Below are positions 1 through 64,000 of a DNA stretch of 64,000 nt, piece after piece. The stretch is from Candidatus Peregrinibacteria bacterium (GTDB taxonomy: Bacteria; Patescibacteriota; Gracilibacteria; UBA1369; LOWO2-01-FULL-3). The first letter of the stretch is position 1. Every line of letters begins with the position of its first letter. The notes under the pieces were generated by a model. That model saw nothing but the letters and a program-made list of their open reading frames with translations, had not been told where the DNA came from and made no database searches. Both the position numbers and the translations under genes were made by a program. Location of the stretch: NCBI GenBank assembly GCA_026395515.1, contig JAPLYN010000005.1, positions 1 through 64,000 on the forward strand. Reading direction: 5' to 3'.

Positions 1-93
1 AAGGAAGCTGCAAAAGTATTCAAAAAAGCTGAAGGCAAAGCTAAAAAAGTTTTCAACAAAATAAAGAGTAAAATTGAAGGCAAGAAAAAATAA
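1..93 (+). CDS. C-terminal end of a Lys-rich protein (partial)
   Basis: An open frame enters from the left edge and ends at TAA (91-93), leaving 30 visible residues. They are dominated by Lys, Ala and Glu with Val-Phe pairs repeated at a regular interval (KVFKKAEGKAKKVF), suggesting a basic, probably helical tail, perhaps nucleic-acid binding. The family cannot be named from this fragment. The next gene starts inside it at TTG 74, giving a 20-base overlap that suggests co-transcription. Confidence 0.55.
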   Translation, partial: KEAAKVFKKAEGKAKKVFNKIKSKIEGKKK

Positions 94-1789
94 CACTCCA
101 ATTATTGGCATTATTGGTGGCCTAGGACAAATGGGCCGCCTCTTTGCTGATTACTTCCGCACACTTGGAATTGAAATTTTAATCTCTGATTTAGGAACTA
201 AACTGACAAACAAAGAACTCGCCAAGAATTCTGATATTGTCATTATTTCAGTGCCAATAAATCATACTGAAAAAGTCATCAAAGAAGTACTTCCTCACAT
301 TAGAAAAGATTCTGCCATAATGGATTTAACTTCGATTAAAGAAGAGCCCGTGAAGTGGATGTTAAAGGGTAATTGTGAGGTAATGGGAATGCATCCAATG
401 TTTGGTTCTACTAATCCAATTCCAGGACAAACTATTATTCTTTGTGAAACGAAAAAATCTGGAGCTTGGTCTAAATGGATGGAGAATTTTCTCCGCACAA
501 ATGGAGCAAAAATAGAAAAACTCACGCCAAAAGAACACGATCAAACAATGAATATTGCTCAAGGACTTATTCATTTTGCAGAAATTACTTTTGCTGATAG
601 TTTGCGTCGTTGTGGCATGCCGGTTGAGAAACTTTTTCATTTCACTGGGAAGGCTTCAGAGATGAAAGTATTGCTTGCGGCGAGGCTTATTGCTCAAGAT
701 TCTGGCTTATACGGAAATATCCAAATTTCTAATCCTTATGCCCTTAAATCACTAAAGGAATTTAAGAAATCGGTTGAAGAGTTAATTAAGATTGTTGAAA
801 AAAAAGATCTAAACTCGTTCAAGAAATATTTCGAGAAAAATCAGAAATTTTACGGTAAATATTTGAAAGAAGCTTACAGTGATAGTTCCTATTTGATTGA
901 TCGTTTGATGGATTTAAAAACTGTCCGTCAGAAAAAAATAATTTCGACAAAACCAGCTAAAAGTGATTTAGCAATTCTTGGTCCTGCGAATACTTTTTCA
1001 CATATTGCTGCTGATAAATACAGTGAAGCAAAAAAATATTTTGCCCATGACATTGATGAGGTTTTTGAGCTAGTGGAAAAGGGGACTGTGGAAGAAGGTC
1101 TCGCGCCAATTGAAAACAAACTTCACGGTAGTGTACGCGAAACTCTCGATGCTTTATTCCAAAGAAATGTTCATATTCACAAGGAAATTACTATTCCGAT
1201 TAATCATTGTTTGGTTTGTCTCTCGCACGCAAAAAAAACTGATATAAAAATCATTAGCTCTCATCTACAAGCACTCAGTCAGTGTAAAAAATATTTGCAT
1301 AAAAATTTTTCTAAAGCTGAAAATGAAGCTGTTAATTCTACCGGCGCAGCTATTCAAAAATTGCTCCAGGCAAATGATAAATCCATCGCCGTGATTGCTC
1401 CGGCCATTGCTGCACAGGATCCTAAATTAAAAATTCTTGCGGAAAATATTGCCGATAAAGAAGACAATGCCACGACTTTTGTTGCCATCACAAAGGGAAG
1501 GATTTCTCTTGCTCAATCTACCCAGAAATTGGATTCACAATTTCACAAAACTTACGTCGCATTTTACTTCAGTGCAAATGCTCCAGGAACTCTTTTCACC
1601 GTTTTTCAAGATTTCGCTAACGCCAAAATTGATCTCACAAAAATAGAATCTCGCCCAACTCAAAAATCTTTCGGTGATTATATTTTCTATCTTGATTTCA
1701 ATGGCCATATTTCCGATCCACACGTCAAAAAGACTCTCCAATTAGTAACTGAGAAAGTTGCGGAATTGAGAATATTAGGCAGCTATTGA
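74..1789 (+). CDS. tyrA: Fused prephenate dehydrogenase / prephenate dehydratase (TyrA-PheA)
   Basis: This bifunctional enzyme sends prephenate both to tyrosine (NAD-dependent dehydrogenase) and to phenylalanine (dehydratase). Residues 8-290 are TyrA: dinucleotide motif GIIGGLGQMG, HPMFGS, and the helical dimerisation part with GLIHFAE. Residues 300-480 are the dehydratase: GPANTFSHIAA, APIENKLHGSV, SSHLQAL and NSTGAA. Residues 490-571 are an ACT domain with the Phe-binding ESRP. No chorismate mutase (AroQ) domain is visible between the halves. The usual TRF motif of the dehydratase reads TTF here. The start is TTG 74 inside the previous gene; the only later Met lies within the NAD motif and would destroy it. 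The 3' end overlaps the convergent gene by 15 bases. Confidence 0.93.
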   Translation: MKARKNNTPIIGIIGGLGQMGRLFADYFRTLGIEILISDLGTKLTNKELAKNSDIVIISVPINHTEKVIKEVLPHIRKDSAIMDLTSIKEEPVKWMLKGNCEVMGMHPMFGSTNPIPGQTIILCETKKSGAWSKWMENFLRTNGAKIEKLTPKEHDQTMNIAQGLIHFAEITFADSLRRCGMPVEKLFHFTGKASEMKVLLAARLIAQDSGLYGNIQISNPYALKSLKEFKKSVEELIKIVEKKDLNSFKKYFEKNQKFYGKYLKEAYSDSSYLIDRLMDLKTVRQKKIISTKPAKSDLAILGPANTFSHIAADKYSEAKKYFAHDIDEVFELVEKGTVEEGLAPIENKLHGSVRETLDALFQRNVHIHKEITIPINHCLVCLSHAKKTDIKIISSHLQALSQCKKYLHKNFSKAENEAVNSTGAAIQKLLQANDKSIAVIAPAIAAQDPKLKILAENIADKEDNATTFVAITKGRISLAQSTQKLDSQFHKTYVAFYFSANAPGTLFTVFQDFANAKIDLTKIESRPTQKSFGDYIFYLDFNGHISDPHVKKTLQLVTEKVAELRILGSY

Positions 1790-2362
1790 ACTCTCTTTTT
1801 TATTTCTTGCCGCAAAGTTATACAAGCCATCTTCATTTCTAACTTTTTCCCCATTATGGAAAATTCTATTTAATTCAGCGGCTATTTTTACATAAGAGGG
1901 ATGTCTCCTTTCACCCTTACCTCTAGCAAAGGTGTGAAGGTCTGTAGTTTCTAAAAGAATTTTGAAGAGTTCCAATTCTCCTTCTTTCCATACTATTTCC
2001 CAAGCCATTTTTCTGGTTTCCATGCTAGCTGCATTCCCCATTTTAGCTACAGTGATTCTTCCACGTTGAAGTTGCTCTAGATTAGCATCAGGATCTTTAG
2101 AGACATTTCTTTTGCCAGTTAAAACTTTTCTTTGAGTTGTTAATTCTGGCAATTCATCTGGTATTAAAAGTTTTAAAGCACGACTTATTGCAAGTCTATA
2201 TCTGTTTACCTCTCCATCTACATTTGCCTCAGGAAATATTTCTTTTGCAATATCCTGATACTTTTTATTTGTATTTCTAGCTAATTCAACTACTCGTGCC
2301 GCATGAGAATGCACGATTATATCAACTAATGATTCGCCTCTATTTGTGAGTGTCTCCACCAT
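1775..2362 (-). CDS. Hypothetical protein with possible helix-turn-helix segments
   Basis: This 195-residue basic protein is not recognised. The N-terminal third (residues 15-65) is mostly helical, with a YQDIAKEIFPEA stretch that resembles a helix-turn-helix recognition region. The middle is rich in Lys and Arg. The C-terminal part ends with a second predicted helical segment (YVKIAAELNRIFHNG). Two such segments would fit a small DNA-binding regulator, but that is only an inference. The gene is convergent with the TyrA-PheA gene and overlaps its last 15 bases, and it lies immediately before the GC-rich island. Confidence 0.7.
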   Translation of the reverse strand: MVETLTNRGESLVDIIVHSHAARVVELARNTNKKYQDIAKEIFPEANVDGEVNRYRLAISRALKLLIPDELPELTTQRKVLTGKRNVSKDPDANLEQLQRGRITVAKMGNAASMETRKMAWEIVWKEGELELFKILLETTDLHTFARGKGERRHPSYVKIAAELNRIFHNGEKVRNEDGLYNFAARNKKESSIAA

Positions 2363-2445
2363 TTGATCAGCTTAGAAGATGACTTTATAGATCAATATAG
2401 CCGATTTGTCAAAGAGCATCGCTAAACTCGCCCACATTGAAAGGG

Positions 2446-2476
2446 CGGGCGGAGGTTCTGGTGAACTCTCCGCCCG
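2446..2476 (-). terminator. Strong hairpin at the end of the GC-rich island
   Basis: Arms 2446-2458 and 2463-2476 pair over 13 bp with one bulged T and a TGGT tetraloop. The hairpin sits 38 bases past the stop of the last small gene (2514) on the minus strand and is followed on that strand by only a short TTT. It is probably a factor-independent terminator or an RNA-stabilising 3' hairpin. It also marks the left edge of the GC-rich segment. Confidence 0.55.
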
Positions 2477-2513
2477 ATGGTTCGTCGCCAGCCTTACGGC
2501 CAGCTATCTACCA

Positions 2514-2744
2514 TCACACCTCTTCAAGGTTGCGCCCTCGACGACCACGCGCAGCGTATGCGCGCCGCACGTGAAGGCGGGACATCTTCGGTCCCGGATC
2601 CTGCGGAGGGATCACAGGCTTCCCACGATTCCGCTCGATCTTCGCGGTCGAGCGTGGAGCCCAGGTTGGGGTCATCAGTGCGACTCCGGTCAGGAGCAGC
2701 ACCACGACGAAATCAGAGATGCTGCTATCGGTACCATTAGCCAT
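2514..2744 (-). CDS. Small single-pass membrane protein of the GC-rich island
   Basis: This predicted 76-residue protein has one hydrophobic helix near the N terminus (FVVVLLLTGVALM, residues 12-24) followed by a basic, Pro/Arg-rich tail with cytoplasmic character. No family is recognised. The minus-strand reading is preferred because an AAAGGA Shine-Dalgarno sequence lies just before the ATG at 2744 and the gene follows two similar genes on the same strand, forming a three-gene operon. Base composition is about 60% G+C, unlike the surrounding genome, so horizontal origin or assembly contamination should be kept in mind. Confidence 0.5.
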   Translation of the reverse strand: MANGTDSSISDFVVVLLLTGVALMTPTWAPRSTAKIERNRGKPVIPPQDPGPKMSRLHVRRAYAARGRRGRNLEEV

Positions 2745-2831
2745 ACTATTGGTCCTTTTGGTCGAGAGTTTTTGAATCAGCCGTCGCCCAGTTGAGTTGA
2801 ATTCTCTCTCATGATGGGTCTCTCCTGGACC

Positions 2832-3083
2832 TCAGTTGTTGCGCGTCATGATGGCGCGGCGCCGCTTTCCGAAGAGACTTTCGACGATGTCGATCATCAG
2901 TCCGAGAACGAGGATGCTGATAGCGCCGAAGATGCAGGTAACACCCGCGTCTCCGAAGCCCTTGTGGATGGGCGCTTGACTCGGGGTGATCAGCGCGATC
3001 CCGAGGAAGAAGATGCCCATGAGAAGGAAGAGCATGAACGCGATAGCCGTGAAGCTTTCGCCGTTGTATTTGCACTTTGACAT
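2832..3083 (-). CDS. Small two-helix membrane protein with TCIFG motif (paralogue A)
   Basis: This 83-residue protein has two hydrophobic segments: residues 13-33 (AFMLFLLMGIFFLGIALI) and 48-68, the second opening with TCIFGAISILVLGLM. It ends in a basic tail with KRRR. The second helix, with its preceding TCIFG, recurs in the next gene upstream (3100-3354), so the two are paralogues. A consensus AAGGAGGG Shine-Dalgarno site lies about 10 bases before the ATG at 3083. Such sites are nearly absent elsewhere in this window. Function is unknown; short two-helix proteins of this kind can be pore-forming, signalling or phage-related, but nothing here decides between these. Confidence 0.6.
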   Translation of the reverse strand: MSKCKYNGESFTAIAFMLFLLMGIFFLGIALITPSQAPIHKGFGDAGVTCIFGAISILVLGLMIDIVESLFGKRRRAIMTRNN

Positions 3084-3099
3084 ATGGTTAAGGCCCTCC

Positions 3100-3354
3100 T
3101 TAGACCTGGTTGTTGCGGAAGTTGGTGCCCGTTCTAGTCTTGCGACCGAACAGCACCGCGATGAACATGAAGAGGATGAAGATCAGTCCTCCGAAGATGC
3201 AGGTCTGACAGCCCTCCTTGAGAAGGTGCCGGGCGAACGCCCAGCTCTCCGGAACGGGCAGGTAGAGGAATCCGAAGATAACCTCCAGAAAGAGAAAGAA
3301 CTTCACCGAGTTCACGCAGAACCGGTAAAAGTTATCACGTTTACGTCTAGCCAT
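3100..3354 (-). CDS. Small two-helix membrane protein with TCIFG motif (paralogue B)
   Basis: This 84-residue protein is the first gene of the GC-rich operon. A basic N terminus (ARRKRDNFYRF) is followed by one hydrophobic helix (residues 17-33) and a second one beginning at TCIFGGLIFILFMFIAVLFG (about 51-70), then a basic tail. The TCIFG helix and tail match the downstream paralogue. An AAGGAGGG Shine-Dalgarno site stands about 10 bases before the ATG. The gene is separated from the next one by 16 bases. Its composition and its ribosome-binding site both differ from the neighbouring genes, supporting a foreign source. No known family is recognised. Confidence 0.6.
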   Translation of the reverse strand: MARRKRDNFYRFCVNSVKFFLFLEVIFGFLYLPVPESWAFARHLLKEGCQTCIFGGLIFILFMFIAVLFGRKTRTGTNFRNNQV

Positions 3355-3380
3355 GTATTTAGGCCCTCCTTGAGCCTTGG

Positions 3381-3409
3381 GTAAATTGAAAGTTGTGTGA
3401 TAGTGTCAA
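3381..3409 (-). promoter_or_regulatory. Candidate promoter of the GC-rich small-gene operon
   Basis: On the minus strand a perfect -35 TTGACA (3404-3409) is followed after 17-18 bases by an imperfect ATTTAC-like -10. It lies about 50 bases before the ATG of the first small membrane gene. The -10 is weak, so confidence is limited. Confidence 0.35.
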
Positions 3410-3527
3410 CGAACGCCTGCTTTGAGCCGGCTGCCAACCTTGCGGTTACAGTTTAGCATCAAAAAGTCAGGATGCTGTATCCTAACAGATTAGTCAATAA
3501 AAGCAACTATTAAGTTTTTGGCTTAGA

Positions 3528-5168
3528 TCAATTCGCAATCGTAGCATAGCACTCTTCACAGTAAACTTTTTCTGGTCTCTCTGGCGAGTAGCTTGTCATC
3601 ATGGATTTTGTACACTTTGCACATTTCTTTTCCCAAAGGTGTCTTGGATTTCTCGAACCAAATCTTTCCAAGAAACGACAGTCTGTACATTTTCTCTGTA
3701 GTGGAATTCCCAATTTTTTATAAAATGCTAATTCCTTCGGCATCACTTTGTAATTTTTTCCACAGTCTACGCAGGCTAAAACTTGATCGCATACTCCGAC
3801 CTCTACTCCTTTCAAATCATCTGGCAAAACATAAGTCTGTTTCGCATATTCCTTCGGATCTGGCTCGCGCCATCTATAGCCACGGCCCATTCCCAAAGCC
3901 TTTTCTTTTGTTAGCGGAAAGCGATAATTAGCCGCCGTCTCATTATAGGCAAAAGGGGATATTGATAATGGGAAAAATTCTCCCCACTCTCCAGTTTTTT
4001 TCATATGTTCAATAATTTTCTTCTTCATCATTTCGTAATCATCAGGGCTATATTGTTTATTCAAAATACAATATTTTTTATTTCTCAAACTCGCGCAGCC
4101 AAAAATATTCATCGAATAAAAACAACAGTCGCTATAAAAAGCATCGCTACTATCGGATACAAAAGTATTGAAAGCGCAATTGTTCAAAGCCTCTACTCCG
4201 AGCCCTTCCAACACGTATTCTCCATGTCCCATTCCATATACGTCATAACAATCATGACTTGTGAAAATCCAAGTAGAATAAGCACAATCCTGCAATTCAA
4301 AAGAATCAAAACAGTCATAAGCATTCTTACAGTTTATCAGATAATTTCCTGAAGAATTTTCTACATTCAAATTTCTACTCGCCCTATGAGGAGATTTTTT
4401 TGCCAACTCCACAAAGTACGCCTTACAATTCAAAAATTTACTATATTTATTTAATTCTAAAACTTTCAATTTTTCCTCATACGCTTCCTTGGTATAAGGC
4501 TCATTCATGATGTGATTTTTCTTATTTCTGAGCCCATAGCAGCCCACACAGTCATGACAACCAATACAGTCATAACAGAACATTAAATTGCTGGAATTCT
4601 GGCAACTCTGCGCATTGATGCATCCATACAATTTATTCGAATCCAAACACTGATAGCACAGCTCACAATCATGTAGAAAGCTGCAGTCATACGAATCCCG
4701 CAAATTATTCGAATGTGACACATACATACAGTCCTCGCACTTTTCAATCACCATCGAAAGATAACAATTCTTGTTGTAATAAGCTTGCTGACAATAATCA
4801 CTGTTTGTCGGATTTATGTTGAATAAGCCGATGCGTGGCACAGCCTCTAGAAGTTCATTGAATTGCTCAAAAAATGGTCGCCCAAAATCAAAATCTCTCC
4901 CGTACTGCGCGGCATCATGATTTGCATCCCACCACTCTTCCGGCAAATATACCTGATATTTGGAATCAGCCGGATAAATAGAAATCATCGATTTTCCAGA
5001 TTTGGAACTGGTACGCTTATAGAGAGTCCTTTCATTACGAAAATTTAACTTATGCTGGAAGCGACATTCCGGACACATCTTCGGATCCGGCACATCAAAA
5101 CGCTTATAAAAAGCGCGATCAGTATCTCGTATTTCAAAACTATTTTTACAGTTTACGCAGCTAGCCAT
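3528..5168 (-). CDS. Cys-rich multi-zinc-ribbon protein
   Basis: This 546-residue protein carries nearly 40 cysteines. Residues 4-35 form a ribbon with paired CxxC (CVNC and CPEC). The middle (about 125-370) is a long array of short Cys-containing repeats of the pattern YDC, HDC, QDC, NNC, which may fold as a stacked or helical repeat. The segment LRNKKxxIxNxxY is present twice (about 210 and 360), so the core is internally duplicated. The C terminus has three further pairs (CVDC, CTDC, CAKC with CEEC); the module CxxCGKxYK, AFYKK, CxDCR repeats the N-terminal ribbon. Proteins of this build are common in CPR genomes, but their function is not established. It is probably cytoplasmic because there is no signal peptide. 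It is transcribed divergently from the other Cys-rich genes. Confidence 0.8.
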   Translation of the reverse strand: MASCVNCKNSFEIRDTDRAFYKRFDVPDPKMCPECRFQHKLNFRNERTLYKRTSSKSGKSMISIYPADSKYQVYLPEEWWDANHDAAQYGRDFDFGRPFFEQFNELLEAVPRIGLFNINPTNSDYCQQAYYNKNCYLSMVIEKCEDCMYVSHSNNLRDSYDCSFLHDCELCYQCLDSNKLYGCINAQSCQNSSNLMFCYDCIGCHDCVGCYGLRNKKNHIMNEPYTKEAYEEKLKVLELNKYSKFLNCKAYFVELAKKSPHRASRNLNVENSSGNYLINCKNAYDCFDSFELQDCAYSTWIFTSHDCYDVYGMGHGEYVLEGLGVEALNNCAFNTFVSDSSDAFYSDCCFYSMNIFGCASLRNKKYCILNKQYSPDDYEMMKKKIIEHMKKTGEWGEFFPLSISPFAYNETAANYRFPLTKEKALGMGRGYRWREPDPKEYAKQTYVLPDDLKGVEVGVCDQVLACVDCGKNYKVMPKELAFYKKLGIPLQRKCTDCRFLERFGSRNPRHLWEKKCAKCTKSMMTSYSPERPEKVYCEECYATIAN

Positions 5169-5238
5169 GGCGGAATTTTAACACAGCAGGGGACCAAAAC
5201 AAACCAATCTTAAACCCACACTTGCGCTAATCCATAAA

Positions 5239-5249
5239 TATGATAAAAT
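5239..5249 (+). promoter_or_regulatory. Candidate -10 region before the Cys-rich gene trio
   Basis: Overlapping hexamers TATGAT (5239-5244) and TAAAAT (5244-5249) stand 15-30 bases before the possible TTG and GTG starts of the first Cys-rich paralogue. No convincing -35 and no Shine-Dalgarno site are seen, so a short or leaderless transcript is possible. Confidence 0.35.
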
Positions 5250-5273
5250 AACACTCTTGTAATTTTGCATAAA

Positions 5274-5897
5274 GTGGAAATTCAAATCCCAGACAAATTA
5301 GAACCAGATTGTGGAAACTGCCAAGGCATGTGCTGCATGGCGATGTCTCATAGAGTCGTAGACAGATTTCCTATCGAAGAGGATAAGCCAGTCGGCGTGC
5401 CATGTCGTAACTTAAATGTAGACACATCAAATCAAGATGACTTATATAAATGTGGTGTTTACAACGAAAGAGATTTCAATGGATGGCATGTCTGCAAGTT
5501 TTTTAATTGTTTTGGTGCCGGCCAAGCCGTCTCAAGTTTCTTTAAGGACCTTGGCATTAATTGGGCTATAGAGGTAGAAAAACCAGATGAAGAACAAGAT
5601 AAGCTAATGCTCGAGAACCTAAATAATGCCTACTTCCTTTTATATAAAGTTTTTCAGTACTTATTCAATCTCAAGGCTAGCATTCACTTTGCCAGTGAAG
5701 ATATGTATGAAGCTGCCAAAATTGAAGCACAATTAGTGGCTGCAGATCTTTCAGAGCACATACTTTCAAACAAAGAAGTTAAGATATTTGAATGGTATGG
5801 TCAAAGATTTATACCTGCAATGTCTCATGCTGCAGAAAAAGCTAAAAATAATTACTTTTCAAATAAAGTCTCGAAAGTGCTAAGTATCTTTAAATAA
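5274..5897 (+). CDS. Cys-rich metal-binding-like protein, copy 1 of 3
   Basis: The first of three tandem paralogues. The N-terminal 90 residues carry the shared pattern DCxNCQGxCC, FPxxEDKxxGxPC, YxCxV, HVCKFFNCFGAGQAVS. This pattern resembles the Cys-rich domain at the N terminus of some pentapeptide-repeat proteins and the CxxCxxxCC type of putative zinc- or iron-chelating domain. The last 110 residues are predicted helical and diverge among copies. GTG 5274 is chosen because it aligns with the EIQIP start of the third copy; TTG 5265 is in frame three codons earlier. The next copy begins 2 bases after the stop. Metal binding is inferred from the Cys pattern only, and the function is unknown. 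Confidence 0.75.
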   Translation: MEIQIPDKLEPDCGNCQGMCCMAMSHRVVDRFPIEEDKPVGVPCRNLNVDTSNQDDLYKCGVYNERDFNGWHVCKFFNCFGAGQAVSSFFKDLGINWAIEVEKPDEEQDKLMLENLNNAYFLLYKVFQYLFNLKASIHFASEDMYEAAKIEAQLVAADLSEHILSNKEVKIFEWYGQRFIPAMSHAAEKAKNNYFSNKVSKVLSIFK

Positions 5898-5899
5898 TT

Positions 5900-6517
5900 A
5901 TGCCCGAAATTAAAATCCAAGAAGGTCTCGAACATGACTGCGATAAGTGTCAGGGATTTTGCTGTGTTGCTTTGGCAATAGACAAAAAGGACGGATTTCC
6001 TCGCAATAAGGAGATGGGAGTAGCTTGCGATCAACTAGATACGGATCCTGAACAAGAAGCGAATCTTTGTAAGTGTAAAGTCTTCACTACTTTGGATTAT
6101 AAAACTCACAGCCTTTGTAAAGACTTCACCTGCCTTGGCGCTGGCAATACTATTTCAGAATATTTTAAAGAGCTTGGTATTCATTGGGCAGTTAGACCGG
6201 AAAACATTAGCGATGAACAAAATGGGCTAAGAATAAATAATATTTTCAACGCTTATCTGATATTTCATAATGTATTTTTATATCTAAGAGTTATTAGATA
6301 TCAACGTCATCCAAATAATAAAATTAGGTATGAAGCAGCAAGAAAAGCAGTAGAAAAAGTTGCCAAAGATTTAGCTCGAACATTAGAAGAAGGCACTCAA
6401 GAAATAAAATGTGAAGACTGGTACCAAAATAAATTCAAACCAGAAATGAATTTTGCCATGCACGATGCAGACAACTTACGTTTATTGGATAAGCTAGGAA
6501 TGAAAAAGTGGTGGTAG
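5900..6517 (+). CDS. Cys-rich metal-binding-like protein, copy 2 of 3
   Basis: This 205-residue paralogue of its neighbours has the same cysteine scaffold: DCDKCQGFCC, GVACDQL, CKCKVF, SLCKDFTCLGAGN, ending in the EYFKELGIHWAV segment. The GAGQ of the other copies is GAGN here. The C-terminal half is helical and charged (about residues 110-205) and poorly conserved between copies, which suggests that the Cys domain is the common functional part and the tail gives specificity. It begins 2 bases after copy 1, so the two are co-transcribed and probably translationally coupled. No membrane segments or signal peptide are seen. Confidence 0.78.
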   Translation: MPEIKIQEGLEHDCDKCQGFCCVALAIDKKDGFPRNKEMGVACDQLDTDPEQEANLCKCKVFTTLDYKTHSLCKDFTCLGAGNTISEYFKELGIHWAVRPENISDEQNGLRINNIFNAYLIFHNVFLYLRVIRYQRHPNNKIRYEAARKAVEKVAKDLARTLEEGTQEIKCEDWYQNKFKPEMNFAMHDADNLRLLDKLGMKKWW

Positions 6518-6568
6518 AATTTAATCACTCAACTTTTTATTTAAAAAATTAGAAAAAATAGACTGGTT

Positions 6569-7237
6569 ATGAGCGAAATACAAATCCCAGAAAAATTAGA
6601 ACCAGACTGCAATAACTGCCAAGGACTTTGCTGCGTAGCACCTAGGCATAGTATTGAAGATGGATTTCCACTTCATGAGGACAAACGAATGGGAGAGCCA
6701 TGTCAGCATCTCGAGCTCGACCCTGCAAGCATTCAAGGTTTATATAGATGCCAAATTCACGCTAATCTCAAACAATTGGGCTGGGCAACTTGTGCCGGCT
6801 ACACCTGTCACGGCGCTGGGCAGGCAGTATCAGCATTTTTCGAGGAAATGGGAATAAAATGGTCAGAAGAATTTCCCGATCCTAAAAATCTTGAGGAAAT
6901 AGATGCTAGAGATAACAAAGTTGGAAATTTCTTTTTTGGATTCTTGGCACTAGCTGAAGTCTTTAGATTTTTGGAACACATAAATAGGCGTTATGGTCCT
7001 TCCGCTTTCCTCCGCTCAAAGGATGCTGTCAAAGAATTAATGCCTGAATTCTGTAGAGAATTGGAAAGCGAGGATAGCACCGTGGACTATGTAAATTGGG
7101 TGACAGTGAAATTCGACCGCGTAATAAAAGATGCAATCTACGGAGTCACAAAAAAAATAGTCTCAACAAGTGCAGAGCCCACCACTAACTCCTCAATCGT
7201 GCCAGCATCTCGACTTTCTGCTCGATCAAAGTCTTAG
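6569..7237 (+). CDS. Cys-rich metal-binding-like protein, copy 3 of 3
   Basis: The third paralogue (222 residues) is closest in sequence to copy 1: both share EIQIPxKLEPDC at the start, then CQGLCCVA, GEPCQHL, ATCAGYTCHGAGQAVSAFFEEMG. A 51-base gap separates it from copy 2. Its last 17 or so residues (Ser/Thr/Ala/Arg-rich) are read from DNA that is also the end of purD on the opposite strand; the overlap is 53 bases, tail to tail. That tail is likely a late extension after loss of an original stop codon. Function is unknown; a role in metal handling or redox is inferred only from conserved cysteines. Confidence 0.78.
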   Translation: MSEIQIPEKLEPDCNNCQGLCCVAPRHSIEDGFPLHEDKRMGEPCQHLELDPASIQGLYRCQIHANLKQLGWATCAGYTCHGAGQAVSAFFEEMGIKWSEEFPDPKNLEEIDARDNKVGNFFFGFLALAEVFRFLEHINRRYGPSAFLRSKDAVKELMPEFCRELESEDSTVDYVNWVTVKFDRVIKDAIYGVTKKIVSTSAEPTTNSSIVPASRLSARSKS

Positions 7238-8501
7238 TTCCAATATCCTTCCTGTAAAACACCGGTCCCTTGACCGCAGCTGCGCCAGCTTCCGCGAGTT
7301 TCTCTGCCTCGGCGATGTCAGAACCCATTCCAATCATTGCCACCGCTCTGGAGCCCGCTAAATACAATCCATCTTCACGAGCATCAACTGAAGCATAATA
7401 AGCTTTCACTCCAGCAGGTAATTCTCCGATTTCAATTTTTTCACCCTTCACTGCATTATCTGGATATCCATTAGGAACCAAATATTTGCAGACAGTCGCT
7501 TTATTTTCGAATTCCACTTTCATTCCTTTCATTTCTCCGCGAATAATTGCTTCACACACATCCACGAAATTTGTTTTCAAAGTCGATAGTACATTCATCG
7601 CCTCTGGATCACCAAAACGTGCATTGTATTCAATCAATCTTACACCATTTTTCACCGCGATAAATCCTCCATACATCACACCTTTAAATTCGCAGCCAGT
7701 TTCTTTCAATAAAGCTGCTGCTACTTTTCTCGTAATATCAGCCGCTTCTTCTACATCGCTAGTCTTCAAAAATGGCAAACTATGATTTGCATCCGAATAA
7801 GTTCCCATTCCTCCTGTATTTGGACCTTTATCTCCTTCGTAAGCTCTTTTGTGATCTTGTACGCACGGCATTTCCACAGTATTCACACCGTCGCAAAAAC
7901 TCATTAAACTAAATTCCTGCCCGACAAATTTTTCTTCAATTACTACGCGTCCGCAATCAGCCAAGCATTCTTTAGCATAAGCAATTCCTTCGGCAATTCC
8001 ATTCAAATGATCACCACTTACTTTCACACCTTTTCCTCCTTTTAATCCGTCTGCCTTCACTACATACTCGCCACCCAATTTTTCAAAAAATTCAGCTAAT
8101 CCATTCTCATCATAAAAAACTTTATATTCAGGATTTCCTGGAATTCCATATTTTTCTACTAAATCTCTAGTAAAAGATTTTGATGATTCTAGTCTTCCCA
8201 CAGTTTGCAGGGGAGAAGCACTATGCACACCAAGATCAAGCAGCATATCTACGATTCCCGCAGCGATTGGCGCTTCTGGTCCCACCACAGCAAAATCTGG
8301 TTTCACACGTATAGCTAATTCACGAATTGCATCTGCATCACACACGTCCTTCATCAAATATTCTCCACCACCAAGCAAACCAAAAATTCCTGGATTCTTA
8401 GTTTTTCCTACTGCAAAAATTTCCACGGCCTCACTTCTTTGCAAAGTTTCCACAATTGCATGTTCGCGAGCACCATTTCCAATTAAAAGAATTTTCTTCA
8501 T
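7185..8501 (-). CDS. purD: Phosphoribosylamine-glycine ligase
   Basis: GAR synthetase, the second step of purine synthesis: it joins phosphoribosylamine and glycine with ATP. At 438 residues it has the standard length. Visible motifs are GNGAREHA at the N terminus, VGPEAPIAAGIVD, the ATP-grasp core (VVKADGLKGGKGV, EEKFVGQEFSLM), GPNTGGMGTYS and EYNARFGDPE. The C-terminal domain is complete. It is the last gene of a folD-purF-purD operon on the minus strand, starting 7 bases after the purF stop. Its end overlaps the convergent Cys-rich gene. Only these early purine genes are in the window. Confidence 0.97.
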   Translation of the reverse strand: MKKILLIGNGAREHAIVETLQRSEAVEIFAVGKTKNPGIFGLLGGGEYLMKDVCDADAIRELAIRVKPDFAVVGPEAPIAAGIVDMLLDLGVHSASPLQTVGRLESSKSFTRDLVEKYGIPGNPEYKVFYDENGLAEFFEKLGGEYVVKADGLKGGKGVKVSGDHLNGIAEGIAYAKECLADCGRVVIEEKFVGQEFSLMSFCDGVNTVEMPCVQDHKRAYEGDKGPNTGGMGTYSDANHSLPFLKTSDVEEAADITRKVAAALLKETGCEFKGVMYGGFIAVKNGVRLIEYNARFGDPEAMNVLSTLKTNFVDVCEAIIRGEMKGMKVEFENKATVCKYLVPNGYPDNAVKGEKIEIGELPAGVKAYYASVDAREDGLYLAGSRAVAMIGMGSDIAEAEKLAEAGAAAVKGPVFYRKDIGTKTLIEQKVEMLARLRS

Positions 8502-8508
8502 CGCTAAA

Positions 8509-10023
8509 TTATAATAGATTCAATTGGGTTCTGGAACTACCTGCATCCATTTCCATATCTCTTTCTACTTCACCACCTCTTTCAGAATTACGTGATGCAG
8601 CTTGTTTTTTGAGAATTTCTTCTGTCACGTCACCGGTAATGTAACGTCCATCAAAACAAGACATATCCAAATCTTTTACCTTTGGATTTCCTTCTACACA
8701 TGAATCAAAAACATCTTTCAAGTTTCCATAGAAAAGAGCATCTGCACCAATGATTTTGCAAATCTCCTCGTCACTATGATTCACAGCAATTAGCTCATCT
8801 TTAGAAGCAATATCAATTCCGTACAAATTTGGACTAACAATTTGTGGAGAATAAGAAGCGAAATAAACTTTCTTCGCACCAGCTCCTCTCACCATATCAA
8901 TAATCTGTTTAGAAGTATTTCCACGCACAATACTGTCATCAATCAAAAGTACATTTTTTCCGCTAATTTCCAAAGGCATAGGATTCAATTTATAGCGAAT
9001 AGATTTTTTTCTAATCTTTTGTCCCGGCATAATGAAAGTTCTACCAATGTATCTGTTTTTCACTAGACCTTCACGATAGGGAAGTCCTAGCTCATCAGCT
9101 ACCGCAAAAGCTGCAGTTCTGGATGAATCTGGAATTGGCATTACTACGTCTATTTTTAATTTAGCTTTCTTAATTGTCTTTGCTAATTTCTTTCCCATTC
9201 TCATACGAGATTTGTAAACTGAAATTCCATTGATAATAGAATCAGGTCTAGCAAAATATACGTATTCAAATAAACATGGAGAGAATTTTTTTGCTCCCAC
9301 TACTTTTCGGTAAACTTTTCTCGTAGTTTCTTCGATAAAAATTGCCTCACCAGGTCCAACTTCGTCCAAATATTCATAACCTAAAATATCTAGAGTTACA
9401 GATTCGGAAGCAAAAATATAACTTGGGTGTAATCCGTCTTTTTTAATTCCAAAAACTAGCGGTCTAATTCCATGAGGATCACGGAAAGCAAACATACCTT
9501 GTTTCGCGATATATCCTACCGCTGCATAAGCACCTTTGCATCTCTTGTGTACGCTCTCGACAGCTTTGTATACATGTTCAGCACCAATCTTATCAGCATT
9601 CTGATTTGATAAAGATTTTGTGAAAATGTTTAGCATTACTTCACCATCGCTATCTGAATTAACCAAGCGGTGATCTTTTTCAAAAATTTCCTTTTTTAAA
9701 TCATGTGCATTGAAAACATTTCCATTAAAAACCAAAGTCACTCCAAAAGCTGAAGGACTAATGAATGGCATCACTGAATCCACAGATCCACTTCCCATTG
9801 TCGCATAACGATTAAAACCAAGACCTACATAACCAGTCAGATCACGCATATGTCTTGTATGGAAAACATCTCTTACTAAACCAATACCTTTCCTTGTATG
9901 AAATTTATCATCGTAAGTCACGATACCCGCTGAGTCTTGCCCACGGTGCTGCAAAGTCACAAGCGCATCATAGACGTCTTGTGCTACGTAGTCCTGACCA
10001 TAAATGCCTGCAATTCCACACAT
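8509..10023 (-). CDS. purF: Amidophosphoribosyltransferase
   Basis: Catalyses the committed step of purine synthesis, converting PRPP and glutamine to phosphoribosylamine. It is a class II glutamine amidotransferase: the nucleophile is Cys2 (MCGIAGIYG), supported by LQHRGQDSAG. The PRPP loop is VLLIDDSIVRGNTS near residue 365. The length, 504, is usual with a short extra C-terminal tail. The [4Fe-4S] ligand set of the Bacillus enzyme appears incomplete: a Cys before LFEYVYFARPDS and one in DMSCFDGRY are present, but the partner in the CxxC pair and the one before YGID are missing. The enzyme therefore probably lacks a cluster. It starts 6 bases after folD. Confidence 0.97.
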   Translation of the reverse strand: MCGIAGIYGQDYVAQDVYDALVTLQHRGQDSAGIVTYDDKFHTRKGIGLVRDVFHTRHMRDLTGYVGLGFNRYATMGSGSVDSVMPFISPSAFGVTLVFNGNVFNAHDLKKEIFEKDHRLVNSDSDGEVMLNIFTKSLSNQNADKIGAEHVYKAVESVHKRCKGAYAAVGYIAKQGMFAFRDPHGIRPLVFGIKKDGLHPSYIFASESVTLDILGYEYLDEVGPGEAIFIEETTRKVYRKVVGAKKFSPCLFEYVYFARPDSIINGISVYKSRMRMGKKLAKTIKKAKLKIDVVMPIPDSSRTAAFAVADELGLPYREGLVKNRYIGRTFIMPGQKIRKKSIRYKLNPMPLEISGKNVLLIDDSIVRGNTSKQIIDMVRGAGAKKVYFASYSPQIVSPNLYGIDIASKDELIAVNHSDEEICKIIGADALFYGNLKDVFDSCVEGNPKVKDLDMSCFDGRYITGDVTEEILKKQAASRNSERGGEVERDMEMDAGSSRTQLNLL

Positions 10024-10029
10024 ATATGT

Positions 10030-10887
10030 TTATGTTAATTTATTTAATCTTTTAGCTGCTTTTACTGTGTTATCCATCAAGCAAGCAACCGTCATTGGCC
10101 CCATTCCACCTGGAACCGGAGTCACATACGCTGCTTTTTTAGAAACGTTTTCAAAATCAATATCTCCGACCAATTTTCCTTCTTTAGTTCTGTTTATTCC
10201 AATATCAATTACCACCGCACCTTCCTTGACCATATCAGCTGTGATGAGATTTGGTTTGCCCACAGCTACGCAAAGAATGTCTGCGCGCTTTGTATGGCTC
10301 GCTAAATCCTTTGTGAAGACGTGACAAGTTGTCACTGTCGCATTTCTATTTAGAAGCATTATGGAAAGTGGTTTTCCTACGATATTGCTGTGTCCCACTA
10401 CCACTACTTCTTTTCCTTCCACTGGAATTTTATAATATTCTAAAATTTTAATTACACCTTCTGGAGTGCAAGGTGGTAAATATTCAAATTCTGTACTTAA
10501 AAATAATTTTCCAAGATTATAAGCTGTAAATCCATCTACATCTTTTTTTGGTTCAATAGCGCGAATTACATCTGGCACATACACCTGTTTTGGTAATGGT
10601 AATTGCACAAGAATTCCGTGCACCGTCTGATCTTCATTTAACTCTTTTATTTTTTCAATTAATATCTCAGTAGTTACATCAGTATCGTAGTCCACTTGGT
10701 CCCACTTCACGCCTGTAGTCACACAGGCCTTTTGCTTTTGTGAAACATAAGAAACAGAAGCTGGATCTTTTCCAACTAAAACAACAACCAATTTCGGATG
10801 AATATGTTTTTTCTCAAGTTCAACAACCTCCTGCTGTAGTGAAAGTAAAATTTCCTTAGAGACTTTGCGTCCGTCGAGTAATTCCAT
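10030..10887 (-). CDS. folD: Methylenetetrahydrofolate dehydrogenase / cyclohydrolase
   Basis: A bifunctional one-carbon enzyme that interconverts methylene-, methenyl- and 10-formyl-tetrahydrofolate, supplying formyl groups to purine synthesis, which fits its place at the head of the purF-purD operon. At 285 residues it has normal length. Motifs: SYVSQKQKAC with the catalytic Lys, VQLPLP, PCTPEGVIKILE, the NADP-binding segment GHSNIVGKPLS, and the C-terminal TPVPGGMGPMT. It ends 6 bases before purF. The upstream 106 bases to the next gene show no convincing promoter. Confidence 0.97.
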   Translation of the reverse strand: MELLDGRKVSKEILLSLQQEVVELEKKHIHPKLVVVLVGKDPASVSYVSQKQKACVTTGVKWDQVDYDTDVTTEILIEKIKELNEDQTVHGILVQLPLPKQVYVPDVIRAIEPKKDVDGFTAYNLGKLFLSTEFEYLPPCTPEGVIKILEYYKIPVEGKEVVVVGHSNIVGKPLSIMLLNRNATVTTCHVFTKDLASHTKRADILCVAVGKPNLITADMVKEGAVVIDIGINRTKEGKLVGDIDFENVSKKAAYVTPVPGGMGPMTVACLMDNTVKAAKRLNKLT

Positions 10888-10993
10888 ATTCTTGAGAGAA
10901 AAAAATAATAGAGAATATGTTCTTCCTCTTTTGGAGGGGACATATCCTCAATGTGATTCAATAATATATCTGATTGGATCTATCGTCAAATTT

Positions 10994-11587
10994 TCATTTC
11001 TGCAAAAATCCCTCCACCACCTCCCAAATCTCCCCAGCAGTCTCCTCAATCGTCGATTTTCTTTCCACCAGGTTCCAGTCAAACTTCTTCGCCATTGCCT
11101 TCAAAACTCCTGCACATTTCATCATCAACTCCGGATTTTGCTCATGTACATGAATCTTTTCAATTACACGTGGATCTCTCTCCCCATCAATAAAAATTGC
11201 TAAATCTTCTTTCAATAAAAATTTATTAGCTTCCTCTAGCCACTCTTGAGAGAGACCTTTTGCCGTTCCCCAGGCGATTCCTGTGCCTACGTAATCTTCC
11301 GCCACTACGATATATCCTTCCTCCAAAAACTTTTTCAATTCCGGTTGAAACTGATAGCGATTCAAAATAAACCAAAGCTGCAATTCATCTTCAGAAATTT
11401 TCTGACCACCTTCACTGCGTAAAACTGAATTCAAAAAAGGGCCAGTTGGAGCCAAATCGTAAAGTGGATACTTCAAGTATTTCACCTTCTGCCCAGCTTT
11501 TTCCAGCTTCTCAACTAAAATTTTTGTCTGAGTAGACTTGCCGACATTATTGATTCCGTAGATTGTGATTAGTTTACCTTTTGACAT
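10994..11587 (-). CDS. tmk: Thymidylate kinase-like nucleotide kinase
   Basis: This 197-residue P-loop kinase of the thymidylate/deoxynucleoside kinase group phosphorylates dTMP to dTDP if it is the true Tmk. Walker A is GINNVGKST at residues 10-18. NRYQFQPEL fits the nucleotide-binding region, and the usual DRY-type motif reads EDYVGTGIAWG, so the substrate assignment is not certain. A Lid-type region rich in Arg is short (DGERDPRVIEK). The gene sits 58 bases downstream of dut on the same strand, and both serve dTTP supply, which supports Tmk activity. A general deoxynucleoside kinase is the main alternative. Confidence 0.8.
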   Translation of the reverse strand: MSKGKLITIYGINNVGKSTQTKILVEKLEKAGQKVKYLKYPLYDLAPTGPFLNSVLRSEGGQKISEDELQLWFILNRYQFQPELKKFLEEGYIVVAEDYVGTGIAWGTAKGLSQEWLEEANKFLLKEDLAIFIDGERDPRVIEKIHVHEQNPELMMKCAGVLKAMAKKFDWNLVERKSTIEETAGEIWEVVEGFLQK

Positions 11588-11645
11588 AAGTGCTATTAGA
11601 TTTATTATTCCCCGACGTCGGGACTTTTACAGATTGGAAATTCTA

Positions 11646-12104
11646 CTAACTCAGCCGCCCGTCACCGACCGCCATCCCTCCAGTACTTCCAAATCCTCCG
11701 CGACTTTCCCGCTTCATTTCATCCACTTCTTCCCATTCAAATTTATCAATTTTTACAAACACACCCTGCGCGATTTTCTCACCTCTTCCTACCACTACCA
11801 TCTTATCAGTAAAATTATAAACCAACACGCGAATCTCATCGGCCGGTCCACAATAATCATGATCAATAATTCCAAAACCATGCGGTGGCAAAAGTCCCTT
11901 CTTCAATGGTGTACTGCTTCTGGAAGCCACAATTAGCATGTAGCCAACCGGTACTTCTACAGTCACATTCGCCGGCACCATTGCTACTTTTCCAGGCTCT
12001 ACTTCTACAGTTTCCCGCGCTATCATATCAAATCCAACCGAGCCACTAGTCTCATACACCGGCAAAGCCAAAGTTTTATCTATGCGTTTGATTTTCACTT
12101 TCAT
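11646..12104 (-). CDS. dut: dUTP diphosphatase
   Basis: A trimeric dUTPase that hydrolyses dUTP to dUMP and pyrophosphate, keeping uracil out of DNA and feeding dTMP synthesis. All five motifs are visible: SVGFDMIA (I), ASRSSTPLKKG (II), GIIDHDYCGPADEI (III, with the catalytic Asp), RGEKIAQGVF (IV) and the C-terminal RGGFGSTGG (V). It has 152 residues, the normal length. It is co-directional with the kinase that follows and divergent from the DUF1385 gene across a 56-base spacer. Confidence 0.95.
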   Translation of the reverse strand: MKVKIKRIDKTLALPVYETSGSVGFDMIARETVEVEPGKVAMVPANVTVEVPVGYMLIVASRSSTPLKKGLLPPHGFGIIDHDYCGPADEIRVLVYNFTDKMVVVGRGEKIAQGVFVKIDKFEWEEVDEMKRESRGGFGSTGGMAVGDGRLS

Positions 12105-12145
12105 ATTGGACCAGTTTGGAATAAATTATACCCTCGGACGATGAA

Positions 12146-12151
12146 TATAAA
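12146..12151 (+). promoter_or_regulatory. -10 box (TATAAA) close to the DUF1385 start
   Basis: TATAAA at 12146-12151 lies 9 bases before the ATG at 12161, so transcription would begin within a few bases of the start codon. This predicts a leaderless or nearly leaderless mRNA. No clear -35 is seen. Confidence 0.4.
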
Positions 12152-12160
12152 ATAATACTT

Positions 12161-13210
12161 ATGAACATATTTAAAAAGGTGAATTTTTTAGTCATGAGTT
12201 GGACGGTCGAGGCTTTGAATAAAACTTCTGATGAACAAACCGTTGAAGGCATTGATTTTGCTGTAGGCGGACAGGCGGTTATTGAAGGAGTGATGATGCG
12301 TTCTCCAAATAATCTTACTATTGCTGTGCGTAAAGCTGATGGCACAATTAAAGTAAAGAAAAGACATTTCCGTACTTTTACGCAGAGGCATAAATGGTTG
12401 AATGTTCCTATTGTTAGGGGAGTAATCAATCTCGTGGAAATGATGTACGTTGGTAGCGATGCCATTAATTATTCTGCGGCTGAATCCATGGATGAAGAAG
12501 AGCCAAAGAAGCTCGTGAAAAAATCATATGATGGCGAAGAGCCTAAAAAAGAAAAAAGCGATAAGCCATCTATCCTCGCAAAAATTGGTTTTGTAGCTAT
12601 GTACGTAATTTCTTTTGTGCTAGCCATTGGCATGAGTCTAAGCCTTTTTAAATTAATTCCTCTCTGGATTACAACTTGGCTCGATTCTCAGTTTCCATAC
12701 ATTCATGATCATTTTATTGTTTTCAATCTTATCGACGGTGTGATTAAAATGACTATTTTCCTTTCTTACATTTTTATTCTTTCTCAATTCAAAAGTTTTC
12801 ACAGAATTTTTGAATACCACGGCGCAGAACATAAATCGATTTTTAATTATGAATCTCACGAAGAACTCAATGTAGCCAACGCGAAAAAACAAATTCGTTT
12901 TCACCCACGTTGTGGCACAAGTTTTATTCTCGTAGTTTTCCTTATCAGCATTTTGTTCTACACGTTTGTACCTAAGCAACCTGGCTTCTGGGAAAACTTC
13001 AGCCTCCGTCTTGCCCTTCTGCCATTCATTGCCGGTATTTCTTATGAATACCTCAAGATTAGTGCCAAACACGCTAATAACCCAATTGTGAAAGCCCTGA
13101 TAGCTCCTGGACTTTGGTTCCAAAGACTCACAACTCAGGAACCAGATGACAAACAATTGGAAGTAGGATTGCAGTCTCTTCAAGCCGCATTGGAAATGGA
13201 AAAAGCATAG
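12161..13210 (+). CDS. DUF1385 family membrane protein
   Basis: This 349-residue integral membrane protein of the DUF1385 (YqhQ-like) family has the hallmark segments GGQAVIEGVMMRSP (about 33-46), YHGAEHKSIFNYE (about 220) and HPRCGTSFILVV (about 245). Hydrophobic helices lie near residues 142-170, 188-208, 248-266 and 275-292. An acidic/basic charged stretch (108-135) separates the N-terminal domain from the membrane part. The family function is not established. ATG 12161 is used; ATG 12194 is a possible later start. It ends at a bidirectional terminator facing rplA. Confidence 0.9.
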   Translation: MNIFKKVNFLVMSWTVEALNKTSDEQTVEGIDFAVGGQAVIEGVMMRSPNNLTIAVRKADGTIKVKKRHFRTFTQRHKWLNVPIVRGVINLVEMMYVGSDAINYSAAESMDEEEPKKLVKKSYDGEEPKKEKSDKPSILAKIGFVAMYVISFVLAIGMSLSLFKLIPLWITTWLDSQFPYIHDHFIVFNLIDGVIKMTIFLSYIFILSQFKSFHRIFEYHGAEHKSIFNYESHEELNVANAKKQIRFHPRCGTSFILVVFLISILFYTFVPKQPGFWENFSLRLALLPFIAGISYEYLKISAKHANNPIVKALIAPGLWFQRLTTQEPDDKQLEVGLQSLQAALEMEKA

Positions 13211-13223
13211 AACTAAACATAAC

Positions 13224-13257
13224 AAAAAAAGACCCCGATTGCTCGAGGTCTTTTTAA
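13224..13257. terminator. Bidirectional Rho-independent terminator
   Basis: An 8-bp stem (GACCTCGA pairing with TCGGGGTC, one G-T) with a GCAA loop on the minus strand is flanked by A and T runs on both sides. It can end both the DUF1385 gene (+) and the secE-nusG-rplK-rplA transcript (-). Confidence 0.85.
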
Positions 13258-13289
13258 ATTTGTGAATTTATTGCGCTCTCGCGCCACGA

Positions 13290-13994
13290 TTATCTGCTTT
13301 CAGCAACTGCTTTGCTCACATCCACCTTGATTCCAGGGCCCATTGAGCTAGTGATTGTAAGGCTGTTCATGTAGTTACCCTTAGCGCTGCCAGGTTTAAC
13401 ATCAAGTACAGTTTTAATAATAGTCTTCAAATTCTCTTTCAAATTTCCTTCTGTGAAAGAAACTTTTCCGAAAATATTGTGAAGATTACCTTCCTTATCA
13501 ACACGCAACTCAACTTTACCTTTCTTCAAGTCAGCAATGATTTTTGCAAAGTCAGGACCAACTGTACCAGCCTTAGGACTTGGCATAAGTCTCTTTTGTC
13601 CGAGAATCTTAGCAACCTTTCCTAATGCCTTCATTTGATCTGGAGTAGCTACTGCTACGTCAAAGTCTGTCCAACCCTTTTCAATTTTCTGAATAAGAGT
13701 TTCTGTACCAGCCTCGATCGCACCAGCTGCCTTAGCTTCTTTCGCAGATTCTTCACCAACGAAAGCAACTACACGCACATCCTTACCTGTACCATGAGGC
13801 AAGCTCACAGTTGTACGAATGTTTTGATCAGCTTGTTTTGTGTCCAATCCAAGATTGAAATGAACTTCGCAACTTGCGTCAAATTTGCATGGAGAAGTTT
13901 TCTTAACGAGAGCAACTGCTTCGCTAAGATCATAAGCTTTTCCTGCTTCTACGAGCTTTGCGAGCTCAGTATACTTTTTTCCGTGTTTCTTCAT
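13290..13994 (-). CDS. rplA: 50S ribosomal protein L1
   Basis: A ribosomal stalk-base protein that binds 23S rRNA and, in many bacteria, the rplK-rplA mRNA as an autorepressor. Recognised by MKKHGKKYTELAKLVE, YDLSEAVALVKK, LPHGTGKDVRVVAF, PDQMKALGKVAKILGQK and LMPSPKAGTVGPD. The start is set at ATG 13994 because the 14 residues upstream in the open frame do not resemble L1; this leaves 234 residues, the normal length. It is the last gene of the secE operon, 56 bases after rplK, followed by a terminator. Confidence 0.96.
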   Translation of the reverse strand: MKKHGKKYTELAKLVEAGKAYDLSEAVALVKKTSPCKFDASCEVHFNLGLDTKQADQNIRTTVSLPHGTGKDVRVVAFVGEESAKEAKAAGAIEAGTETLIQKIEKGWTDFDVAVATPDQMKALGKVAKILGQKRLMPSPKAGTVGPDFAKIIADLKKGKVELRVDKEGNLHNIFGKVSFTEGNLKENLKTIIKTVLDVKPGSAKGNYMNSLTITSSMGPGIKVDVSKAVAESR

Positions 13995-14050
13995 AAATAT
14001 AGTTGTTAGTGGTACAAACGGCCAATGGCCTCCCACGATATAAAATAAAA

Positions 14051-14476
14051 TTATCCTTCAACCTTTACGCCCATGCTTCTTGCTGTACCAGCGATAATTT
14101 TCACTGCTGCATCAAGGTCATTAGCGTTAAGATCTTCCATCTTAGTCTTAGCAATCTCTTCGAGCTGAGCTCTTGTGATTGTTCCAACTTTTTCCTTATG
14201 AGGAACCTTTGATCCGCTTTCGATTTTGACCGCTTTCTTGATCAAAAACGCAGCTGGAGGAGATTTCATAATGAACTTGAAACTACGATCATCGTAAACC
14301 GTAATTTCACAAGGAATGATCATATCACCCTTTTCTTTTGTCTTGTTGTTGAACTCCACGCAGAACGCCTGGATATTCACACCATGAGGGCCTAGAGCCG
14401 TACCAACTGGAGGTGCTGGATTAGCTTTGCCGGCATGGATCTGCAGTTTGATGACTGTCTTGATTTCCTTTGCCAT
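14051..14476 (-). CDS. rplK: 50S ribosomal protein L11
   Basis: A 141-residue ribosomal protein binding the GTPase-associated centre of 23S rRNA. Typical motifs are [23 protein letters not shown], read from the start at ATG 14476 (the open frame continues 15 codons further without L11-like sequence), [11 protein letters not shown], Cx[15 protein letters not shown] and the C-terminal [12 protein letters not shown]. It precedes rplA as usual, but two non-ribosomal genes separate it from nusG. Confidence 0.96.
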
Positions 14477-14559
14477 AAAATAATTAGTTTTTAAATGTAC
14501 TGATTTCACGGCGTTAGCCATGAGCAGTGCGTAACACGCGGTATTCTACGGATTCTGTG

Positions 14560-15081
14560 TTAAAAGTCAACTTCTATAATATCTACATAATCTCGGTCCT
14601 GACAATTAGCGTTAGCAGCACGTTCCCATCTGTCATCATACCAATGCAATTTATCTCTTAATTCTGGACTATTCCATGCTTGCGGATAAATCCCTGGATG
14701 CTTTTCCTCTAACTTATTCATCCCTGGATTTGGCAATAATGGACGAGCAACTATTAACCTGTCTTTACTCTTGTGAACTACAAAGCCATGCAGCCAACTA
14801 TTAGGATCATCTACGAAACCATTGGGCCTACCATCCAACTTTCTATTTTGATCAGTAGACTTCATTAAAACTCTTGCCACTTTTTCGCTTACAGCCTTAA
14901 CAATATTTCCGCATTCTAAAAAATAAACAACCTCTGCGTCGGCGATTTCAATAATTCTAGAAGTGTTTATAGCTTGCAGTAGCCTTTCCTCAACATGATC
15001 ACAAACTGGATCACCAGATATCACCAATAGCTTGCTATCTTCAAAATCAGGTAATCCAATTGTTTTTACTCCTTCAACCAT
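14560..15081 (-). CDS. Hypothetical protein inserted between nusG and rplK
   Basis: This 173-residue protein is not recognised. It appears soluble: no signal peptide or membrane helix. It contains a possible alpha/beta nucleotide- or phosphate-binding opening (KLLVISGDPVCDHVEERLLQ) followed by alternating hydrophobic strands and helices to about residue 75. The second half is rich in Trp, Asn and Asp (WLHGFVVHKSKDRLIVARP, WYDDRWERA). It lies between the anchored protein 15142-16053 and rplK on the same strand, so it probably shares their transcript, interrupting the usual nusG-rplK neighbourhood. Confidence 0.72.
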   Translation of the reverse strand: MVEGVKTIGLPDFEDSKLLVISGDPVCDHVEERLLQAINTSRIIEIADAEVVYFLECGNIVKAVSEKVARVLMKSTDQNRKLDGRPNGFVDDPNSWLHGFVVHKSKDRLIVARPLLPNPGMNKLEEKHPGIYPQAWNSPELRDKLHWYDDRWERAANANCQDRDYVDIIEVDF

Positions 15082-15141
15082 GTGAGATACATGAAAGAGG
15101 GTATTACTACCAGCTTGGATAACTAAAGTAAATAAAATACT

Positions 15142-16053
15142 CTACCCTAATTCCCAAGAAATAAGCTGAATTAGGTTTTTTACCTGAGAATGATAGGTCT
15201 TTGGATAGGAGAATGAGTATACCAAACCTGAAATTCTCACAACTAAGAAAGCAGTATCTGATCTGACAGGATCATTCATGAAGAATGAAGCCGAGCCAAA
15301 TTCATTAGTTTCATTTAATTTAACATTCAATCCTTGTGAAGCCTTGAGTTTAAGAGTTTTGTAGACTTCATCAGCGCTATTTCCAATACCTACTTTAAAA
15401 ATATAAACCTTAGCCAAAATTTCATCCTTAGATCTAATATCGGTTTTTGTAACTTCCGTATCTTTTAAATCGCTAATATCAATTGTTTTAAATAGGCGAC
15501 CATCCAAAGGTTCGTCCTCCAAATACCCACCAGTGAAACCAGCACTCTTTATTTGCTCGTCTCTTAGGTAAACATTCCCTACAACAGGAGTTGCCGCATT
15601 TTCATCTTCGAAATCCTTTACTCCAGATGTATTTGTTGTCTGAGTAGGCGATTGAGTAGTCGTTTTTTTCGCAGGAGTTGTTGCAGTTGGATCACTGAAA
15701 TTATTTGGATCTAGGAAATCCGGACCACCAGTCTTCGCAGTGGTGTCTATTGCCCCAGTCGCATCTTGAGTTGGAAGAGTAATCGGTGCTGTAACCGAAG
15801 TATCAGCAGGGACCACAGTATTGTCCGCTCCTAATTTATTAAAATCCGTACCATCGCTTCCTAATACATTAGTAGCAATGCTCTTTTTAGTATCGAGACT
15901 AGTTGGAAGAGTGAGCTTCATGTCACCACTTTGATCAGTAGCCACATTTGTATCTGTACTGAAGCCAGGAATGTAGTCTTTGGCCATTAGCTCAGCCAAA
16001 ACAACAACCACAACAATCGTGAGTATAATAGTAAAAATTGTAAACTTTTTCAT
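15142..16053 (-). CDS. Membrane-anchored extracytoplasmic protein with disordered linker
   Basis: A short N-terminal signal anchor (MKKFTIFTIILTIVVVVVLA) is followed by a long Thr/Pro/Ala/Asp-rich linker (about residues 30-150) of low complexity and then a folded C-terminal domain (about 165-303) with KVYIFKVGIGNSADEVYK and SYPKTYHSQVKNLIQLISWELG. No family is recognised. ATG 16053 is preferred because it puts the positively charged residues directly before the hydrophobic core; a TTG at 16077, two bases after the nusG stop, is in frame and would allow coupling to nusG. The anchored-linker-domain plan suggests an envelope sensor or periplasmic-type protein. Confidence 0.75.
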   Translation of the reverse strand: MKKFTIFTIILTIVVVVVLAELMAKDYIPGFSTDTNVATDQSGDMKLTLPTSLDTKKSIATNVLGSDGTDFNKLGADNTVVPADTSVTAPITLPTQDATGAIDTTAKTGGPDFLDPNNFSDPTATTPAKKTTTQSPTQTTNTSGVKDFEDENAATPVVGNVYLRDEQIKSAGFTGGYLEDEPLDGRLFKTIDISDLKDTEVTKTDIRSKDEILAKVYIFKVGIGNSADEVYKTLKLKASQGLNVKLNETNEFGSASFFMNDPVRSDTAFLVVRISGLVYSFSYPKTYHSQVKNLIQLISWELG

Positions 16054-16078
16054 AGAAAAATTGGGAATGGGATCCAAA

Positions 16079-16624
16079 TTATTTCTTCTTCACCTGTGTA
16101 AACTCTAGTTCAACCGGAGTTTCACGTCCGAAGATAGTGATAAGTACTTTCACACGACCCTTATCTTCATCAATTGTGCTGATAAGACCATCGTAATTTG
16201 CGAAAGGACCATCGAGTACGATAACGTTGTCTCCAACAGTAAAGTCGATCTTGAATTTTGGTTCTGCTTGACCCATATGTCTCTTGATAACTTTCCATTC
16301 TTCAGGAGAAACAGGAACTGGAATAGTGCCAGATCCTACGAATCCAGTTACGTTTGGAGTATTTCTTACTACATACCAGCTATCATCTGTTACAGTCATA
16401 TCAACCAATACGTAACCTGGGAAAATACGTTTTTCTTCAGTTACTGGTTGACCTTTTTTAATTACAATCTGAGTTTCCTTTGGCACTACTACGTCAAAAA
16501 TCAAATCCTGCATTCCCAAAGATTCAATACGTTGCTGTAAAGCTTCACGAACTGCATCTTCGTAACCTGAATAAGTATGAATTACATACCAATGACGACC
16601 TGTATTTTCTTGCTGTCTTGCCAT
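16079..16624 (-). CDS. nusG: Transcription termination/antitermination protein NusG
   Basis: A transcription elongation factor that binds RNA polymerase and couples it to Rho or the ribosome. Its 181 residues comprise an NGN domain (RHWYVIHTYSGYEDAVREAL at about residue 10, then RIFPGYVLVDM and VRNTPNVTGFVGS) and a KOW domain (FTVGDNVIVLDGPFANYDG at about residue 130). Length and motif order are normal. It begins 2 bases after the secE stop and is followed almost immediately by an anchored protein instead of rplK. Confidence 0.96.
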   Translation of the reverse strand: MARQQENTGRHWYVIHTYSGYEDAVREALQQRIESLGMQDLIFDVVVPKETQIVIKKGQPVTEEKRIFPGYVLVDMTVTDDSWYVVRNTPNVTGFVGSGTIPVPVSPEEWKVIKRHMGQAEPKFKIDFTVGDNVIVLDGPFANYDGLISTIDEDKGRVKVLITIFGRETPVELEFTQVKKK

Positions 16625-16626
16625 AT

Positions 16627-16815
16627 TTAAGCTCTGGTAATGATTAAGTTGAATAGGTAGCTGAAGCCATAATCGACTGCTGCTAGGGCTACTGCCATAA
16701 CAACGCAGAATACTAATACGATTATAGTTAATCTTACTGCCTGGTTCTTAGTTGGCCACACGACTTTGGTCAATTCTTCGAAACTTGTTCTGATGTAGTT
16801 CTTGATTGCGTTCAT
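16627..16815 (-). CDS. secE: Preprotein translocase subunit SecE
   Basis: A 62-residue single-span SecE that stabilises SecY in the translocon. The signature region EELTKVVWPTKNQAVRLT precedes one membrane helix (about residues 29-52). It is the first gene of the operon with nusG and starts about 50 bases downstream of a good minus-strand promoter. Confidence 0.95.
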   Translation of the reverse strand: MNAIKNYIRTSFEELTKVVWPTKNQAVRLTIIVLVFCVVMAVALAAVDYGFSYLFNLIITRA

Positions 16816-16864
16816 TTTAGATAAATTAATGTAAACCGAAAAAGCCTTTGCGCTTCTGTTAAGG

Positions 16865-16894
16865 AATATAACATCTGCCCCTCAGACATTGCAA
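16865..16894 (-). promoter_or_regulatory. secE: secE operon promoter
   Basis: Reading the minus strand: -35 TTGCAA (16889-16894), 18-base spacer, -10 TATATT (16865-16870) preceded by TG (extended -10). The leader to secE is about 40 bases. It is arranged back to back with the plus-strand promoter at 16904-16932. Confidence 0.65.
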
Positions 16895-16903
16895 GCTATT
16901 TTC

Positions 16904-16932
16904 TTGAGAAAAATTCTTAAATATGGTAGGAT
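16904..16932 (+). promoter_or_regulatory. Promoter of the pilin-module/PKD surface cluster
   Basis: TTGAGA (16904-16909), 17-base spacer, TAGGAT (16927-16932). Transcription would start near 16939, about 40 bases before ATG 16979. It is divergent from the secE promoter. Confidence 0.6.
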
Positions 16933-16978
16933 ATATAGATTAATTAAGCAACTTGTGAACAAGACAAAAACAAAAAAA

Positions 16979-17944
16979 ATGGTCAAGCTCATCCTTCAGT
17001 TCTTTGTAGTGATGGGGCTTATCAGTATATCACTTCATTTAAGCGCTTTTGCCGCTGGTTCTTCCTTTCTACCAGATGATCCTAGTGCAGTGAAAATTTA
17101 CACTAGTCACCAAATTCCTGGTGCTGAAGCCAATATTTCAGGTAAAAACGGTTTTGATATCTTGAAAGATGCCATTCTTGGAGGTCTTCAGTACGTAAAG
17201 ATTTTAACGGTTGTTGTGGGAATTTTGTTTATGACAATTATGGGCTACACCCTCGTAACCAATGGTAGCAGTGAGGAAGATGTCACTAAAGCCAAGAAAG
17301 GTATGATTTTTACAATTATAGCCTTTGTTATGATTAGTATGTCTCAGAATATCGCCAAGATTTTTGATATGACAGATGGTTCCGTACTAGGAAGTCCTCA
17401 AGAGATTTTGAATAGAGTTCATATCTTTGACAAACAAACAGAAATTTTCGTTACTTTCGTGAAATACGTTATTGGAACATATGCTGTGGTTCAGATCGTG
17501 CGTCATGGAGCAAAAATGGTCACAGCCGGCGGTAATGACGAAGAGATGGGAAAGAGAAAGAAGGCAATTATGTTTAATGTAGCTGGTCTTCTACTTATAT
17601 ATTTAGGAGATATTGCTATTAATAAGGTTTTCTACAAAGTAGATAAGACTGTTTATTCAGGTATTACTGGTGTTCATCCATATGCAGACGCTAAAGCAGG
17701 TGTTGATCAGATTGTAGGTATTACAAATCTCATCGTAACCTTTGTCGGTCCAGTGGGTGTGCTCATGCTTATAGTAGGAGCGATTATGTACGCAACTGCC
17801 GGAGGTCAAGATGAGCAATTGCAGAAAGCAAAAAGAATATTGGTTACGGCCGGAATCGGTTTGGTAATCATATTCGGTGCATTCGCTATCGTAAGTACTG
17901 TTTTGGCAGGAAAATTGCAGAGTATAGGATCAATAACTCCATAA
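16979..17944 (+). CDS. Multi-pass protein with three pilin-like two-helix modules (first copy)
   Basis: This 321-residue protein has a signal peptide (residues 1-26, ending SAFAA) and three tandem copies of a two-helix module at about 62-128, 152-216 and 243-309. Each module is a membrane helix, a short loop with Thr/Gly-rich residues, acidic pair and Lys cluster (TNGSSEEDVTKAKK, TAGGNDEEMGKRKK, TAGGQDEQLQKAKR), and a second helix. This matches the two-helix T4SS pilin-like (VirB2/TrbC-like) domain widespread in CPR; triplication in one chain is unusual. ATG 16979 is chosen over TTG 16889 because it gives a proper signal peptide and lies downstream of the promoter. The next gene follows after one base. 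Confidence 0.82.
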   Translation: MVKLILQFFVVMGLISISLHLSAFAAGSSFLPDDPSAVKIYTSHQIPGAEANISGKNGFDILKDAILGGLQYVKILTVVVGILFMTIMGYTLVTNGSSEEDVTKAKKGMIFTIIAFVMISMSQNIAKIFDMTDGSVLGSPQEILNRVHIFDKQTEIFVTFVKYVIGTYAVVQIVRHGAKMVTAGGNDEEMGKRKKAIMFNVAGLLLIYLGDIAINKVFYKVDKTVYSGITGVHPYADAKAGVDQIVGITNLIVTFVGPVGVLMLIVGAIMYATAGGQDEQLQKAKRILVTAGIGLVIIFGAFAIVSTVLAGKLQSIGSITP

Positions 17945-17945
17945 A

Positions 17946-18959
17946 GTGAAAAAAAATCTCAAAAAATTAGTTGTCTGTCTCATGTTTGTTAATCTTGGAT
18001 TAACGCTAAACATGGCAGTTACCAGCGCGCTTACTCCTGCTCCGGCACCAAGCGCTATACCAAGTCCTTTAGAATATTTGAAAAGTATTGGCAAAGATAC
18101 CAAGCTTCCTAATTACGTTGATACTGGTATTCATCCTGATGCAGCTGCTGAGACAAAGTCTGGTGTGGCTACAGTTACTAGTCCAATTTATTTTGCACTC
18201 GATCTTTTCAGATACCTTATAAGTACAATTGCTTTCATCTATATTATCGTCAACGCTATCAAATTAATTTCCACTACTAGTGAAGAAGAAGCCGGAAAAG
18301 TCAAAGATGGCCTCATCATGGCCGTACTAGGTTTTATTATTATTCAGGTTGCCGATATAGCCGTAAAAAAAGCATTTTTTGGAGAACAGGGGGAAGCTTT
18401 TCAGGACGTTGCTACTACGAAACTTTATGCCGCAGAAACGGTTAATCAAATTCGCGGAATTATTGGATTCTTTGAATACTTTTTGGGAGCTGTTGCAGTA
18501 CTTGTTCTGGTTATTAGAGGATTCACACTTATTACTAGCGCTGGTAACGAAGAGGAGATTGGTAAGGCAAAAAAACAAGTTCTTTACGCTATGGCAGGTT
18601 TAATAGCCGTTGGACTATCCGAAGTGGTTGTCCGCGGATTTATTTTCCCAGCAAACGGCAGTCAGTTGCCGAGTACACAAATGGGTATGCATATTATAGT
18701 TAGCGTTACTAATTTCTTAGTTGGCTTCATTGCCATCGCTTCATTCATTATGCTTTTCTACGGAGGATATAGTTACGTAGTTTCTGGTGGAAATGAAGAA
18801 GTAAAAGACAAAGTTAAGAAAATTATTTTTGGTGCTGTAATGGCCTTAATTCTTTCAATGGGCGCCTTCGCCGCGGTGAATACGATGATAAAATTTGATA
18901 ACCCGGATAACGCCTCCAGTACGACCTCTCCAGCCACTTTGCCGACTAATGTTCCCTAA
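17946..18959 (+). CDS. Multi-pass protein with three pilin-like two-helix modules (second copy)
   Basis: This 337-residue paralogue of the preceding gene starts at GTG 17946, one base after its stop. A signal peptide (residues 1-28) is followed by a Pro/Ala-rich stretch and three two-helix modules at about 84-142, 170-232 and 250-313, with loops STTSEEEAGKVKD, TSAGNEEEIGKAKK and VSGGNEEVKDKVKK. A Ser/Thr/Pro-rich tail ends the chain. The two triple-module proteins together could supply six pilin-like units and may form a membrane ring or pore. That is an inference; families with one module are thought to be related to conjugative pilins. No ATPase partner lies in the window. Confidence 0.82.
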   Translation: MKKNLKKLVVCLMFVNLGLTLNMAVTSALTPAPAPSAIPSPLEYLKSIGKDTKLPNYVDTGIHPDAAAETKSGVATVTSPIYFALDLFRYLISTIAFIYIIVNAIKLISTTSEEEAGKVKDGLIMAVLGFIIIQVADIAVKKAFFGEQGEAFQDVATTKLYAAETVNQIRGIIGFFEYFLGAVAVLVLVIRGFTLITSAGNEEEIGKAKKQVLYAMAGLIAVGLSEVVVRGFIFPANGSQLPSTQMGMHIIVSVTNFLVGFIAIASFIMLFYGGYSYVVSGGNEEVKDKVKKIIFGAVMALILSMGAFAAVNTMIKFDNPDNASSTTSPATLPTNVP

Positions 18960-18974
18960 AACGTTTTAAAGGCA

Positions 18975-19003
18975 TTGCCAGAACGACACATAACCCATAT
19001 AAT
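18975..19003 (+). promoter_or_regulatory. Promoter of the giant PKD protein gene
   Basis: TTGCCA (18975-18980), 17-base spacer, TATAAT (18998-19003), 11 bases before ATG 19015. A transcript starting near 19010 would have almost no leader. Confidence 0.7.
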
Positions 19004-19014
19004 CTCCGCGAAAC

Positions 19015-22000
19015 ATGTCGTTCGTACTTTTGAAAAAATTCCTCAAAAAGTCCATCATAGTCTCATTTTTTACCACCCTTCTGTTGGTAATTTTGTTGCC
19101 TATGGCTCACGCCTTTGATTGGGGCAGCCAGGGTGACTGGGGTAAACTCTTTAGTTCAGGGGACCAGAACGCGATTTCTTTTACTCAATATACTGGTCAA
19201 TTGGCTCAGTTAAGTAGTGATGGATATGACACTGCTTTGACTTCTTCTTCCGACCTTAAGCAATATGTTATTAAGGTTGTTAATTTTGCTCTTGGATTTT
19301 TGGGACTTATCGCCGTATTGATCGTTATATATGGAGGTGTCCTTTATGTGACTGCCGCTGGTGAAGATGAAAAAGTGGGTAAAGCAAAGAAGGCCATCGG
19401 CTATGCTGCGATAGGTTTATTGATAGTGATGGGTTCTTTTGCTTTTGTTAACACTATAATAAAGAGTGGTAGTGGTGGAGCGGACCAAGGAAATGGAGCT
19501 ACGGCTATCACTGCAACAGCAGGTTTCAATGCTTCGGCTGAACAGGTTCGCGCTCTAGCAGCTCAAATTTACAGTGGCTATTCCTTTTTGGCTCAAAGCA
19601 CCGATGAATTAAAAAATATACAAAATGATATTAGTAAAGATTCTTTAGCTCCTAATAATTTTCCAAGCAAAACTTCTGTTCTTACTTTCCTCGGCAGTGT
19701 TGCTAGCAAGTTGAATACTATGAAATCTAAACTTCCTAGTTTTTCAGTAGCTGAGGCTAGCATCAATACAGCATTGAGGGATCTCGATAAAGACATTGAT
19801 AAGATAAATAATGTAGGAAGTGAAAGATATATGACTCTCGATTCCAGCGGTAAGGCTATCTATTGTGATGTTCATGATGAACGAGCTTTCTTGCAGGGAG
19901 TTGAGGCTTATTCCGATCAGCAGATTTGTTCTAATGATAGTGTTCTTGGAAAAGGAAATAAGAGCAATATAAATTATAATCATTATTATTCAGAAGGTTT
20001 ATACGAATCCTGGTCTACTATTTATGCTAAGTACCACGGAGATTCTAAATACGCTACTTTGGATAGTTCTACGGGAAAATCCTCAGGTGCTTTTGACGGC
20101 AAATTTTACAATGACATTATTCAGAAGATATCTGGTTCATATCACGAAGATTTGATTAGAATTTTCTCAGAACTAGAAGGAATCTATGCGAATTATTCAA
20201 ATATTGATGCAATAGGTGGAGCAGGAAGTAAATCAAAAGCTGCCCACGATATTATGCAGAACGAAAGTGGCTATGGTTATAAGTTTTCTTCTTTATCCAT
20301 CGGTGATACTGGCTATACTGCAGGTGCTGTGGTCAAGGAAGATGCTTCAGGATTTATGAGTGAAATCTCTAAGTGGAGTATTTCCTCCGAGGTTGATAAG
20401 GCTGGAAATTTTATGGTTTACGGTCTTAAGCAACAGGCCGTACTTTATGATGAATTGAAAAAACTCAAATTCGTACAGGCTCGTCTTACTGCTGATACTA
20501 TTGAGGGTTCCGCACCTTTAACTGTTACTTATAATGCTCTCGCGACTGTGGATCCGTCTGGTGGTAGTGTTCAGGGAGATCACATAGTTTGGGACCTAGC
20601 TGGAACTCAAACTGTTGCTAATCTTACGAGCGGTAATTATAACACTAAGACCGCTACGTTGATTGGAACTAATATGCTTTCTCCAGTTGATAATTCTGTG
20701 GATTGTACTTTTGCTCCAGCTGGAAAAGATGCTACCGATTTTATCGGTGCCACTGCTAAGAGATGCGTCTACAACAAACCAGGTACCTACACCGCAGCGG
20801 TAAAAATTAATTCCAATGATCCTACTAAGTTTGCTCCTGGAATTAGTATTTTGACTATTAAGGTAAGACCGCCAACTACAAAAATTGAATTAAGTGTTCA
20901 GGCTAGCGGCGAGCAAGAAGCTCACACTGTGATGCATTATGATAACGATGTACTCCTTGATGATTTAAGAACTGTCCAGGTTACAGCAACAGATGCTAAA
21001 AACGGCATCACGTTCGATGCCACTAAGACTCAAGATGTAAAACAATATAAATGGGATTTCGGTGACGGCAAGACTAGTGATTTTAGTAGCTCAGGAAAAG
21101 TGAGTCATAGCTATAAAGATCCAGGAAAGTATCAAGTTAGGTTGGAAGTTTTGAGTATTCTTGATGTTAAAGATAGCAAGATTTTCTCTTTAGAAATTTC
21201 TTCAATTGCCGCCAAACTTAAGGCTAATCCTTCGAGCGGTAGCAATATAAACGATACGGTACTTTTTGACGCTAGTGCCTCTAAGTCCGATCTTGGAAAA
21301 ATTACTAATTACAAATGGACAATAGCTCCAAGCGCTGGTCAGCCTATTCCTCAGTCCTTACAGGATCAAATTAGCAAAGATTATCCATTCGCCGATGAAG
21401 GTGCAGCTCTTAGAACTGTAACCCACGCCTTTAAATATCCTCTCAATTACGATATTACAGTTGAGGTAAAGGATGATGCTAATAACACTGCTAAAGCTTT
21501 AATTCAAAATTTCCGTGTTCGTTCTCAGCCTCCTGTTGCCCAATTTGATTTCAAGCCTCAGGACAAAACTCAACCAGGTACATTCTACTTTGATGGTAGC
21601 AAGAGTTATGATCCAGATGGCACTAAAGATTTTACTTTCTTATGGTCGGTAAATCCTAATTGTGATGCAAGCACTTGTATTCCTGTGAATAAGGCTGGTA
21701 ATTCTTTCACAAGTAAAACTCCAATTATTAAATTCAAAAAGCCTGGTTCATACAGTGTGACTCTTAAAGTTATAGATCCAATTAATCCAAAAGAATCATC
21801 TGAATTAAGTAAGACTGTAAAGGTTGATGATGTTCTCGATATTGCTTGGGATCCTGATCAACAAGTTACCGCATCAATTGGAGACAATGGTCAGGCAGAA
21901 ATTAAATTTAAATTAGTTAGCGATACCGCAAAAACTTACGAAATAAATTTTGGTGATGGTGAAACTGGTAACGGAGATTTTGGCGATAAAATTACTCACA

Positions 22001-24036
22001 CCTATACAAAGGCGGGTAAGTATACGGCCAAAGTTACCGTTTATGATGAGAATGACAAAACTAATACGATTGATAGAAAAATATTCATCAGCGGTGGAGA
22101 TCAACCAATCGCGAAGGCAAGATTCTACATTAATACTGAGGAAGTTCAGGATTTGGCAGAGACGATTAAGGTTAGCAAACAAGACGTTTTAACTTTTGAC
22201 GCTTTCGATTCTAAAAACTCTGATGGCAGCACAAAGAATCTCAAATATAGCTGGGATTTTGGTGATGGCAAGAATAGTTCAAAGATGAAAGCTACTCATA
22301 CTTATCATGAATTAAGCCCTAAGGATCCAGGTTATTATAAAGTGAAATTGAGCGTGTATGACAGCAAGGATTCAGAAAAAATGGCCTCAGACGAATTTGA
22401 AGTGGAAGTGGTAAATATGCCACCGTCATTCTCTTCTATTTCTGCTGTCCCTCAGCCTGTAAATAACACTCTGGTTACTCCAGTCGTAGCTGTGATGAAA
22501 GTGTATGGAGCAAACGATCCAGATGGCCAAATTGTGAAATATAAATGGTGGTATTTTGATATAAAAAATCCTGACCAAAAATTTGGTGTTCAAATCACTA
22601 CTGCTCCAACTGCCAAATTGACAATTGGTACTCGTGGAAAAGAAGGGGATGAGATCAATTATGGGTTTGGTTTGGAAGTTACTGATTCTGATGGACTCAC
22701 ATATTCAAACGAAGAAGCAATTCAGCAAGGACAGGTTGCTAAGCTAGACGTAGTAAATGGTGCGAACGCTCTTCCTACTGCTAAATTTAGTGTAAACAAT
22801 ACTTCTGTGTTTGCTGGAGATAAAGTGACTTTCTCTAGTAGTTCTACGGATCCGGACGGCAAAATTTTCCAATACATTTGGGATTTCGAAGGAGACGGAT
22901 TCTTCAATGATGAGCCTACTGATCAAAGCTCTGTAGAACACGTTTATACGAAAATAAATAAAGCTGGTTATGATGTTCGTCTAAAAGTTATTGATGATAA
23001 GGGAGGAGAATCAATTTCTGAGCCAATTAAAGTTCATGTAGATTCTTTAGCTAAGCCTCCGGTAGCTGGTTTCACCTTTGCTTCAATTCCTGGAAGCGAT
23101 GGTTTGAAAATTAAATTCACAAATACTTCTACTGCCGACACTAAGGCTGGTGCAGAAATTTTGAGCTATCAATGGGATTACGATACAGATTCCTTATTGC
23201 CAACTGCTGACAGCAACGGAGATGGCAATAAGACAAATGATATAGATTCACAGGCTAAGGATCCAGAACGTCTATATGGAGAAAAAAATACTTATAAAGT
23301 TAAATTAACAGTAACCGACAGCCAAGGGAATAAAGATGAAGTGATTAACGCTCTCAAAATTCCTATGGCCAATCCGCCTCAAGTTTCATTCACTTCCACC
23401 GTAAAGGATGGGCAAGTAGTTTTTACGAATACTTCTAAAGGTGATGTAGCGAGCGGCAGTATTATTACAAAAAATATTTGGGACTTTGACGTGAATACTG
23501 ATTCAGATGGTGACGGCAAAAAGGATAATGACAATGATTCCGCTTTGAAGGACCCTACATTCGCTTATCCTAAGCCTGGAACTTACAAAGTGAAATTAAC
23601 TGTAATAGATAACCAAGGAGGAGTCGCTTCAGTCTCAAACGATGTAGTTTTTACAGCTAATAGTTCTCAGCCAGTAAATAATCCAACAGGCACTCAGGCT
23701 GGAGCAGCCACTAGCGGAACATTGAAGGCAGTTTTATTTAGTGATCCAGCACCTACGGCGGACGGAGCAATCTATTTGACTGGAACAAGCGGCACGATAA
23801 AATTCGACTTCTCCAAATCTGCTGGGGCAGTTCAATATTATATTATCGATAAAAATATTTATTTCGACACAGATGGGGATGGAGATAAAACAAACGATCA
23901 AGACTTCAAGACCAGCTTACCAGGTACTTGGTCAACTAATTTTGATAAGTCTTGGGGACAAGATGTATTAAAATTAACAGTAACTGATATCTATGGAAAT
24001 AAAAGCTTCGTTACTCAGGAAATTAAATTTAAATAA
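19015..24036 (+). CDS. Giant surface protein: pilin-like module plus about 10 PKD-type domains
   Basis: This 1673-residue protein has an N-terminal signal or anchor helix (about 10-33), then one two-helix pilin-like module (81-151, loop TAAGEDEKVGKAKK), a helical region (about 165-490), then a string of PKD-like Ig folds with WDFGDG-type strands near residues 524, 678, 765, 875, 975, 1078, 1175, 1286, 1384 and 1487, and a last related unit near 1608. Three of the late domains contain acidic loops of the DSDGDGKKDND type, which look like calcium sites. The protein is probably exported and displayed outside the cell, held by the two-helix module. It has its own promoter. Comparable PKD giants are suspected adhesins in CPR bacteria; binding partners are unknown. 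Confidence 0.85.
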   Translation: MSFVLLKKFLKKSIIVSFFTTLLLVILLPMAHAFDWGSQGDWGKLFSSGDQNAISFTQYTGQLAQLSSDGYDTALTSSSDLKQYVIKVVNFALGFLGLIAVLIVIYGGVLYVTAAGEDEKVGKAKKAIGYAAIGLLIVMGSFAFVNTIIKSGSGGADQGNGATAITATAGFNASAEQVRALAAQIYSGYSFLAQSTDELKNIQNDISKDSLAPNNFPSKTSVLTFLGSVASKLNTMKSKLPSFSVAEASINTALRDLDKDIDKINNVGSERYMTLDSSGKAIYCDVHDERAFLQGVEAYSDQQICSNDSVLGKGNKSNINYNHYYSEGLYESWSTIYAKYHGDSKYATLDSSTGKSSGAFDGKFYNDIIQKISGSYHEDLIRIFSELEGIYANYSNIDAIGGAGSKSKAAHDIMQNESGYGYKFSSLSIGDTGYTAGAVVKEDASGFMSEISKWSISSEVDKAGNFMVYGLKQQAVLYDELKKLKFVQARLTADTIEGSAPLTVTYNALATVDPSGGSVQGDHIVWDLAGTQTVANLTSGNYNTKTATLIGTNMLSPVDNSVDCTFAPAGKDATDFIGATAKRCVYNKPGTYTAAVKINSNDPTKFAPGISILTIKVRPPTTKIELSVQASGEQEAHTVMHYDNDVLLDDLRTVQVTATDAKNGITFDATKTQDVKQYKWDFGDGKTSDFSSSGKVSHSYKDPGKYQVRLEVLSILDVKDSKIFSLEISSIAAKLKANPSSGSNINDTVLFDASASKSDLGKITNYKWTIAPSAGQPIPQSLQDQISKDYPFADEGAALRTVTHAFKYPLNYDITVEVKDDANNTAKALIQNFRVRSQPPVAQFDFKPQDKTQPGTFYFDGSKSYDPDGTKDFTFLWSVNPNCDASTCIPVNKAGNSFTSKTPIIKFKKPGSYSVTLKVIDPINPKESSELSKTVKVDDVLDIAWDPDQQVTASIGDNGQAEIKFKLVSDTAKTYEINFGDGETGNGDFGDKITHTYTKAGKYTAKVTVYDENDKTNTIDRKIFISGGDQPIAKARFYINTEEVQDLAETIKVSKQDVLTFDAFDSKNSDGSTKNLKYSWDFGDGKNSSKMKATHTYHELSPKDPGYYKVKLSVYDSKDSEKMASDEFEVEVVNMPPSFSSISAVPQPVNNTLVTPVVAVMKVYGANDPDGQIVKYKWWYFDIKNPDQKFGVQITTAPTAKLTIGTRGKEGDEINYGFGLEVTDSDGLTYSNEEAIQQGQVAKLDVVNGANALPTAKFSVNNTSVFAGDKVTFSSSSTDPDGKIFQYIWDFEGDGFFNDEPTDQSSVEHVYTKINKAGYDVRLKVIDDKGGESISEPIKVHVDSLAKPPVAGFTFASIPGSDGLKIKFTNTSTADTKAGAEILSYQWDYDTDSLLPTADSNGDGNKTNDIDSQAKDPERLYGEKNTYKVKLTVTDSQGNKDEVINALKIPMANPPQVSFTSTVKDGQVVFTNTSKGDVASGSIITKNIWDFDVNTDSDGDGKKDNDNDSALKDPTFAYPKPGTYKVKLTVIDNQGGVASVSNDVVFTANSSQPVNNPTGTQAGAATSGTLKAVLFSDPAPTADGAIYLTGTSGTIKFDFSKSAGAVQYYIIDKNIYFDTDGDGDKTNDQDFKTSLPGTWSTNFDKSWGQDVLKLTVTDIYGNKSFVTQEIKFK

Positions 24037-24037
24037 C

Positions 24038-24054
24038 ATGCGACGAAGTCGCGT
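24038..24054. repeat. Intergenic palindrome with GAA loop
   Basis: GCGAC-GAA-GTCGC (24040-24052), extended by A-T and T-G pairs, sits directly after the stop of the giant PKD gene. It belongs to a recurring set of GAA-loop palindromes in this window. Confidence 0.5.
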
Positions 24055-24083
24055 AATATCAAGAAACATAAACCTCTAAATAT

Positions 24084-26363
24084 ATGGCAGATACAACTCC
24101 AACCCCAAGTGATCCAAAAAAGATCCAAGACTTCGAAACAGAAGAGTCTTCACCAACAATCAAACGTTATACTAACGATATAAAACCTGCTACGCCAGCT
24201 GCAGCCGCAACTCCAGCACCAGTAGCAAAGGTTAATCCAACTGGTCCAGCACCTACTACTCAGGCTCCAGTGGCGCCTGCGCCTGCTCCAATTGCAAAGC
24301 CTGGTGTTTCAGCTCCTAAACCAGTTCCTGTGGATCCAGCCGCAAAGAAAAAAGCTATACTTGGTTGTCTCGGTGGATTTGGTGGATTGATGCTTATCTT
24401 TTTGATTTTATCTTTTGTTTTCTTGGCTCAAACTGGAAACGGTACCAGCCCAATTGCTAAACTTCTTGGTATCAACGAGGGAGTATTTATCAATGGATTG
24501 ATTACGTTCGTTCATGTTATTTTCATCCTTATTTCACTTGTAGCTTTCGTCTTTACGATGGTTGGACTTTTCAAGGCTAGCATGGTTCGTAGCGATGACA
24601 AAGATGGTAGAAAAGCAGCATTACGCTCTAGTTTAATTTCAGGAGTTTTGCTTTTTGCAATTTTGATAATTTGGGGATTCACTTTTGTTTATCTTGATTC
24701 AAAACGTGTGCTAATTGATACGATTAGTTTGCAGCCTATAGTAACTGTTCCAGAAAAAACTCTCGGTCTTACAGCTCCAATAGAAATTAAATTTGATGCT
24801 AGTAATGTTCCTTTTGATAAAAATAATTTTTCTATTGTTTCTCATGATTGGGATTTCGGAGACAAGTCTACTGGCACTAGCCAAATTGCTTCTCATATAT
24901 ACAAAGAAAAGGGAACTTATGATGTGAAATTGGTAATAACCGTAAAAGATAAAAATACTGGAAAACTTTCTACTGGAGGTGAATACCACACTACAGTTTC
25001 AATTGAGAATCTCGCTCTTTCTGCTCTATTTACTGCTGATGCTCAATCCGGCGAAGCACCTTTTGATGTGAATTTTGATGCTAGTACTTCTGCTGATCCC
25101 GATGGAACAATTGAGAAGTATGAATGGGATTTTACTGGTGACGGACAATACAAAGACGGAACAGGAAAGACTATTAAACATACTTTTGATAAGATTGGAA
25201 AATATAAAGTGTCTCTACGCGTTACTTCTACAACTGGAAGATCTAATACTTCAGACAAAGAAATTAATGTAGTTGAATCAATTACGCCTGTAGCAGTTAT
25301 CAAAGTTGTGGACGAACCAAAGGCTTATAGCTTAGGTCAAAGCTATGTTTTCAATGGTGATGATTCTACTTCTCCAAATGGAAATATTACTAAATACGAG
25401 TGGACATTCAGCGACAATCCTACAAAACCAGAATCTACGAAAACCGTTTCTCATATTTTCAAGGCGCCTGGAACTTACCAAGTAACTTTGAAAGTAACTG
25501 ACGAGAAGGGTAAGACTAGCGACATCCAAAAGGTGATTACGATTGATGCTCCAAAGGGAGTGCCAAAAGCAAAAATTTCTACAACTCCAGCTTTCGATGC
25601 AAAGACAGGAACAATTACTGGAAAAGCTCCATTCACTGTAGCTTTTGATTCGAAGAACACAACAGACAGCGACAATAATATAGTAGATTATAAATGGGAT
25701 TTTAATGGAGACGGAACCTTTGATGCTTTCGGTCCTACTACCAGTCACACATTCACCGATGATGGAAGTTTCAATGTAGTTTTAAACGCTGTAGATGCTG
25801 ATAAGAACGTTGGTAGCGCTACTATGACTGTAAAAGTTGAAGCACAAGGAATTATTCCAAATTTGAGCGCAGATGTTCTAGATGGAAATATTCCTTTAAG
25901 CGTAAACTTTGACGCCAGCGCTTCTAGCTACGCGAAAGGACAAATCAGTGGTTATAAATGGGACTTTGGAGATGGCACACCGGTAAAGATGGGTTCGGCT
26001 ACTCTTACACACAAATACACTGCGATTGGCACGTTCACAGCTGTGGTAACAGTGCTTGGTTCTGATAATACTTCTGCTACAAAATCCGTTACAATAAACG
26101 TAAGAGAGATTCCTTTGAATGCTTGTTTCCTTTCAGTATTTGAAAAAGGTCCTGCACCTTTGAATACTAGTTTTGATCCTAGTTGTTCTACCGGAACAGC
26201 TACGAGCTATTCTTGGGATTTTGGAGATGGCACTACTTCTACTCAAGTAAAGCCTAGCCATTCATTCACAAAAGCTGGAACATACAAGGTAGTTCTCGAA
26301 TTATCTGACGCTCAAAACACTATTAGCAAATCTGAAGTAACAATAACTGTAACTGAAAAATAA
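24084..26363 (+). CDS. Membrane-anchored PKD-repeat protein
   Basis: This 759-residue protein has a Pro/Ala-rich, probably cytoplasmic N terminus (residues 1-85) with no signal peptide. Three hydrophobic helices follow at about 90-112, 130-160 and 178-203. The loop between the last two (RSDDKDGRKAALRS) looks like a degenerate version of the Lys-rich loop in the pilin-like modules of the upstream genes. Six PKD domains follow, with WDFGD-type strands near residues 254, 345, 438, 536, 623 and 709. The domain plan suggests a surface protein in which the membrane module anchors an external PKD stalk. It follows the giant gene by 47 bases. A 33-residue gene overlaps its stop codon. Confidence 0.85.
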   Translation: MADTTPTPSDPKKIQDFETEESSPTIKRYTNDIKPATPAAAATPAPVAKVNPTGPAPTTQAPVAPAPAPIAKPGVSAPKPVPVDPAAKKKAILGCLGGFGGLMLIFLILSFVFLAQTGNGTSPIAKLLGINEGVFINGLITFVHVIFILISLVAFVFTMVGLFKASMVRSDDKDGRKAALRSSLISGVLLFAILIIWGFTFVYLDSKRVLIDTISLQPIVTVPEKTLGLTAPIEIKFDASNVPFDKNNFSIVSHDWDFGDKSTGTSQIASHIYKEKGTYDVKLVITVKDKNTGKLSTGGEYHTTVSIENLALSALFTADAQSGEAPFDVNFDASTSADPDGTIEKYEWDFTGDGQYKDGTGKTIKHTFDKIGKYKVSLRVTSTTGRSNTSDKEINVVESITPVAVIKVVDEPKAYSLGQSYVFNGDDSTSPNGNITKYEWTFSDNPTKPESTKTVSHIFKAPGTYQVTLKVTDEKGKTSDIQKVITIDAPKGVPKAKISTTPAFDAKTGTITGKAPFTVAFDSKNTTDSDNNIVDYKWDFNGDGTFDAFGPTTSHTFTDDGSFNVVLNAVDADKNVGSATMTVKVEAQGIIPNLSADVLDGNIPLSVNFDASASSYAKGQISGYKWDFGDGTPVKMGSATLTHKYTAIGTFTAVVTVLGSDNTSATKSVTINVREIPLNACFLSVFEKGPAPLNTSFDPSCSTGTATSYSWDFGDGTTSTQVKPSHSFTKAGTYKVVLELSDAQNTISKSEVTITVTEK

Positions 26364-26464
26364 TGCCTAAGAAATCAACCAATAAATTTTTCGCCATTCT
26401 CGCTTTAATTTCTCTTTTAGCAATTATCGCCGGAATGCTCGCACCTCTATTTCAAAAATTTTAA
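26363..26464 (+). CDS. 33-residue membrane microprotein
   Basis: A short open frame starts at an ATG that shares one base with the TAA of the PKD gene (TAATG), a typical translational-coupling arrangement. It encodes a basic N terminus (MPKKSTNK) and one hydrophobic helix (FAILALISLLAIIAGMLAPL), then QKF. It ends 12 bases before the next gene. The tight spacing, compact topology and lack of any other explanation for the gap support a real gene. Function is unknown; a small subunit or modulator of the membrane complex made by the neighbours is possible. Confidence 0.55.
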   Translation: MPKKSTNKFFAILALISLLAIIAGMLAPLFQKF

Positions 26465-26476
26465 TTTTAAAATACT

Positions 26477-29440
26477 ATGGAAAACACTAGTAAAAAATCA
26501 TTTATTATCTCAGCGGTAGTTTTAATACTCGTTGCTGGAGTACTAGTTTTTCAATATTTTTTTAATTCAAATAATTCATCTGCTCCGACCCCTCCAAAAA
26601 TCACAATTAATTATCCAAAATATAAAGGTTCAATAAGTGGAGACGTCGTTTGTCAAATTCCTGGAACTTATACGTTCACAGAAGACAAAGTTTCAACAGA
26701 ATCAGGGGACATAGCCACTCTTCAGGCCGGAATTCATATTTATCATTCTGATACTGATATTACTGCTCAAAAAATTATTGATAAAATAGATTCAGTAAGT
26801 GGAAATAAAATTTTAATTGCTTACTATCCGTCTCTCAATAACACTGAGCAAAAGTTCTCAATTTACAAAAGTTTAACTGGACAAAATACTCTAGATCTCA
26901 GTACTACAATTCCAGCAAACGAAGGATTTACTATTTTTTCTTGTAAGGAAACTAAAATTCACGGCATAAAAACCGAAACAGAATTTGGAAGTGCTTTGCC
27001 AACAGTAGTGGCAACCAAACCAGATAATGGATGGGTATTAATGGCCGCGCCTCAACCTGATACCGGAAAGGAATTTAAAGATAAAATGAAGGACGCAAAG
27101 GGAAAAAACAATAAGGTAAAATCTGCCTGGGCACAGGAAGGAACAGATTTTGATTTTGGTGATAAGGAAGAAACTCCGGAAAGTGCCACGTTGAAGAGTT
27201 CATACAAAATGGTTTGGGTTGAATTTGGAGCACCTGCGCAAAATCAATTACCAGCAGGAGTAAAGGTAAAGTTTACACCAGATAGTTCCGGTATAGATAT
27301 TAACACTCTGACAGAAATTTCTTTTGGTAAATTAACTCTTACTTCAGACACTGATACCTACATCAATTCTCTAGATTTTACGATGTCCTCGACTACTCCT
27401 GGAGACATGAGCGATTATAAATATGTTTATTGGTACTTTAATGGAAATAAAATCGTAGCCGATACTGGTACAAGCACTGCTACAAACGGAAAGTTTTTAA
27501 CTAAATATACTCAAAATGGAGGATTGCATATTCCTAAGGATGGCACAGCAACTCTTGATGTAAAAGTTACTCTTGCTAAGTCTAAGGCTGGAGCTAAATA
27601 TAAACTTGAAGTGAACAAGATTGGAATTAAAGATAATTCAAGTTTTGTCACACCTACAATTTCAGTAGAGAAGTCCGTTGGAAAAGGAGTTACAGCGGCA
27701 AAGCCTGTTGTTAACACGAGCTATCCTACTAATAATTCTTCAGTAGCAATCAATGATTTAAAAACTAAACAGCTAAAGTGGGCTGGTAGTACTCAAGGAA
27801 CTTATAATCAATATGCTGATAAGCAATTTTCAGCACCAACTCTAAGCTACATTTGGACAATTAAAGATGTCGCTTCGGGTTCTATAGTATGGGAATTAAC
27901 TCAAGGATACACTGGTGGAGTCACAGCTGAAGATAAAGATTGTCATAAAACTCTATACGATAACAATGGTAGTGCTAAGACAGGACTTTATTGGACATGT
28001 TCTTATGCTTCTATCCCTGGAAATATATCTAGTAAATTTATGGTTGGTAAAACGTATTCTTTATCAGTAACTGCAAGTGATGGAATTACTGACTCAGATG
28101 CTTCAACAATTAGTTTTTCAGTTGCAGATGTACAAGATCAACCAGCAACACCACCAAGTGCTCCTGGAAATTTAAAATTTGTTAGTTCTAGTTCTACGGA
28201 CACAACAGCTTTTGTAAATTGGGATAAGCCAACAAGTAATGGTGGATCAGCCGTTACTAAATATAATCTCTTTTATGGAGTGGGAGCCTGCACGGGAACA
28301 AATCCAACAGGTAGTACAATTATTGATGTTCTTTATCCATACAATGAAATTAAAGGACTAACCCCAAATACTAAATACGGTGTTTATGTAAGGGCTACTA
28401 ATGCTATAAATAATAATAGTAATTGGTCAGATAAAAGTAATTGTGTAGAATTTACTACTTTAAGCACTGTCTCTGCTGCACCATCAATTACTGCAGGGCC
28501 AACTTTCAATTATACATATGATAAATCGACGTATGTTTATTGGGATGCAAAGAATGTGGATGCTGGAAAAACACAATTCAGAATTTCTTATATAAAAGGT
28601 GGATGCTTAGCTTCAGTTACTCCTTCAAATCCACTCTTATCAACAGTAAAAGGAATTTCTGATGTATCTAGCAATTCTGTTGCAAGTGGTTATGTCTCAG
28701 TTTTAGGCAAACCATATACTACAGATGATCTTATTCCAGGAACTACCTACGGAGTGATGATTAGCGTAACAAATGACAGTAAAACTTGGTCACAAGAAAG
28801 CTCATGCAAGGAATTTAAAACAACTGGAACCGTTAGTGCTCCAAGTGCTCCAGGTAAACCAACAGTTAGCGAATCAACGATTAACTCAGCAAAGGTGAGC
28901 TGGACAGCCCCTTCAAATACTGGAAGCAGCGCAATATCAGATTATCTAGTTTCTTACGCTTCTGGCGGATGCCCAGCTGATCTTTCTTATGATCAAACCA
29001 ATACATATATTCACACATCTGGACTTAGCTACATCATTAGCTCTCTAGCCGCAGGAAGCAAATACAGTGTTTGGATAGAAGCTTCCAACGGTCCTCTTGT
29101 TAATGGTAAAGCCTCAGTCGGGTGGTCACCGGATAGTCAATGTACTGAGTTTACTACAAAACCTATAGAGAAATTTATTTTATTTACTGGGTTATATCAA
29201 TGTAATGCTGTCTATAGCTGCAGTGGAGATTACACATGTGGAAATAATTTTTCTTGTACAACCTATACTTGTGATGGAGCTCATCAAGGAGGTCCAGGTG
29301 GAGCCTACGAGTGTACTGGAAATTTTGTTTGTACATCAAAAGATTTGTCCTGCACCGAGGGACTACAATTGAAAGGTTCAAATGGTTGCTATTTAGCCCC
29401 AGGAGCTGCTGCTTCAGGTACATACAGCTGTAAGCCATAA
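26477..29440 (+). CDS. Anchored surface protein with FN3 domains and Cys-rich tail
   Basis: This 987-residue protein has an N-terminal signal anchor (residues 7-30). Residues about 35-420 form beta-rich domains of unknown family, including a region with LTLTSDTDTYINSLDFTMSS that resembles extracellular beta-sandwich repeats. Fibronectin type III domains follow at about 561-665, 672-785 and 788-895 (APSAPG openings, YxVYVRATN and YSVWIEASN strands), each carrying a conserved Cys near GACTG, GGCLA and GGCPA. The last 80 residues hold about a dozen Cys in CxxxYxC spacing, suggesting a disulfide-rich knob. It is in the same strand and cluster as the PKD proteins, so a common surface structure is inferred. 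Confidence 0.82.
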   Translation: MENTSKKSFIISAVVLILVAGVLVFQYFFNSNNSSAPTPPKITINYPKYKGSISGDVVCQIPGTYTFTEDKVSTESGDIATLQAGIHIYHSDTDITAQKIIDKIDSVSGNKILIAYYPSLNNTEQKFSIYKSLTGQNTLDLSTTIPANEGFTIFSCKETKIHGIKTETEFGSALPTVVATKPDNGWVLMAAPQPDTGKEFKDKMKDAKGKNNKVKSAWAQEGTDFDFGDKEETPESATLKSSYKMVWVEFGAPAQNQLPAGVKVKFTPDSSGIDINTLTEISFGKLTLTSDTDTYINSLDFTMSSTTPGDMSDYKYVYWYFNGNKIVADTGTSTATNGKFLTKYTQNGGLHIPKDGTATLDVKVTLAKSKAGAKYKLEVNKIGIKDNSSFVTPTISVEKSVGKGVTAAKPVVNTSYPTNNSSVAINDLKTKQLKWAGSTQGTYNQYADKQFSAPTLSYIWTIKDVASGSIVWELTQGYTGGVTAEDKDCHKTLYDNNGSAKTGLYWTCSYASIPGNISSKFMVGKTYSLSVTASDGITDSDASTISFSVADVQDQPATPPSAPGNLKFVSSSSTDTTAFVNWDKPTSNGGSAVTKYNLFYGVGACTGTNPTGSTIIDVLYPYNEIKGLTPNTKYGVYVRATNAINNNSNWSDKSNCVEFTTLSTVSAAPSITAGPTFNYTYDKSTYVYWDAKNVDAGKTQFRISYIKGGCLASVTPSNPLLSTVKGISDVSSNSVASGYVSVLGKPYTTDDLIPGTTYGVMISVTNDSKTWSQESSCKEFKTTGTVSAPSAPGKPTVSESTINSAKVSWTAPSNTGSSAISDYLVSYASGGCPADLSYDQTNTYIHTSGLSYIISSLAAGSKYSVWIEASNGPLVNGKASVGWSPDSQCTEFTTKPIEKFILFTGLYQCNAVYSCSGDYTCGNNFSCTTYTCDGAHQGGPGGAYECTGNFVCTSKDLSCTEGLQLKGSNGCYLAPGAAASGTYSCKP

Positions 29441-29454
29441 CTGTCTTAGTATGA

Positions 29455-29483
29455 TTGCTTTTTTTTCCTAAAAATGTTATAAT
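29455..29483 (+). promoter_or_regulatory. Promoter of the FlgD-like anchored protein
   Basis: TTGCTT (29455-29460), 17-base spacer, TATAAT (29478-29483) with a preceding TG (extended -10). Transcription should begin near 29490, 15 bases before the ATG; an AGGAG at 29485-29489 would fall at or before the start site and so probably does not act in translation. Confidence 0.72.
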
Positions 29484-29504
29484 TAGGAGATTTAAAAAGC
29501 AAAA

Positions 29505-30359
29505 ATGTTTAAGACAAAAACAGGAAAATTAGTCTTCTCAATGTTATTCGTTGGAATTGCAGTTTTTTCAGGAAAAGCTCTTGTACACGCTGCTCCTCCT
29601 TCAATTAATCTTGGTCCACCTTCTATAACTATTCCAGGAAACAACCCAACTCCTCCATGTACAGAAGGTCAAACTTCTAGTAATGACACTTTACTCTGTC
29701 AAAATGCAGTAAATATCCTTTGTGATGGAAGCAAAGAAGGAAACAAGAGTATTGATCAGTCACTACAGTGTACTAGTGGTAAGTGGCAGGCTGTTTCCTC
29801 AAATAACAACAATAATAACAATAATAATAACAATCCCCAGACACCTTCAACTTTGATTAGCAAAGTTAGCGTAGTCCCAGCTGCTTTCAACCCTACGATT
29901 GATAGTACTAAAATTAGTTATACTTTGAGCCTCAAATCAGCTATTGATCTCAAAATTACAGATAGTCTAGGTCAACCAGTGAGCACTCTCACAGATAGCC
30001 AGACTTTATCTGCCGGTTCTTACTTCGTGATTTGGTATGGAACAGTGAACAACCTTCAAGGAGGAACAGTGCTTCATTCAGGTACTTACCACTACAAGAT
30101 CACTGCTAAAAATATCAAAACAAATAAAATAGACGATACTAAGGAGGGGGATATTAATCTTATCTTCGCTGCCCAACAGGATCCAGTCATTGATCCAGTA
30201 GTAAACGGCCCAACTCCTGAAGAACTAGCCGCTCAGGCTAAGGCTACTCTCGCTCTTCAAAACACTAAGAAAGGCAAGACCGCAAAAGTAGGTCCAGATA
30301 TCTTGATTTATAGTGTATTTCCACTAATCGGATATGTGGCTTCTCGTCGCAAGAAATAG
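29505..30359 (+). CDS. Secreted protein with FlgD-like Ig domain and C-terminal anchor
   Basis: This 284-residue protein has a signal peptide (about 1-30, ending VHAAPP). A Cys-containing region at 45-95 is followed by an uninterrupted run of 11 Asn (about 100-110) that acts as a linker. Residues about 120-215 resemble a FlgD-type Ig fold (DLKITDSLGQPVSTL and HSGTYHYKITAK). The chain ends in KVGPDILIYSVFPLIGYVASRRKK-like order: a short polar motif, a hydrophobic helix and a basic tail, as in C-terminally anchored surface proteins. No LPXTG is seen, so sortase processing is not implied. It closes the surface cluster and has its own promoter. Confidence 0.78.
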   Translation: MFKTKTGKLVFSMLFVGIAVFSGKALVHAAPPSINLGPPSITIPGNNPTPPCTEGQTSSNDTLLCQNAVNILCDGSKEGNKSIDQSLQCTSGKWQAVSSNNNNNNNNNNNPQTPSTLISKVSVVPAAFNPTIDSTKISYTLSLKSAIDLKITDSLGQPVSTLTDSQTLSAGSYFVIWYGTVNNLQGGTVLHSGTYHYKITAKNIKTNKIDDTKEGDINLIFAAQQDPVIDPVVNGPTPEELAAQAKATLALQNTKKGKTAKVGPDILIYSVFPLIGYVASRRKK

Positions 30360-30374
30360 AGCAAATTCCACTCT

Positions 30375-30403
30375 TTGACAATTCCTGAACCCAGGACTAC
30401 ACT
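30375..30403 (+). promoter_or_regulatory. Promoter before the small two-helix and PH-domain genes
   Basis: A perfect TTGACA (30375-30380), 17-base spacer and TACACT (30398-30403) give a near-consensus sigma-70 promoter about 44 bases before ATG 30447. Confidence 0.72.
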
Positions 30404-30446
30404 CCAATCGTAAGGGGCTTTCCTTCGTTGTTTAACAATCAAGATC

Positions 30447-30671
30447 ATGACCATGTTTGTCACATTGATGATTTTGATATTACTCGGCTCTACGTCACTT
30501 TGCTTAATCGTAGTAGGGCGGGTTTTTGCGTATAACCGAAAGTACCGTCTTCCAGAATCCCAATACACCAGACTTTTCAGGATTCTAGCTAAGGAACACA
30601 TCGTAGTGGCTTACGTATTTTTCGTGATTATTAATATTCTTATCGGTACTTGGTACATCTTTAAGATTTAA
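30447..30671 (+). CDS. Small two-helix membrane protein
   Basis: This 74-residue protein has two membrane helices (about residues 5-26 and 50-71) joined by a basic loop containing YNRKYRLPESQYTRLFRILAKEH. No family is recognised. It is preceded by a near-consensus promoter and ends 3 bases before the PH-domain gene, so the pair forms a short operon. The compact two-helix plan recalls the small subunits that accompany membrane-bound PH-domain proteins, but that link is not proven. Confidence 0.65.
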   Translation: MTMFVTLMILILLGSTSLCLIVVGRVFAYNRKYRLPESQYTRLFRILAKEHIVVAYVFFVIINILIGTWYIFKI

Positions 30672-30674
30672 TTT

Positions 30675-31280
30675 ATGGGCGAAAACAAAGATCTCCATTT
30701 TAAGGGACAACAAGCAAACGAAATTTTCATTTGTTTCTTTCGTCATCATTGGATTTCACTACTTCGGGAATTTGTTTATTTTATAATTTTTTTAACTATA
30801 ACTTCTTTAGTCCTTCTTAAGACTAGTGAAATAGAAAAGATTATTCATGATAGTCGCGAACTGCGATTTTTATTCATCTCGGGATTCTTAGTCGGTACCA
30901 TTTATATACATCGCTTTTTCATGAAGTTATTTAATCACTACTTATCCGTCTCAATTATTACTGATCGCAGAATTATTGATCATAAGAAGACTTTGTTCTT
31001 CACAGACACTATGGATGCTATAGATATGAATCAAATCCAAAACATTGAAAGAGTAGGTGAGGGTCTTCTTCCGAATCTCCTAAAATATGGTGATATAAAA
31101 ATATACCTTAGTTCTTCGGCGGCTTTTCGTACACTCGACTGTGTACCCAACGACAAGTTCCACTTCAGATGTATCACCAGACAAAAGGAAGCTTTGCAAC
31201 AACAATTACAAGAGCGCCAACACCTAGGTATTAACACGCACGAACAAATTTTAGAACAGCTTCACACAACAAATCCCTGA
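30675..31280 (+). CDS. Membrane-bound bacterial PH-domain protein
   Basis: This 201-residue protein has two N-terminal membrane helices (about 30-52 and 66-86) followed by a bacterial pleckstrin-homology-like domain (about 90-180). The typical features are SIITDRRIIDHKKTLFFTDTMDAIDMNQIQNIE and YGDIKIYL, as in the DUF304/bPH_2 families. A polar Gln-rich tail (REALQQQLQERQH-type) follows. These domains are common in membrane stress or transport contexts, and the role here is unknown. It lies just before a GC-rich palindromic region and the ATP synthase operon. Confidence 0.82.
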   Translation: MGENKDLHFKGQQANEIFICFFRHHWISLLREFVYFIIFLTITSLVLLKTSEIEKIIHDSRELRFLFISGFLVGTIYIHRFFMKLFNHYLSVSIITDRRIIDHKKTLFFTDTMDAIDMNQIQNIERVGEGLLPNLLKYGDIKIYLSSSAAFRTLDCVPNDKFHFRCITRQKEALQQQLQERQHLGINTHEQILEQLHTTNP

Positions 31281-31345
31281 GCGCAAAGCGCGAAGGCGCA
31301 GCAAGTGAAGCAAGTGGCTTTGCCACTGCTGAACGAAGCGAGCTT
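31278..31345. repeat. GC-rich palindromic intergenic region before atpE
   Basis: The region contains GCGC-type palindromes (31279-31300, with a GCGCGAAGGCGC core) and a strong hairpin AGTGGC-TTT-GCCACT (31313-31327, extended by AGC/GCT around a bulge). It lies between the PH-domain gene and the atp promoter and may form a terminator-like or insulating structure, although no T-run follows. Confidence 0.5.
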
Positions 31346-31367
31346 ATAAAAAGAGTAAATTTTAGTA

Positions 31368-31395
31368 TTGCTTTTTGGATAAATCCCGCTATTGT
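31368..31395 (+). promoter_or_regulatory. atpE: ATP synthase operon promoter
   Basis: TTGCTT (31368-31373), 16-base spacer, TATTGT (31390-31395), about 30 bases before the atpE ATG. Confidence 0.5.
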
Positions 31396-31425
31396 ATTTT
31401 GAGAATTTTTTAACCAATTCACAAC

Positions 31426-31641
31426 ATGGACAAGAATCTATTCGTAGCAGTAACAATCGCACTTGGAGGAGCTATGCCAGCTTTCGCAATCGGTTGGTTA
31501 GCATCTAAAGCTATGGAAGCTATGGGAAGAAACCCAGAAGCAGCTAAATCAATTCAGAGTGCTATGATCCTAGCTACAGCTTTCTGTGAGGCTATTGCTA
31601 TCTACGCATTGGTAGTTGCATTGATCATCAAGTTTGTATAG
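31426..31641 (+). CDS. atpE: F-type ATP synthase subunit c
   Basis: The 71-residue proteolipid forms the rotor ring of the Fo motor. Two helices flank the conserved polar loop GRNPEA. The ion-carrying carboxylate is Glu in AFCEAIAIYALV of helix 2. The residues that mark sodium-type rings (Gln in helix 1 and Ser/Thr after the Glu) are Ile and Ala here, so proton coupling is inferred. It is the first gene of an atp operon that lacks atpI and atpB at its head; both lie at the far end. Confidence 0.95.
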   Translation: MDKNLFVAVTIALGGAMPAFAIGWLASKAMEAMGRNPEAAKSIQSAMILATAFCEAIAIYALVVALIIKFV

Positions 31642-31643
31642 CA

Positions 31644-31676
31644 GAGCGCGAAGCGCTCAAGCGAGCGTAGCGAGGC
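31644..31676. repeat. GAA-loop palindrome between atpE and atpF
   Basis: GAGCGC-GAA-GCGCTC (31644-31658) is followed by a second GCGAGCGTAGCGAG block. The core contains GCGAAGC, a sequence known to form an exceptionally stable DNA mini-hairpin. It may set differential expression of the highly needed c subunit by protecting or terminating the upstream mRNA. Confidence 0.55.
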
Positions 31677-31703
31677 ATTGAAGTTTAAAATAATAAATAT
31701 TTC

Positions 31704-32204
31704 ATGGAAATCATATCCACATTAGGTATTGATCCTAAGTTAATCCTTGCTCAGGTAGTAAATTTTCTTATCCTTTTCTTTGTTCTAAAGAAACTTGTTT
31801 ACAAGCCTGTCGTTGCTCTTCTTGAAAAAAGAAGAACTATGGTAGAGCAAAGTGTTCTCAATTCTAAAAAGATTGAGGAACGTCTTGCTGCACTTGAAGA
31901 CGAGAGAAAGAAAATTCTTGCAGAAGCTTCTTCTAACGCTATGGCTGCAATGGAGCAGGCTAAGAAGGATGCCTCAGAGGAACATCAAAAAGCTATGGTT
32001 ACAGCGAAAAAAGAAATTTCTGCTTTGGCAGAACGCTACCGTGGTCAGCTTAAAGATGAAAAAGATCAAATGTTTGACGAACTTAAGGCTGAAGTTGCAA
32101 CTCTTATAGTAAACAGCTGCGAAAAAATTCTTCGCAAGGAATTCGGTAAAGAGGATCAAAGACGTCTTGAGACAGCTATTAAAAATGAAATCAATTCTAA
32201 ATGA
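31704..32204 (+). CDS. atpF: F-type ATP synthase subunit b
   Basis: This 166-residue peripheral-stalk subunit has one N-terminal membrane helix (about 12-33, VVNFLILFFVLKKLVYKP) followed by a long charged coiled coil rich in Glu, Lys and Ala (about 40-150), and a C-terminal region contacting delta and alpha. The length is typical. Its last four bases (ATGA) contain the start of atpH, indicating translational coupling. Confidence 0.94.
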   Translation: MEIISTLGIDPKLILAQVVNFLILFFVLKKLVYKPVVALLEKRRTMVEQSVLNSKKIEERLAALEDERKKILAEASSNAMAAMEQAKKDASEEHQKAMVTAKKEISALAERYRGQLKDEKDQMFDELKAEVATLIVNSCEKILRKEFGKEDQRRLETAIKNEINSK

Positions 32205-32602
32205 AAGTTTCTTTAAGAAAATATGCTAAAGCACTTTGTGAATCCTTAGATAAAGAAAAGGACGCTAAAGTTGTAAATCAAAAGATCCAAAATCTTCTTA
32301 AAATTTTGACTAAGCGCAAGCAAGGCAAAATGATTAGACAACTTCCTGCAGCTTTTAAAAACTTATGGTTCAAAATGCACGACCAAATGGACGTAAAAGT
32401 TGTTTTGGCCGAAGCTCCTACGAAGGATGAGGTAAAAAATATTGAAAAGTTGCTCAGCGCTGCTTTCGATAAAGACGTTATCATTACTACTAGCGTCGAT
32501 CCTGACGTTATTGGTGGCATGAAATTGGAATTCGATGATTCCATTATCGATAATACTGTATCTGCCAACCTTGAAAAACTTAAACAGCACCTAACTAATT
32601 AA
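32201..32602 (+). CDS. atpH: F-type ATP synthase subunit delta
   Basis: This 133-residue OSCP/delta subunit couples the peripheral stalk to F1. It is shorter than the usual 175-180 residues; the N-terminal helical domain is reduced, while the C-terminal region is recognisable ([24 protein letters not shown], then [32 protein letters not shown]). It overlaps atpF by four bases and precedes atpA by 10. Assignment rests on both the conserved C-terminal motif and its position. Confidence 0.92.
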
Positions 32603-32612
32603 CTCCCAACAA

Positions 32613-34118
32613 ATGGAAACCAAAGATCAAATTTTAGATTCCCTCAAGCAACAGATTGAGAATTTCAAAACATCAGCCAAAGTAGAAAAAGTTGGCCACG
32701 TTATTGAGGTAGGTGATGGTATTGCCCGTATTTCCGGTCTTTCCACTGTAGCGTCTCAAGAGATGGTGGAGTTTAAAAATGGAGAAATTGGTGTAGCTTT
32801 AAACCTTGAAGAAGACACTGTTGGTGCCATCATTCTTGGTAGCGATAAAGCTATTAAGGAAGGTGATGAGGTTCGTACTACAGGAAAAATTCTTTCATTG
32901 CCAGTTGGTGAGGCATTGATCGGACGTGTAGTTGATCCACTTGGCCGTCCTCAAGATGGTAAAGGTCCTATCAAGGCTAGCAAAATGTATCCTATCGAGA
33001 AAATTGCTCCTCGTGTTATTAAAAGAAAATCTGTAAGTCAGCCAGTACAAACTGGTATTAAAGCTATCGACTCCATGATTCCAGTTGGACGTGGTCAACG
33101 TGAGCTTATTATCGGAGATCGTCAGACTGGTAAGACTGCTATTGCTATCGATACTATCATCAACCAGAAAGGTCAGGATATGATTTGTATCTACGTAGCT
33201 ATCGGTCAGAAAGAATCAAAAATTGCTAAAATTGCTAATACATTGGAAGAACATGGAGCGATGGATTATACAATCATCGTTCGTACTTCTGCTTGTGACC
33301 CAGCATCTTTGAGCTATTTGGCACCATTCGCAGGTTGCGCTATGGGTGAATACTTCTTGGATCAAGGAAAAGATGTACTCGTTATTTACGATGATCTTTC
33401 CAAACATGCTTGGGCATATCGTGAAATTTCTTTGCTTTTGAGACGTCCACCTGGACGTGAAGCTTATCCTGGAGATGTATTCTATCTCCACTCCCGTTTA
33501 TTGGAACGCGCTTGTCGTTTGGATGAAAAATATGGTGGTGGTTCATTAACTGCTTTGCCTATCATCGAAACACAATCAGGCGACGTATCTGCTTACATTC
33601 CTACGAATGTAATCTCCATCACTGACGGACAGATTTACCTTGAAACAGATTTATTCTACAAAGGTATTCGTCCAGCTCTAAACGTGGGTCTTTCCGTTTC
33701 ACGTGTAGGTTCTGCTGCTCAAATTAAAGCGATGAAAAAAGTAGCTGGTAAGCTCAAACTAGAGCTTGCTCAGTATCGTGAGTTGGCTGTATTTGCCCAA
33801 TTCGGTTCTGATCTTGATGAAGCTACAAAGAGACAATTAAACAAAGGTGATCGTCTATCAGAAATGTTGAAACAGAGACAATATTCACCAGTTCCAGTAG
33901 AGAAACAGGTAGTAATTCTTTATGCAGGTATTAATGAATATCTCGATAAAGTACCTGTAGACCAAGTACATGCTTACGAAGAGAAACTTTATACTTATAT
34001 CGAAGCTAAACATCCAGAAATTTTCAAAGACATCAGAGAAAAGAAAGAAATGACTGCTGATACGGAAGCTAAGTTGAAACACGTTCTTACAACTTTCAAC
34101 AACGAGATTAAATTCTAA
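32613..34118 (+). CDS. atpA: F-type ATP synthase subunit alpha
   Basis: The 501-residue non-catalytic nucleotide-binding subunit of F1. Walker A is GDRQTGKT (about 169), preceded by [15 protein letters not shown]; the region [33 protein letters not shown] contains Walker B, followed by the catalytic-interface Arg region ([12 protein letters not shown]). N-terminal beta-barrel and C-terminal helical domains are complete. Length and sequence are typical. Confidence 0.98.
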
Positions 34119-34143
34119 ATTACCCGTTTAGTCGGGCCTATCC

Positions 34144-35058
34144 ATGGCAAATTCCGTCAAAGACATTAAGCGCAAAATTAAATCTATTCGTTCCACTCGT
34201 CAGATTACTAAGGCGATGGAATTAGTAGCTACTTCAAAAATGAAGAAAGCTGTAGAAGGCGCAGTAAATCTCCGCTCATATGGTTATCTTGCAATGAATA
34301 TTTTGCTAAAACTTTCCAAGAAACATCAACATCTTCACGCTTATCTCCAGCCACGCGAGGTGAAGAATGTTCTAGTTGTTCTATTCACAACTGATAAAGG
34401 ACTTTGTGGTGGTTTGAACACAAATCTTTTCAAAAAACTTACTCAAACTGTTAGCAAGATTCAGCAAGAAAATCCTTCTGCTAAGTTGCACTTTGTGGCT
34501 TCTGGTAGAAAGGGTGCTGAGTTCATGCATCGCTCTGGTAAAGAAGTTAAAATGGCTTTCCCAGCATATTCAAATCATCCGAAATTTTCAGATATTTTCC
34601 CTATGAGCAAAGTAGCTCTAAAAGGTTTTGAAAAAGGCGATTACGATAAAGTTATCGTGATTTATCCTGACTTTGTTTCTACATTAGCTCAAAAACCAGT
34701 TACTAAAACTTTACTCCCATTCTCTCCTGATGTTTTCTCTGAAATGATGCAGGAATTGGGTTCTAAGTTCACAAAGATTGCTGCTCCATCTGAAAAAGAC
34801 GCAGATTACCAACTCGAACCATCCCCTGAATATATCGTTACAAATATCGTTCCTCAATTAGTTGAGGTTCAGTTATTCCAAGCTGTTTTGGAAAGTGCTG
34901 CTTCTGAGCATTCTGCTCGTATGGTAGCCATGCAGAACGCTACGAAAGCTGCGAATGATCTATTGGGTGATCTCGTTCTCACTTATAACCAAGCTCGTCA
35001 GGCTAGTATTACTGCAGAAATCGCAGAAATCGCGGCAAGTACGGCTGTTCTTTCTTAA
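34144..35058 (+). CDS. atpG: F-type ATP synthase subunit gamma
   Basis: The 304-residue central rotor shaft. The N terminus (KDIKRKIKSIRSTRQITKAMELVATSKMKKA) and the C-terminal helix (SEHSARMVAMQNATKAANDLL, QARQASITAEIAEI) form the coiled coil; the middle has TDKGLCGGLNTNL. Length is slightly above average. It lies between atpA and atpD as usual. Confidence 0.97.
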   Translation: MANSVKDIKRKIKSIRSTRQITKAMELVATSKMKKAVEGAVNLRSYGYLAMNILLKLSKKHQHLHAYLQPREVKNVLVVLFTTDKGLCGGLNTNLFKKLTQTVSKIQQENPSAKLHFVASGRKGAEFMHRSGKEVKMAFPAYSNHPKFSDIFPMSKVALKGFEKGDYDKVIVIYPDFVSTLAQKPVTKTLLPFSPDVFSEMMQELGSKFTKIAAPSEKDADYQLEPSPEYIVTNIVPQLVEVQLFQAVLESAASEHSARMVAMQNATKAANDLLGDLVLTYNQARQASITAEIAEIAASTAVLS

Positions 35059-35070
35059 TAATTTATTTAA

Positions 35071-36447
<1,377 letters not shown>

Positions 36448-36460
36448 TCAAGAAAATCCA

Positions 36461-36907
36461 ATGGCAGCTAAACAAATCCAATTCAAAATAGTCACTCCAG
36501 AAAAGGTACTTTATGATGCTATGGTTGAAGGTGTTTCTTTCCCAACTGTTGAGGGAGAAATTACAGTTTTACCTCATCACATTCCTATCATTTCTGCGAT
36601 AAAACCTGGAGAGTTAAAGATTAGAATTAATGGTAAGGACGAATTTTTCCACGTAACTTCTGGAGTTCTAGAAGTTGATGGTCAATCCATCACTTTGCTT
36701 ACTGACGCTGCTGAACGCGCTAACGAAGTTAATGAAAAACGTGCTCAGGAAGCGGTGGAACGTGCTCAGGCTATTATGTCTGAAAAACGTCACGACGAGG
36801 AAGGTTACACCGAGGCTGTTGCTGAGATGGAACGCGCATTATCTCGTATCAGAATTGCCAAGAAGCATCGTCATGGAGGCTCAAAGCCTAGCTTTAATCA
36901 AGATTAA
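36461..36907 (+). CDS. atpC: F-type ATP synthase subunit epsilon
   Basis: This 148-residue epsilon subunit has the N-terminal beta-sandwich (QIQFKIVTPEKVLYDAMVEGVSFPTVEGEITVLPHHIPII, then GVLEVDGQSITLLTDAAERA) and a C-terminal helical hairpin (NEKRAQEAVERAQAIM onwards) that can inhibit rotation. Its stop shares one base with the start of the next gene (TAATG). In the usual order the operon would end here. Confidence 0.95.
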   Translation: MAAKQIQFKIVTPEKVLYDAMVEGVSFPTVEGEITVLPHHIPIISAIKPGELKIRINGKDEFFHVTSGVLEVDGQSITLLTDAAERANEVNEKRAQEAVERAQAIMSEKRHDEEGYTEAVAEMERALSRIRIAKKHRHGGSKPSFNQD

Positions 36908-37155
36908 TGAAAAAAAACGAACCTAATAAACAATGGTCACCATACAGTCTCGCACTCAACATCGGTTACATGATCGTCACACCAATTCTGGTATTTGGAA
37001 TTGGAGGAGTGCTCTTGGACAAGTATTTAAAAGTGTTTCCAATCTTCACGTTCATAGGGTTCTTCCTAGCAATGACGTCAGGATTAGTGATCGTCTACAA
37101 GAAAAGTAAAGATATGATCGAAGGTATTAATTCCCAAACTACACCTAAAAAATAA
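36907..37155 (+). CDS. atpI: AtpI/AtpZ-like assembly protein of the ATP synthase
   Basis: This 82-residue protein has two membrane helices (about 17-36 and 46-66) and a polar end, matching the ATPase_gene1/AtpZ-AtpI family that helps assemble or supplies ions to Fo. It sits after atpC and directly before atpB; the two genes that normally head the operon are thus at its tail. The start overlaps the atpC stop by one base and it ends 2 bases before atpB. Confidence 0.85.
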   Translation: MKKNEPNKQWSPYSLALNIGYMIVTPILVFGIGGVLLDKYLKVFPIFTFIGFFLAMTSGLVIVYKKSKDMIEGINSQTTPKK

Positions 37156-37157
37156 TT

Positions 37158-37919
37158 ATGGCAGCAACATTTGTACCTCCTACACTAGGCTCAGAAACAA
37201 TATTCTACATTGGCAGTTTTGAAGTGAGAAACACTTTAATTACAGCTGTTTTAACACTAGTACTTCTTACTATTGTAGGTCTTGTTTTGAGACGCAAAAA
37301 ATATGCTCTCATCCCTGGAGGGTTTCAGAATTTTGTTGAAACAATTATTGAGGCACTTTTCGACTTTTTCGATACAGTGGTAGGTGATAGAAAAAAAACT
37401 GAAAGATTTTTCCCTATCGTTGCCACAATATTTTTCTTTGTAATCATTTCAAACTGGATGGGACTTCTTCCAGGTTTTGGAAGCATTGGACTCTGGGAGG
37501 TAGAGGAGGGCAAGGAAGTATTTGTGCCAATTCTTCGCTCCACCTTCGCTGATGTGAATATGACTTTCGCTCTTGCGCTTATAGCTGTTACATCTTGTCA
37601 GATCATGGGTTTCTCTATGCTCGGCCTAAAAGGCTACGGCGGTAAATTTTTCGTAAATCCATTCAAGGATCCAATCGGTTGTTTCGTAGGTATCCTCGAG
37701 TTATTCTCAGAATTCTCAAAAATGATTTCCTTTTCATTCCGTCTTTTCGGAAATGTCTTCGCTGGAGAGGTTCTATTGCTCGTAATAAGCTTCTTGGTTC
37801 CATACGTGGCTCCATTACCATTTTACGGACTAGAAATCTTCGTAGGCTTCATTCAGGCCCTTGTGTTCTCTTTCCTTACATTGGTATTCTTGAACATCGC
37901 GACTACTTCTCATCACTAG
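37158..37919 (+). CDS. atpB: F-type ATP synthase subunit a
   Basis: The 253-residue stator channel of Fo. Five to six membrane helices are visible, with the essential Arg in SFSFRLFGNVFAGEVLL and the helix SNWMGLLPGFGS. The C terminus (FVGFIQALVFSFLTLVFLNIATTSHH) is typical. It is the last gene of the operon, followed by a hairpin and the convergent coiled-coil gene. Confidence 0.96.
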   Translation: MAATFVPPTLGSETIFYIGSFEVRNTLITAVLTLVLLTIVGLVLRRKKYALIPGGFQNFVETIIEALFDFFDTVVGDRKKTERFFPIVATIFFFVIISNWMGLLPGFGSIGLWEVEEGKEVFVPILRSTFADVNMTFALALIAVTSCQIMGFSMLGLKGYGGKFFVNPFKDPIGCFVGILELFSEFSKMISFSFRLFGNVFAGEVLLLVISFLVPYVAPLPFYGLEIFVGFIQALVFSFLTLVFLNIATTSHH

Positions 37920-37933
37920 GAGGTTTTACAACT

Positions 37934-37963
37934 AAAAAGAGGAGCCTTTCGGACCCCTCATTT
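37934..37963. terminator. Terminator between atpB and the convergent coiled-coil gene
   Basis: On the minus strand an imperfect GAGGGGTCC/GGCTCCTC stem (with a G-U pair) around a GAAA tetraloop is followed by TTTTT, a good Rho-independent terminator for the minus gene. On the plus strand it is weaker. Confidence 0.65.
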
Positions 37964-37982
37964 ATATTTGTGATTAATCTTT

Positions 37983-38387
37983 TTACTGAGCCTTTCTAAT
38001 CTCTTTTCCATTCAAGAAAAGTCTCATCTCAGGCAATGCCTGAAGCTTAGTGAGAGTTTCCTCTTCTCTTAGATCCATTTCAAATGGCTTCAAAGGTAGC
38101 TCAGCTAGTAATCCAAATAATTTTTCGCGAGCCAAAGCCAAATCTTCCGTAGTCTTGAGCTGCATCTCTCTTAGCTTAGCGTAGAATTCAGTTTTTCTTA
38201 GTTCTCCTAACTCTTGTTCTTCAAAATCCTTCACCTGAGCTTTTAATTCTTTTAAAGCCTTTTTTAATTCTAAATAATGCTCTACTTCAATTTTTTCCTC
38301 TTCTTTAATATCCTTCTTTACACTCTTCAACTCCTCCTCAAATTTGCGAAGCTCTTTAATTGCCAATTGAATCTTGTCGTGGATCAT
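37983..38387 (-). CDS. Hypothetical coiled-coil protein
   Basis: This 134-residue protein is strongly charged and helical, with heptad-like Glu/Lys/Leu patterns from residue 5 to 95 (ELRKFEEELKSVKKDIKEEEK and LKELKAQVKDFEEQ), then a short folded end (PLKPFEMDLREEETLTKLQALPEMRLFLNGKEI). There is no signal peptide or membrane segment. No family is recognised. It is divergent from the ABC-F gene and convergent with atpB. A cytoplasmic structural or adaptor protein is possible. Confidence 0.75.
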   Translation of the reverse strand: MIHDKIQLAIKELRKFEEELKSVKKDIKEEEKIEVEHYLELKKALKELKAQVKDFEEQELGELRKTEFYAKLREMQLKTTEDLALAREKLFGLLAELPLKPFEMDLREEETLTKLQALPEMRLFLNGKEIRKAQ

Positions 38388-38490
38388 ATGTTTGTTTTAA
38401 AAAATCCTGCAAATTCTAGCATGAAATTTTCCGGGAATATAGTCCTATGTGGCCACTTAATTAACTAAGCCGTTACATTTTTAATTTTTG

Positions 38491-38499
38491 TGCTATACT
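38491..38499 (+). promoter_or_regulatory. Extended -10 promoter of the ABC-F gene, likely leaderless
   Basis: TGC-TATACT (38491-38499) ends 7 bases before ATG 38507, so the predicted start of transcription falls at the start codon. No good -35 exists, in keeping with an extended -10 promoter. There is no Shine-Dalgarno site. Confidence 0.6.
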
Positions 38500-38506
38500 A
38501 TCCATC

Positions 38507-39967
38507 ATGAATCACGGAAATGTAATAATTAGCTTTGACGAAGTATCGTTTTACTACGATCACAACAAACCAATCCTCAATGAGAGTAGCTTTACTGTGC
38601 GTGAAAACGCCAAGATTACTATCATGGGACAGAATGGCGCCGGCAAGAGTACTATCTTCAAATTAATTCTTGGAGAACTCAAACCAACAGATGGTAGAGT
38701 AAATATTCTTAATAAAGCCTCAATAGCTATTGGTCTTCAGGTAATGCCTAAAAAGTATTTTGACCTCACTGTTACTGAATATTTCGAAACTGCTTTTGAT
38801 GAGAAAAAATACGATATAGAGAAAAGAGTTAAAGACGTTTTGGAAGTTGTGAATCTCGCTACTGCGCTTGATAAGAAAATTAAAGATTTCTCCGGAGGTC
38901 AATTAGCTAGATTACTTCTAGCGTATGCCCTTATTCAAGAACCAGATATTCTTTTACTTGATGAGCCGACTAATAATCTCGACGTAGATGGAATTAACCA
39001 TCTTACTGGATTCCTTATGGGTTATGAAAAGACTGTAATTGTAATTTCTCATGACGCTGGATTTTTGAATTCATTTACGGATGGAGTTTTGAATCTCGAT
39101 GTTTACACAAAGAAGGTGGAACAATACGTAGGGGATTACTTTGATGTAATTGAACAAATTGCCCAGCAGATTGAACGTGAACAAAGAAAGAACGCTCAGC
39201 TCGAAAGAAATATTCAAGATCGTAAAGATAAGGTAAATTTCTTCTCAAATAAAGGAGGTAAAATGCGTCGTCTCGCCAGCAAGCTTCGTGATGAAGTAGC
39301 TGAAGATGAAGAGAATATGGTGGACGTAAGACGCGATGATAAGACTATTAAACCATTCGTTATTCCTGCTCAGCCATGGTCAGAAGTTGTTGCTAGAATT
39401 TCTTCTGTGGGCATCATCCATGATCACAAGCGTACAGCGAAAAAAGTTCAGCTAAAATTTTTCAATAGCACTAGATTACAGATTATCGGGCCCAATGGAA
39501 TTGGTAAAAGCACCCTTTTGAGAGAGCTTGCACTTGGAGAAAATGATGGCACCTCAATCGCTCCAGGAGTGAGAGTAGGTTACTACCAACAAGATTTCGC
39601 CGGTCTTGATTTTGACGAAACAGTTTACGATTCACTACTTAAAATTAGTGATGATCCATCACACGAAAGAATTTATGCTACGGCCGCTCATTTCCTTCTT
39701 ACTGGAGAAATGATCAGAAATAAAATTGGCTCTTTATCCGAAGGTCAAAAAGGTCTTCTTTGTTACGCTCGTTTCGTACTACAGAAGCCAGGAATTCTAA
39801 TTCTTGATGAGCCGACAAATCATATCAATTTCCGTCATATTCCAATCATTGCTCAGGCAATCCAGGACTACAAAGGAGCAATGATTCTTGTCTCCCATAT
39901 GCCGGAATTTGTTGAACAAATCACTTTCAATGAAACTCTAGATTTAGCAGGTTTCTTGAAAAAATAA
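38507..39967 (+). CDS. ABC-F family ATP-binding protein
   Basis: This 486-residue soluble protein has two ABC cassettes and no membrane domain, as in ABC-F translation or ribosome-associated factors. Cassette 1 has Walker A GQNGAGKST (about 45), signature SGGQ and LLLDEPTNNLD; cassette 2 has GPNGIGKST (about 332), a degenerate signature LSEGQ and ILILDEPTNHINF. The linker (about 215-270) is charged with many Lys/Arg and Glu, typical for interaction with the ribosome. Which ABC-F subgroup it belongs to, and whether it gives antibiotic protection, cannot be decided here. Confidence 0.92.
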   Translation: MNHGNVIISFDEVSFYYDHNKPILNESSFTVRENAKITIMGQNGAGKSTIFKLILGELKPTDGRVNILNKASIAIGLQVMPKKYFDLTVTEYFETAFDEKKYDIEKRVKDVLEVVNLATALDKKIKDFSGGQLARLLLAYALIQEPDILLLDEPTNNLDVDGINHLTGFLMGYEKTVIVISHDAGFLNSFTDGVLNLDVYTKKVEQYVGDYFDVIEQIAQQIEREQRKNAQLERNIQDRKDKVNFFSNKGGKMRRLASKLRDEVAEDEENMVDVRRDDKTIKPFVIPAQPWSEVVARISSVGIIHDHKRTAKKVQLKFFNSTRLQIIGPNGIGKSTLLRELALGENDGTSIAPGVRVGYYQQDFAGLDFDETVYDSLLKISDDPSHERIYATAAHFLLTGEMIRNKIGSLSEGQKGLLCYARFVLQKPGILILDEPTNHINFRHIPIIAQAIQDYKGAMILVSHMPEFVEQITFNETLDLAGFLKK

Positions 39968-39968
39968 T

Positions 39969-40274
39969 TTAGGATTTCCACTGTGAAACCTTCAGGTCTA
40001 CTTTTTCTTTATTGAAACTCACTCCTTCTTCTACAAGTAGTTTCCTTTTTACATTCAATCCTCCAAAAGCATATCCTGTGAGCTCACCATTTGAAGCTAC
40101 CACACGATGACAGGGAACAAGATTACGATCTGTGTTATTTCTCATACACATCCCCACGGCTCTCGCGGCACGAGGACTTCCAGCTAGTTTTGCCAATTGC
40201 CCATAAGTCGCCACTTTACCTGCAGGAATTTTGCCGGCAATCTCATAAACTTTCTGATTGAAATTAGTTTTCAT
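39969..40274 (-). CDS. ogt: O6-alkylguanine-DNA alkyltransferase (single-domain)
   Basis: This 101-residue protein has only the C-terminal DNA-binding/active-site domain. The methyl-accepting Cys is present in LVPCHRVVASNGELTGY, preceded by PAGKVATYGQLAKLAG and PRAARAVGMCMRNN with the helix-turn-helix Arg. The N-terminal domain of full-length Ogt/MGMT is missing, as in short family members; because the Cys is retained it is probably a real transferase and not an alkyltransferase-like protein. It is convergent with the ABC-F gene, with a gap of one base. Confidence 0.88.
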   Translation of the reverse strand: MKTNFNQKVYEIAGKIPAGKVATYGQLAKLAGSPRAARAVGMCMRNNTDRNLVPCHRVVASNGELTGYAFGGLNVKRKLLVEEGVSFNKEKVDLKVSQWKS

Positions 40275-40349
40275 GTTGCCAGATTACCCTATAATCCCGT
40301 AAAGTTTAAGTCGAATTAAGGGCATAATAGAAACAATAAAAGACATATT

Positions 40350-41117
40350 GTGATTAAAATTTTTCTCAGCCTGATTTTGAAAATTAAAGTAAAAACTTTA
40401 ATGGTTTCATTTGCCACTTTTTTGCTTACTCAGACTCCTCATGCACAAGTGGCAAAAACTCCGGTGACACCGAAGCAGGCAAAAGTTGCTCATGAAGAAA
40501 CTACAAAAAAAATCACCAAATCTTCAGTTAAAGCTCCTGTGAAATCCACTCCCGCACCTGTTAAGCAAATATGTGATATTCCTCCAGAAGATCTGCCTGC
40601 AAATGTTGATCTTTCAAAAGTTCGGGCCACTTGGCTAGATTGGGAAAATCAAGTTCGTGCAGAAAATGGACTCCCTGCCTACACTTACAATGAGGATCTG
40701 TTTCGCACCGCTACAATCTGGTCAGAGACGAGTAAACAGAAAGGATACATAGACCATAAAAGACCTGGCCAATCAGCCTATTATGATTACAAAATTATCG
40801 AATCCTGGTTCAAAAATCTCGGTTTAGAATTCAAAAATATTAACCGTAAAACTTTTACCGAAAGCATTGCCTGGGAATATTACAGCTGTAGTGATGCCGA
40901 CTGTACCGACAAATTAACGGCAGCCATTCGCAAAGGCTTTAATTTTTTCATTAGCGAAAAAGGAAAAAAATATAGTCCTCATTACGACGCCATTATTAAT
41001 CCAGAATTCACGCAAATCGGACTTGGAATTATTATTGATAAAGCAGCAGGGAAGTACTATCTCACAGTTCATTATGGAACTGAGATTACCTCGAGTGGAT
41101 CAGCTTGCGGCGGCTAG
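40350..41117 (+). CDS. Secreted CAP-domain (SCP/PR-1-like) protein
   Basis: This 255-residue protein has a signal peptide within the first 35 residues and a Thr/Pro/Lys-rich linker to about residue 80. Residues 90-250 form a CAP domain: ENQVRAENGLPAYTYNEDL, ATIWSETSKQKGYIDHKRPG, SIAWEYYSC and SPHYDAIINPEFTQIGLGI. The characteristic His residues are at IDHKR and SPHYD. Cys pairs (SCSDADC) may make disulfides. A GTG at 40350 gives the full signal sequence; ATG 40401 is an alternative. CAP proteins are found in envelopes of many bacteria; their activity is unclear. Confidence 0.85.
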   Translation: MIKIFLSLILKIKVKTLMVSFATFLLTQTPHAQVAKTPVTPKQAKVAHEETTKKITKSSVKAPVKSTPAPVKQICDIPPEDLPANVDLSKVRATWLDWENQVRAENGLPAYTYNEDLFRTATIWSETSKQKGYIDHKRPGQSAYYDYKIIESWFKNLGLEFKNINRKTFTESIAWEYYSCSDADCTDKLTAAIRKGFNFFISEKGKKYSPHYDAIINPEFTQIGLGIIIDKAAGKYYLTVHYGTEITSSGSACGG

Positions 41118-41142
41118 GAGATTAGGGCATTACTTAGTTTAG

Positions 41143-41151
41143 TGATACACT
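41143..41151 (+). promoter_or_regulatory. Extended -10 promoter of the GerMN lipoprotein gene, likely leaderless
   Basis: TGA-TACACT (41143-41151) ends 6 bases before ATG 41158. No convincing -35 or Shine-Dalgarno site is present. Confidence 0.5.
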
Positions 41152-41157
41152 TAGCTT

Positions 41158-41724
41158 ATGAAAAAACAATTGAAGCAAATCTGTATCGTTTTTGTCGGTG
41201 CTCTAATTTTCGTTGGCTGTAATTCTTCAAAGCCATCCACGGCAATGACTCCAGACCCTAAACCTGTGGAGGAAAAAGTTGTTCAAGCTGCGACGCCTGA
41301 GCCTAAAGCTGAAGCTGCCACGACTCAAGCCAATATGGTCGTGAAAGTTTACTTTAATAATCCAAAAATAGATCCAAATTGGGATTTCGAATGCAGTAAT
41401 GTTTTAGCAGTTGAAAGAACAATTCCTAAAACAGAATCTGTCGCTTCCGCCGCCATAGCTGAATTACTAAAAGGACCTACTGATGCAGAAAAATCCAAAG
41501 GATACATGAGTAATATAAACACTGGAGTAAAAGTTCAGGGTATTAGTATTAAAGATGGAATAGCAAAAATTGATTTCAACGAACAGTTACAATTTCAGGT
41601 AGGTGGTTCATGTAAAATTTCAGCAATCTATGCTCAAATAAAGCAAACATTGAAACAATTCTCATCCGTTAAGGACGTTGTGATTTCAATCAATGGTCAG
41701 ACAGAAAACATTCTACAGCCATAA
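41158..41724 (+). CDS. GerMN-domain lipoprotein
   Basis: This 188-residue protein has a lipoprotein signal peptide with lipobox FVGC (Cys at 21). After a short Pro/Ala/Glu linker, residues 60-188 match a GerMN domain: VVKVYFNN, ASAAIAELLKGPTDAEKSKGY, VQGISIKDGIAKIDFNEQL, AIYAQIKQTLKQFSSVKDVVISINGQ. In sporulating bacteria the domain occurs in spore germination and cell-wall factors; here it is most likely an envelope protein. It is convergent with the SLH protein gene, with a 3-base gap. Confidence 0.88.
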   Translation: MKKQLKQICIVFVGALIFVGCNSSKPSTAMTPDPKPVEEKVVQAATPEPKAEAATTQANMVVKVYFNNPKIDPNWDFECSNVLAVERTIPKTESVASAAIAELLKGPTDAEKSKGYMSNINTGVKVQGISIKDGIAKIDFNEQLQFQVGGSCKISAIYAQIKQTLKQFSSVKDVVISINGQTENILQP

Positions 41725-41727
41725 GTG

Positions 41728-44664
41728 TTAAAGTCCCTGAACCTTAACTATTATTTTCGCAACTTCTCCGCGAGTAATAGGATTAGATGTGCCAAAAATT
41801 CCAGTCAATTTGCCATTAGAATCTGAATAGCCAGAAACGAAATTTTTACTGAAGGCAAAAGAAATATATCTATAATACCACTGGGTCAAATCTACATCTT
41901 TAAACGTATTGTTTTCGCCGCTAATTTGTTTATCCAAATACTGAGCACTTAAAATAATTTTCATTGCCTCTGAGCGTGTCACTTTGTCATTCGGATGGAA
42001 ACCTCCATCAGCAAATCCTTCTACCCAGCCATGATTTTTTGCGTAGGAAACATATGGTGCATACCAGGATTTACTATCAATATCTTTAAAGAAAGTTCCT
42101 TCAAAAGCAGGCATCTTCATCTCGCGGCATCCCACCACCATCTTTACCAACTCCGCTCTCGTACTAGAATCATTTGGTCCAAATAAATAAAGTAGATTAC
42201 CCTTGTCATCGGTATATCCTTTGACGTCACATTTAGTATGAATGGTTTGTATGTATGTTTTTGCCCAATGACCTGAAATATCAGAAAAATCCTTCATCGT
42301 CGCAGCAGCTAATTTTGCAGCAGCCTTCGCCTTTTTCAAAGCTTCCGCCCTTTTATTGTTAGCTGGTAAAGATCCTCCTCCTCCACTACATCCTGAAGTA
42401 AGAGCATCAACACTTGTAGAATATGCAGTTTCTACGCCACTTCCATTTAATGCTTTTACTCTAAATGTGTAACCTCTATTACACTGTAGGCCAGTAACCG
42501 TCACACTTGTACCAGCTGAACTAGTAGTAGTTCCAAGTGTATCATTTGAAACCACATAGCTCGTTCCGTTTCCAGACCAAGTTAACGAAGCTGAGCTGTC
42601 AGAAGTAGATGCTACAGTAAGAGCTGTAGGAGCATCTGCAAGCGTATAAAAAGTGTCACTTAAGGCATAACTAGTATCAACGTCATTATATGCGCCGATT
42701 CTCGCAAGATATTGAGTATTAGCGCTTAATCCTACCCAGTCGACTGCGATTAGATTTGGTACAGCATCTGTTTCCTCATTTACCGTAGGAAAAATACTTT
42801 CATCGGAACCAGCGCCAACATCAACTGTATATCCATCATTATTACTAACATCACTCCAAGCAATATGAGCACCTGCATTAGTAATGGAAGAAATTGTCAA
42901 AGAAGTTGGAGTAGCAGGTTGTAATGCTTGCCAGCTTAAGAATGGATAACCATTATTATTCAATCCATCTATTGTCCAAATATCGTTATTACCAGCATCA
43001 TCACCTGGATTACCCACGAAATCCCAGGCGCTTGATAATCCAGCTGCAATAGTTGTAAAAGTTACAACATTTTTCAACTGAGCAGTAGTTTTTCCTGTGC
43101 CTTTTCCAGTGTCGCTCATTCCACTTGTTTGAGTGTTGTAGAAAGAGTTAGTTACGGTTCCATCATTTCCACCAACTAGTCCACCAGTGCTATCCGCTGT
43201 ACCACTTACTATTCCTGTTGAAAAAGAATTTATTATTGTAGAATTATTACTATTGCCATTAATACCAACTAGTCCACCAGTCTGCCCACCTGTAGTAGCT
43301 GTTACTGTAGCCGTAGAATAGGAATTACTAATTACTGCACTATTCCCTAAACTGTATCCAACCAACCCTCCATTAGCGCTATTTCCACTAACAGTTCCGG
43401 TGGTATATGATTTTGAAATAGTACCATTTGCATTAAGACCAACCAACCCTCCAACTATAAAGTCACCCGTGATATTAACATCAACTAATCCAATATTATT
43501 TATTAATACACCTGCACCAAAAGTATTTGAAATCAATCCAGTATAAACCGTCGAGCTTCTATTAATGTATAAACCGACAATTCTATGACCTTGACCATTT
43601 AATGTTCCTGTAAATTTATATCCCAGATTCCCATCACCAATAGGATCAAATCCAGCCCCTCCATCCCACAATGTTTTAGTTGTAGGATCGAAAGTTATAG
43701 TATTGGCAATTGTATAATCTCCACCTCTATTCACATCCATTAATTGTAATTCAACATCAGTCGTAATATTTGTACGATGCTCCATTTGCAAATGCGGATA
43801 TCCTGCCATAATCCAATCTCCTACAGTGCCATTTCCAGCCACCGTAAAAGTCCAACCGGTAAATGTACCCACCGTCATCATCTGTGCTGTAGTTTTTGCG
43901 GTACCAATTCCACTACTGTTTCCCGCTGTTGTTGAATCGTAATACACGTGATTTACGGTATCACCGAAATCAGAGGCAAAACCCTGAGGATAAGCGGCGC
44001 TAATAGCGCCTTTAGAGTAACTATTTGTTATCGTTGAGTCAGCAATATAACCGGCAAATCCTCCGGCATAGCCACTACCAGTGACATTAACCAAAGAATA
44101 GGAGTTGCTTACGCTAGCATTGTTTATACAACCAGCTACACCTCCTGCATAACCACCTCCATGAACCGTACCAGTCGTATAGACGTGACTCAGCGTTCCG
44201 GAACTAAAAATACATCCAAACAATGGTCCAGTATAACTACTGCCGGTAATATTTACATCAGTAAGACCTAAATTTTGAATGGTGGCACCATCAACAAAAT
44301 TAAATAAACCGACATATGCGTCATCACCACGGTTAATGAATAAATTTTTAATTTTATAACCCTGGCCATTTAAACTTCCAGTGAAATTTCCACCCGGAGC
44401 AAAACCTTGGCCAGAATTCCAGCCTGTAGTTGCCGCACAATCAATATCATTAATCAAAATAAAATTAGAAGAAGTATGAGCAGTCATAGCCTGTAAATCC
44501 AAACAGTCCTCAATTTGATAAGGACTTCCACCGGAACCATTTCCACCAGCAAAAGTTCCACCACTTGCAAAGGAAACAGTTGGGAATAGAGAAATAGAAA
44601 GTACAAAAATGAGAGCACAACTTAAAAACTTTCGCCCAAAACAGGCGAAGAAATTGTTTTTCAT
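41728..44664 (-). CDS. SLH-domain surface protein with GLUG and FN3 repeats
   Basis: This 978-residue exported protein has a signal peptide (about 1-34, ending SFASGG). The N-terminal 500 residues contain GLUG-type repeats with GGLVG, NSYSxGxV, ITNSYSKG and SKSYTTGTVSG units, likely a beta-helix. Two FN3 domains follow (about 583-680 and 680-770). The C-terminal 185 residues are three SLH domains (FSDISGHWAKTYIQ, FKDIDSKSWYAPYVSYA, FKDVDLTQWYYRYISFA), which bind pyruvylated or other cell-wall polymers. The GLUG plus SLH plan suggests adhesion to surfaces or host cells. A short MKNYL reading frame overlaps the ATG. Confidence 0.9.
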   Translation of the reverse strand: MKNNFFACFGRKFLSCALIFVLSISLFPTVSFASGGTFAGGNGSGGSPYQIEDCLDLQAMTAHTSSNFILINDIDCAATTGWNSGQGFAPGGNFTGSLNGQGYKIKNLFINRGDDAYVGLFNFVDGATIQNLGLTDVNITGSSYTGPLFGCIFSSGTLSHVYTTGTVHGGGYAGGVAGCINNASVSNSYSLVNVTGSGYAGGFAGYIADSTITNSYSKGAISAAYPQGFASDFGDTVNHVYYDSTTAGNSSGIGTAKTTAQMMTVGTFTGWTFTVAGNGTVGDWIMAGYPHLQMEHRTNITTDVELQLMDVNRGGDYTIANTITFDPTTKTLWDGGAGFDPIGDGNLGYKFTGTLNGQGHRIVGLYINRSSTVYTGLISNTFGAGVLINNIGLVDVNITGDFIVGGLVGLNANGTISKSYTTGTVSGNSANGGLVGYSLGNSAVISNSYSTATVTATTGGQTGGLVGINGNSNNSTIINSFSTGIVSGTADSTGGLVGGNDGTVTNSFYNTQTSGMSDTGKGTGKTTAQLKNVVTFTTIAAGLSSAWDFVGNPGDDAGNNDIWTIDGLNNNGYPFLSWQALQPATPTSLTISSITNAGAHIAWSDVSNNDGYTVDVGAGSDESIFPTVNEETDAVPNLIAVDWVGLSANTQYLARIGAYNDVDTSYALSDTFYTLADAPTALTVASTSDSSASLTWSGNGTSYVVSNDTLGTTTSSAGTSVTVTGLQCNRGYTFRVKALNGSGVETAYSTSVDALTSGCSGGGGSLPANNKRAEALKKAKAAAKLAAATMKDFSDISGHWAKTYIQTIHTKCDVKGYTDDKGNLLYLFGPNDSSTRAELVKMVVGCREMKMPAFEGTFFKDIDSKSWYAPYVSYAKNHGWVEGFADGGFHPNDKVTRSEAMKIILSAQYLDKQISGENNTFKDVDLTQWYYRYISFAFSKNFVSGYSDSNGKLTGIFGTSNPITRGEVAKIIVKVQGL

Positions 44665-44678
44665 AGGTAGTTTTTCAT
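44661..44678 (-). CDS. Five-codon leader frame overlapping the SLH gene start
   Basis: The sequence around the ATG is duplicated (an 11-base block repeated once 14 bases apart). The upstream copy of the ATG opens MKNYL and stops at TGA, which overlaps the main ATG as ATGA. This could allow coupling or act as a small attenuating frame. It may also simply be a tandem duplication of the initiation site. Confidence 0.3.
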   Translation of the reverse strand: MKNYL

Positions 44679-44832
44679 AGGAATAAATAAGGTGAGGGAC
44701 CTTAATATATTCTTAACCTATCATACGTGGACTAAAATAGTCTAGAATAATCTTCTAATTCACTCGCGAATTGTAAGAGAGGAAGACAAGACCATCACTA
44801 TCGAGTATCATGTTCACATAAATAAGACATCC

Positions 44833-45645
44833 ATGAAGAAGTCTAAAAAAATAGTTATATCTGTAATATCCACTGTTGCCGTGGGAATTTTTGCTATAGG
44901 AGTTTATCGCTTCATTAAGAGTCCTGCTTATTTGAAAGAGTCCGTTCCGAAAGCTGTAAGTATACAGAGCTTTAACAAGATGCCAGAGCCAATTCAGGCT
45001 CCTGAGACAACTAAGCCAGTAATTAATACTCCCGTACTTCGAGATGTTCCAAAAGCTAAACCTAAAGTTGTTCCCAAAGAATTAAACCTCGCTATGACTT
45101 TCTATTCTCAAGCACCTTTTGTTGATTGGAGTGAGCCATGGCAGAATGCTTGCGAAGAGGCGAGTATTCTCCTCGTTGCCAATACTTATTTTAATCATAA
45201 TTGGACTAAAGAAGAATTTCGCGACGAAATCTTGGCACTTGTAAAATGGGAGAACAAAACTTTTGGAGATTATAAAAGTACGAATGCTCAACAAATCACC
45301 AAAATGCTGGATGAGGTTTATAATTTGAAAAGTATCATTCACACAAGTCCGACTTTCGCTGATGTACAAAAAATTATAGATAACGGTCATCTTATAATTA
45401 TGACTTTTGACGGTAGGAAACTTGGTAATCCATTCTTCACGAATGGCGGACCCGATTATCACTCTTTGGTAATTAAAGGATACAAAGAGGGTGAAAAGGT
45501 TATCACCGAGGATGTGGGAACTCAGCACGGTGAAAATTACGTCTATGCATGGAAAACAATTGAAAATGCCAATCACGATTATGCGACACCAATAAGCAAT
45601 GGTGCTAAGATGATGATCGAAGTTCTTCCACCTTCTCAAAAATGA
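44833..45645 (+). CDS. C39-like cysteine protease, membrane-anchored
   Basis: This 270-residue protein has an N-terminal membrane anchor (about 6-24), a Pro/Lys linker and a peptidase C39-like domain (about 95-265). The catalytic Cys is in PWQNACEEASILLVAN, the His in GGPDYHSLVIKGYK and the Asp in TEDVGTQHGENYVY. No ABC exporter segment is fused, so this is a stand-alone C39_2-type enzyme. It overlaps the downstream flippase gene by four bases (ATGA), and the two are probably co-expressed. Confidence 0.85.
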   Translation: MKKSKKIVISVISTVAVGIFAIGVYRFIKSPAYLKESVPKAVSIQSFNKMPEPIQAPETTKPVINTPVLRDVPKAKPKVVPKELNLAMTFYSQAPFVDWSEPWQNACEEASILLVANTYFNHNWTKEEFRDEILALVKWENKTFGDYKSTNAQQITKMLDEVYNLKSIIHTSPTFADVQKIIDNGHLIIMTFDGRKLGNPFFTNGGPDYHSLVIKGYKEGEKVITEDVGTQHGENYVYAWKTIENANHDYATPISNGAKMMIEVLPPSQK

Positions 45646-46940
45646 CCCTGCCAAATTACAGCCTCAGTATTCTCGGTAAGAAAATAGCTTTTTCCGCCAT
45701 TGTTCAGCTTGCAGGAAAGGTTTTGCAGATCATCCTTTCGGCAGTGAGCCTGAAACTTATTTCGAATTTTTTAACTCAAGAGGGTTACGGAGTCTATGCT
45801 TCAATTACGGAATATGCTTTGTTTTTTTCCGCTGTAGGGAATCTCGGAATTTTTGGCAATGTCGTCAGGCTGATGTCCGAGAAACCAAACGATTCTAAGA
45901 TTTTCACCAACGCTTTATTTGTGCGCGCATTTACCGGAATATTCTTTTTTGTAATAGCTATCCTTATTTGTATTTTGAACGGAAGCAGCGAAGCTTTCAC
46001 AATTGGCACAGCACTTTTTTGCAGCGCTTTACTTTTCGATTTGCTCACGACAGTTTGCGATGGAATGCTTCAATCAAATTACCTTATGGGACGAGCCACA
46101 GCAGCGCTTATATTAGGTAGAATAGTTCAGGTAGCCATGCTTTTCTGGATAGTGAAAAACGTCGGATCTTTGCAGCAATTCTGGATACTAGGAGCGGCTA
46201 TGGTTGGCAGTCTTTTCACCTTTTTAATTAGCATCTTTTTAGTTGCCCAGAAAATAAAAATCAATTGGAAACTGGAATGGGGGACTATGCTTTTATTTTT
46301 CAAAAAAAGTCTTCCATATGGAATAATTTTCATTACGAATAATCTTTATTTTCGTTTTATTCCAGACTATCTAGCTAATAATTTTCTCAGTGATGCTCAT
46401 TTCGCAAGTTTCAATATTTCCTTCAGAATAAGCCAAGTTTTGAGTCTCGCTTCTACTTTTATCATGTTCTCTGCTTTACCTGGTCTCACTGAATATATCG
46501 ATGGCAAACATTATGAAAAAGCTAAGAAACTTTTCTTCTCTCTACAAAAAATATTTCTCATCGCCGGAGTTGCCTTAGTGGTCTTTGGCTCACTAATTGG
46601 TCCTTACGCCATCGCAATTCTCACTCACGCGAAATACAATATCCCGGAGCTGAGTTTTATTCTGCCGATGATGCTCGTACTAGCAGCAGTCTCATATGGA
46701 TATGACTTGGTGTTTTTGAGCCTGTTTGCCGCAGGAAAAGACATTTGGTTTATGTGGCGCGAATTTATTGGCCTCGGGCTTAGTTTCATCTTTTTTCTCG
46801 CTTCATATTTCACCTCAGACATGACCGAGAAAATGATTCTAATTTTACTAGGAGCAATCGCTGGAGAAACCATTATGGTGATTCTCGGCACAATAAAGAT
46901 GCGCAAGATTTTCCGCGGACACCCGACACCAACCCTATAA
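45642..46940 (+). CDS. Wzx-type polysaccharide flippase
   Basis: This 432-residue protein of the MATE/MOP superfamily (polysaccharide transport, Wzx-like) has about 12 predicted membrane helices. The N terminus (IVQLAGKVLQIILSAVSLKLISNFLTQEGYGVYASITEYA) is typical. It presumably flips lipid-linked oligosaccharide to the outer face for cell-surface glycan. No glycosyltransferase neighbours are in the window. Its last 6 bases overlap the convergent kinase gene. Confidence 0.85.
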   Translation: MTLPNYSLSILGKKIAFSAIVQLAGKVLQIILSAVSLKLISNFLTQEGYGVYASITEYALFFSAVGNLGIFGNVVRLMSEKPNDSKIFTNALFVRAFTGIFFFVIAILICILNGSSEAFTIGTALFCSALLFDLLTTVCDGMLQSNYLMGRATAALILGRIVQVAMLFWIVKNVGSLQQFWILGAAMVGSLFTFLISIFLVAQKIKINWKLEWGTMLLFFKKSLPYGIIFITNNLYFRFIPDYLANNFLSDAHFASFNISFRISQVLSLASTFIMFSALPGLTEYIDGKHYEKAKKLFFSLQKIFLIAGVALVVFGSLIGPYAIAILTHAKYNIPELSFILPMMLVLAAVSYGYDLVFLSLFAAGKDIWFMWREFIGLGLSFIFFLASYFTSDMTEKMILILLGAIAGETIMVILGTIKMRKIFRGHPTPTL

Positions 46941-47705
46941 GTGAATTGGGCTTCTTCTCACCGCATGAGTGGAAGTTGTCATTCTTTTCCAGGTATCGGC
47001 ATCAAATGACTTCAAGGAACTCCTTTGCGTTTCAAGCCTCCTCATTATCTCGTCATGAGCTAGACCCTTCTCATTTACGTCTCTACCAAGCCTCTGCTGT
47101 TCCGCTAGCTCCATGGGGCCAGTCAGATAAACTTCGTAAAGACGATCAATTGTACTATCAATCAGTGACTCCACGAAGGCAGCTGCGGTGAAACCCTCTA
47201 CTATTAATAAACCATTAGCCTTTCCAGGCACGGTAAGTCGAGCTTCTTTTGAATGCTGTCCTGTCTTCCCATCGTATTCCTTGAAATCAAAAGAACTGCT
47301 GCCATTATTATGATGTAGCAATGAAGCAGCAATACTTTGAGGCCTACCATGGGACATAAAATCAAAAGAAGTACTTCTTGCTCCTTGATGTCTCGAAATA
47401 GCCTCTCTAGCAATATTTCCAGGATGATATTTAGTGATCTCCTTGTCTCCTCTCTCGGTTCTAGGAAGCACATCCATATCCATAGTCGCAGCAGCTACGG
47501 CGACTCCACGCCTAGCAACCTCCTCCATTATGCGATCCATCAAATATGTCTTCCCAATGCCAGGAACACCATCAATACTCAAAAAATTATATTTACCTTG
47601 CAGCACTTGATCCACCATTCCACTAATTATTTTTCTTCTTTGTACAACCAATTCCGGGGAATCGTGCCCCTCGAGGTCAATATCTAGAATTATTTCAGAA
47701 TGCAT
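46935..47705 (-). CDS. P-loop kinase, uridine kinase/phosphoribulokinase-like
   Basis: This 256-residue protein has Walker A GVPGIGKTY at about residue 45-53, GLLIVEGFTAAAF in the centre, and a C-terminal RDVNEKGLAHDEIMRR segment as in uridine kinase-like enzymes. The substrate is unknown; a nucleoside or small-molecule kinase is the likeliest role. It is convergent with the flippase and its upstream region (47706-47841) contains the terminator of the lipoprotein gene. Confidence 0.7.
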   Translation of the reverse strand: MHSEIILDIDLEGHDSPELVVQRRKIISGMVDQVLQGKYNFLSIDGVPGIGKTYLMDRIMEEVARRGVAVAAATMDMDVLPRTERGDKEITKYHPGNIAREAISRHQGARSTSFDFMSHGRPQSIAASLLHHNNGSSSFDFKEYDGKTGQHSKEARLTVPGKANGLLIVEGFTAAAFVESLIDSTIDRLYEVYLTGPMELAEQQRLGRDVNEKGLAHDEIMRRLETQRSSLKSFDADTWKRMTTSTHAVRRSPIHL

Positions 47706-47781
47706 GGAATAGTTATACGAAAAATAAACAACGGGTCAATACTAGAAATCTTGCATTTACACCTTTATTTCTGCCTAATAC

Positions 47782-47827
47782 AAAAAAATCTCGCCAGAAG
47801 CTCAAGTAGAAGCGAAGCGAGATTTTT
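47782..47827 (-). terminator. Rho-independent terminator of the lipoprotein gene
   Basis: An 11-bp stem (47784-47794 with 47817-47827) around a 22-base loop is followed on the minus strand by seven T. The loop end includes AGCGAAGCGAG, another copy of the GCGAAGC mini-hairpin core. Confidence 0.8.
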
Positions 47828-47841
47828 GAAGCAATTTAACT

Positions 47842-48669
47842 TTATTTTATTTCCTTTTCAGTTAATCCATCATCTGACCAGCAAGTCTTAGTAATTTCTT
47901 TAGGAATTTTATACTGAGTTACCAATTTGCAACTAGGAGCTTCTTGTCCTGAAAATATTGATTGATATTTACCATTTACCTTTTTGAAAATAGAGTATAA
48001 TCCAGTTCTTCTGGCACCCAAATTAACTACTGCAAATTCTCCAATTTTTTTAATATCTGTTACTGCATATTCACCTGTGAATAAAGATTTATTTGTTTTG
48101 TAAAAAGCATTCAAAAATGGAACCTGCTCATCGTAATATTTCTGGAATTGATCAGAACATGAAAACACCATATCTCTGCTAAAGTTAGGTTCATTTCCTC
48201 CCACATCTCCATTCAATGATAATGTACAAACAGTAGGGGACTTTTCATATGCAGCGACATAATCATAAAACTTTCCATCCCCTAAGCTATCTGAAGAATT
48301 CAAAGCATTTTTAGTGAAACCATTCTTAGTTAAAGATTGATCAACTACATACGCCATAGAATTAAATTTCTTCTCGAAATCAGCTTTCTGAGTCGCATTC
48401 ATTTCTAGAGCTGTCACTGGCACTGAAGAGCTAGTAGCAAAAGCATCCTTCACCAAAATATTTTTATTATCACTGGCAATCCACCACACGAAATCATCTG
48501 ATTTAGTACCGGCAAATGTAACGCCTAGTTTCTGATTATTAAGATTAGATTCCACAAAACTCACTATGCTTTTTGCATCTGTTTTATCTGCTTTCTGTGG
48601 AACAAAACTCGCGCTAGAACAACCTGACAATACAACTGCCATTGAAACACCAACCAAAAACTTCTTCAT
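47842..48669 (-). CDS. Lipoprotein of unknown function
   Basis: This 275-residue protein has a clear lipobox LSGC (Cys at residue 17) after a hydrophobic signal. The mature part has regular alternating strands and helices without a recognised domain; it contains a few Cys (near 146, 171 and late 261-267) that may pair. Trp and aromatic residues in FVWWIASDNKNILVKDAF suggest a folded beta domain. The protein is exported and lipid-anchored. It is divergent from the transglutaminase-like gene and ends at a strong terminator. Confidence 0.75.
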   Translation of the reverse strand: MKKFLVGVSMAVVLSGCSSASFVPQKADKTDAKSIVSFVESNLNNQKLGVTFAGTKSDDFVWWIASDNKNILVKDAFATSSSVPVTALEMNATQKADFEKKFNSMAYVVDQSLTKNGFTKNALNSSDSLGDGKFYDYVAAYEKSPTVCTLSLNGDVGGNEPNFSRDMVFSCSDQFQKYYDEQVPFLNAFYKTNKSLFTGEYAVTDIKKIGEFAVVNLGARRTGLYSIFKKVNGKYQSIFSGQEAPSCKLVTQYKIPKEITKTCWSDDGLTEKEIK

Positions 48670-48731
48670 AATAATTTAAGTAAAAATATTTGCCCGCCCA
48701 TTCTAGCATTTAAAAAGAAAAATATAAAAGC

Positions 48732-48761
48732 TTGAGTATTACGGATTGAATCGCGTACACT
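48732..48761 (+). promoter_or_regulatory. Promoter of the transglutaminase-like gene
   Basis: TTGAGT (48732-48737), 18-base spacer, TACACT (48756-48761), about 24 bases before ATG 48786. Confidence 0.55.
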
Positions 48762-48785
48762 TATCTCACACTAAACTCTCAAGCT

Positions 48786-49271
48786 ATGGACCTAGTCTTA
48801 ATATTCAACTCAATTCGAGATATTCCATTTAGGATACCTTTGTCCTTAGAAGATAAATCAATTGATTGTCTCACGAAGCACAAAATACTTTTTGATCTAG
48901 TGACGAAGGAAAGCTACAAAGCTAGATTCCGAATTTGTTCTTTTTTGTGGAGTGATCAAAAAATTCCAAAAGAAATTCTGGCAATTCCACACGACGACAA
49001 GTGTGAGCATTTATATTTAGAAATTTTACTCAATGATGAGTGGGTCACTCTCGATGCAACTTGGGATCAGAAATTGAAAAAAGTCATGCCTACTAGTGAA
49101 TGGGACGGAAAGACAAACACCAAGCTAGCTGTCACACCCATAGAAATTTATCCTCCAGACGAGGGCAGGAAAGTCGTGCACAGCGCTAGCGAAGAAGCGT
49201 TTCTAGAAGACATTAGAAAGAGCGGGAAGTTCTATGAAGCGCTTAATAATTGGCTGGAAGAGAACAGATAG
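48786..49271 (+). CDS. Transglutaminase-like protein (short)
   Basis: This 161-residue protein fits a compact transglutaminase-like fold: the nucleophile Cys in SIDCLTKHKILFDLV, the HLYLEILLNDEWVTLDATWD block with catalytic His and Asp, and strands between them. No signal peptide or membrane segment is visible, so it would act in the cytoplasm unless exported by another route. It may be a protease or a cross-linking enzyme; the family covers both. tRNA-Gln lies just downstream on the opposite strand. Confidence 0.75.
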   Translation: MDLVLIFNSIRDIPFRIPLSLEDKSIDCLTKHKILFDLVTKESYKARFRICSFLWSDQKIPKEILAIPHDDKCEHLYLEILLNDEWVTLDATWDQKLKKVMPTSEWDGKTNTKLAVTPIEIYPPDEGRKVVHSASEEAFLEDIRKSGKFYEALNNWLEENR

Positions 49272-49322
49272 CCATCACAATTTTAAAAAGAATTGGCCAC
49301 GCTTGGCACAAATCTGCTGATT

Positions 49323-49397
49323 TGGCTGGGGTGGAGGGGTTCGAACCCCCGAATGGAAGCTTCAAAGGCTCCTGCCTTACCACTTGGCTACACCCCA
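49323..49397 (-). tRNA. tRNA-Gln (anticodon TTG)
   Basis: The minus-strand cloverleaf has acceptor TGGGGTG/CACCCCA, a D-arm with AGCCAAGTGGTAAGGC, an anticodon loop CTTTGAA (anticodon TTG, reading CAA), and T-loop TTCGAAC. Discriminator G and the CCA end are encoded (49323-49326). It is the only regular tRNA near this locus. Confidence 0.93.
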
Positions 49398-49441
49398 GAG
49401 AAGACTGGATAAATTTAGCAATCTAGAAGTTTTAAGTCAAT

Positions 49442-49471
49442 TTGTAATTTGCAGCGCAAATGGGTTAGAAT
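49442..49471 (+). promoter_or_regulatory. Promoter with palindrome before the Cys-Pro-Ile-Cys protein
   Basis: TTGTAA (49442-49447), 18-base spacer, TAGAAT (49466-49471), about 26 bases before ATG 49497. The spacer contains the perfect palindrome TTTGC-AGC-GCAAA (49448-49460), a possible operator. Confidence 0.5.
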
Positions 49472-49496
49472 AAGTCGTTGATAAATAACAACTCCT

Positions 49497-50141
49497 ATGG
49501 ACCCAATTAATCCTCAACCTAATTCCGCTCCAACACCCGCAGTAACACCAGTCGTTCAAGCTGCCACACCTGCTCCAGTAAATCAGGCCGCTCAGGCCGC
49601 AGCTAATATGGCTAGTTCTGCCGCATCTTCCGCAGCCAATGCTGCCGGCAATATGGCAAAAAATCTTGCTTCTGCCATTCCAGTTCCTAAACTCTGCAAG
49701 TGTCCGACGATCAACGCCGCAGACTGGGACAAGAAAAAACAAATTATTAATAAAACTTTCTATAAAGCTTTTTCCCCTCGCATCTTTTCTTATCCATTCT
49801 CCTTCGTGATTGACGTCTTCCGCGCGCAGAAAGCTGCGATTGCGAAAGGCTACAAGCCGGTGGAGAATGGAATGGTGCTCGATGATGGAGCAATGTTCTT
49901 CGGTTCAGTGATGATAGAAGTAACAGGCGCAAACACCAACGACCCAGACGTATATTCTTTAGAAGGGAAAGAGGCATACACCAAAGTTTCTCGCAGCTCG
50001 ATGATGCAAATAAAAAATGACATCACTGATGTAGAAACAGAACTTGGCAAAAAACCTGCTCAGCTTTTCATTTGGTGGACTTCCTGTCCAATTTGTATGA
50101 TTACAAAAGATGTGAAGGCAGTGCTTATTGCGCTTCCATAA
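49497..50141 (+). CDS. Hypothetical protein with Ala/Pro-rich N terminus and CPIC motif
   Basis: This 214-residue protein has a long Ala/Pro/Ser-rich N-terminal stretch (residues 1-62) of low complexity, then a folded part. A CKCP motif (about 67-70) and a near-terminal WTSCPICM (about 196) may bind metal together. Between them are IINKTFYKAFSPRIFSYPFSFVIDVFRAQKAAIAKGYKPV and a beta region. No signal peptide is seen. No family is recognised. It lies between tRNA-Gln and a tRNA-like element and has its own promoter. Confidence 0.7.
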   Translation: MDPINPQPNSAPTPAVTPVVQAATPAPVNQAAQAAANMASSAASSAANAAGNMAKNLASAIPVPKLCKCPTINAADWDKKKQIINKTFYKAFSPRIFSYPFSFVIDVFRAQKAAIAKGYKPVENGMVLDDGAMFFGSVMIEVTGANTNDPDVYSLEGKEAYTKVSRSSMMQIKNDITDVETELGKKPAQLFIWWTSCPICMITKDVKAVLIALP

Positions 50142-50148
50142 TTATTGG

Positions 50149-50287
50149 GCTTGGTGGACGATGAGAAGCAGCGTGCACGGGCACCATCCGAAGGATGGTC
50201 GTGCTCTGACGGGGATCGAACCCGCATCCCTTAGGTGTTAAGCATAAGTGCTTTGCCGTTAAGCTACAGCCCCATGTTCCACCAAGC
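50149..50287 (-). ncRNA. tRNA-like element enclosed by a 10-bp inverted repeat
   Basis: On the minus strand the core 50202-50273 has a regular D-arm (GCTT/AAGC stem, AACGGCA loop) and a regular T-arm (loop TTCGATC), but only 4 of 7 acceptor pairs form, the anticodon arm is irregular (6-bp stem with a mismatch around CTTAACA), and no CCA follows. Perfect 10-base arms (50149-50158 and 50278-50287) enclose it and also a 7-bp hairpin (50183-50199). It is probably a decayed tRNA or a structured RNA with tRNA-like folds. A promoter and a terminated leader lie directly upstream. Confidence 0.45.
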
Positions 50288-50299
50288 TATTTAATCATA

Positions 50300-50373
50300 C
50301 AAAAAGATCCCTCTTTGTCGAAGGATCTAATGTAACACCCTAGAGAACTGTAACTTACAGCACTTATGCTTTC
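50300..50373 (-). ncRNA. Short terminated leader RNA upstream of the tRNA-like element
   Basis: A transcript from the promoter at 50380-50409 would start near 50373 and meet a Rho-independent terminator at 50301-50328, giving about 74 nt. It has two palindromes: AGCA-TAAG-TGCT and CTGTAA-G-TTACAG. Thirteen bases of the leader (50359-50371) are the exact reverse complement of 50240-50252 in the tRNA-like element, and 7 more (50333-50339) match 50234-50240. It may be a stand-alone RNA or an attenuator. Confidence 0.5.
50301..50328 (-). terminator. Terminator of the leader RNA
   Basis: Minus-strand stem AGATCC/GGATCT with an 12-base loop, followed by TTTTT. It stands between the promoter and the tRNA-like element. 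Confidence 0.7.
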
Positions 50374-50379
50374 GTCTAT

Positions 50380-50409
50380 ATTATAACAAAAGAAGCGATT
50401 TGAAATCAA
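50380..50409 (-). promoter_or_regulatory. Promoter of leader RNA and tRNA-like element
   Basis: Minus strand: TTGATT (50404-50409), 18-base spacer, TATAAT (50380-50385). It lies between the nth terminator and the leader. Confidence 0.65.
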
Positions 50410-50422
50410 TACTTATCACTGC

Positions 50423-50452
50423 AAAAAAGTGTTGAACAGGTCCGTTCAACAC
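50423..50452 (-). terminator. nth: Rho-independent terminator of nth
   Basis: A perfect 9-bp stem (50429-50437 with 50444-50452) with a 6-base loop, followed on the minus strand by TTTTTT. It lies 10 bases after the nth stop. Confidence 0.9.
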
Positions 50453-50461
50453 CACTCATTT

Positions 50462-51112
50462 TTACACAGTAGAGCTCGGACAAATCTTATTAAGCGGACA
50501 AATTTCACACTTTGGTCTTCTTGCGATACAAATCGCTCGGCCGTGATCTATCATGAGAAAAGAAAAAATTCCCCAGTCTTTTTTTTGTACTAATTTTACC
50601 AGTATCTTTTCAATCTTTACTGCATTCTTCGCATCGCTCATTTTCTTGGGAACCAATCCTAGAAGTCCACAAATTCTAGCCACATGAGTATCCACCACAA
50701 TACCTTCATTGCGCCCAAATCCAGAGCTCAACACCACATTTGCAGTCTTTCTCGCCACACCAGGCAAACTCAATAATTTTTCCATTGTATCAGGAACTTT
50801 TCCGCCAAAATCTTTCATGGTTTTTTGCGCCGCTCCTTTAATATTCTTTGCTTTATTTTTATAAAAACCTGTCGAATAAATTAATTTTTCCAATTCGTGC
50901 ACATCGCATTCAGCAAAATCACTCACCTCAGGAAATCGCTTAAATAAAGCCGGTGTGACTTTATTCACTCGCACGTCCGTACACTGCGCCGAAAGAATCA
51001 CCGCCACCACAAGTTGAAAAAGATTGCCATAATCCAGCGCGATCTTCGAATAAGGATATTGCTTTTTTAGTAGCTTAATAATTGACGCCGGATTTTTTTT
51101 CGCATCGCTCAT
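50462..51112 (-). CDS. nth: Endonuclease III
   Basis: A 216-residue DNA glycosylase/AP lyase that removes oxidised pyrimidines in base excision repair. The helix-hairpin-helix LLSLPGVARKTANVVL contains the catalytic Lys, the Asp is in VVDTHVARI, and the [4Fe-4S] cluster ligands C-x6-C-x2-C-x5-C are present near the C terminus (CIARRPKCEICPLNKICP). Length is typical. It is single, with its own terminator; a large inverted repeat lies just upstream. Confidence 0.96.
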   Translation of the reverse strand: MSDAKKNPASIIKLLKKQYPYSKIALDYGNLFQLVVAVILSAQCTDVRVNKVTPALFKRFPEVSDFAECDVHELEKLIYSTGFYKNKAKNIKGAAQKTMKDFGGKVPDTMEKLLSLPGVARKTANVVLSSGFGRNEGIVVDTHVARICGLLGLVPKKMSDAKNAVKIEKILVKLVQKKDWGIFSFLMIDHGRAICIARRPKCEICPLNKICPSSTV

Positions 51113-51153
51113 GCTAATAATTTATAACAAAAAGTAGACGTTCACCAGAATTT

Positions 51154-51236
51154 ACTTCCCCAAAAAAAATGGACCAACTCTGTTTTTGGCTTCAGAAAGG
51201 CTTTAATTCAATTTATTGAACTGAATTTGGGGAAGT
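51154..51236. repeat. Long-range inverted repeat between nth and the M23 peptidase gene
   Basis: Perfect 11-base arms ACTTCCCCAAA (51154-51164) and TTTGGGGAAGT (51226-51236) enclose 61 bases that contain a smaller palindrome TTCAATTTATTGAA. No T-run follows, so it is not an ordinary terminator. It may be a structured 3' region of the M23 gene or a leader of nth. Confidence 0.5.
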
Positions 51237-51253
51237 TAAGGACTGTCAAAATT

Positions 51254-52720
51254 TTATCTCGCGACTTCGCTAGCACTCGCATCACTCTTAATTTCCTGCA
51301 TAATCTCTTTGCTCCACAAATCTTGATATTCTTTTGGTAATCCGTTTACCTGATCCTTGCTCAAAATTGTCAGTGGCAAATACATCAAAGGATCTACATT
51401 CTTTCCATTAAAGTGAACTTCGAAATGTAAGTGAGGTCCCGTAGTCATATATCCGGCACCAGGAGTACCCGGCATACCTCCGGTCAAACCAATAATTGCT
51501 CCTTGGCTAACTTTCTGACCAGGAGTTACCAAGATACTGCTTACGTGTCCATATACAGTCATGAAACCTCCCGCATGTGAAAGAATGATATAACTGTAAC
51601 CATATCCATTATCACGCGCCACATACACCACAGCGTCTGCTGCAGCACGTATTGGAGTACTCTGATACTGTGGGATATCTACCGCATTATGTTGAACTCC
51701 GAAGACACCGACATATCTAGGATCATGGAAGTAAGCACTGATTCCTCGGCTAGGTTCTACCGGCCAAGCAAACTGTCCACCCTGCACATTCATATTACTC
51801 ATCTGGAACGCATATAGCGCCTGAGTTCTAAAGTCTAGAATTGATTTATATTTAGAAATATCAAAATTATCTCCTTCTAGTGCAATCTTATCCTGTAAGA
51901 ACTCAAGAGCATTGCCTAGAGACTTGATATCCTGCACCATCTGATCCTGTTGCTGAATAGTTTGCTCAAGTAATTTCTTGAAAACATCTTCTTGACCCAT
52001 AGTGATCTTCAAGAGATCCTGTTTTGATTGTTTTTGTAGATCAAGATCCTTTTTCTGGCTAGCTAGATCAGCCTGTAGACTTGCAAGTTTTACTCTCTTT
52101 TTCTCGAGGTCATCCTTTTCAAGTTTTAAGGTTTTTCCTAAATCATCCAATTTCTCTACCATCTGTTTGCCTGCGGCATCTAGAACATTGAAATAGTCTA
52201 ATTGGCGCATATTTTCACCTACAGATCCATCTGTTAATAGTAGCTTGAATGCATCAATAGAACCATCCTCACCATGAGAAAGCATAGAATTTTCCTCGGT
52301 ATAGATAGTTTTTACATAATCTTTTAATTGTTCAGCCTGATAATTCATCGCTACTTGGTTGATATCAATCTGTTCGTAGAGTAGGGAAATCTCATTTTCC
52401 TTTTCAATTACATTCTTGGTTACACTTAAAAGCTGAGCGGCCATAGAATCCACTCTTGCATCAATATTCTTTAATTGCTGTTGAAGCGTGGTCTTTTCCT
52501 CTGAAACAAGGTCCAAACGCATCTTCGTATCTGATACGTTATTGAGGAGCTGTTTATAATCTGTTTTATTTAGATCGATTTGCTGCTTTACCTTATCGAG
52601 AAACTGAGCGTTTTTATCAATTTGAGGAGCTGCTTCGTCAGCATAACCCATAGCAGTATTAGCTACCAAAAGGCTTAAAATCGCAGTAATCGTGATGTAT
52701 TTGTTGAATTTTTGGTTCAT
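51254..52720 (-). CDS. M23 family metallopeptidase with coiled coil (EnvC/NlpD-like)
   Basis: This 488-residue exported protein has a signal peptide (about 1-27), a long coiled coil (about 35-300, QxLKDYVKTIYTE and many Glu/Lys/Leu heptads) and a LytM/M23 domain (about 330-450). The zinc site is visible as HNAVDIP, YGHVSS and GPHLHFEV. Such enzymes cut peptidoglycan peptides or activate amidases during cell division. The short tail after the domain is hydrophilic. It is preceded by a region with tandem hairpins and followed by the inverted repeat. Confidence 0.92.
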   Translation of the reverse strand: MNQKFNKYITITAILSLLVANTAMGYADEAAPQIDKNAQFLDKVKQQIDLNKTDYKQLLNNVSDTKMRLDLVSEEKTTLQQQLKNIDARVDSMAAQLLSVTKNVIEKENEISLLYEQIDINQVAMNYQAEQLKDYVKTIYTEENSMLSHGEDGSIDAFKLLLTDGSVGENMRQLDYFNVLDAAGKQMVEKLDDLGKTLKLEKDDLEKKRVKLASLQADLASQKKDLDLQKQSKQDLLKITMGQEDVFKKLLEQTIQQQDQMVQDIKSLGNALEFLQDKIALEGDNFDISKYKSILDFRTQALYAFQMSNMNVQGGQFAWPVEPSRGISAYFHDPRYVGVFGVQHNAVDIPQYQSTPIRAAADAVVYVARDNGYGYSYIILSHAGGFMTVYGHVSSILVTPGQKVSQGAIIGLTGGMPGTPGAGYMTTGPHLHFEVHFNGKNVDPLMYLPLTILSKDQVNGLPKEYQDLWSKEIMQEIKSDASASEVAR

Positions 52721-52856
52721 ATTTGGGTTCGACGATATCTAATTATTATAGCACGAAACTGATCTGAAAACAACAGGTGAGAGGCGGGCACGGAAGCGGA
52801 CTCACAAATTGCCCTACCTAGACACACCTATTACTCTTATATCCTCTTCCCTTAAT

Positions 52857-52940
52857 TTGTATGCCAAACGTGCATACAATTGCTAGATTTAGGCTTAATG
52901 ATGAGCAAATCTCACGGTTGTGTGCACAATGTGCGTACAG
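52857..52940 (+). promoter_or_regulatory. Two similar stem-loops upstream of rpmA
   Basis: Two 23-base elements, 52857-52879 and 52918-52940, share TTGTnTGC-N7-GCnTACA. The first pairs perfectly; the second keeps its pairing only through G-U pairs, the pattern of covariation of a conserved RNA or operator. They lie about 150-230 bases before the rpmA ATG in a 367-base gap that otherwise holds only a promoter. Confidence 0.45.
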
Positions 52941-53035
52941 ATTTGGGGCAGGTAAGTAATAGGACAAAACACCTCGGTAAATCCTTATCAACCCCTCCAC
53001 GCCCACCCACATCTGGCCCCAATCCGAAAAAAGAC

Positions 53036-53064
53036 TTGCATTTATCAACACATTCTCCTAAAAT
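53036..53064 (+). promoter_or_regulatory. rpmA: rpmA promoter
   Basis: TTGCAT (53036-53041), 17-base spacer, TAAAAT (53059-53064), 23 bases before ATG 53088. Confidence 0.65.
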
Positions 53065-53087
53065 CACCAAGCAATAACTCAAACAAC

Positions 53088-53369
53088 ATGTCACATAAGA
53101 AAGCAGCCGGTTCCACGCAAAACGGCCGAGACTCGCAAGCGAAACGCCTTGGCGTAAAGGTATTCGGAGAACAAGCAGTAAGAGCTGGAGGTATCATTAT
53201 TCGTCAGAGAGGTACTAAATATTTCCCTGGAAAGAATGCTGGTATGGGTAAAGACCACACAATCTTCTCTTTGATTGATGGAAAGGTTCACTTTACACAG
53301 AAAGCGATGAAGAAGTTCGACGGACGCGTATTCAAAGATAAAGTAGTGAATATTCTCCCAGTAGCTTAA
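53088..53369 (+). CDS. rpmA: 50S ribosomal protein L27
   Basis: The 93-residue L27 sits at the peptidyl transferase centre. Recognised by [57 protein letters not shown]. No extra N-terminal cleavage extension is seen, as expected outside Firmicutes. In most bacteria rplU (L21) precedes it; here rplU is absent from this locus and rpmA stands alone with its own promoter and terminator. Confidence 0.97.
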
Positions 53370-53390
53370 TCTAGATTAAATCTACATTTG

Positions 53391-53418
53391 AAAAGTCCTC
53401 AGAAATGGGGACTTTTTT
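53391..53418 (+). terminator. rpmA: Rho-independent terminator of rpmA
   Basis: AAAAGTCC (53391-53398) pairs with GGACTTTT (53409-53416) around a 10-base loop, followed by a T-run. Confidence 0.85.
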
Positions 53419-53435
53419 AGTAATTAATTCTCTGT

Positions 53436-53441
53436 TATAAT
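53436..53441 (+). promoter_or_regulatory. -10 box with likely leaderless start of 53448 gene
   Basis: TATAAT ends 6 bases before ATG 53448, so transcription would begin at the start codon. No Shine-Dalgarno site is present. Confidence 0.55.
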
Positions 53442-53447
53442 ATACCT

Positions 53448-54167
53448 ATGTCATTAGAACAATTTATCAGTCCGGATCAGGGAGAAGGAATGTCCGAAGC
53501 GGCGTTCGAGGCCCTGAGAGAAAGAATGGCAGCTGCGGCTGCTCAGATTGCCGCTATCAAAAAAGAGGAAGGAAAACAGAAGAAACAGGAAGACGAATTG
53601 CTAAAAATTCTTCTAAAATTCGTGAAGACCAGCAGCAAGACAGATTTAGTTCTACTTATTAGTCGCGTCTTAGAACAAAATATTCCCGCAAATTTTATTC
53701 TTTCTATCATTGTCTTAAGCAATCCTGAAATTCATGGGGAAGTAGGGCATTTCAAAGTGCTTGATCATGCTGGCGCCGACGAGTCCGCGCCACAGAAAAA
53801 TGCTCTCATATTTTTTAGTTCCAACGACGACACTCTTCCTCTTAAAGTGAAAATTGCTCTCGATAACTGGATGAAAAATCTTCTTCTTCAAGCCGAAGAA
53901 AATCCACAGAAATTAATTAAGACCGCATACGAAATTGAAATGAGAGAGCTCCCAAAAGAATGGGATTTTGAAGATCCAAAATATGAAAGAATTGAACGCG
54001 TGCAGCCGGTTCTAGTTCAAATTATTACTTCTGTTATGAGAGAATTCCTCGAACAAAATAATATTAACGAGCCATTTGAAAAACTCTACGATTTTGCGAA
54101 GTTTATTATTACGGGAATTTTGAACAAGACCAAAGAAAATCTTGATGGTCGCAAGCTTCTACACTAA
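53448..54167 (+). CDS. Hypothetical helical cytoplasmic protein
   Basis: This 239-residue protein has no signal peptide or membrane helix. The first 55 residues are Ala/Lys/Glu/Gln-rich and helical (coiled-coil-like); the rest contains hydrophobic helices such as LLKILLKFVKTSSKTDLVLLISRVLEQNIPANFILSIIV and LKVKIALDNWMKNLL, and ends with FAKFIITGILNKTKENLDGRKLLH. The pattern suggests an all-helical repeat-like fold. No known family is recognised. It is likely expressed as a leaderless message. Confidence 0.75.
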   Translation: MSLEQFISPDQGEGMSEAAFEALRERMAAAAAQIAAIKKEEGKQKKQEDELLKILLKFVKTSSKTDLVLLISRVLEQNIPANFILSIIVLSNPEIHGEVGHFKVLDHAGADESAPQKNALIFFSSNDDTLPLKVKIALDNWMKNLLLQAEENPQKLIKTAYEIEMRELPKEWDFEDPKYERIERVQPVLVQIITSVMREFLEQNNINEPFEKLYDFAKFIITGILNKTKENLDGRKLLH

Positions 54168-54169
54168 GA

Positions 54170-54385
54170 CTATTTTATCAGGCCTTTTCTCTTCAATTCT
54201 TCTATCAAGTCTTCTGCCGGCATGTCTATGAGCTTTGATTCACAGATGAAATTGGCTACTTTTTTGAATTCTGGTGAGTCCATATCGTCAATTCCTACCT
54301 GATACATCATACTTGCCAACTTGGAAATATCTTCCGAGTTTAGGCCAAACTTCACGCTGAGATCTATGAGGTGTTTATTTTCCAT
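54170..54385 (-). CDS. Small helical hypothetical protein
   Basis: This 71-residue acidic protein is predicted helical (KFGLNSEDISKLASMMYQVG, then EDLIEELKRKGL). No family is recognised. It is convergent with the 53448 gene, two bases from it, and 77 bases from the divergent permease gene. The ATG at 54385 and a full open frame support it, but there is no other evidence. Confidence 0.6.
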   Translation of the reverse strand: MENKHLIDLSVKFGLNSEDISKLASMMYQVGIDDMDSPEFKKVANFICESKLIDMPAEDLIEELKRKGLIK

Positions 54386-54462
54386 GGCAAAAATTTATCA
54401 CAAATAATTTTTATAAACAAATTGAAGCGAGTATACTCCGATGAGTTTAAGGAAAGTAGTTT

Positions 54463-55200
54463 ATGGAAATTTTTCTTTTAAGTATCTTTGGTTTTGGTTT
54501 GGGCCTTGTAAATTCTATTTCAGGTGGGGGAGGAGTCTTCGCTTTGCCAGTATTTTTAGCTGTTGGTTTATCACCCGCAAATGCTCTGGCACTTAACCTT
54601 ATTTCAGATGTAGGTGTACTGCTCGGAGTAATTAACAATTATTATCGCAGCAAAGAAATTAATTGGAAATTTGCTTTTAAGATTTTTATTTTTTCTTTTG
54701 TCGGCTCGATAATCGGAGCTAAGCTAATTGTCTCCCTGCCTCCGGACTTAGTAAAAAATATTATTTTCATCGGAATCTTTATTGGCATGTTCTTTTTACT
54801 AAAGCCGGTGAAGCACAGAGATGAACACGATAGGTTATCATGGTGGAAAATGGCACTAGGATATTTTGGTCTGTTTCTTGTAGGTGTGTGGGACGGTTCC
54901 ATTGCTATTGCTGGTACTACTTTCGCACTCCTTATCATCGCTCACATGTTCGGGAAAAGCTTTATACAGGGAAGAATTGCCTATGCTGCCGCCAGCACAC
55001 CTGGCACATTCATAGCGGCTGCGATTCTTTATTCCGAATCTACTATTAGTTGGCAGTGGCCTTTAATTATTTTAGTTTCAAATTTCGTCGGCGCTTGGGT
55101 GGGGTCTCGCATGGCGATTAAACATGGGGATTCCTTGATCAAAAAGTGCATGGTAGGCATCTCGATTTTGATTGTAATAAAACTAATCTTCTTTCCTTAA
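54463..55200 (+). CDS. TauE/SafE family permease
   Basis: This 245-residue membrane protein of the sulfite/organosulfur exporter (TauE/SafE, formerly DUF81) family has about 7-8 helices. The N-terminal SxISGGGGVFALPVFLAVGLSPANALALN and the inner repeat WDGSIAIAGTTFALLIIAHMFGKS are typical of the two-fold repeated family. The substrate is unknown. A TATACT at 54432-54437 may be its -10, and TAAGGA stands before the ATG. The gene ends in a hairpin immediately before tRNA-His. Confidence 0.88.
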   Translation: MEIFLLSIFGFGLGLVNSISGGGGVFALPVFLAVGLSPANALALNLISDVGVLLGVINNYYRSKEINWKFAFKIFIFSFVGSIIGAKLIVSLPPDLVKNIIFIGIFIGMFFLLKPVKHRDEHDRLSWWKMALGYFGLFLVGVWDGSIAIAGTTFALLIIAHMFGKSFIQGRIAYAAASTPGTFIAAAILYSESTISWQWPLIILVSNFVGAWVGSRMAIKHGDSLIKKCMVGISILIVIKLIFFP

Positions 55201-55213
55201 AAAAGAAGATTTT
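55185..55213 (+). terminator. Hairpin overlapping the permease stop
   Basis: AATCTTCTTT (55185-55194) pairs with AAAGAAGATT (55202-55211), 10 bp, followed by TT; the stop codon lies in the loop. It probably ends the permease transcript before the convergent tRNA-His. Confidence 0.55.
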
Positions 55214-55214
55214 C

Positions 55215-55292
55215 TGGGGTGAGCTATGGGATTCGAACCCACGACCCTCTGGACCACAACCAGATGCTCTAACCAACTGAGCTAAGCCCACC
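55215..55292 (-). tRNA. tRNA-His (anticodon GTG)
   Basis: Minus-strand cloverleaf: acceptor GTGGGCT/AGCTCAC with the extra G(-1) of histidine tRNAs opposite discriminator C, D-arm AGCTCAGTTGGTTAGAGC, anticodon loop TTGTGGT, T-loop TTCGAAT. The CCA end is encoded (55215-55217). Confidence 0.96.
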
Positions 55293-55375
55293 ACGTTTGA
55301 CGATCACTAAAATCGCTTCAGCATCTTAACAGGTATATAGGAAAATTCAACAGAAATAATGTAGCTTACACTTTG

Positions 55376-55452
55376 GGAGCGGGTGCGAGCGCAGTGAGCG
55401 CGGAGGATGAACGAGGATCTGGCTATGCCAGTCCGAGTGAAGACGGAGCTTA
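55376..55452. repeat. GC-rich palindromic intergenic block
   Basis: Contains GCGC-AGTGA-GCGC, direct repeat GAGCGC and the hairpin CTGGC-TAT-GCCAG (around 55420-55432). It is of the same style as the palindromes around atpE. Confidence 0.4.
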
Positions 55453-55462
55453 CAAAAGAAAT

Positions 55463-55632
55463 AAAAAAGCCCTCCCCACTTGGAGGAGAGCCCTTGTATA
55501 GACTTAGGAATACGAACGCCCTAGAAAAGCCTTTGTAACCTAATCCTTCAAGATTATTCGAAACGGCAAGCCGCTATCGATATACTCAGAGCCCTGTATT
55601 CTTAGCCCGTGGCCCGGCTTTTTTGATCAGCA
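55463..55632 (-). ncRNA. Candidate structured 170-nt RNA
   Basis: The gene-free interval 55293-55797 holds a minus-strand transcription unit: promoter at 55639-55667 and a Rho-independent terminator at 55463-55493 (9-bp stem with GU pairs, then TTTTTT). The product can pair AAAAGCC near its 5' end with GGCTTTT further on, and GAATAC with GTATTC, in the interleaved order that makes a pseudoknot, with internal hairpins between. It is not a recognisable tmRNA, SRP RNA or RNase P RNA; a 6S-like or trans-acting RNA is possible. Confidence 0.5.
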
Positions 55633-55638
55633 TCACTT

Positions 55639-55667
55639 AATATACTTAATCCCGACTATTCGTGCAA
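55639..55667 (-). promoter_or_regulatory. Promoter of the candidate RNA
   Basis: Minus strand: TTGCAC (55662-55667), 17-base spacer, TATATT (55639-55644). Transcription would start near 55632. Confidence 0.6.
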
Positions 55668-55687
55668 GTTATTTTGATTAACCACTT

Positions 55688-55732
55688 TAGTTTCCTGTTG
55701 CGAAGTTCCTGAATAGTTACAGAAGGAAACTA
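55688..55732. repeat. Inverted repeat after the lipoprotein operon
   Basis: TAGTTTCCT (55688-55696) and AGGAAACTA (55724-55732) form 9-bp arms around 27 bases. It lies between the end of the 55798 gene and the ncRNA promoter and may terminate or insulate the operon, although no T-run follows. Confidence 0.45.
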
Positions 55733-55797
55733 GACTTTCATTATAACACAACGAAGAGAAATGTCAAACAGAAGGTGTGATATAAATATTAAGCTTC

Positions 55798-56307
55798 CTA
55801 TCTCTGCATGAAATCACCCGCTTCTCTAGCTTGCTTCTCAATCATCTTTTTCACATCTTCTGGCATATCGTCATCTTCTGCTGGTTTTAGTGGTGGAGTG
55901 ACGAAGGTTGGAGTTTCTATTGGCATAGCCTTAGGACCATCTTCGTCCACGGTAGGAAGAATCGTAGTATTGAGTTCAATATCAGGAGGTAGCTCAATTT
56001 TTTCACGCTTAACCTCCGGATGCATCAGTTTCCAGCCTTCCATAATTCCATCAAGTTTGCTCTTTTCTATTTTGCACGCTTGCAAGTCGTCAACCTTAGG
56101 CGCCTCATGCTTAACGCCCACGCCTTCCAAAGCTCCCTGAATACCTGCGACCTCAAGCTGACATTTATCAAGTTCCTTGTCTCCACATGCCGACATGGCA
56201 AGAACTGAAGCAAGAACCGGCGCCAGTCTCAAAATTGATTTCACAAAATTAACTCTTGATCCAGAATCGCTCTCGTGATCAGTCTCGAAACTATTAGGTC
56301 TGTCCAT
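55798..56307 (-). CDS. Lipoprotein-like protein with GWKxxHPEV motif
   Basis: This 169-residue protein has a polar N terminus (DRPNSFETDHESDSGS) before the hydrophobic stretch LAPVLASVLAMSAC, where SAC forms a lipobox-like end. It is followed by Cys-containing helical segments and the motif GWKLMHPEVKREKIELPP, then an acidic Pro/Glu tail. The GWKxxHPEV motif is also found near the C terminus of the giant gene 59324. ATG 56307 is chosen because a TTGACG/TATTTT promoter ends upstream of it; the open frame extends to 56385. Function is unknown. Confidence 0.65.
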   Translation of the reverse strand: MDRPNSFETDHESDSGSRVNFVKSILRLAPVLASVLAMSACGDKELDKCQLEVAGIQGALEGVGVKHEAPKVDDLQACKIEKSKLDGIMEGWKLMHPEVKREKIELPPDIELNTTILPTVDEDGPKAMPIETPTFVTPPLKPAEDDDMPEDVKKMIEKQAREAGDFMQR

Positions 56308-56332
56308 AAAATTGTTATATTGAATAGTACGC

Positions 56333-56361
56333 AAAATACTACTTTCTGAATATAACGTCAA
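56333..56361 (-). promoter_or_regulatory. Promoter of the 55798 lipoprotein gene
   Basis: Minus strand: TTGACG (56356-56361), 17-base spacer, TATTTT (56333-56338), about 26 bases before ATG 56307. It overlaps the end region of the upstream 79-residue gene. Confidence 0.45.
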
Positions 56362-56389
56362 TAAAGGACGGCAGGCCTTAGCCAAAAGA

Positions 56390-56629
56390 TTACTTTTTTA
56401 GCTTGTTCAATCCATCCACCATCATCTTGTATTTGAGCTCAGCACGCTTTTGTTTTTCATTGAGCTTCTCCATTTTCTCGTGCTCAGTACTTAGAGTTTT
56501 GTATAAAGTAGAGAGCTCTTCCTCGTTCATTCCAGGAAGAATAATCTCTATCATACTTTTTTGATGAGTCGTGATAGTGGAAGTCGGAAGAAATCCCAAG
56601 ATAGCTTTTTTTAATTCTTCTTTATTCAT
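56390..56629 (-). CDS. Small coiled-coil protein
   Basis: This 79-residue protein is helical, with a heptad-rich second half (STLYKTLSTEHEKMEKLNEKQKRAELKYKMM). It begins 2 bases after the stop of the 330-residue gene, so the two are co-transcribed. No family is recognised. It may act as a partner of the larger cluster proteins; the evidence is the operon arrangement only. Confidence 0.65.
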   Translation of the reverse strand: MNKEELKKAILGFLPTSTITTHQKSMIEIILPGMNEEELSTLYKTLSTEHEKMEKLNEKQKRAELKYKMMVDGLNKLKK

Positions 56630-56631
56630 GA

Positions 56632-57624
56632 TTAAGCAGATTTCTTACCAGTAAGAATTTCAATTAAACGCTTAATATCGGAATCTTCAATATTGAAAAC
56701 TAAATCAGTCAAAGTCTGTGTATCAATATGATCTGGTTTTTCCACCATTAACTTATTAGTAATTTTCATTACATTTTTTATTTTAGCTTCGTTCGTATTT
56801 GGGAAAATAGATTTTTTCATCACAGCTGCAATTTCGGATTCATTTTTCATCGGCTGCTCTTTGATTCCTTTGAGAGTATCAACATCATCCGTAGTAAGAT
56901 TAAAACTTTCTAAAAGCTTGAGTCCCTGTCCTTTTTCTATGCCTGACCCTGGAATAAAACTAAGTCCAGCCTGAATTCCTTCAACTGTAGAATTAATTTC
57001 TGTTTTGAAAATCTTCAACACCGGCATGCTCAAAAGTTTTTCCAATTTGAACGCAGATTTATCGGAAATTTTATAAAGCCTGTCGAGAGCTTCTTTAAAT
57101 TTAGTTGGGTCGTTGTATTTAGCTTTAAACTTTGCAATTGTCAGTAAACTTAATGAGCCCATTGCCTTCACTTCATCAAGTGTAGACATTTCCGGTGTCT
57201 TGTTGTTTACAGAATCAGTTAATTTACCCTTAGCTGACTTGAGGGCATCCTGCATTTCCACCGGAACCTCACCGCCTGCTGTTGCAACCATTGCCACTGC
57301 TTCGTTGAAAAATTCCTTATCTGCTTCTGGTGTTTTTTCGTCTAATTTAGCTGCTGCTTTTGCATCATTTACTCTGGCATCAATACTTTTATTTGCCTCA
57401 GCCTTAGCTTCCGCAGAAACCTCTTTTTTTTCATCTTCTATTCCGCGAATTTCATTCCAAAAAGTCTTAGCAAAAATGGCAATTTTTTCATACCAATGTT
57501 TATCTTTTGATTTTCCTACATTCTCAAGAGCCTTAGAAAAAGCACCAGGTATATTCTCCAATTTAAATTTTCCTTCTTTTGGTTTTTCTTGCGGCGCTGT
57601 TTGTTTTTGTTCTTCTCTAGCCAT
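56632..57624 (-). CDS. Hypothetical 330-residue helical protein
   Basis: The N-terminal 30 residues are polar (Lys/Gln/Pro/Glu), with no signal peptide. A region at about 32-60 (FSKALENVGKSKDKHWYEKIAIFAKTFWNEI) is amphipathic. The next 50 residues are Ala/Glu/Lys-rich, probably disordered or coiled. The rest is alpha-helical with repeated KxLExL patterns and FIPGSGIEKGQ in the middle. No family is recognised. It is the first gene of the minus-strand operon (with the 79-residue gene), preceded by a strong promoter. Confidence 0.7.
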   Translation of the reverse strand: MAREEQKQTAPQEKPKEGKFKLENIPGAFSKALENVGKSKDKHWYEKIAIFAKTFWNEIRGIEDEKKEVSAEAKAEANKSIDARVNDAKAAAKLDEKTPEADKEFFNEAVAMVATAGGEVPVEMQDALKSAKGKLTDSVNNKTPEMSTLDEVKAMGSLSLLTIAKFKAKYNDPTKFKEALDRLYKISDKSAFKLEKLLSMPVLKIFKTEINSTVEGIQAGLSFIPGSGIEKGQGLKLLESFNLTTDDVDTLKGIKEQPMKNESEIAAVMKKSIFPNTNEAKIKNVMKITNKLMVEKPDHIDTQTLTDLVFNIEDSDIKRLIEILTGKKSA

Positions 57625-57647
57625 ATTTTTTGTTTTTTATATCTATA

Positions 57648-57676
57648 ATTATACCATTTTTTAGTCTTTTTTGCAA
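57648..57676 (-). promoter_or_regulatory. Promoter of the 57624 operon
   Basis: Minus strand: TTGCAA (57671-57676), 17-base spacer, TATAAT (57648-57653) with TG before it (extended -10). Start near 57641 gives a leader of about 17 bases. Confidence 0.72.
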
Positions 57677-57709
57677 AAGCTCTACAACATAAATCTTAAG
57701 GTAGTAGTC

Positions 57710-57738
57710 TTGACAAAACACAGAAATAGGCAGAGGAT
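57710..57738 (+). promoter_or_regulatory. Possible promoter of the 57762 gene
   Basis: TTGACA (57710-57715), 17-base spacer, GAGGAT (57733-57738); the -10 is poor. It is divergent from the 57624 operon promoter. Confidence 0.35.
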
Positions 57739-57761
57739 GAAGAACTCATAATAAACACAAT

Positions 57762-59321
57762 ATGAATATTAGGAATTTAGGGCTTGCATTAGCGACAGTT
57801 GGTGCTTTAGGCAGCTCTCCAGATGGATCCAAATTAGATGGGCAAAGAGGCAATAATATTGATAATGATATTCCGGCAGTAACAGCCCCAGAAATCACAA
57901 AACCTAAAGGTGTTATTGGTGATAAAATTAAAGCTGCCACTTCTGAAGAATCTTCTTCACTTGAATCGAATGACTCTCCTCAAACTACAGCGGAACTTAT
58001 TGCTAAAATTCAACTGGATTGTCCAGATCACGCTAGCATGTTGGCTCAAAATGAACCTGAGTTATATGACTTACTTCAGGCCGAACACCCCCAGATCTTA
58101 CAGGCTAGTATTTTAACACCTATTCTTGAAACTGCTGGTGCTTTCTTGAAGCTACTTTATGGAGTACTTGGATCTGAAGGTACTATTGTCGTGGCAATCT
58201 TGATGTACATATTTGGAATTGGTCCAGTATTGAAGAAGGGTTGGCAATTTGGTAAATGGAGCCTCGACAAAGCGGGTAATAAAAAGAAACCTGAAGAGCT
58301 AGGAGAAGTAATTCCAAAAAAGGAATTGCCAGCGATGAATTCAGTACTTGGGGAATTAGTTGCTGATACATCAGTAGCATTGGCTGCACTTTCACCTATT
58401 AGCAGAGGTGATCTCGATAGTCACTACACCTACATAGTTTCTCAATTCGATAATCTAAGGTTTGAAGATAAATCTGAAGGTTTAGAGCTGTTCAAATTAG
58501 CAATTAAGGAACGCTATCTAGATTTAAGATTAACTGAATTGCAAGATATACTTAGTGGTCCAGGAGCAGCTGCATTAGCTCCTGCCGACGTTGCTTCAAT
58601 GGAAGCAGAATTAGCCGATCTTACTACTAAAGAAGGGCATATTGCCCAAGAAATAGCCTCAAATGAACTCAGCATATCTTCCGTACGCAATGGCAAGGAA
58701 GAATCATTAACTAGAGGTCTTCAGGTTAGAGTAAGAGCTGCAATGAGAAATGTAGGTAGAACAACACCAGCAATAAATGAATCCAATAGGGGAGTTGAAT
58801 CTCTAATTATGATCCCTCGTTTGCATAAGATGGAGAGCAATCTTAGAGAAATTCGTATCCTTGAAGGCAAACTAAAAATATGGAAGGCTCGTTACGAAGC
58901 AGATTTGCGTCTTGCTGGTCCCGGAGCTGCACCAATCGCAATAGCCACCTCAGCAGTAGAACAGCAACAATATCAGCAAGCTGCAGCTTTCATTTCAATT
59001 TATGAGAGTTTGCAGTTAGCCTTGAGAGATAAATTAGACGAGAGGCATTTACACGAAAGAGCTATTCAACGTATTGATCAGATTTTACCTACAAGCCCAG
59101 GACGTCGTACATTTATGAAGCTTGCGCTTACTGCAGGCGCAGCATACGGAGCAACATGGGCGGTGAGGGGACTTGGAGCCGCAAAGGATGCAGTATGGCC
59201 TAAAGAAAATCCTCCTGAGGGGAAAAAAGGTCCATCGGAATCAGAAATTCTTGAACGAAAAGATAGAGAAGATTCACTTAACAAGTCTCAAAAAGCAATT
59301 GAAGATCTTGATGATAAGTAA
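57762..59321 (+). CDS. Membrane protein paralogous to the C-terminal third of the neighbouring giant
   Basis: This 519-residue protein has a variable N terminus (residues 1-120), a hydrophobic pair (about 125-165) followed by KKGWQFGKWSLDKAG, a coiled-coil/helical domain (about 230-440) with LRFEDKSEGLELFKLAIKERYLDLRLTELQDIL, and a C-terminal anchor (LPTSPGRRTFMKLALTAGAAYGATWAV at about 445-470) with a polar tail (PPEGKKGPSESEILERKD). All of these parts have counterparts in the same order in the last 450 residues of the protein encoded by 59324-64000. The two genes are tail to tail with 2 bases between. The protein is probably integral or membrane-anchored. No known family is recognised. Confidence 0.75.
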   Translation: MNIRNLGLALATVGALGSSPDGSKLDGQRGNNIDNDIPAVTAPEITKPKGVIGDKIKAATSEESSSLESNDSPQTTAELIAKIQLDCPDHASMLAQNEPELYDLLQAEHPQILQASILTPILETAGAFLKLLYGVLGSEGTIVVAILMYIFGIGPVLKKGWQFGKWSLDKAGNKKKPEELGEVIPKKELPAMNSVLGELVADTSVALAALSPISRGDLDSHYTYIVSQFDNLRFEDKSEGLELFKLAIKERYLDLRLTELQDILSGPGAAALAPADVASMEAELADLTTKEGHIAQEIASNELSISSVRNGKEESLTRGLQVRVRAAMRNVGRTTPAINESNRGVESLIMIPRLHKMESNLREIRILEGKLKIWKARYEADLRLAGPGAAPIAIATSAVEQQQYQQAAAFISIYESLQLALRDKLDERHLHERAIQRIDQILPTSPGRRTFMKLALTAGAAYGATWAVRGLGAAKDAVWPKENPPEGKKGPSESEILERKDREDSLNKSQKAIEDLDDK

Positions 59322-59323
59322 GA

Positions 59324-62300
59324 CTACAGCTTATCGTATTCAGATTTGAGATCTCTAGTTTTGGCTGGATTTACTTTAACATTCGTTTCCTTAGGAGTCT
59401 CCTCTTCTTCAGCCTTAGGAGCTGGTTCTCCATCCATAAGATCCTCATCTTTCACTTCTTCAACCTTAGGAGCTGGCTCATCATCCATAATACCTTCCAG
59501 CGCCTTCATTGATTCATCTACAGAGGTTTTATCATCTTTTTCTTTCTGCTTTTCAGACTCAGAAGGAGGCTTAGGAGGTTTTGGTACCTCCGGATGAGTG
59601 ATTTTCCATCCAAAATACATACTTGCGGCCAAAGTAGCAGCAATTGCACCTAGCACCAACTTTCTAGCCGTAGGACTTGAAGGTAATGCCTTAGCCAGAG
59701 ATAATTTGAGTTTGTTTTTGATGCCTTTCACGTCCCCGGTTTCTCTATCGTGAGTTTGTTTTAATCCTTCGAATAATTTGACTGTATTTTCTGCATCTTC
59801 AAAAGCTTTTACTGTAATCAGTGGCGAATTAGGTGCCAAAGGAGTTTCAGTAAGTTTTTTTGCTTTTTCATAAGAAGGCTTCAATGCCTGTAGTCTTTGA
59901 TCCATCACTCTAACTCTTTCTATATCTGCCATTATATCAGGGTATCTATGCAACAAATTAACTATATTACCTATGGCAGATTTCACTGGTTTAATTTCTT
60001 TGCTGTCGAAACCTCTCGCTCTCATTTCTACATCAATATAACCCTGCGCCAAATTAGCCATATCCACTCTTCCTGCATCACTTACATAAGCGATCGATTC
60101 AGGAATAGCCGCAATTTTTGGTTTTAGTTCATTTCTCAAATTAGACAATGTCTCTAATTCATGCTCATATTTTGCTTTAAGTTTTGGATCTAGGGTGCTT
60201 ATATCCAATATGTCAGTCAATTCTTTAGTTCTTAAGTTTGCATATTCCCATTTTACTGAATCTGAAAGAATGTTTTGCCCTTCCTTTTCAGTCTTAAATC
60301 TAAGACGAGTGCTAAAAAGATCTCTCAGTTTTTCATGAAGTTGAGCCAAGCTTTTCTGATTTTCTGTATTCTTTGTTTTTAAAGCTTCACGAGTTGAAAC
60401 ATCAATAGTTGTATCAGCATAAATATCATCAACATTTGGGTAACCACCCTCAAGTATGTTTCCTTTTCCTATCAATCCAGGAAGTTTATCCTTATCAACC
60501 TCTACGCCAGGTTTATGTTCTATCTCTTTTGGTTTTTCACCACTTCCAGTTTTTCCAGGTTCAGAGTTTGGATCTTTTTTTAAACCTAATTTTTCAGTTA
60601 ATCCATATTTATCAGAAAGTTCCCAAGCTTTTTTTGAACGCCAAACCATCAAAAGAGGCAAAAGCCAACTTATGCCCATGTTATGAGGAAATGGAATTGC
60701 GGCCCCAGCTATGGAATCTACTACATCCCCAACCCAGCCAGGTATTGGAGTATGACCTAAAGCAGCGGCATACCAAACACCTAAGACAATGCCAGGAACA
60801 TTATTGGTAGGTCTCTTCCAAACCTTAAACAATCCAGTCATCATACCCAGAGCAGCAAGCCATGGGAAACCAGCCTGCATCACTTTTCCAGGTGCAATCT
60901 GCGCCATTATAGTGTCGTGATCGCTGGCTTTAACCAGACCCATATCCTTATAATCATTGAACATATTTTCCATTTCACTACGCACTACAGACATAAAACC
61001 CTCTTGATCAACTAAAACATATGGAGCCTTATTATTCACATCTGCATTCGCAAAAATTCTTACATATGGTTTTATTGCATCTGGGAGGTTGTCAAAAATA
61101 TTTCTGATATTATCTACTACATCCTTAGGCGCATTTGATTTTTCAAGATCTTTAATGATAGCTGCTTCATCAGCATTCGCATCTTTAGTGAAAATATCTT
61201 TGGCCTTTTCCGGACTCCATTCCTTTGTTTTTACGCCCTCAGTTACCACAAATTTAGAACCAGCTTTTGCTTCGGACATAGCTCCAAATTCTCCTGCTGA
61301 AATAGTACTTACTATTCCTGGACGTTCAGTCGGTTTATCTAAGAACTTTGGATTTCCATTTAATGCTGAAGCCAGAGCTAAGACTTGCAGAGGTCCCATC
61401 AGAGCTTCCTGCCATCTACTTACTCTCATTCTTTGCAAAGCAGTTGGATTATTTACTGTATCGATTTTTGGCTTAAAACTATCTGGTACATCCTTAATTT
61501 CCATAGCTTCCACTGTATCCATGAAAAATCTAGTCTGCATCCTAGTCATTTTTGGAGCACAAGCTTCTAGAAATTCTGTGCGCTGAGCATCTGCCAATTT
61601 AGATGCTACAACTAAAACCTGATTAGTAGATAGGAGCAATCTCTTTGAAGATCTAATTAATTCCACACCGTTGCTAAAGCTTTGATCCTTAGACATTCCC
61701 AAAAGCACATCCCTGAGACCATCTGATCCCAAGAAATTTCCTTGCTTATCAACGTAATGATTATAGAAATGCTGTCTCAACCAGCGTGGCATTAATCTTG
61801 CAATATTTGATGGTACAAGGAAATCACCAAGTTTACGTGGTCCACTTAATTCAGTTTCAATTTTTGCAATTGCAGCTTGAACTTCTGACAATCTTTCTTG
61901 AACTTTAGTTCTCACAGACGATGTTTCGTCTAATAATTCCAAGTGTTTTAATAATTCTTTTTCACTAGTTCTAAGTGCTGGCAAAGTTTCTTCTGGAACC
62001 TCAGCTCCCAATTTTTTATGTACCCATTGCCCACCTACCTTTACCACAGTGAAAGCTCCTCTAAATGCAGCAGCCATAGTGTACATTTCCATCCATGTTT
62101 CTCCACTCATAAGATCCATTTTGCGCTTCATATCTTCTGGCACTATCATATTTCTAGCTGCACTACCCAACACCATAGATAACGCATCGAATTGCAAATC
62201 TTGGAGCAAGAATCCGCAAACTTTTTTAATAGGTGAATCTGCTTTTCCAGGAAGTGATTGGATCAATTTTCCATACTGTTCACGCATCAAACTTAAGTCT

Positions 62301-64000
62301 TTAACTCCATCTTTTACTAATTCAGAGACTTCCGCTGGGAGTTTCTGATAAGTTTTTCTTCCTGTTAATTTCACACCTCTAGTCATAATATTTTCCAAAG
62401 CAAGAACAGCTTCTTCAGAATTTTTTGTGGCAGCAGCTGCCAAAGTTTTTTCAACCATCTCAGACATTTCCGGATTTGAAATTGCTAACTTCATCAATCC
62501 ACGGCCTACTGCTCCTTGTTTTTTAAAACTATTTAGCCAGCTTATACCTTTGGCTACTCCAAAAAATGCTGTTTCACCGGCAAGGCCCAAAGCAAAATTT
62601 GCATAATCACCATTTTTCCAAAGAGATTCCAAACTTTTTTCTCCTTTTAATCCAGCAACAACATCATGGAACACTAGTGCTTCAGTTCCTAAACTTACTA
62701 ATGAAATACCTCTTTCCAAAGTTCTACCAATTGTCGCAAATCTCTCTAAATTTAGAAGTAATTTTCCGTATCTCAAGACTCTCGCAATTGCACTACCAGC
62801 AATCATACCAGTTAGCATAGCCAAACCATTAATTGCCAATTCTTTAGTAACTGTTGCAAAAATTTTCATACCTTCATCACTCCAGTTCCAAGTTTCATTG
62901 TCTGGATCAACTGAATCGATAAAATCTTCCTTCAAAACTTTATCTGCTCCATCGGCCTTACCAAAAAATTCAAAGTAATTACTTGAAAGAGCTGCATGAT
63001 CTAGAAATGTTTTGTAAAGCACGTCTGTTTGTTCCTCAATCATTGCATCATAAAATTCTGAATAAGTGGACCCCGCCAATGTATTTAAATCAGCATCCTT
63101 AATGTCAGGATTTTTTTGTTTGATAGACATCCTAATACTAGAAATAAGTTTGTCAGCATTATTTCCACTGCCAAGATAATTTCTAACATCACGCGATGCC
63201 TTTTGGTGAGCTTTTTCGTGTCCCATTCTTGTATAACCCTCCGCATGAGTTTCTAAATTATTTCTGGATTTTGCCATGTGAGGCTGAAGCAATTTAGCCA
63301 TCAAAATTCTAGATGAAACGAAATCATTAAAATGTTCTCTTTCAAGTTTTACGACAATCACACCAGCATATTTAATCGTTTCCATGCTGACATTATCCCC
63401 GCCTTGAATAACCTGCATTAAAGAGTCATAGCATCCTTTGAATTTATTGCCATCACGAGCAATTTGAGATACGAATGTTCTTAAATCATGAACACTTCCT
63501 TTTTTATCAACAATTTTTTCGAGACTACTATAAGCATCAGCCGATTTAATAGAAGGACCAGTCTTTGCCCAAGCCGGAGTCATCAAGTTTTTTAATCCAA
63601 AAAGAAAATTTCTAAATGGTACCCTAGCATTAAGTTTTTCGTCTAATTTAAAAGCTGTTACGCCGTCATATTCATCTCCGGTATAATAATTAAACATTTC
63701 TGCTTGCACGCTATCCATATCTTTCATAACTGGATCTGCATATGCCTTAATCTCATCATCATCGTCCTCATTCCTAAGAAGCGAAGTTGCTAAACTTCTG
63801 ATCACTTCAATTCTATTCAACTGCTTATTCATTATCTCAGGAATTTCAAAGGCCTCCTTTGATTGGTCTGCTGAAGTAGACACATCAATCATCGGGGAAT
63901 ATTCATATTCATTATTTTCCTCTCTATAAAAATTGTCATCAGCCTTCGAAACGAAAGGGGACGGTGAGGTTGTCGCAGCCGGTGGTATATTCAGAGCTAT
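59324..64000 (-). CDS. Giant membrane protein, 5' end outside window
   Basis: The frame is open from its stop at 59324 to the right edge; the first Met in it is at 63892 (1522 residues), but 36 codons before it continue without a stop, so the true start may lie outside. The N-terminal third is helical with charged repeats and contains hydrophobic stretches near residues 355-375 and 430-450. The central region is mainly alpha/beta without recognised motifs. Hydrophobic stretches near 1030-1120 (WLAALGMMTGLF, VLGVWYAAALGH, ISWLLPLLMVW) precede a helical domain and a C-terminal anchor (LPSSPTARKLVLGAIAATLAASMYFGWKITHPEV), then a Pro/Glu/Lys tail. The last 450 residues are paralogous to the 57762 gene product. 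Function is unknown; a surface or secretory structure is possible. Confidence 0.8.
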   Translation of the reverse strand: MALNIPPAATTSPSPFVSKADDNFYREENNEYEYSPMIDVSTSADQSKEAFEIPEIMNKQLNRIEVIRSLATSLLRNEDDDDEIKAYADPVMKDMDSVQAEMFNYYTGDEYDGVTAFKLDEKLNARVPFRNFLFGLKNLMTPAWAKTGPSIKSADAYSSLEKIVDKKGSVHDLRTFVSQIARDGNKFKGCYDSLMQVIQGGDNVSMETIKYAGVIVVKLEREHFNDFVSSRILMAKLLQPHMAKSRNNLETHAEGYTRMGHEKAHQKASRDVRNYLGSGNNADKLISSIRMSIKQKNPDIKDADLNTLAGSTYSEFYDAMIEEQTDVLYKTFLDHAALSSNYFEFFGKADGADKVLKEDFIDSVDPDNETWNWSDEGMKIFATVTKELAINGLAMLTGMIAGSAIARVLRYGKLLLNLERFATIGRTLERGISLVSLGTEALVFHDVVAGLKGEKSLESLWKNGDYANFALGLAGETAFFGVAKGISWLNSFKKQGAVGRGLMKLAISNPEMSEMVEKTLAAAATKNSEEAVLALENIMTRGVKLTGRKTYQKLPAEVSELVKDGVKDLSLMREQYGKLIQSLPGKADSPIKKVCGFLLQDLQFDALSMVLGSAARNMIVPEDMKRKMDLMSGETWMEMYTMAAAFRGAFTVVKVGGQWVHKKLGAEVPEETLPALRTSEKELLKHLELLDETSSVRTKVQERLSEVQAAIAKIETELSGPRKLGDFLVPSNIARLMPRWLRQHFYNHYVDKQGNFLGSDGLRDVLLGMSKDQSFSNGVELIRSSKRLLLSTNQVLVVASKLADAQRTEFLEACAPKMTRMQTRFFMDTVEAMEIKDVPDSFKPKIDTVNNPTALQRMRVSRWQEALMGPLQVLALASALNGNPKFLDKPTERPGIVSTISAGEFGAMSEAKAGSKFVVTEGVKTKEWSPEKAKDIFTKDANADEAAIIKDLEKSNAPKDVVDNIRNIFDNLPDAIKPYVRIFANADVNNKAPYVLVDQEGFMSVVRSEMENMFNDYKDMGLVKASDHDTIMAQIAPGKVMQAGFPWLAALGMMTGLFKVWKRPTNNVPGIVLGVWYAAALGHTPIPGWVGDVVDSIAGAAIPFPHNMGISWLLPLLMVWRSKKAWELSDKYGLTEKLGLKKDPNSEPGKTGSGEKPKEIEHKPGVEVDKDKLPGLIGKGNILEGGYPNVDDIYADTTIDVSTREALKTKNTENQKSLAQLHEKLRDLFSTRLRFKTEKEGQNILSDSVKWEYANLRTKELTDILDISTLDPKLKAKYEHELETLSNLRNELKPKIAAIPESIAYVSDAGRVDMANLAQGYIDVEMRARGFDSKEIKPVKSAIGNIVNLLHRYPDIMADIERVRVMDQRLQALKPSYEKAKKLTETPLAPNSPLITVKAFEDAENTVKLFEGLKQTHDRETGDVKGIKNKLKLSLAKALPSSPTARKLVLGAIAATLAASMYFGWKITHPEVPKPPKPPSESEKQKEKDDKTSVDESMKALEGIMDDEPAPKVEEVKDEDLMDGEPAPKAEEEETPKETNVKVNPAKTRDLKSEYDKL

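Follow-up and report, generated by a model that had tools for sequence, protein, structure and literature searches.

Cognate pairs of an alanine-type tRNA-like RNA and an antisense RNA in Candidatus Peribacteria and their relatives

What is a tRNA-like element doing behind a terminated RNA that is complementary to it? Such an arrangement lies on the minus strand at positions 50149-50409 of the window, by which we mean the whole 64,000-nt stretch of DNA from a Candidatus Peregrinibacteria bacterium that was analysed, and the preliminary description had offered a choice between an attenuator-controlled or self-pairing RNA that mimics tRNA and a decaying tRNA with a regulatory leader. We find that the locus probably holds two separate transcription units, one for a terminated small RNA (sRNA) and one for a tRNA-like RNA (TLS), each with a predicted promoter.

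The sRNA promoter (-35 TTGATT, 50404-50409; -10 TATAAT, 50380-50385; 18-nt spacer, 10/12 match to the consensus) and the leader with its perfect terminator had been described before, and the promoter and terminator scans return both at coordinates that agree nearly to the base. Judged from the promoter spacing, which places the 5' end, from the terminator and from aligned homologues, the antisense sRNA would be about 73-75 nt long (50301-50373), ending in a strong intrinsic terminator of hairpin and U-run (50301-50328). The loop of this terminator contains the -35 element (TCGACA, 50316-50321) of a predicted TLS promoter, whose -10 element (TATGAT, 50294-50299) follows after a 16-nt spacer, again with a 10/12 match; three promoter-like sites were found in the scan, against 0.8 expected. 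Since the TLS has a promoter of its own, with its -35 element in the terminator loop, the upstream RNA is probably a separate sRNA and not, as had been supposed, the 5' leader of the tRNA-like element. Just upstream of the sRNA promoter, and like all of these features on the minus strand, lies a terminator-like hairpin of the GTTGAAC/GTTCAAC type, GGTGTTGAAC..GTTCAACACTTTTTT (50428-50453); similar hairpins precede the non-syntenic units L005, L007, L008, L010 and L016 of the window type, here called class 1. By inspection, the genes flanking the locus look unlike mobile elements and resemble unrelated housekeeping genes; synteny extends to L010 of another genus, which has the same neighbours on both sides; flanks of this type, together with the synteny, suggest that inheritance has been vertical rather than mobile.

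The TLS extends from G1 to A76 (50152-50273, minus strand), a 47-nt insert included. Its score with the Rfam tRNA model RF00005 is 32.6 bits, just above the cut-off of 29, whereas the two ordinary tRNAs of the window score 63.5 and 65.9 bits; ARAGORN makes no tRNA call for the TLS. The fold comprises a D arm (50250-50264), an anticodon arm with an internal mismatch (CTTATG-CTTAACA-CCTAAG, 50230-50248) and a T arm (50209-50225), and the anticodon loop (50236-50242) presents the nominal anticodon UAA, the close homologue L005 being read by ARAGORN as Leu(taa). The acceptor had been described as mismatched, with four of seven pairs, and without CCA. The stem is indeed interrupted, but it looks mismatched because the insert, two hairpins at 50159-50205, stands in place of nucleotide 69; G1-C72, G2-C71, G3-U70, A73 and an encoded CCA are all retained across it. 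The statement on CCA was mistaken, as UCC-A-CCA (U70, C71, C72, A73, CCA) is encoded at 50152-50158. The enclosing 10-base inverted arms hold good at 50278-50287 (GCTTGGTGGA, the 5' arm) and 50149-50158 (TCCACCAAGC, the 3' arm, which includes UCC-A-CCA); the 5' arm forms pairs with the CCA end, in competition with the acceptor stem.

The insert is common to four other loci of the genus (L002, 1501-1560; L016, ~1602-1648; L018, ~1520-1565; L020, ~1520-1566); in the five loci, which belong to both TLS classes, 45-50 nt with covarying stems precede UCCACCA. The impression is of a module that spreads or has been gene-converted. A spliced intron was considered and rejected, since excision would leave a 4-69 mismatch and the insert consists of two covarying hairpins that form a module. 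The tmRNA gene is followed, about 1.1 kb downstream, by L002 (G000:C4), in which T arm, insert and CCACCA occur without a recognisable 5' half; this element may be a TLS fragment or an unusual member of the family.

Complementarity between the two RNAs had been reported as 13 leader bases matching the element exactly. That match stands (sRNA 50359-50371, TLS 50240-50252), but it is incomplete, being the first of three segments, A, B and C, all on the minus strand. Segment A faces the 5' strand of the anticodon arm; segment B (50348-50358) complements the acceptor end and the D arm, with 14 pairs to the latter in the window copy when G-U is counted; segment C (50333-50345) complements the anticodon loop and the 3' strand of the anticodon arm, a pairing that is perfect over 7 nt in the window (TAACACC/GGTGTTA) and reaches 14 in relatives. 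The window copy has kept the 13 exact pairs of segment A and its promoters, but its acceptor is interrupted and part of segment C lies out of register. Because the insert divides the acceptor stem and segment C pairs over only ~7 nt, this copy may be impaired, and the insert may lower the activity of the copy that holds it.

The same sRNA/TLS pair is found with an intact acceptor stem in relatives of the same order, Candidatus Peribacteria. Homologues were recovered by DNA search in 12 of 60 relatives, and a later search using one of these as query gave matches in 18 of the 89 genomes of the order. Most relatives have a cloverleaf with a 7-bp acceptor stem and CCA, unlike the window copy with its insert; the stem is GGGGCTG/CAGCTCC-ACCA or near it, and RF00005 scores reach 58.6 bits. 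The tRNA-Ala genes of the host (UGC, GGC) have this very acceptor (GGGGCTG/CAGCTCC-A), and G3-U70 is present in 10/11 class-1 TLSs. The nominal anticodons vary (Leu UAA, Ser CGA, Thr UGU or CGU and Asp GUC), and the anticodon stem has a recurrent internal mismatch. Given that the host genome encodes 39 other tRNAs, among them a Leu(taa) and two tRNA-Ala, the TLS is not needed for decoding, and the possibility of a required decoding tRNA was rejected on the strength of this full set. One locus, L013 (G058), encodes a tRNA of 71.2 bits with anticodon GUC and G3-C70 next to a convergent sRNA of class-1 type, and possibly links ordinary tRNA to class 1. Orphan sRNAs of class-1 type, with promoter and terminator and no adjacent TLS, occur in L008 (~1670-1790), L017 (~370-480) and L197 (~1500-1580); their target may be a TLS elsewhere. 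The copies in L008 and L035 look damaged.

A larger family, class 2, was first met as unexpected matches of ~70 nt to the tmRNA model RF00023, with scores up to 47 bits. A covariance model, R1, was built from 19 class-2 elements (its E-values are rough) and finds matches in 43 of the 89 genomes of the order, with up to six class-2 matches per genome; in a phylum-wide sample, 10 of 287 genomes have matches, five of these outside the order, and so do 6/22 genomes of one other family. Class-2 TLSs have a tiny D arm, no variable loop and a 9-bp anticodon arm with a closed 7-nt loop. Among 99 elements, G3-U70 and A73 are each kept in 98, 79 end in ACCA, and changes on both sides are seen in 19 of the 24 pairs of the fold. 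The 98 loops counted show U33 (89), a purine at 35 (84), A38 (93) and C37 (66), so that of the canonical decoding marks, U33 and a purine at 37, the second is displaced by a prevailing C37. Pairing of the flanks over the CCA end, as in the outer stem of the window, scores 18.3 for own flanks against 11.7 for swapped ones and exceeds the swapped 95th percentile in 59/98. Upstream of the class-2 TLSs of the genus (for example in L035, L037 and L045) there is a conserved AT-rich block ending TTTGGTTGNTATAAC, without a clear -35 element, which is perhaps a special promoter. No match at the gathering score of Rfam (release 15) was obtained for the 18 class-2 loci tested, and class 1 matches tRNA only. 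A scan of viral contigs with the class-2 pattern gave no matches, nor did a distant blastn search of the window unit against phages and plasmids.

If the complementarity were fortuitous it should extend to exchanged partners. The longest complementary run averages 11.6 for own pairs and 7.1 for swapped pairs in class 1, and 12.2 against 5.8 in class 2, where the duplex energy is -42 kcal/mol for own and -27 kcal/mol for swapped pairs; for class 1 cofold energies are a rough guide, as cofolding cannot represent the crossed pairing of segments A and C. In a class-1 alignment not fitted to structure, 91% of cells are paired over the 35 intermolecular pairs, against 32-40% when the alignment is slid. 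Compensatory changes occur in 21 of the 35, anticodon positions included, and none of 500 shuffles reaches such values. At column pair 46-148, an anticodon position, A-U is found in seven and U-A in four of the 11 class-1 sequences; this is a loop position, so the swap cannot be due to pairing in the stems of the TLS itself. The class-1 loci found later, L192, L194 and L195, repeat the segment order, L192 and L195 with exact complements of 8-12 nt. The antisense score averages 37.2 for TLSs, against 21.8 for 22 ordinary tRNAs and 22.3 for the swapped null. The complementarity is absent from swapped sRNA/TLS pairs, ordinary tRNAs and slid alignments, and it is not, on these comparisons of sequence, a product of chance; it is cognate-specific and kept by covariation, as in an antisense sRNA. 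The earlier suggestion of a self-pairing RNA that mimics tRNA is thereby supported, and extended to two RNAs with compensatory changes; both the leader complementarity and, in class 2, the outer stem are conserved in relatives.

The order and orientation of the two genes vary. Antisense segments were searched for within 260 bases on each side of the class-2 TLSs, with the 95th percentile of swapped flanks as threshold. A linked segment above the threshold and directed at the D/anticodon arm is present for 88 of the 99: downstream on the opposite strand (convergent) in 58, downstream on the same strand (tandem) in 18, and upstream on the opposite strand (divergent) in 12. No linked segment above the threshold was found for the other 11, three of which lie within ~60 bases of a contig end. 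In class 1 the sRNA precedes its partner on the same strand, except in L195, where it follows on that strand, and in L013, where it is convergent; this brings the arrangements to four across both classes. In loci inspected by eye, a promoter-like site precedes the antisense segment and a terminator follows it. Because only the pairing survives every rearrangement, we consider the pairing itself to be the shared feature. The antisense RNAs of L032, L040 and L039 (downstream region) also complement the acceptor/CCA end of the TLS, for example by TGGTGGAGCCG.

The pairs, their specificity and covariation, the alanine-type identity elements and the four arrangements can be read directly from the sequences. 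What they are for is a further step: the sRNA probably disables a TLS built to be charged with alanine, and we favour, with less certainty, an RNA-only module that resembles a toxin and its antitoxin. The TLS combines an alanine-type acceptor (G3-U70 and A73 as in host tRNA-Ala), a T loop and CCA with an anticodon that is no longer that of alanine; charging by AlaRS would follow from the identity elements G3-U70 and A73, which are present in class 2, in class 1 and, despite the insert, in the window copy. The sRNA is predicted to act as an antisense to its own partner's D arm, anticodon-arm 5' strand and anticodon loop. Pairing would nucleate at the U-turn-type anticodon loop, and YUNR-like U-turn loops are known from antisense targets; the 5' strand of the anticodon stem would then be displaced, a step probably eased in class 1 by the recurrent internal mismatch, and the D arm opened, and the unfolded TLS would be kept from charging or from the ribosome. 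With the sRNA scarce, the TLS would be freed, matured and alanylated. The free TLS might then have a harmful or a stress-time effect on translation, which is the least certain step; with C37 casting doubt on ordinary decoding, the TLS may miscode, jam or donate alanine. Paralogues would stay apart through the pair-specific sequence of the anticodon arm. Patchy presence, many orthogonal pairs and locally decayed copies (L035, L008) appear to resemble toxin-antitoxin families, and the traits observed, namely occurrence in 43/89 genomes and paralogous pairs that match far better on their own than when swapped, are consistent with such modules and unspecific to them; flanks that look like housekeeping genes and synteny across at least two genera are less typical of selfish modules.

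A more far-reaching version holds that the alanine-charged mimics cause alanine to be incorporated at codons for Thr, Ser, Arg, Ile or Leu, or jam these codons, once the private sRNA runs out, an RNA-only toxin-antitoxin or programmed miscoding system as old as the phylum, with many orthogonal pairs in each reduced genome. We regard this as possible and hold it tentatively; miscoding is disfavoured because the frequent C37 argues against efficient decoding. That same loop, together with the alanine identity, would suit a TLS that carries alanine to reactions outside the ribosome, such as the tailoring of cell wall, lipids or peptides, and is restrained by the sRNA; pseudo-tRNAs with non-translational roles are known (PMC3399842). 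Inspection revealed no conserved neighbouring enzyme, however, and several co-diversified pairs per genome with patchy presence would be odd for a carrier, which makes this rather unlikely. The pairing is reciprocal, so the roles might also be exchanged, the TLS being a decoy or sponge and the sRNA the true regulator, acting on mRNAs in trans until titrated; orphan sRNA copies (the second unit of L008, and L197) fit such a scheme, but it leaves the strict keeping of G3-U70, A73, CCA, the T loop and the L-shape features unexplained, and we think it a poor candidate.

The readings closest to the preliminary description fare worse. The order at the window locus, with the sRNA first, then its terminator and then the TLS, all on one strand, would suit cis-attenuation, in which the leader terminator governs read-through into the TLS and the nascent leader receives feedback from free TLS. 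Yet the TLS has its own promoter-like site, no anti-terminator was found by eye, and control in cis is excluded as the general mechanism by relatives whose sRNA lies downstream of the TLS or is transcribed convergently or divergently; for the same two reasons, the promoter-like site and the varied placement, the locus does not belong with transcription attenuators or T-boxes, and attenuation is very improbable. A decaying tRNA, with the complementarity a relic or an accident, draws on the weak tRNA score and interrupted acceptor of the window copy and on the damaged look of L008 and L035. It is contradicted for the family by the compensated intermolecular pairs, the covarying stems and a G3-U70 invariant across the phylum but for the exceptions counted above, and has next to no likelihood. 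We give as little credence to a two-piece, tmRNA-like ribosome rescue system with the TLS as alanyl tRNA domain and the sRNA as mRNA-like piece: RF00023 does score class-2 TLSs, and alanine identity and the lack of a variable loop are common to both, but a normal tmRNA is encoded in the same genome, no tag-like reading frame was noticed by eye in the sRNA, and pairing with the sRNA melts the anticodon arm. A TLS of ~70 nt with a closed 7-nt loop and no mRNA-like domain is not a member of the tmRNA family.

Our preferred reading, an sRNA that holds an alanine-type TLS in check, is assembled from parts of a known sort, tRNA mimicry and antisense sRNA; we found no described family whose TLS has a dedicated antisense RNA, and none in which pairs of this kind diversify. 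Nor did we find, in the open-access literature, a description of tRNA-like RNA or antisense control in Peregrinibacteria, Patescibacteria or CPR, which is not proof of novelty. Genome annotation hides the family because it is absent from Rfam release 15 and because ARAGORN either misses its members or reports odd tRNA-Leu, Ser or Thr genes. If confirmed, it would represent a compact, reprogrammable on/off switch for an alanyl tRNA-like RNA. It would also supply orthogonal RNA pairs of natural origin, and mistranslation in Patescibacteria might be programmed through it.

Among known RNAs, the nearest is tRNA-Ala (RF00005), with which the TLS has in common the GGGGCTG/CAGCTCC acceptor, G3-U70, A73, the T arm, the encoded CCA and, in class 1, the cloverleaf; the TLS differs in its non-alanine anticodons, recurrent anticodon-stem mismatch, C37, outer stem over the CCA and dedicated antisense sRNA, and class 2 further in its mini D arm and lack of a variable loop. 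With tmRNA (RF00023) it shares an alanine-type tRNA-like domain, a reduced D arm and the missing variable loop, whereas its length, closed loop and lack of an mRNA-like domain, and the coexistence of a normal tmRNA, set it apart. The Bacillus cereus pseudo-tRNA tRNA-Other is likewise a tRNA-like RNA thought to act outside translation (PMC3399842); it is a single gene, poorly charged with lysine and not known to have an antisense partner, in contrast to the diversified TLS family. A vertebrate tRNA-Thr with G4:U69 and a non-alanine anticodon is charged with alanine by AlaRS (PMC7337962), but it is a functional tRNA, subject to ThrRS proofreading and without an antisense RNA. T-box riboswitches are also RNAs that read an anticodon, and some class-2 sRNAs complement the CCA end as well; the pairing described here covers 12-20 bp rather than 3, there is no downstream gene, and the sRNA is often on the other strand. 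On the antisense side, CopA/CopT and hok/sok exert control through U-turn (YUNR) loops. The likeness lies in a loop where U33 is followed, two positions later, by a purine, in the helix opening that would follow, and in fast-diverging cognate pairs; the target here is a tRNA mimic and not an mRNA or replication primer, and the two genes are free in their arrangement and not always overlapping.
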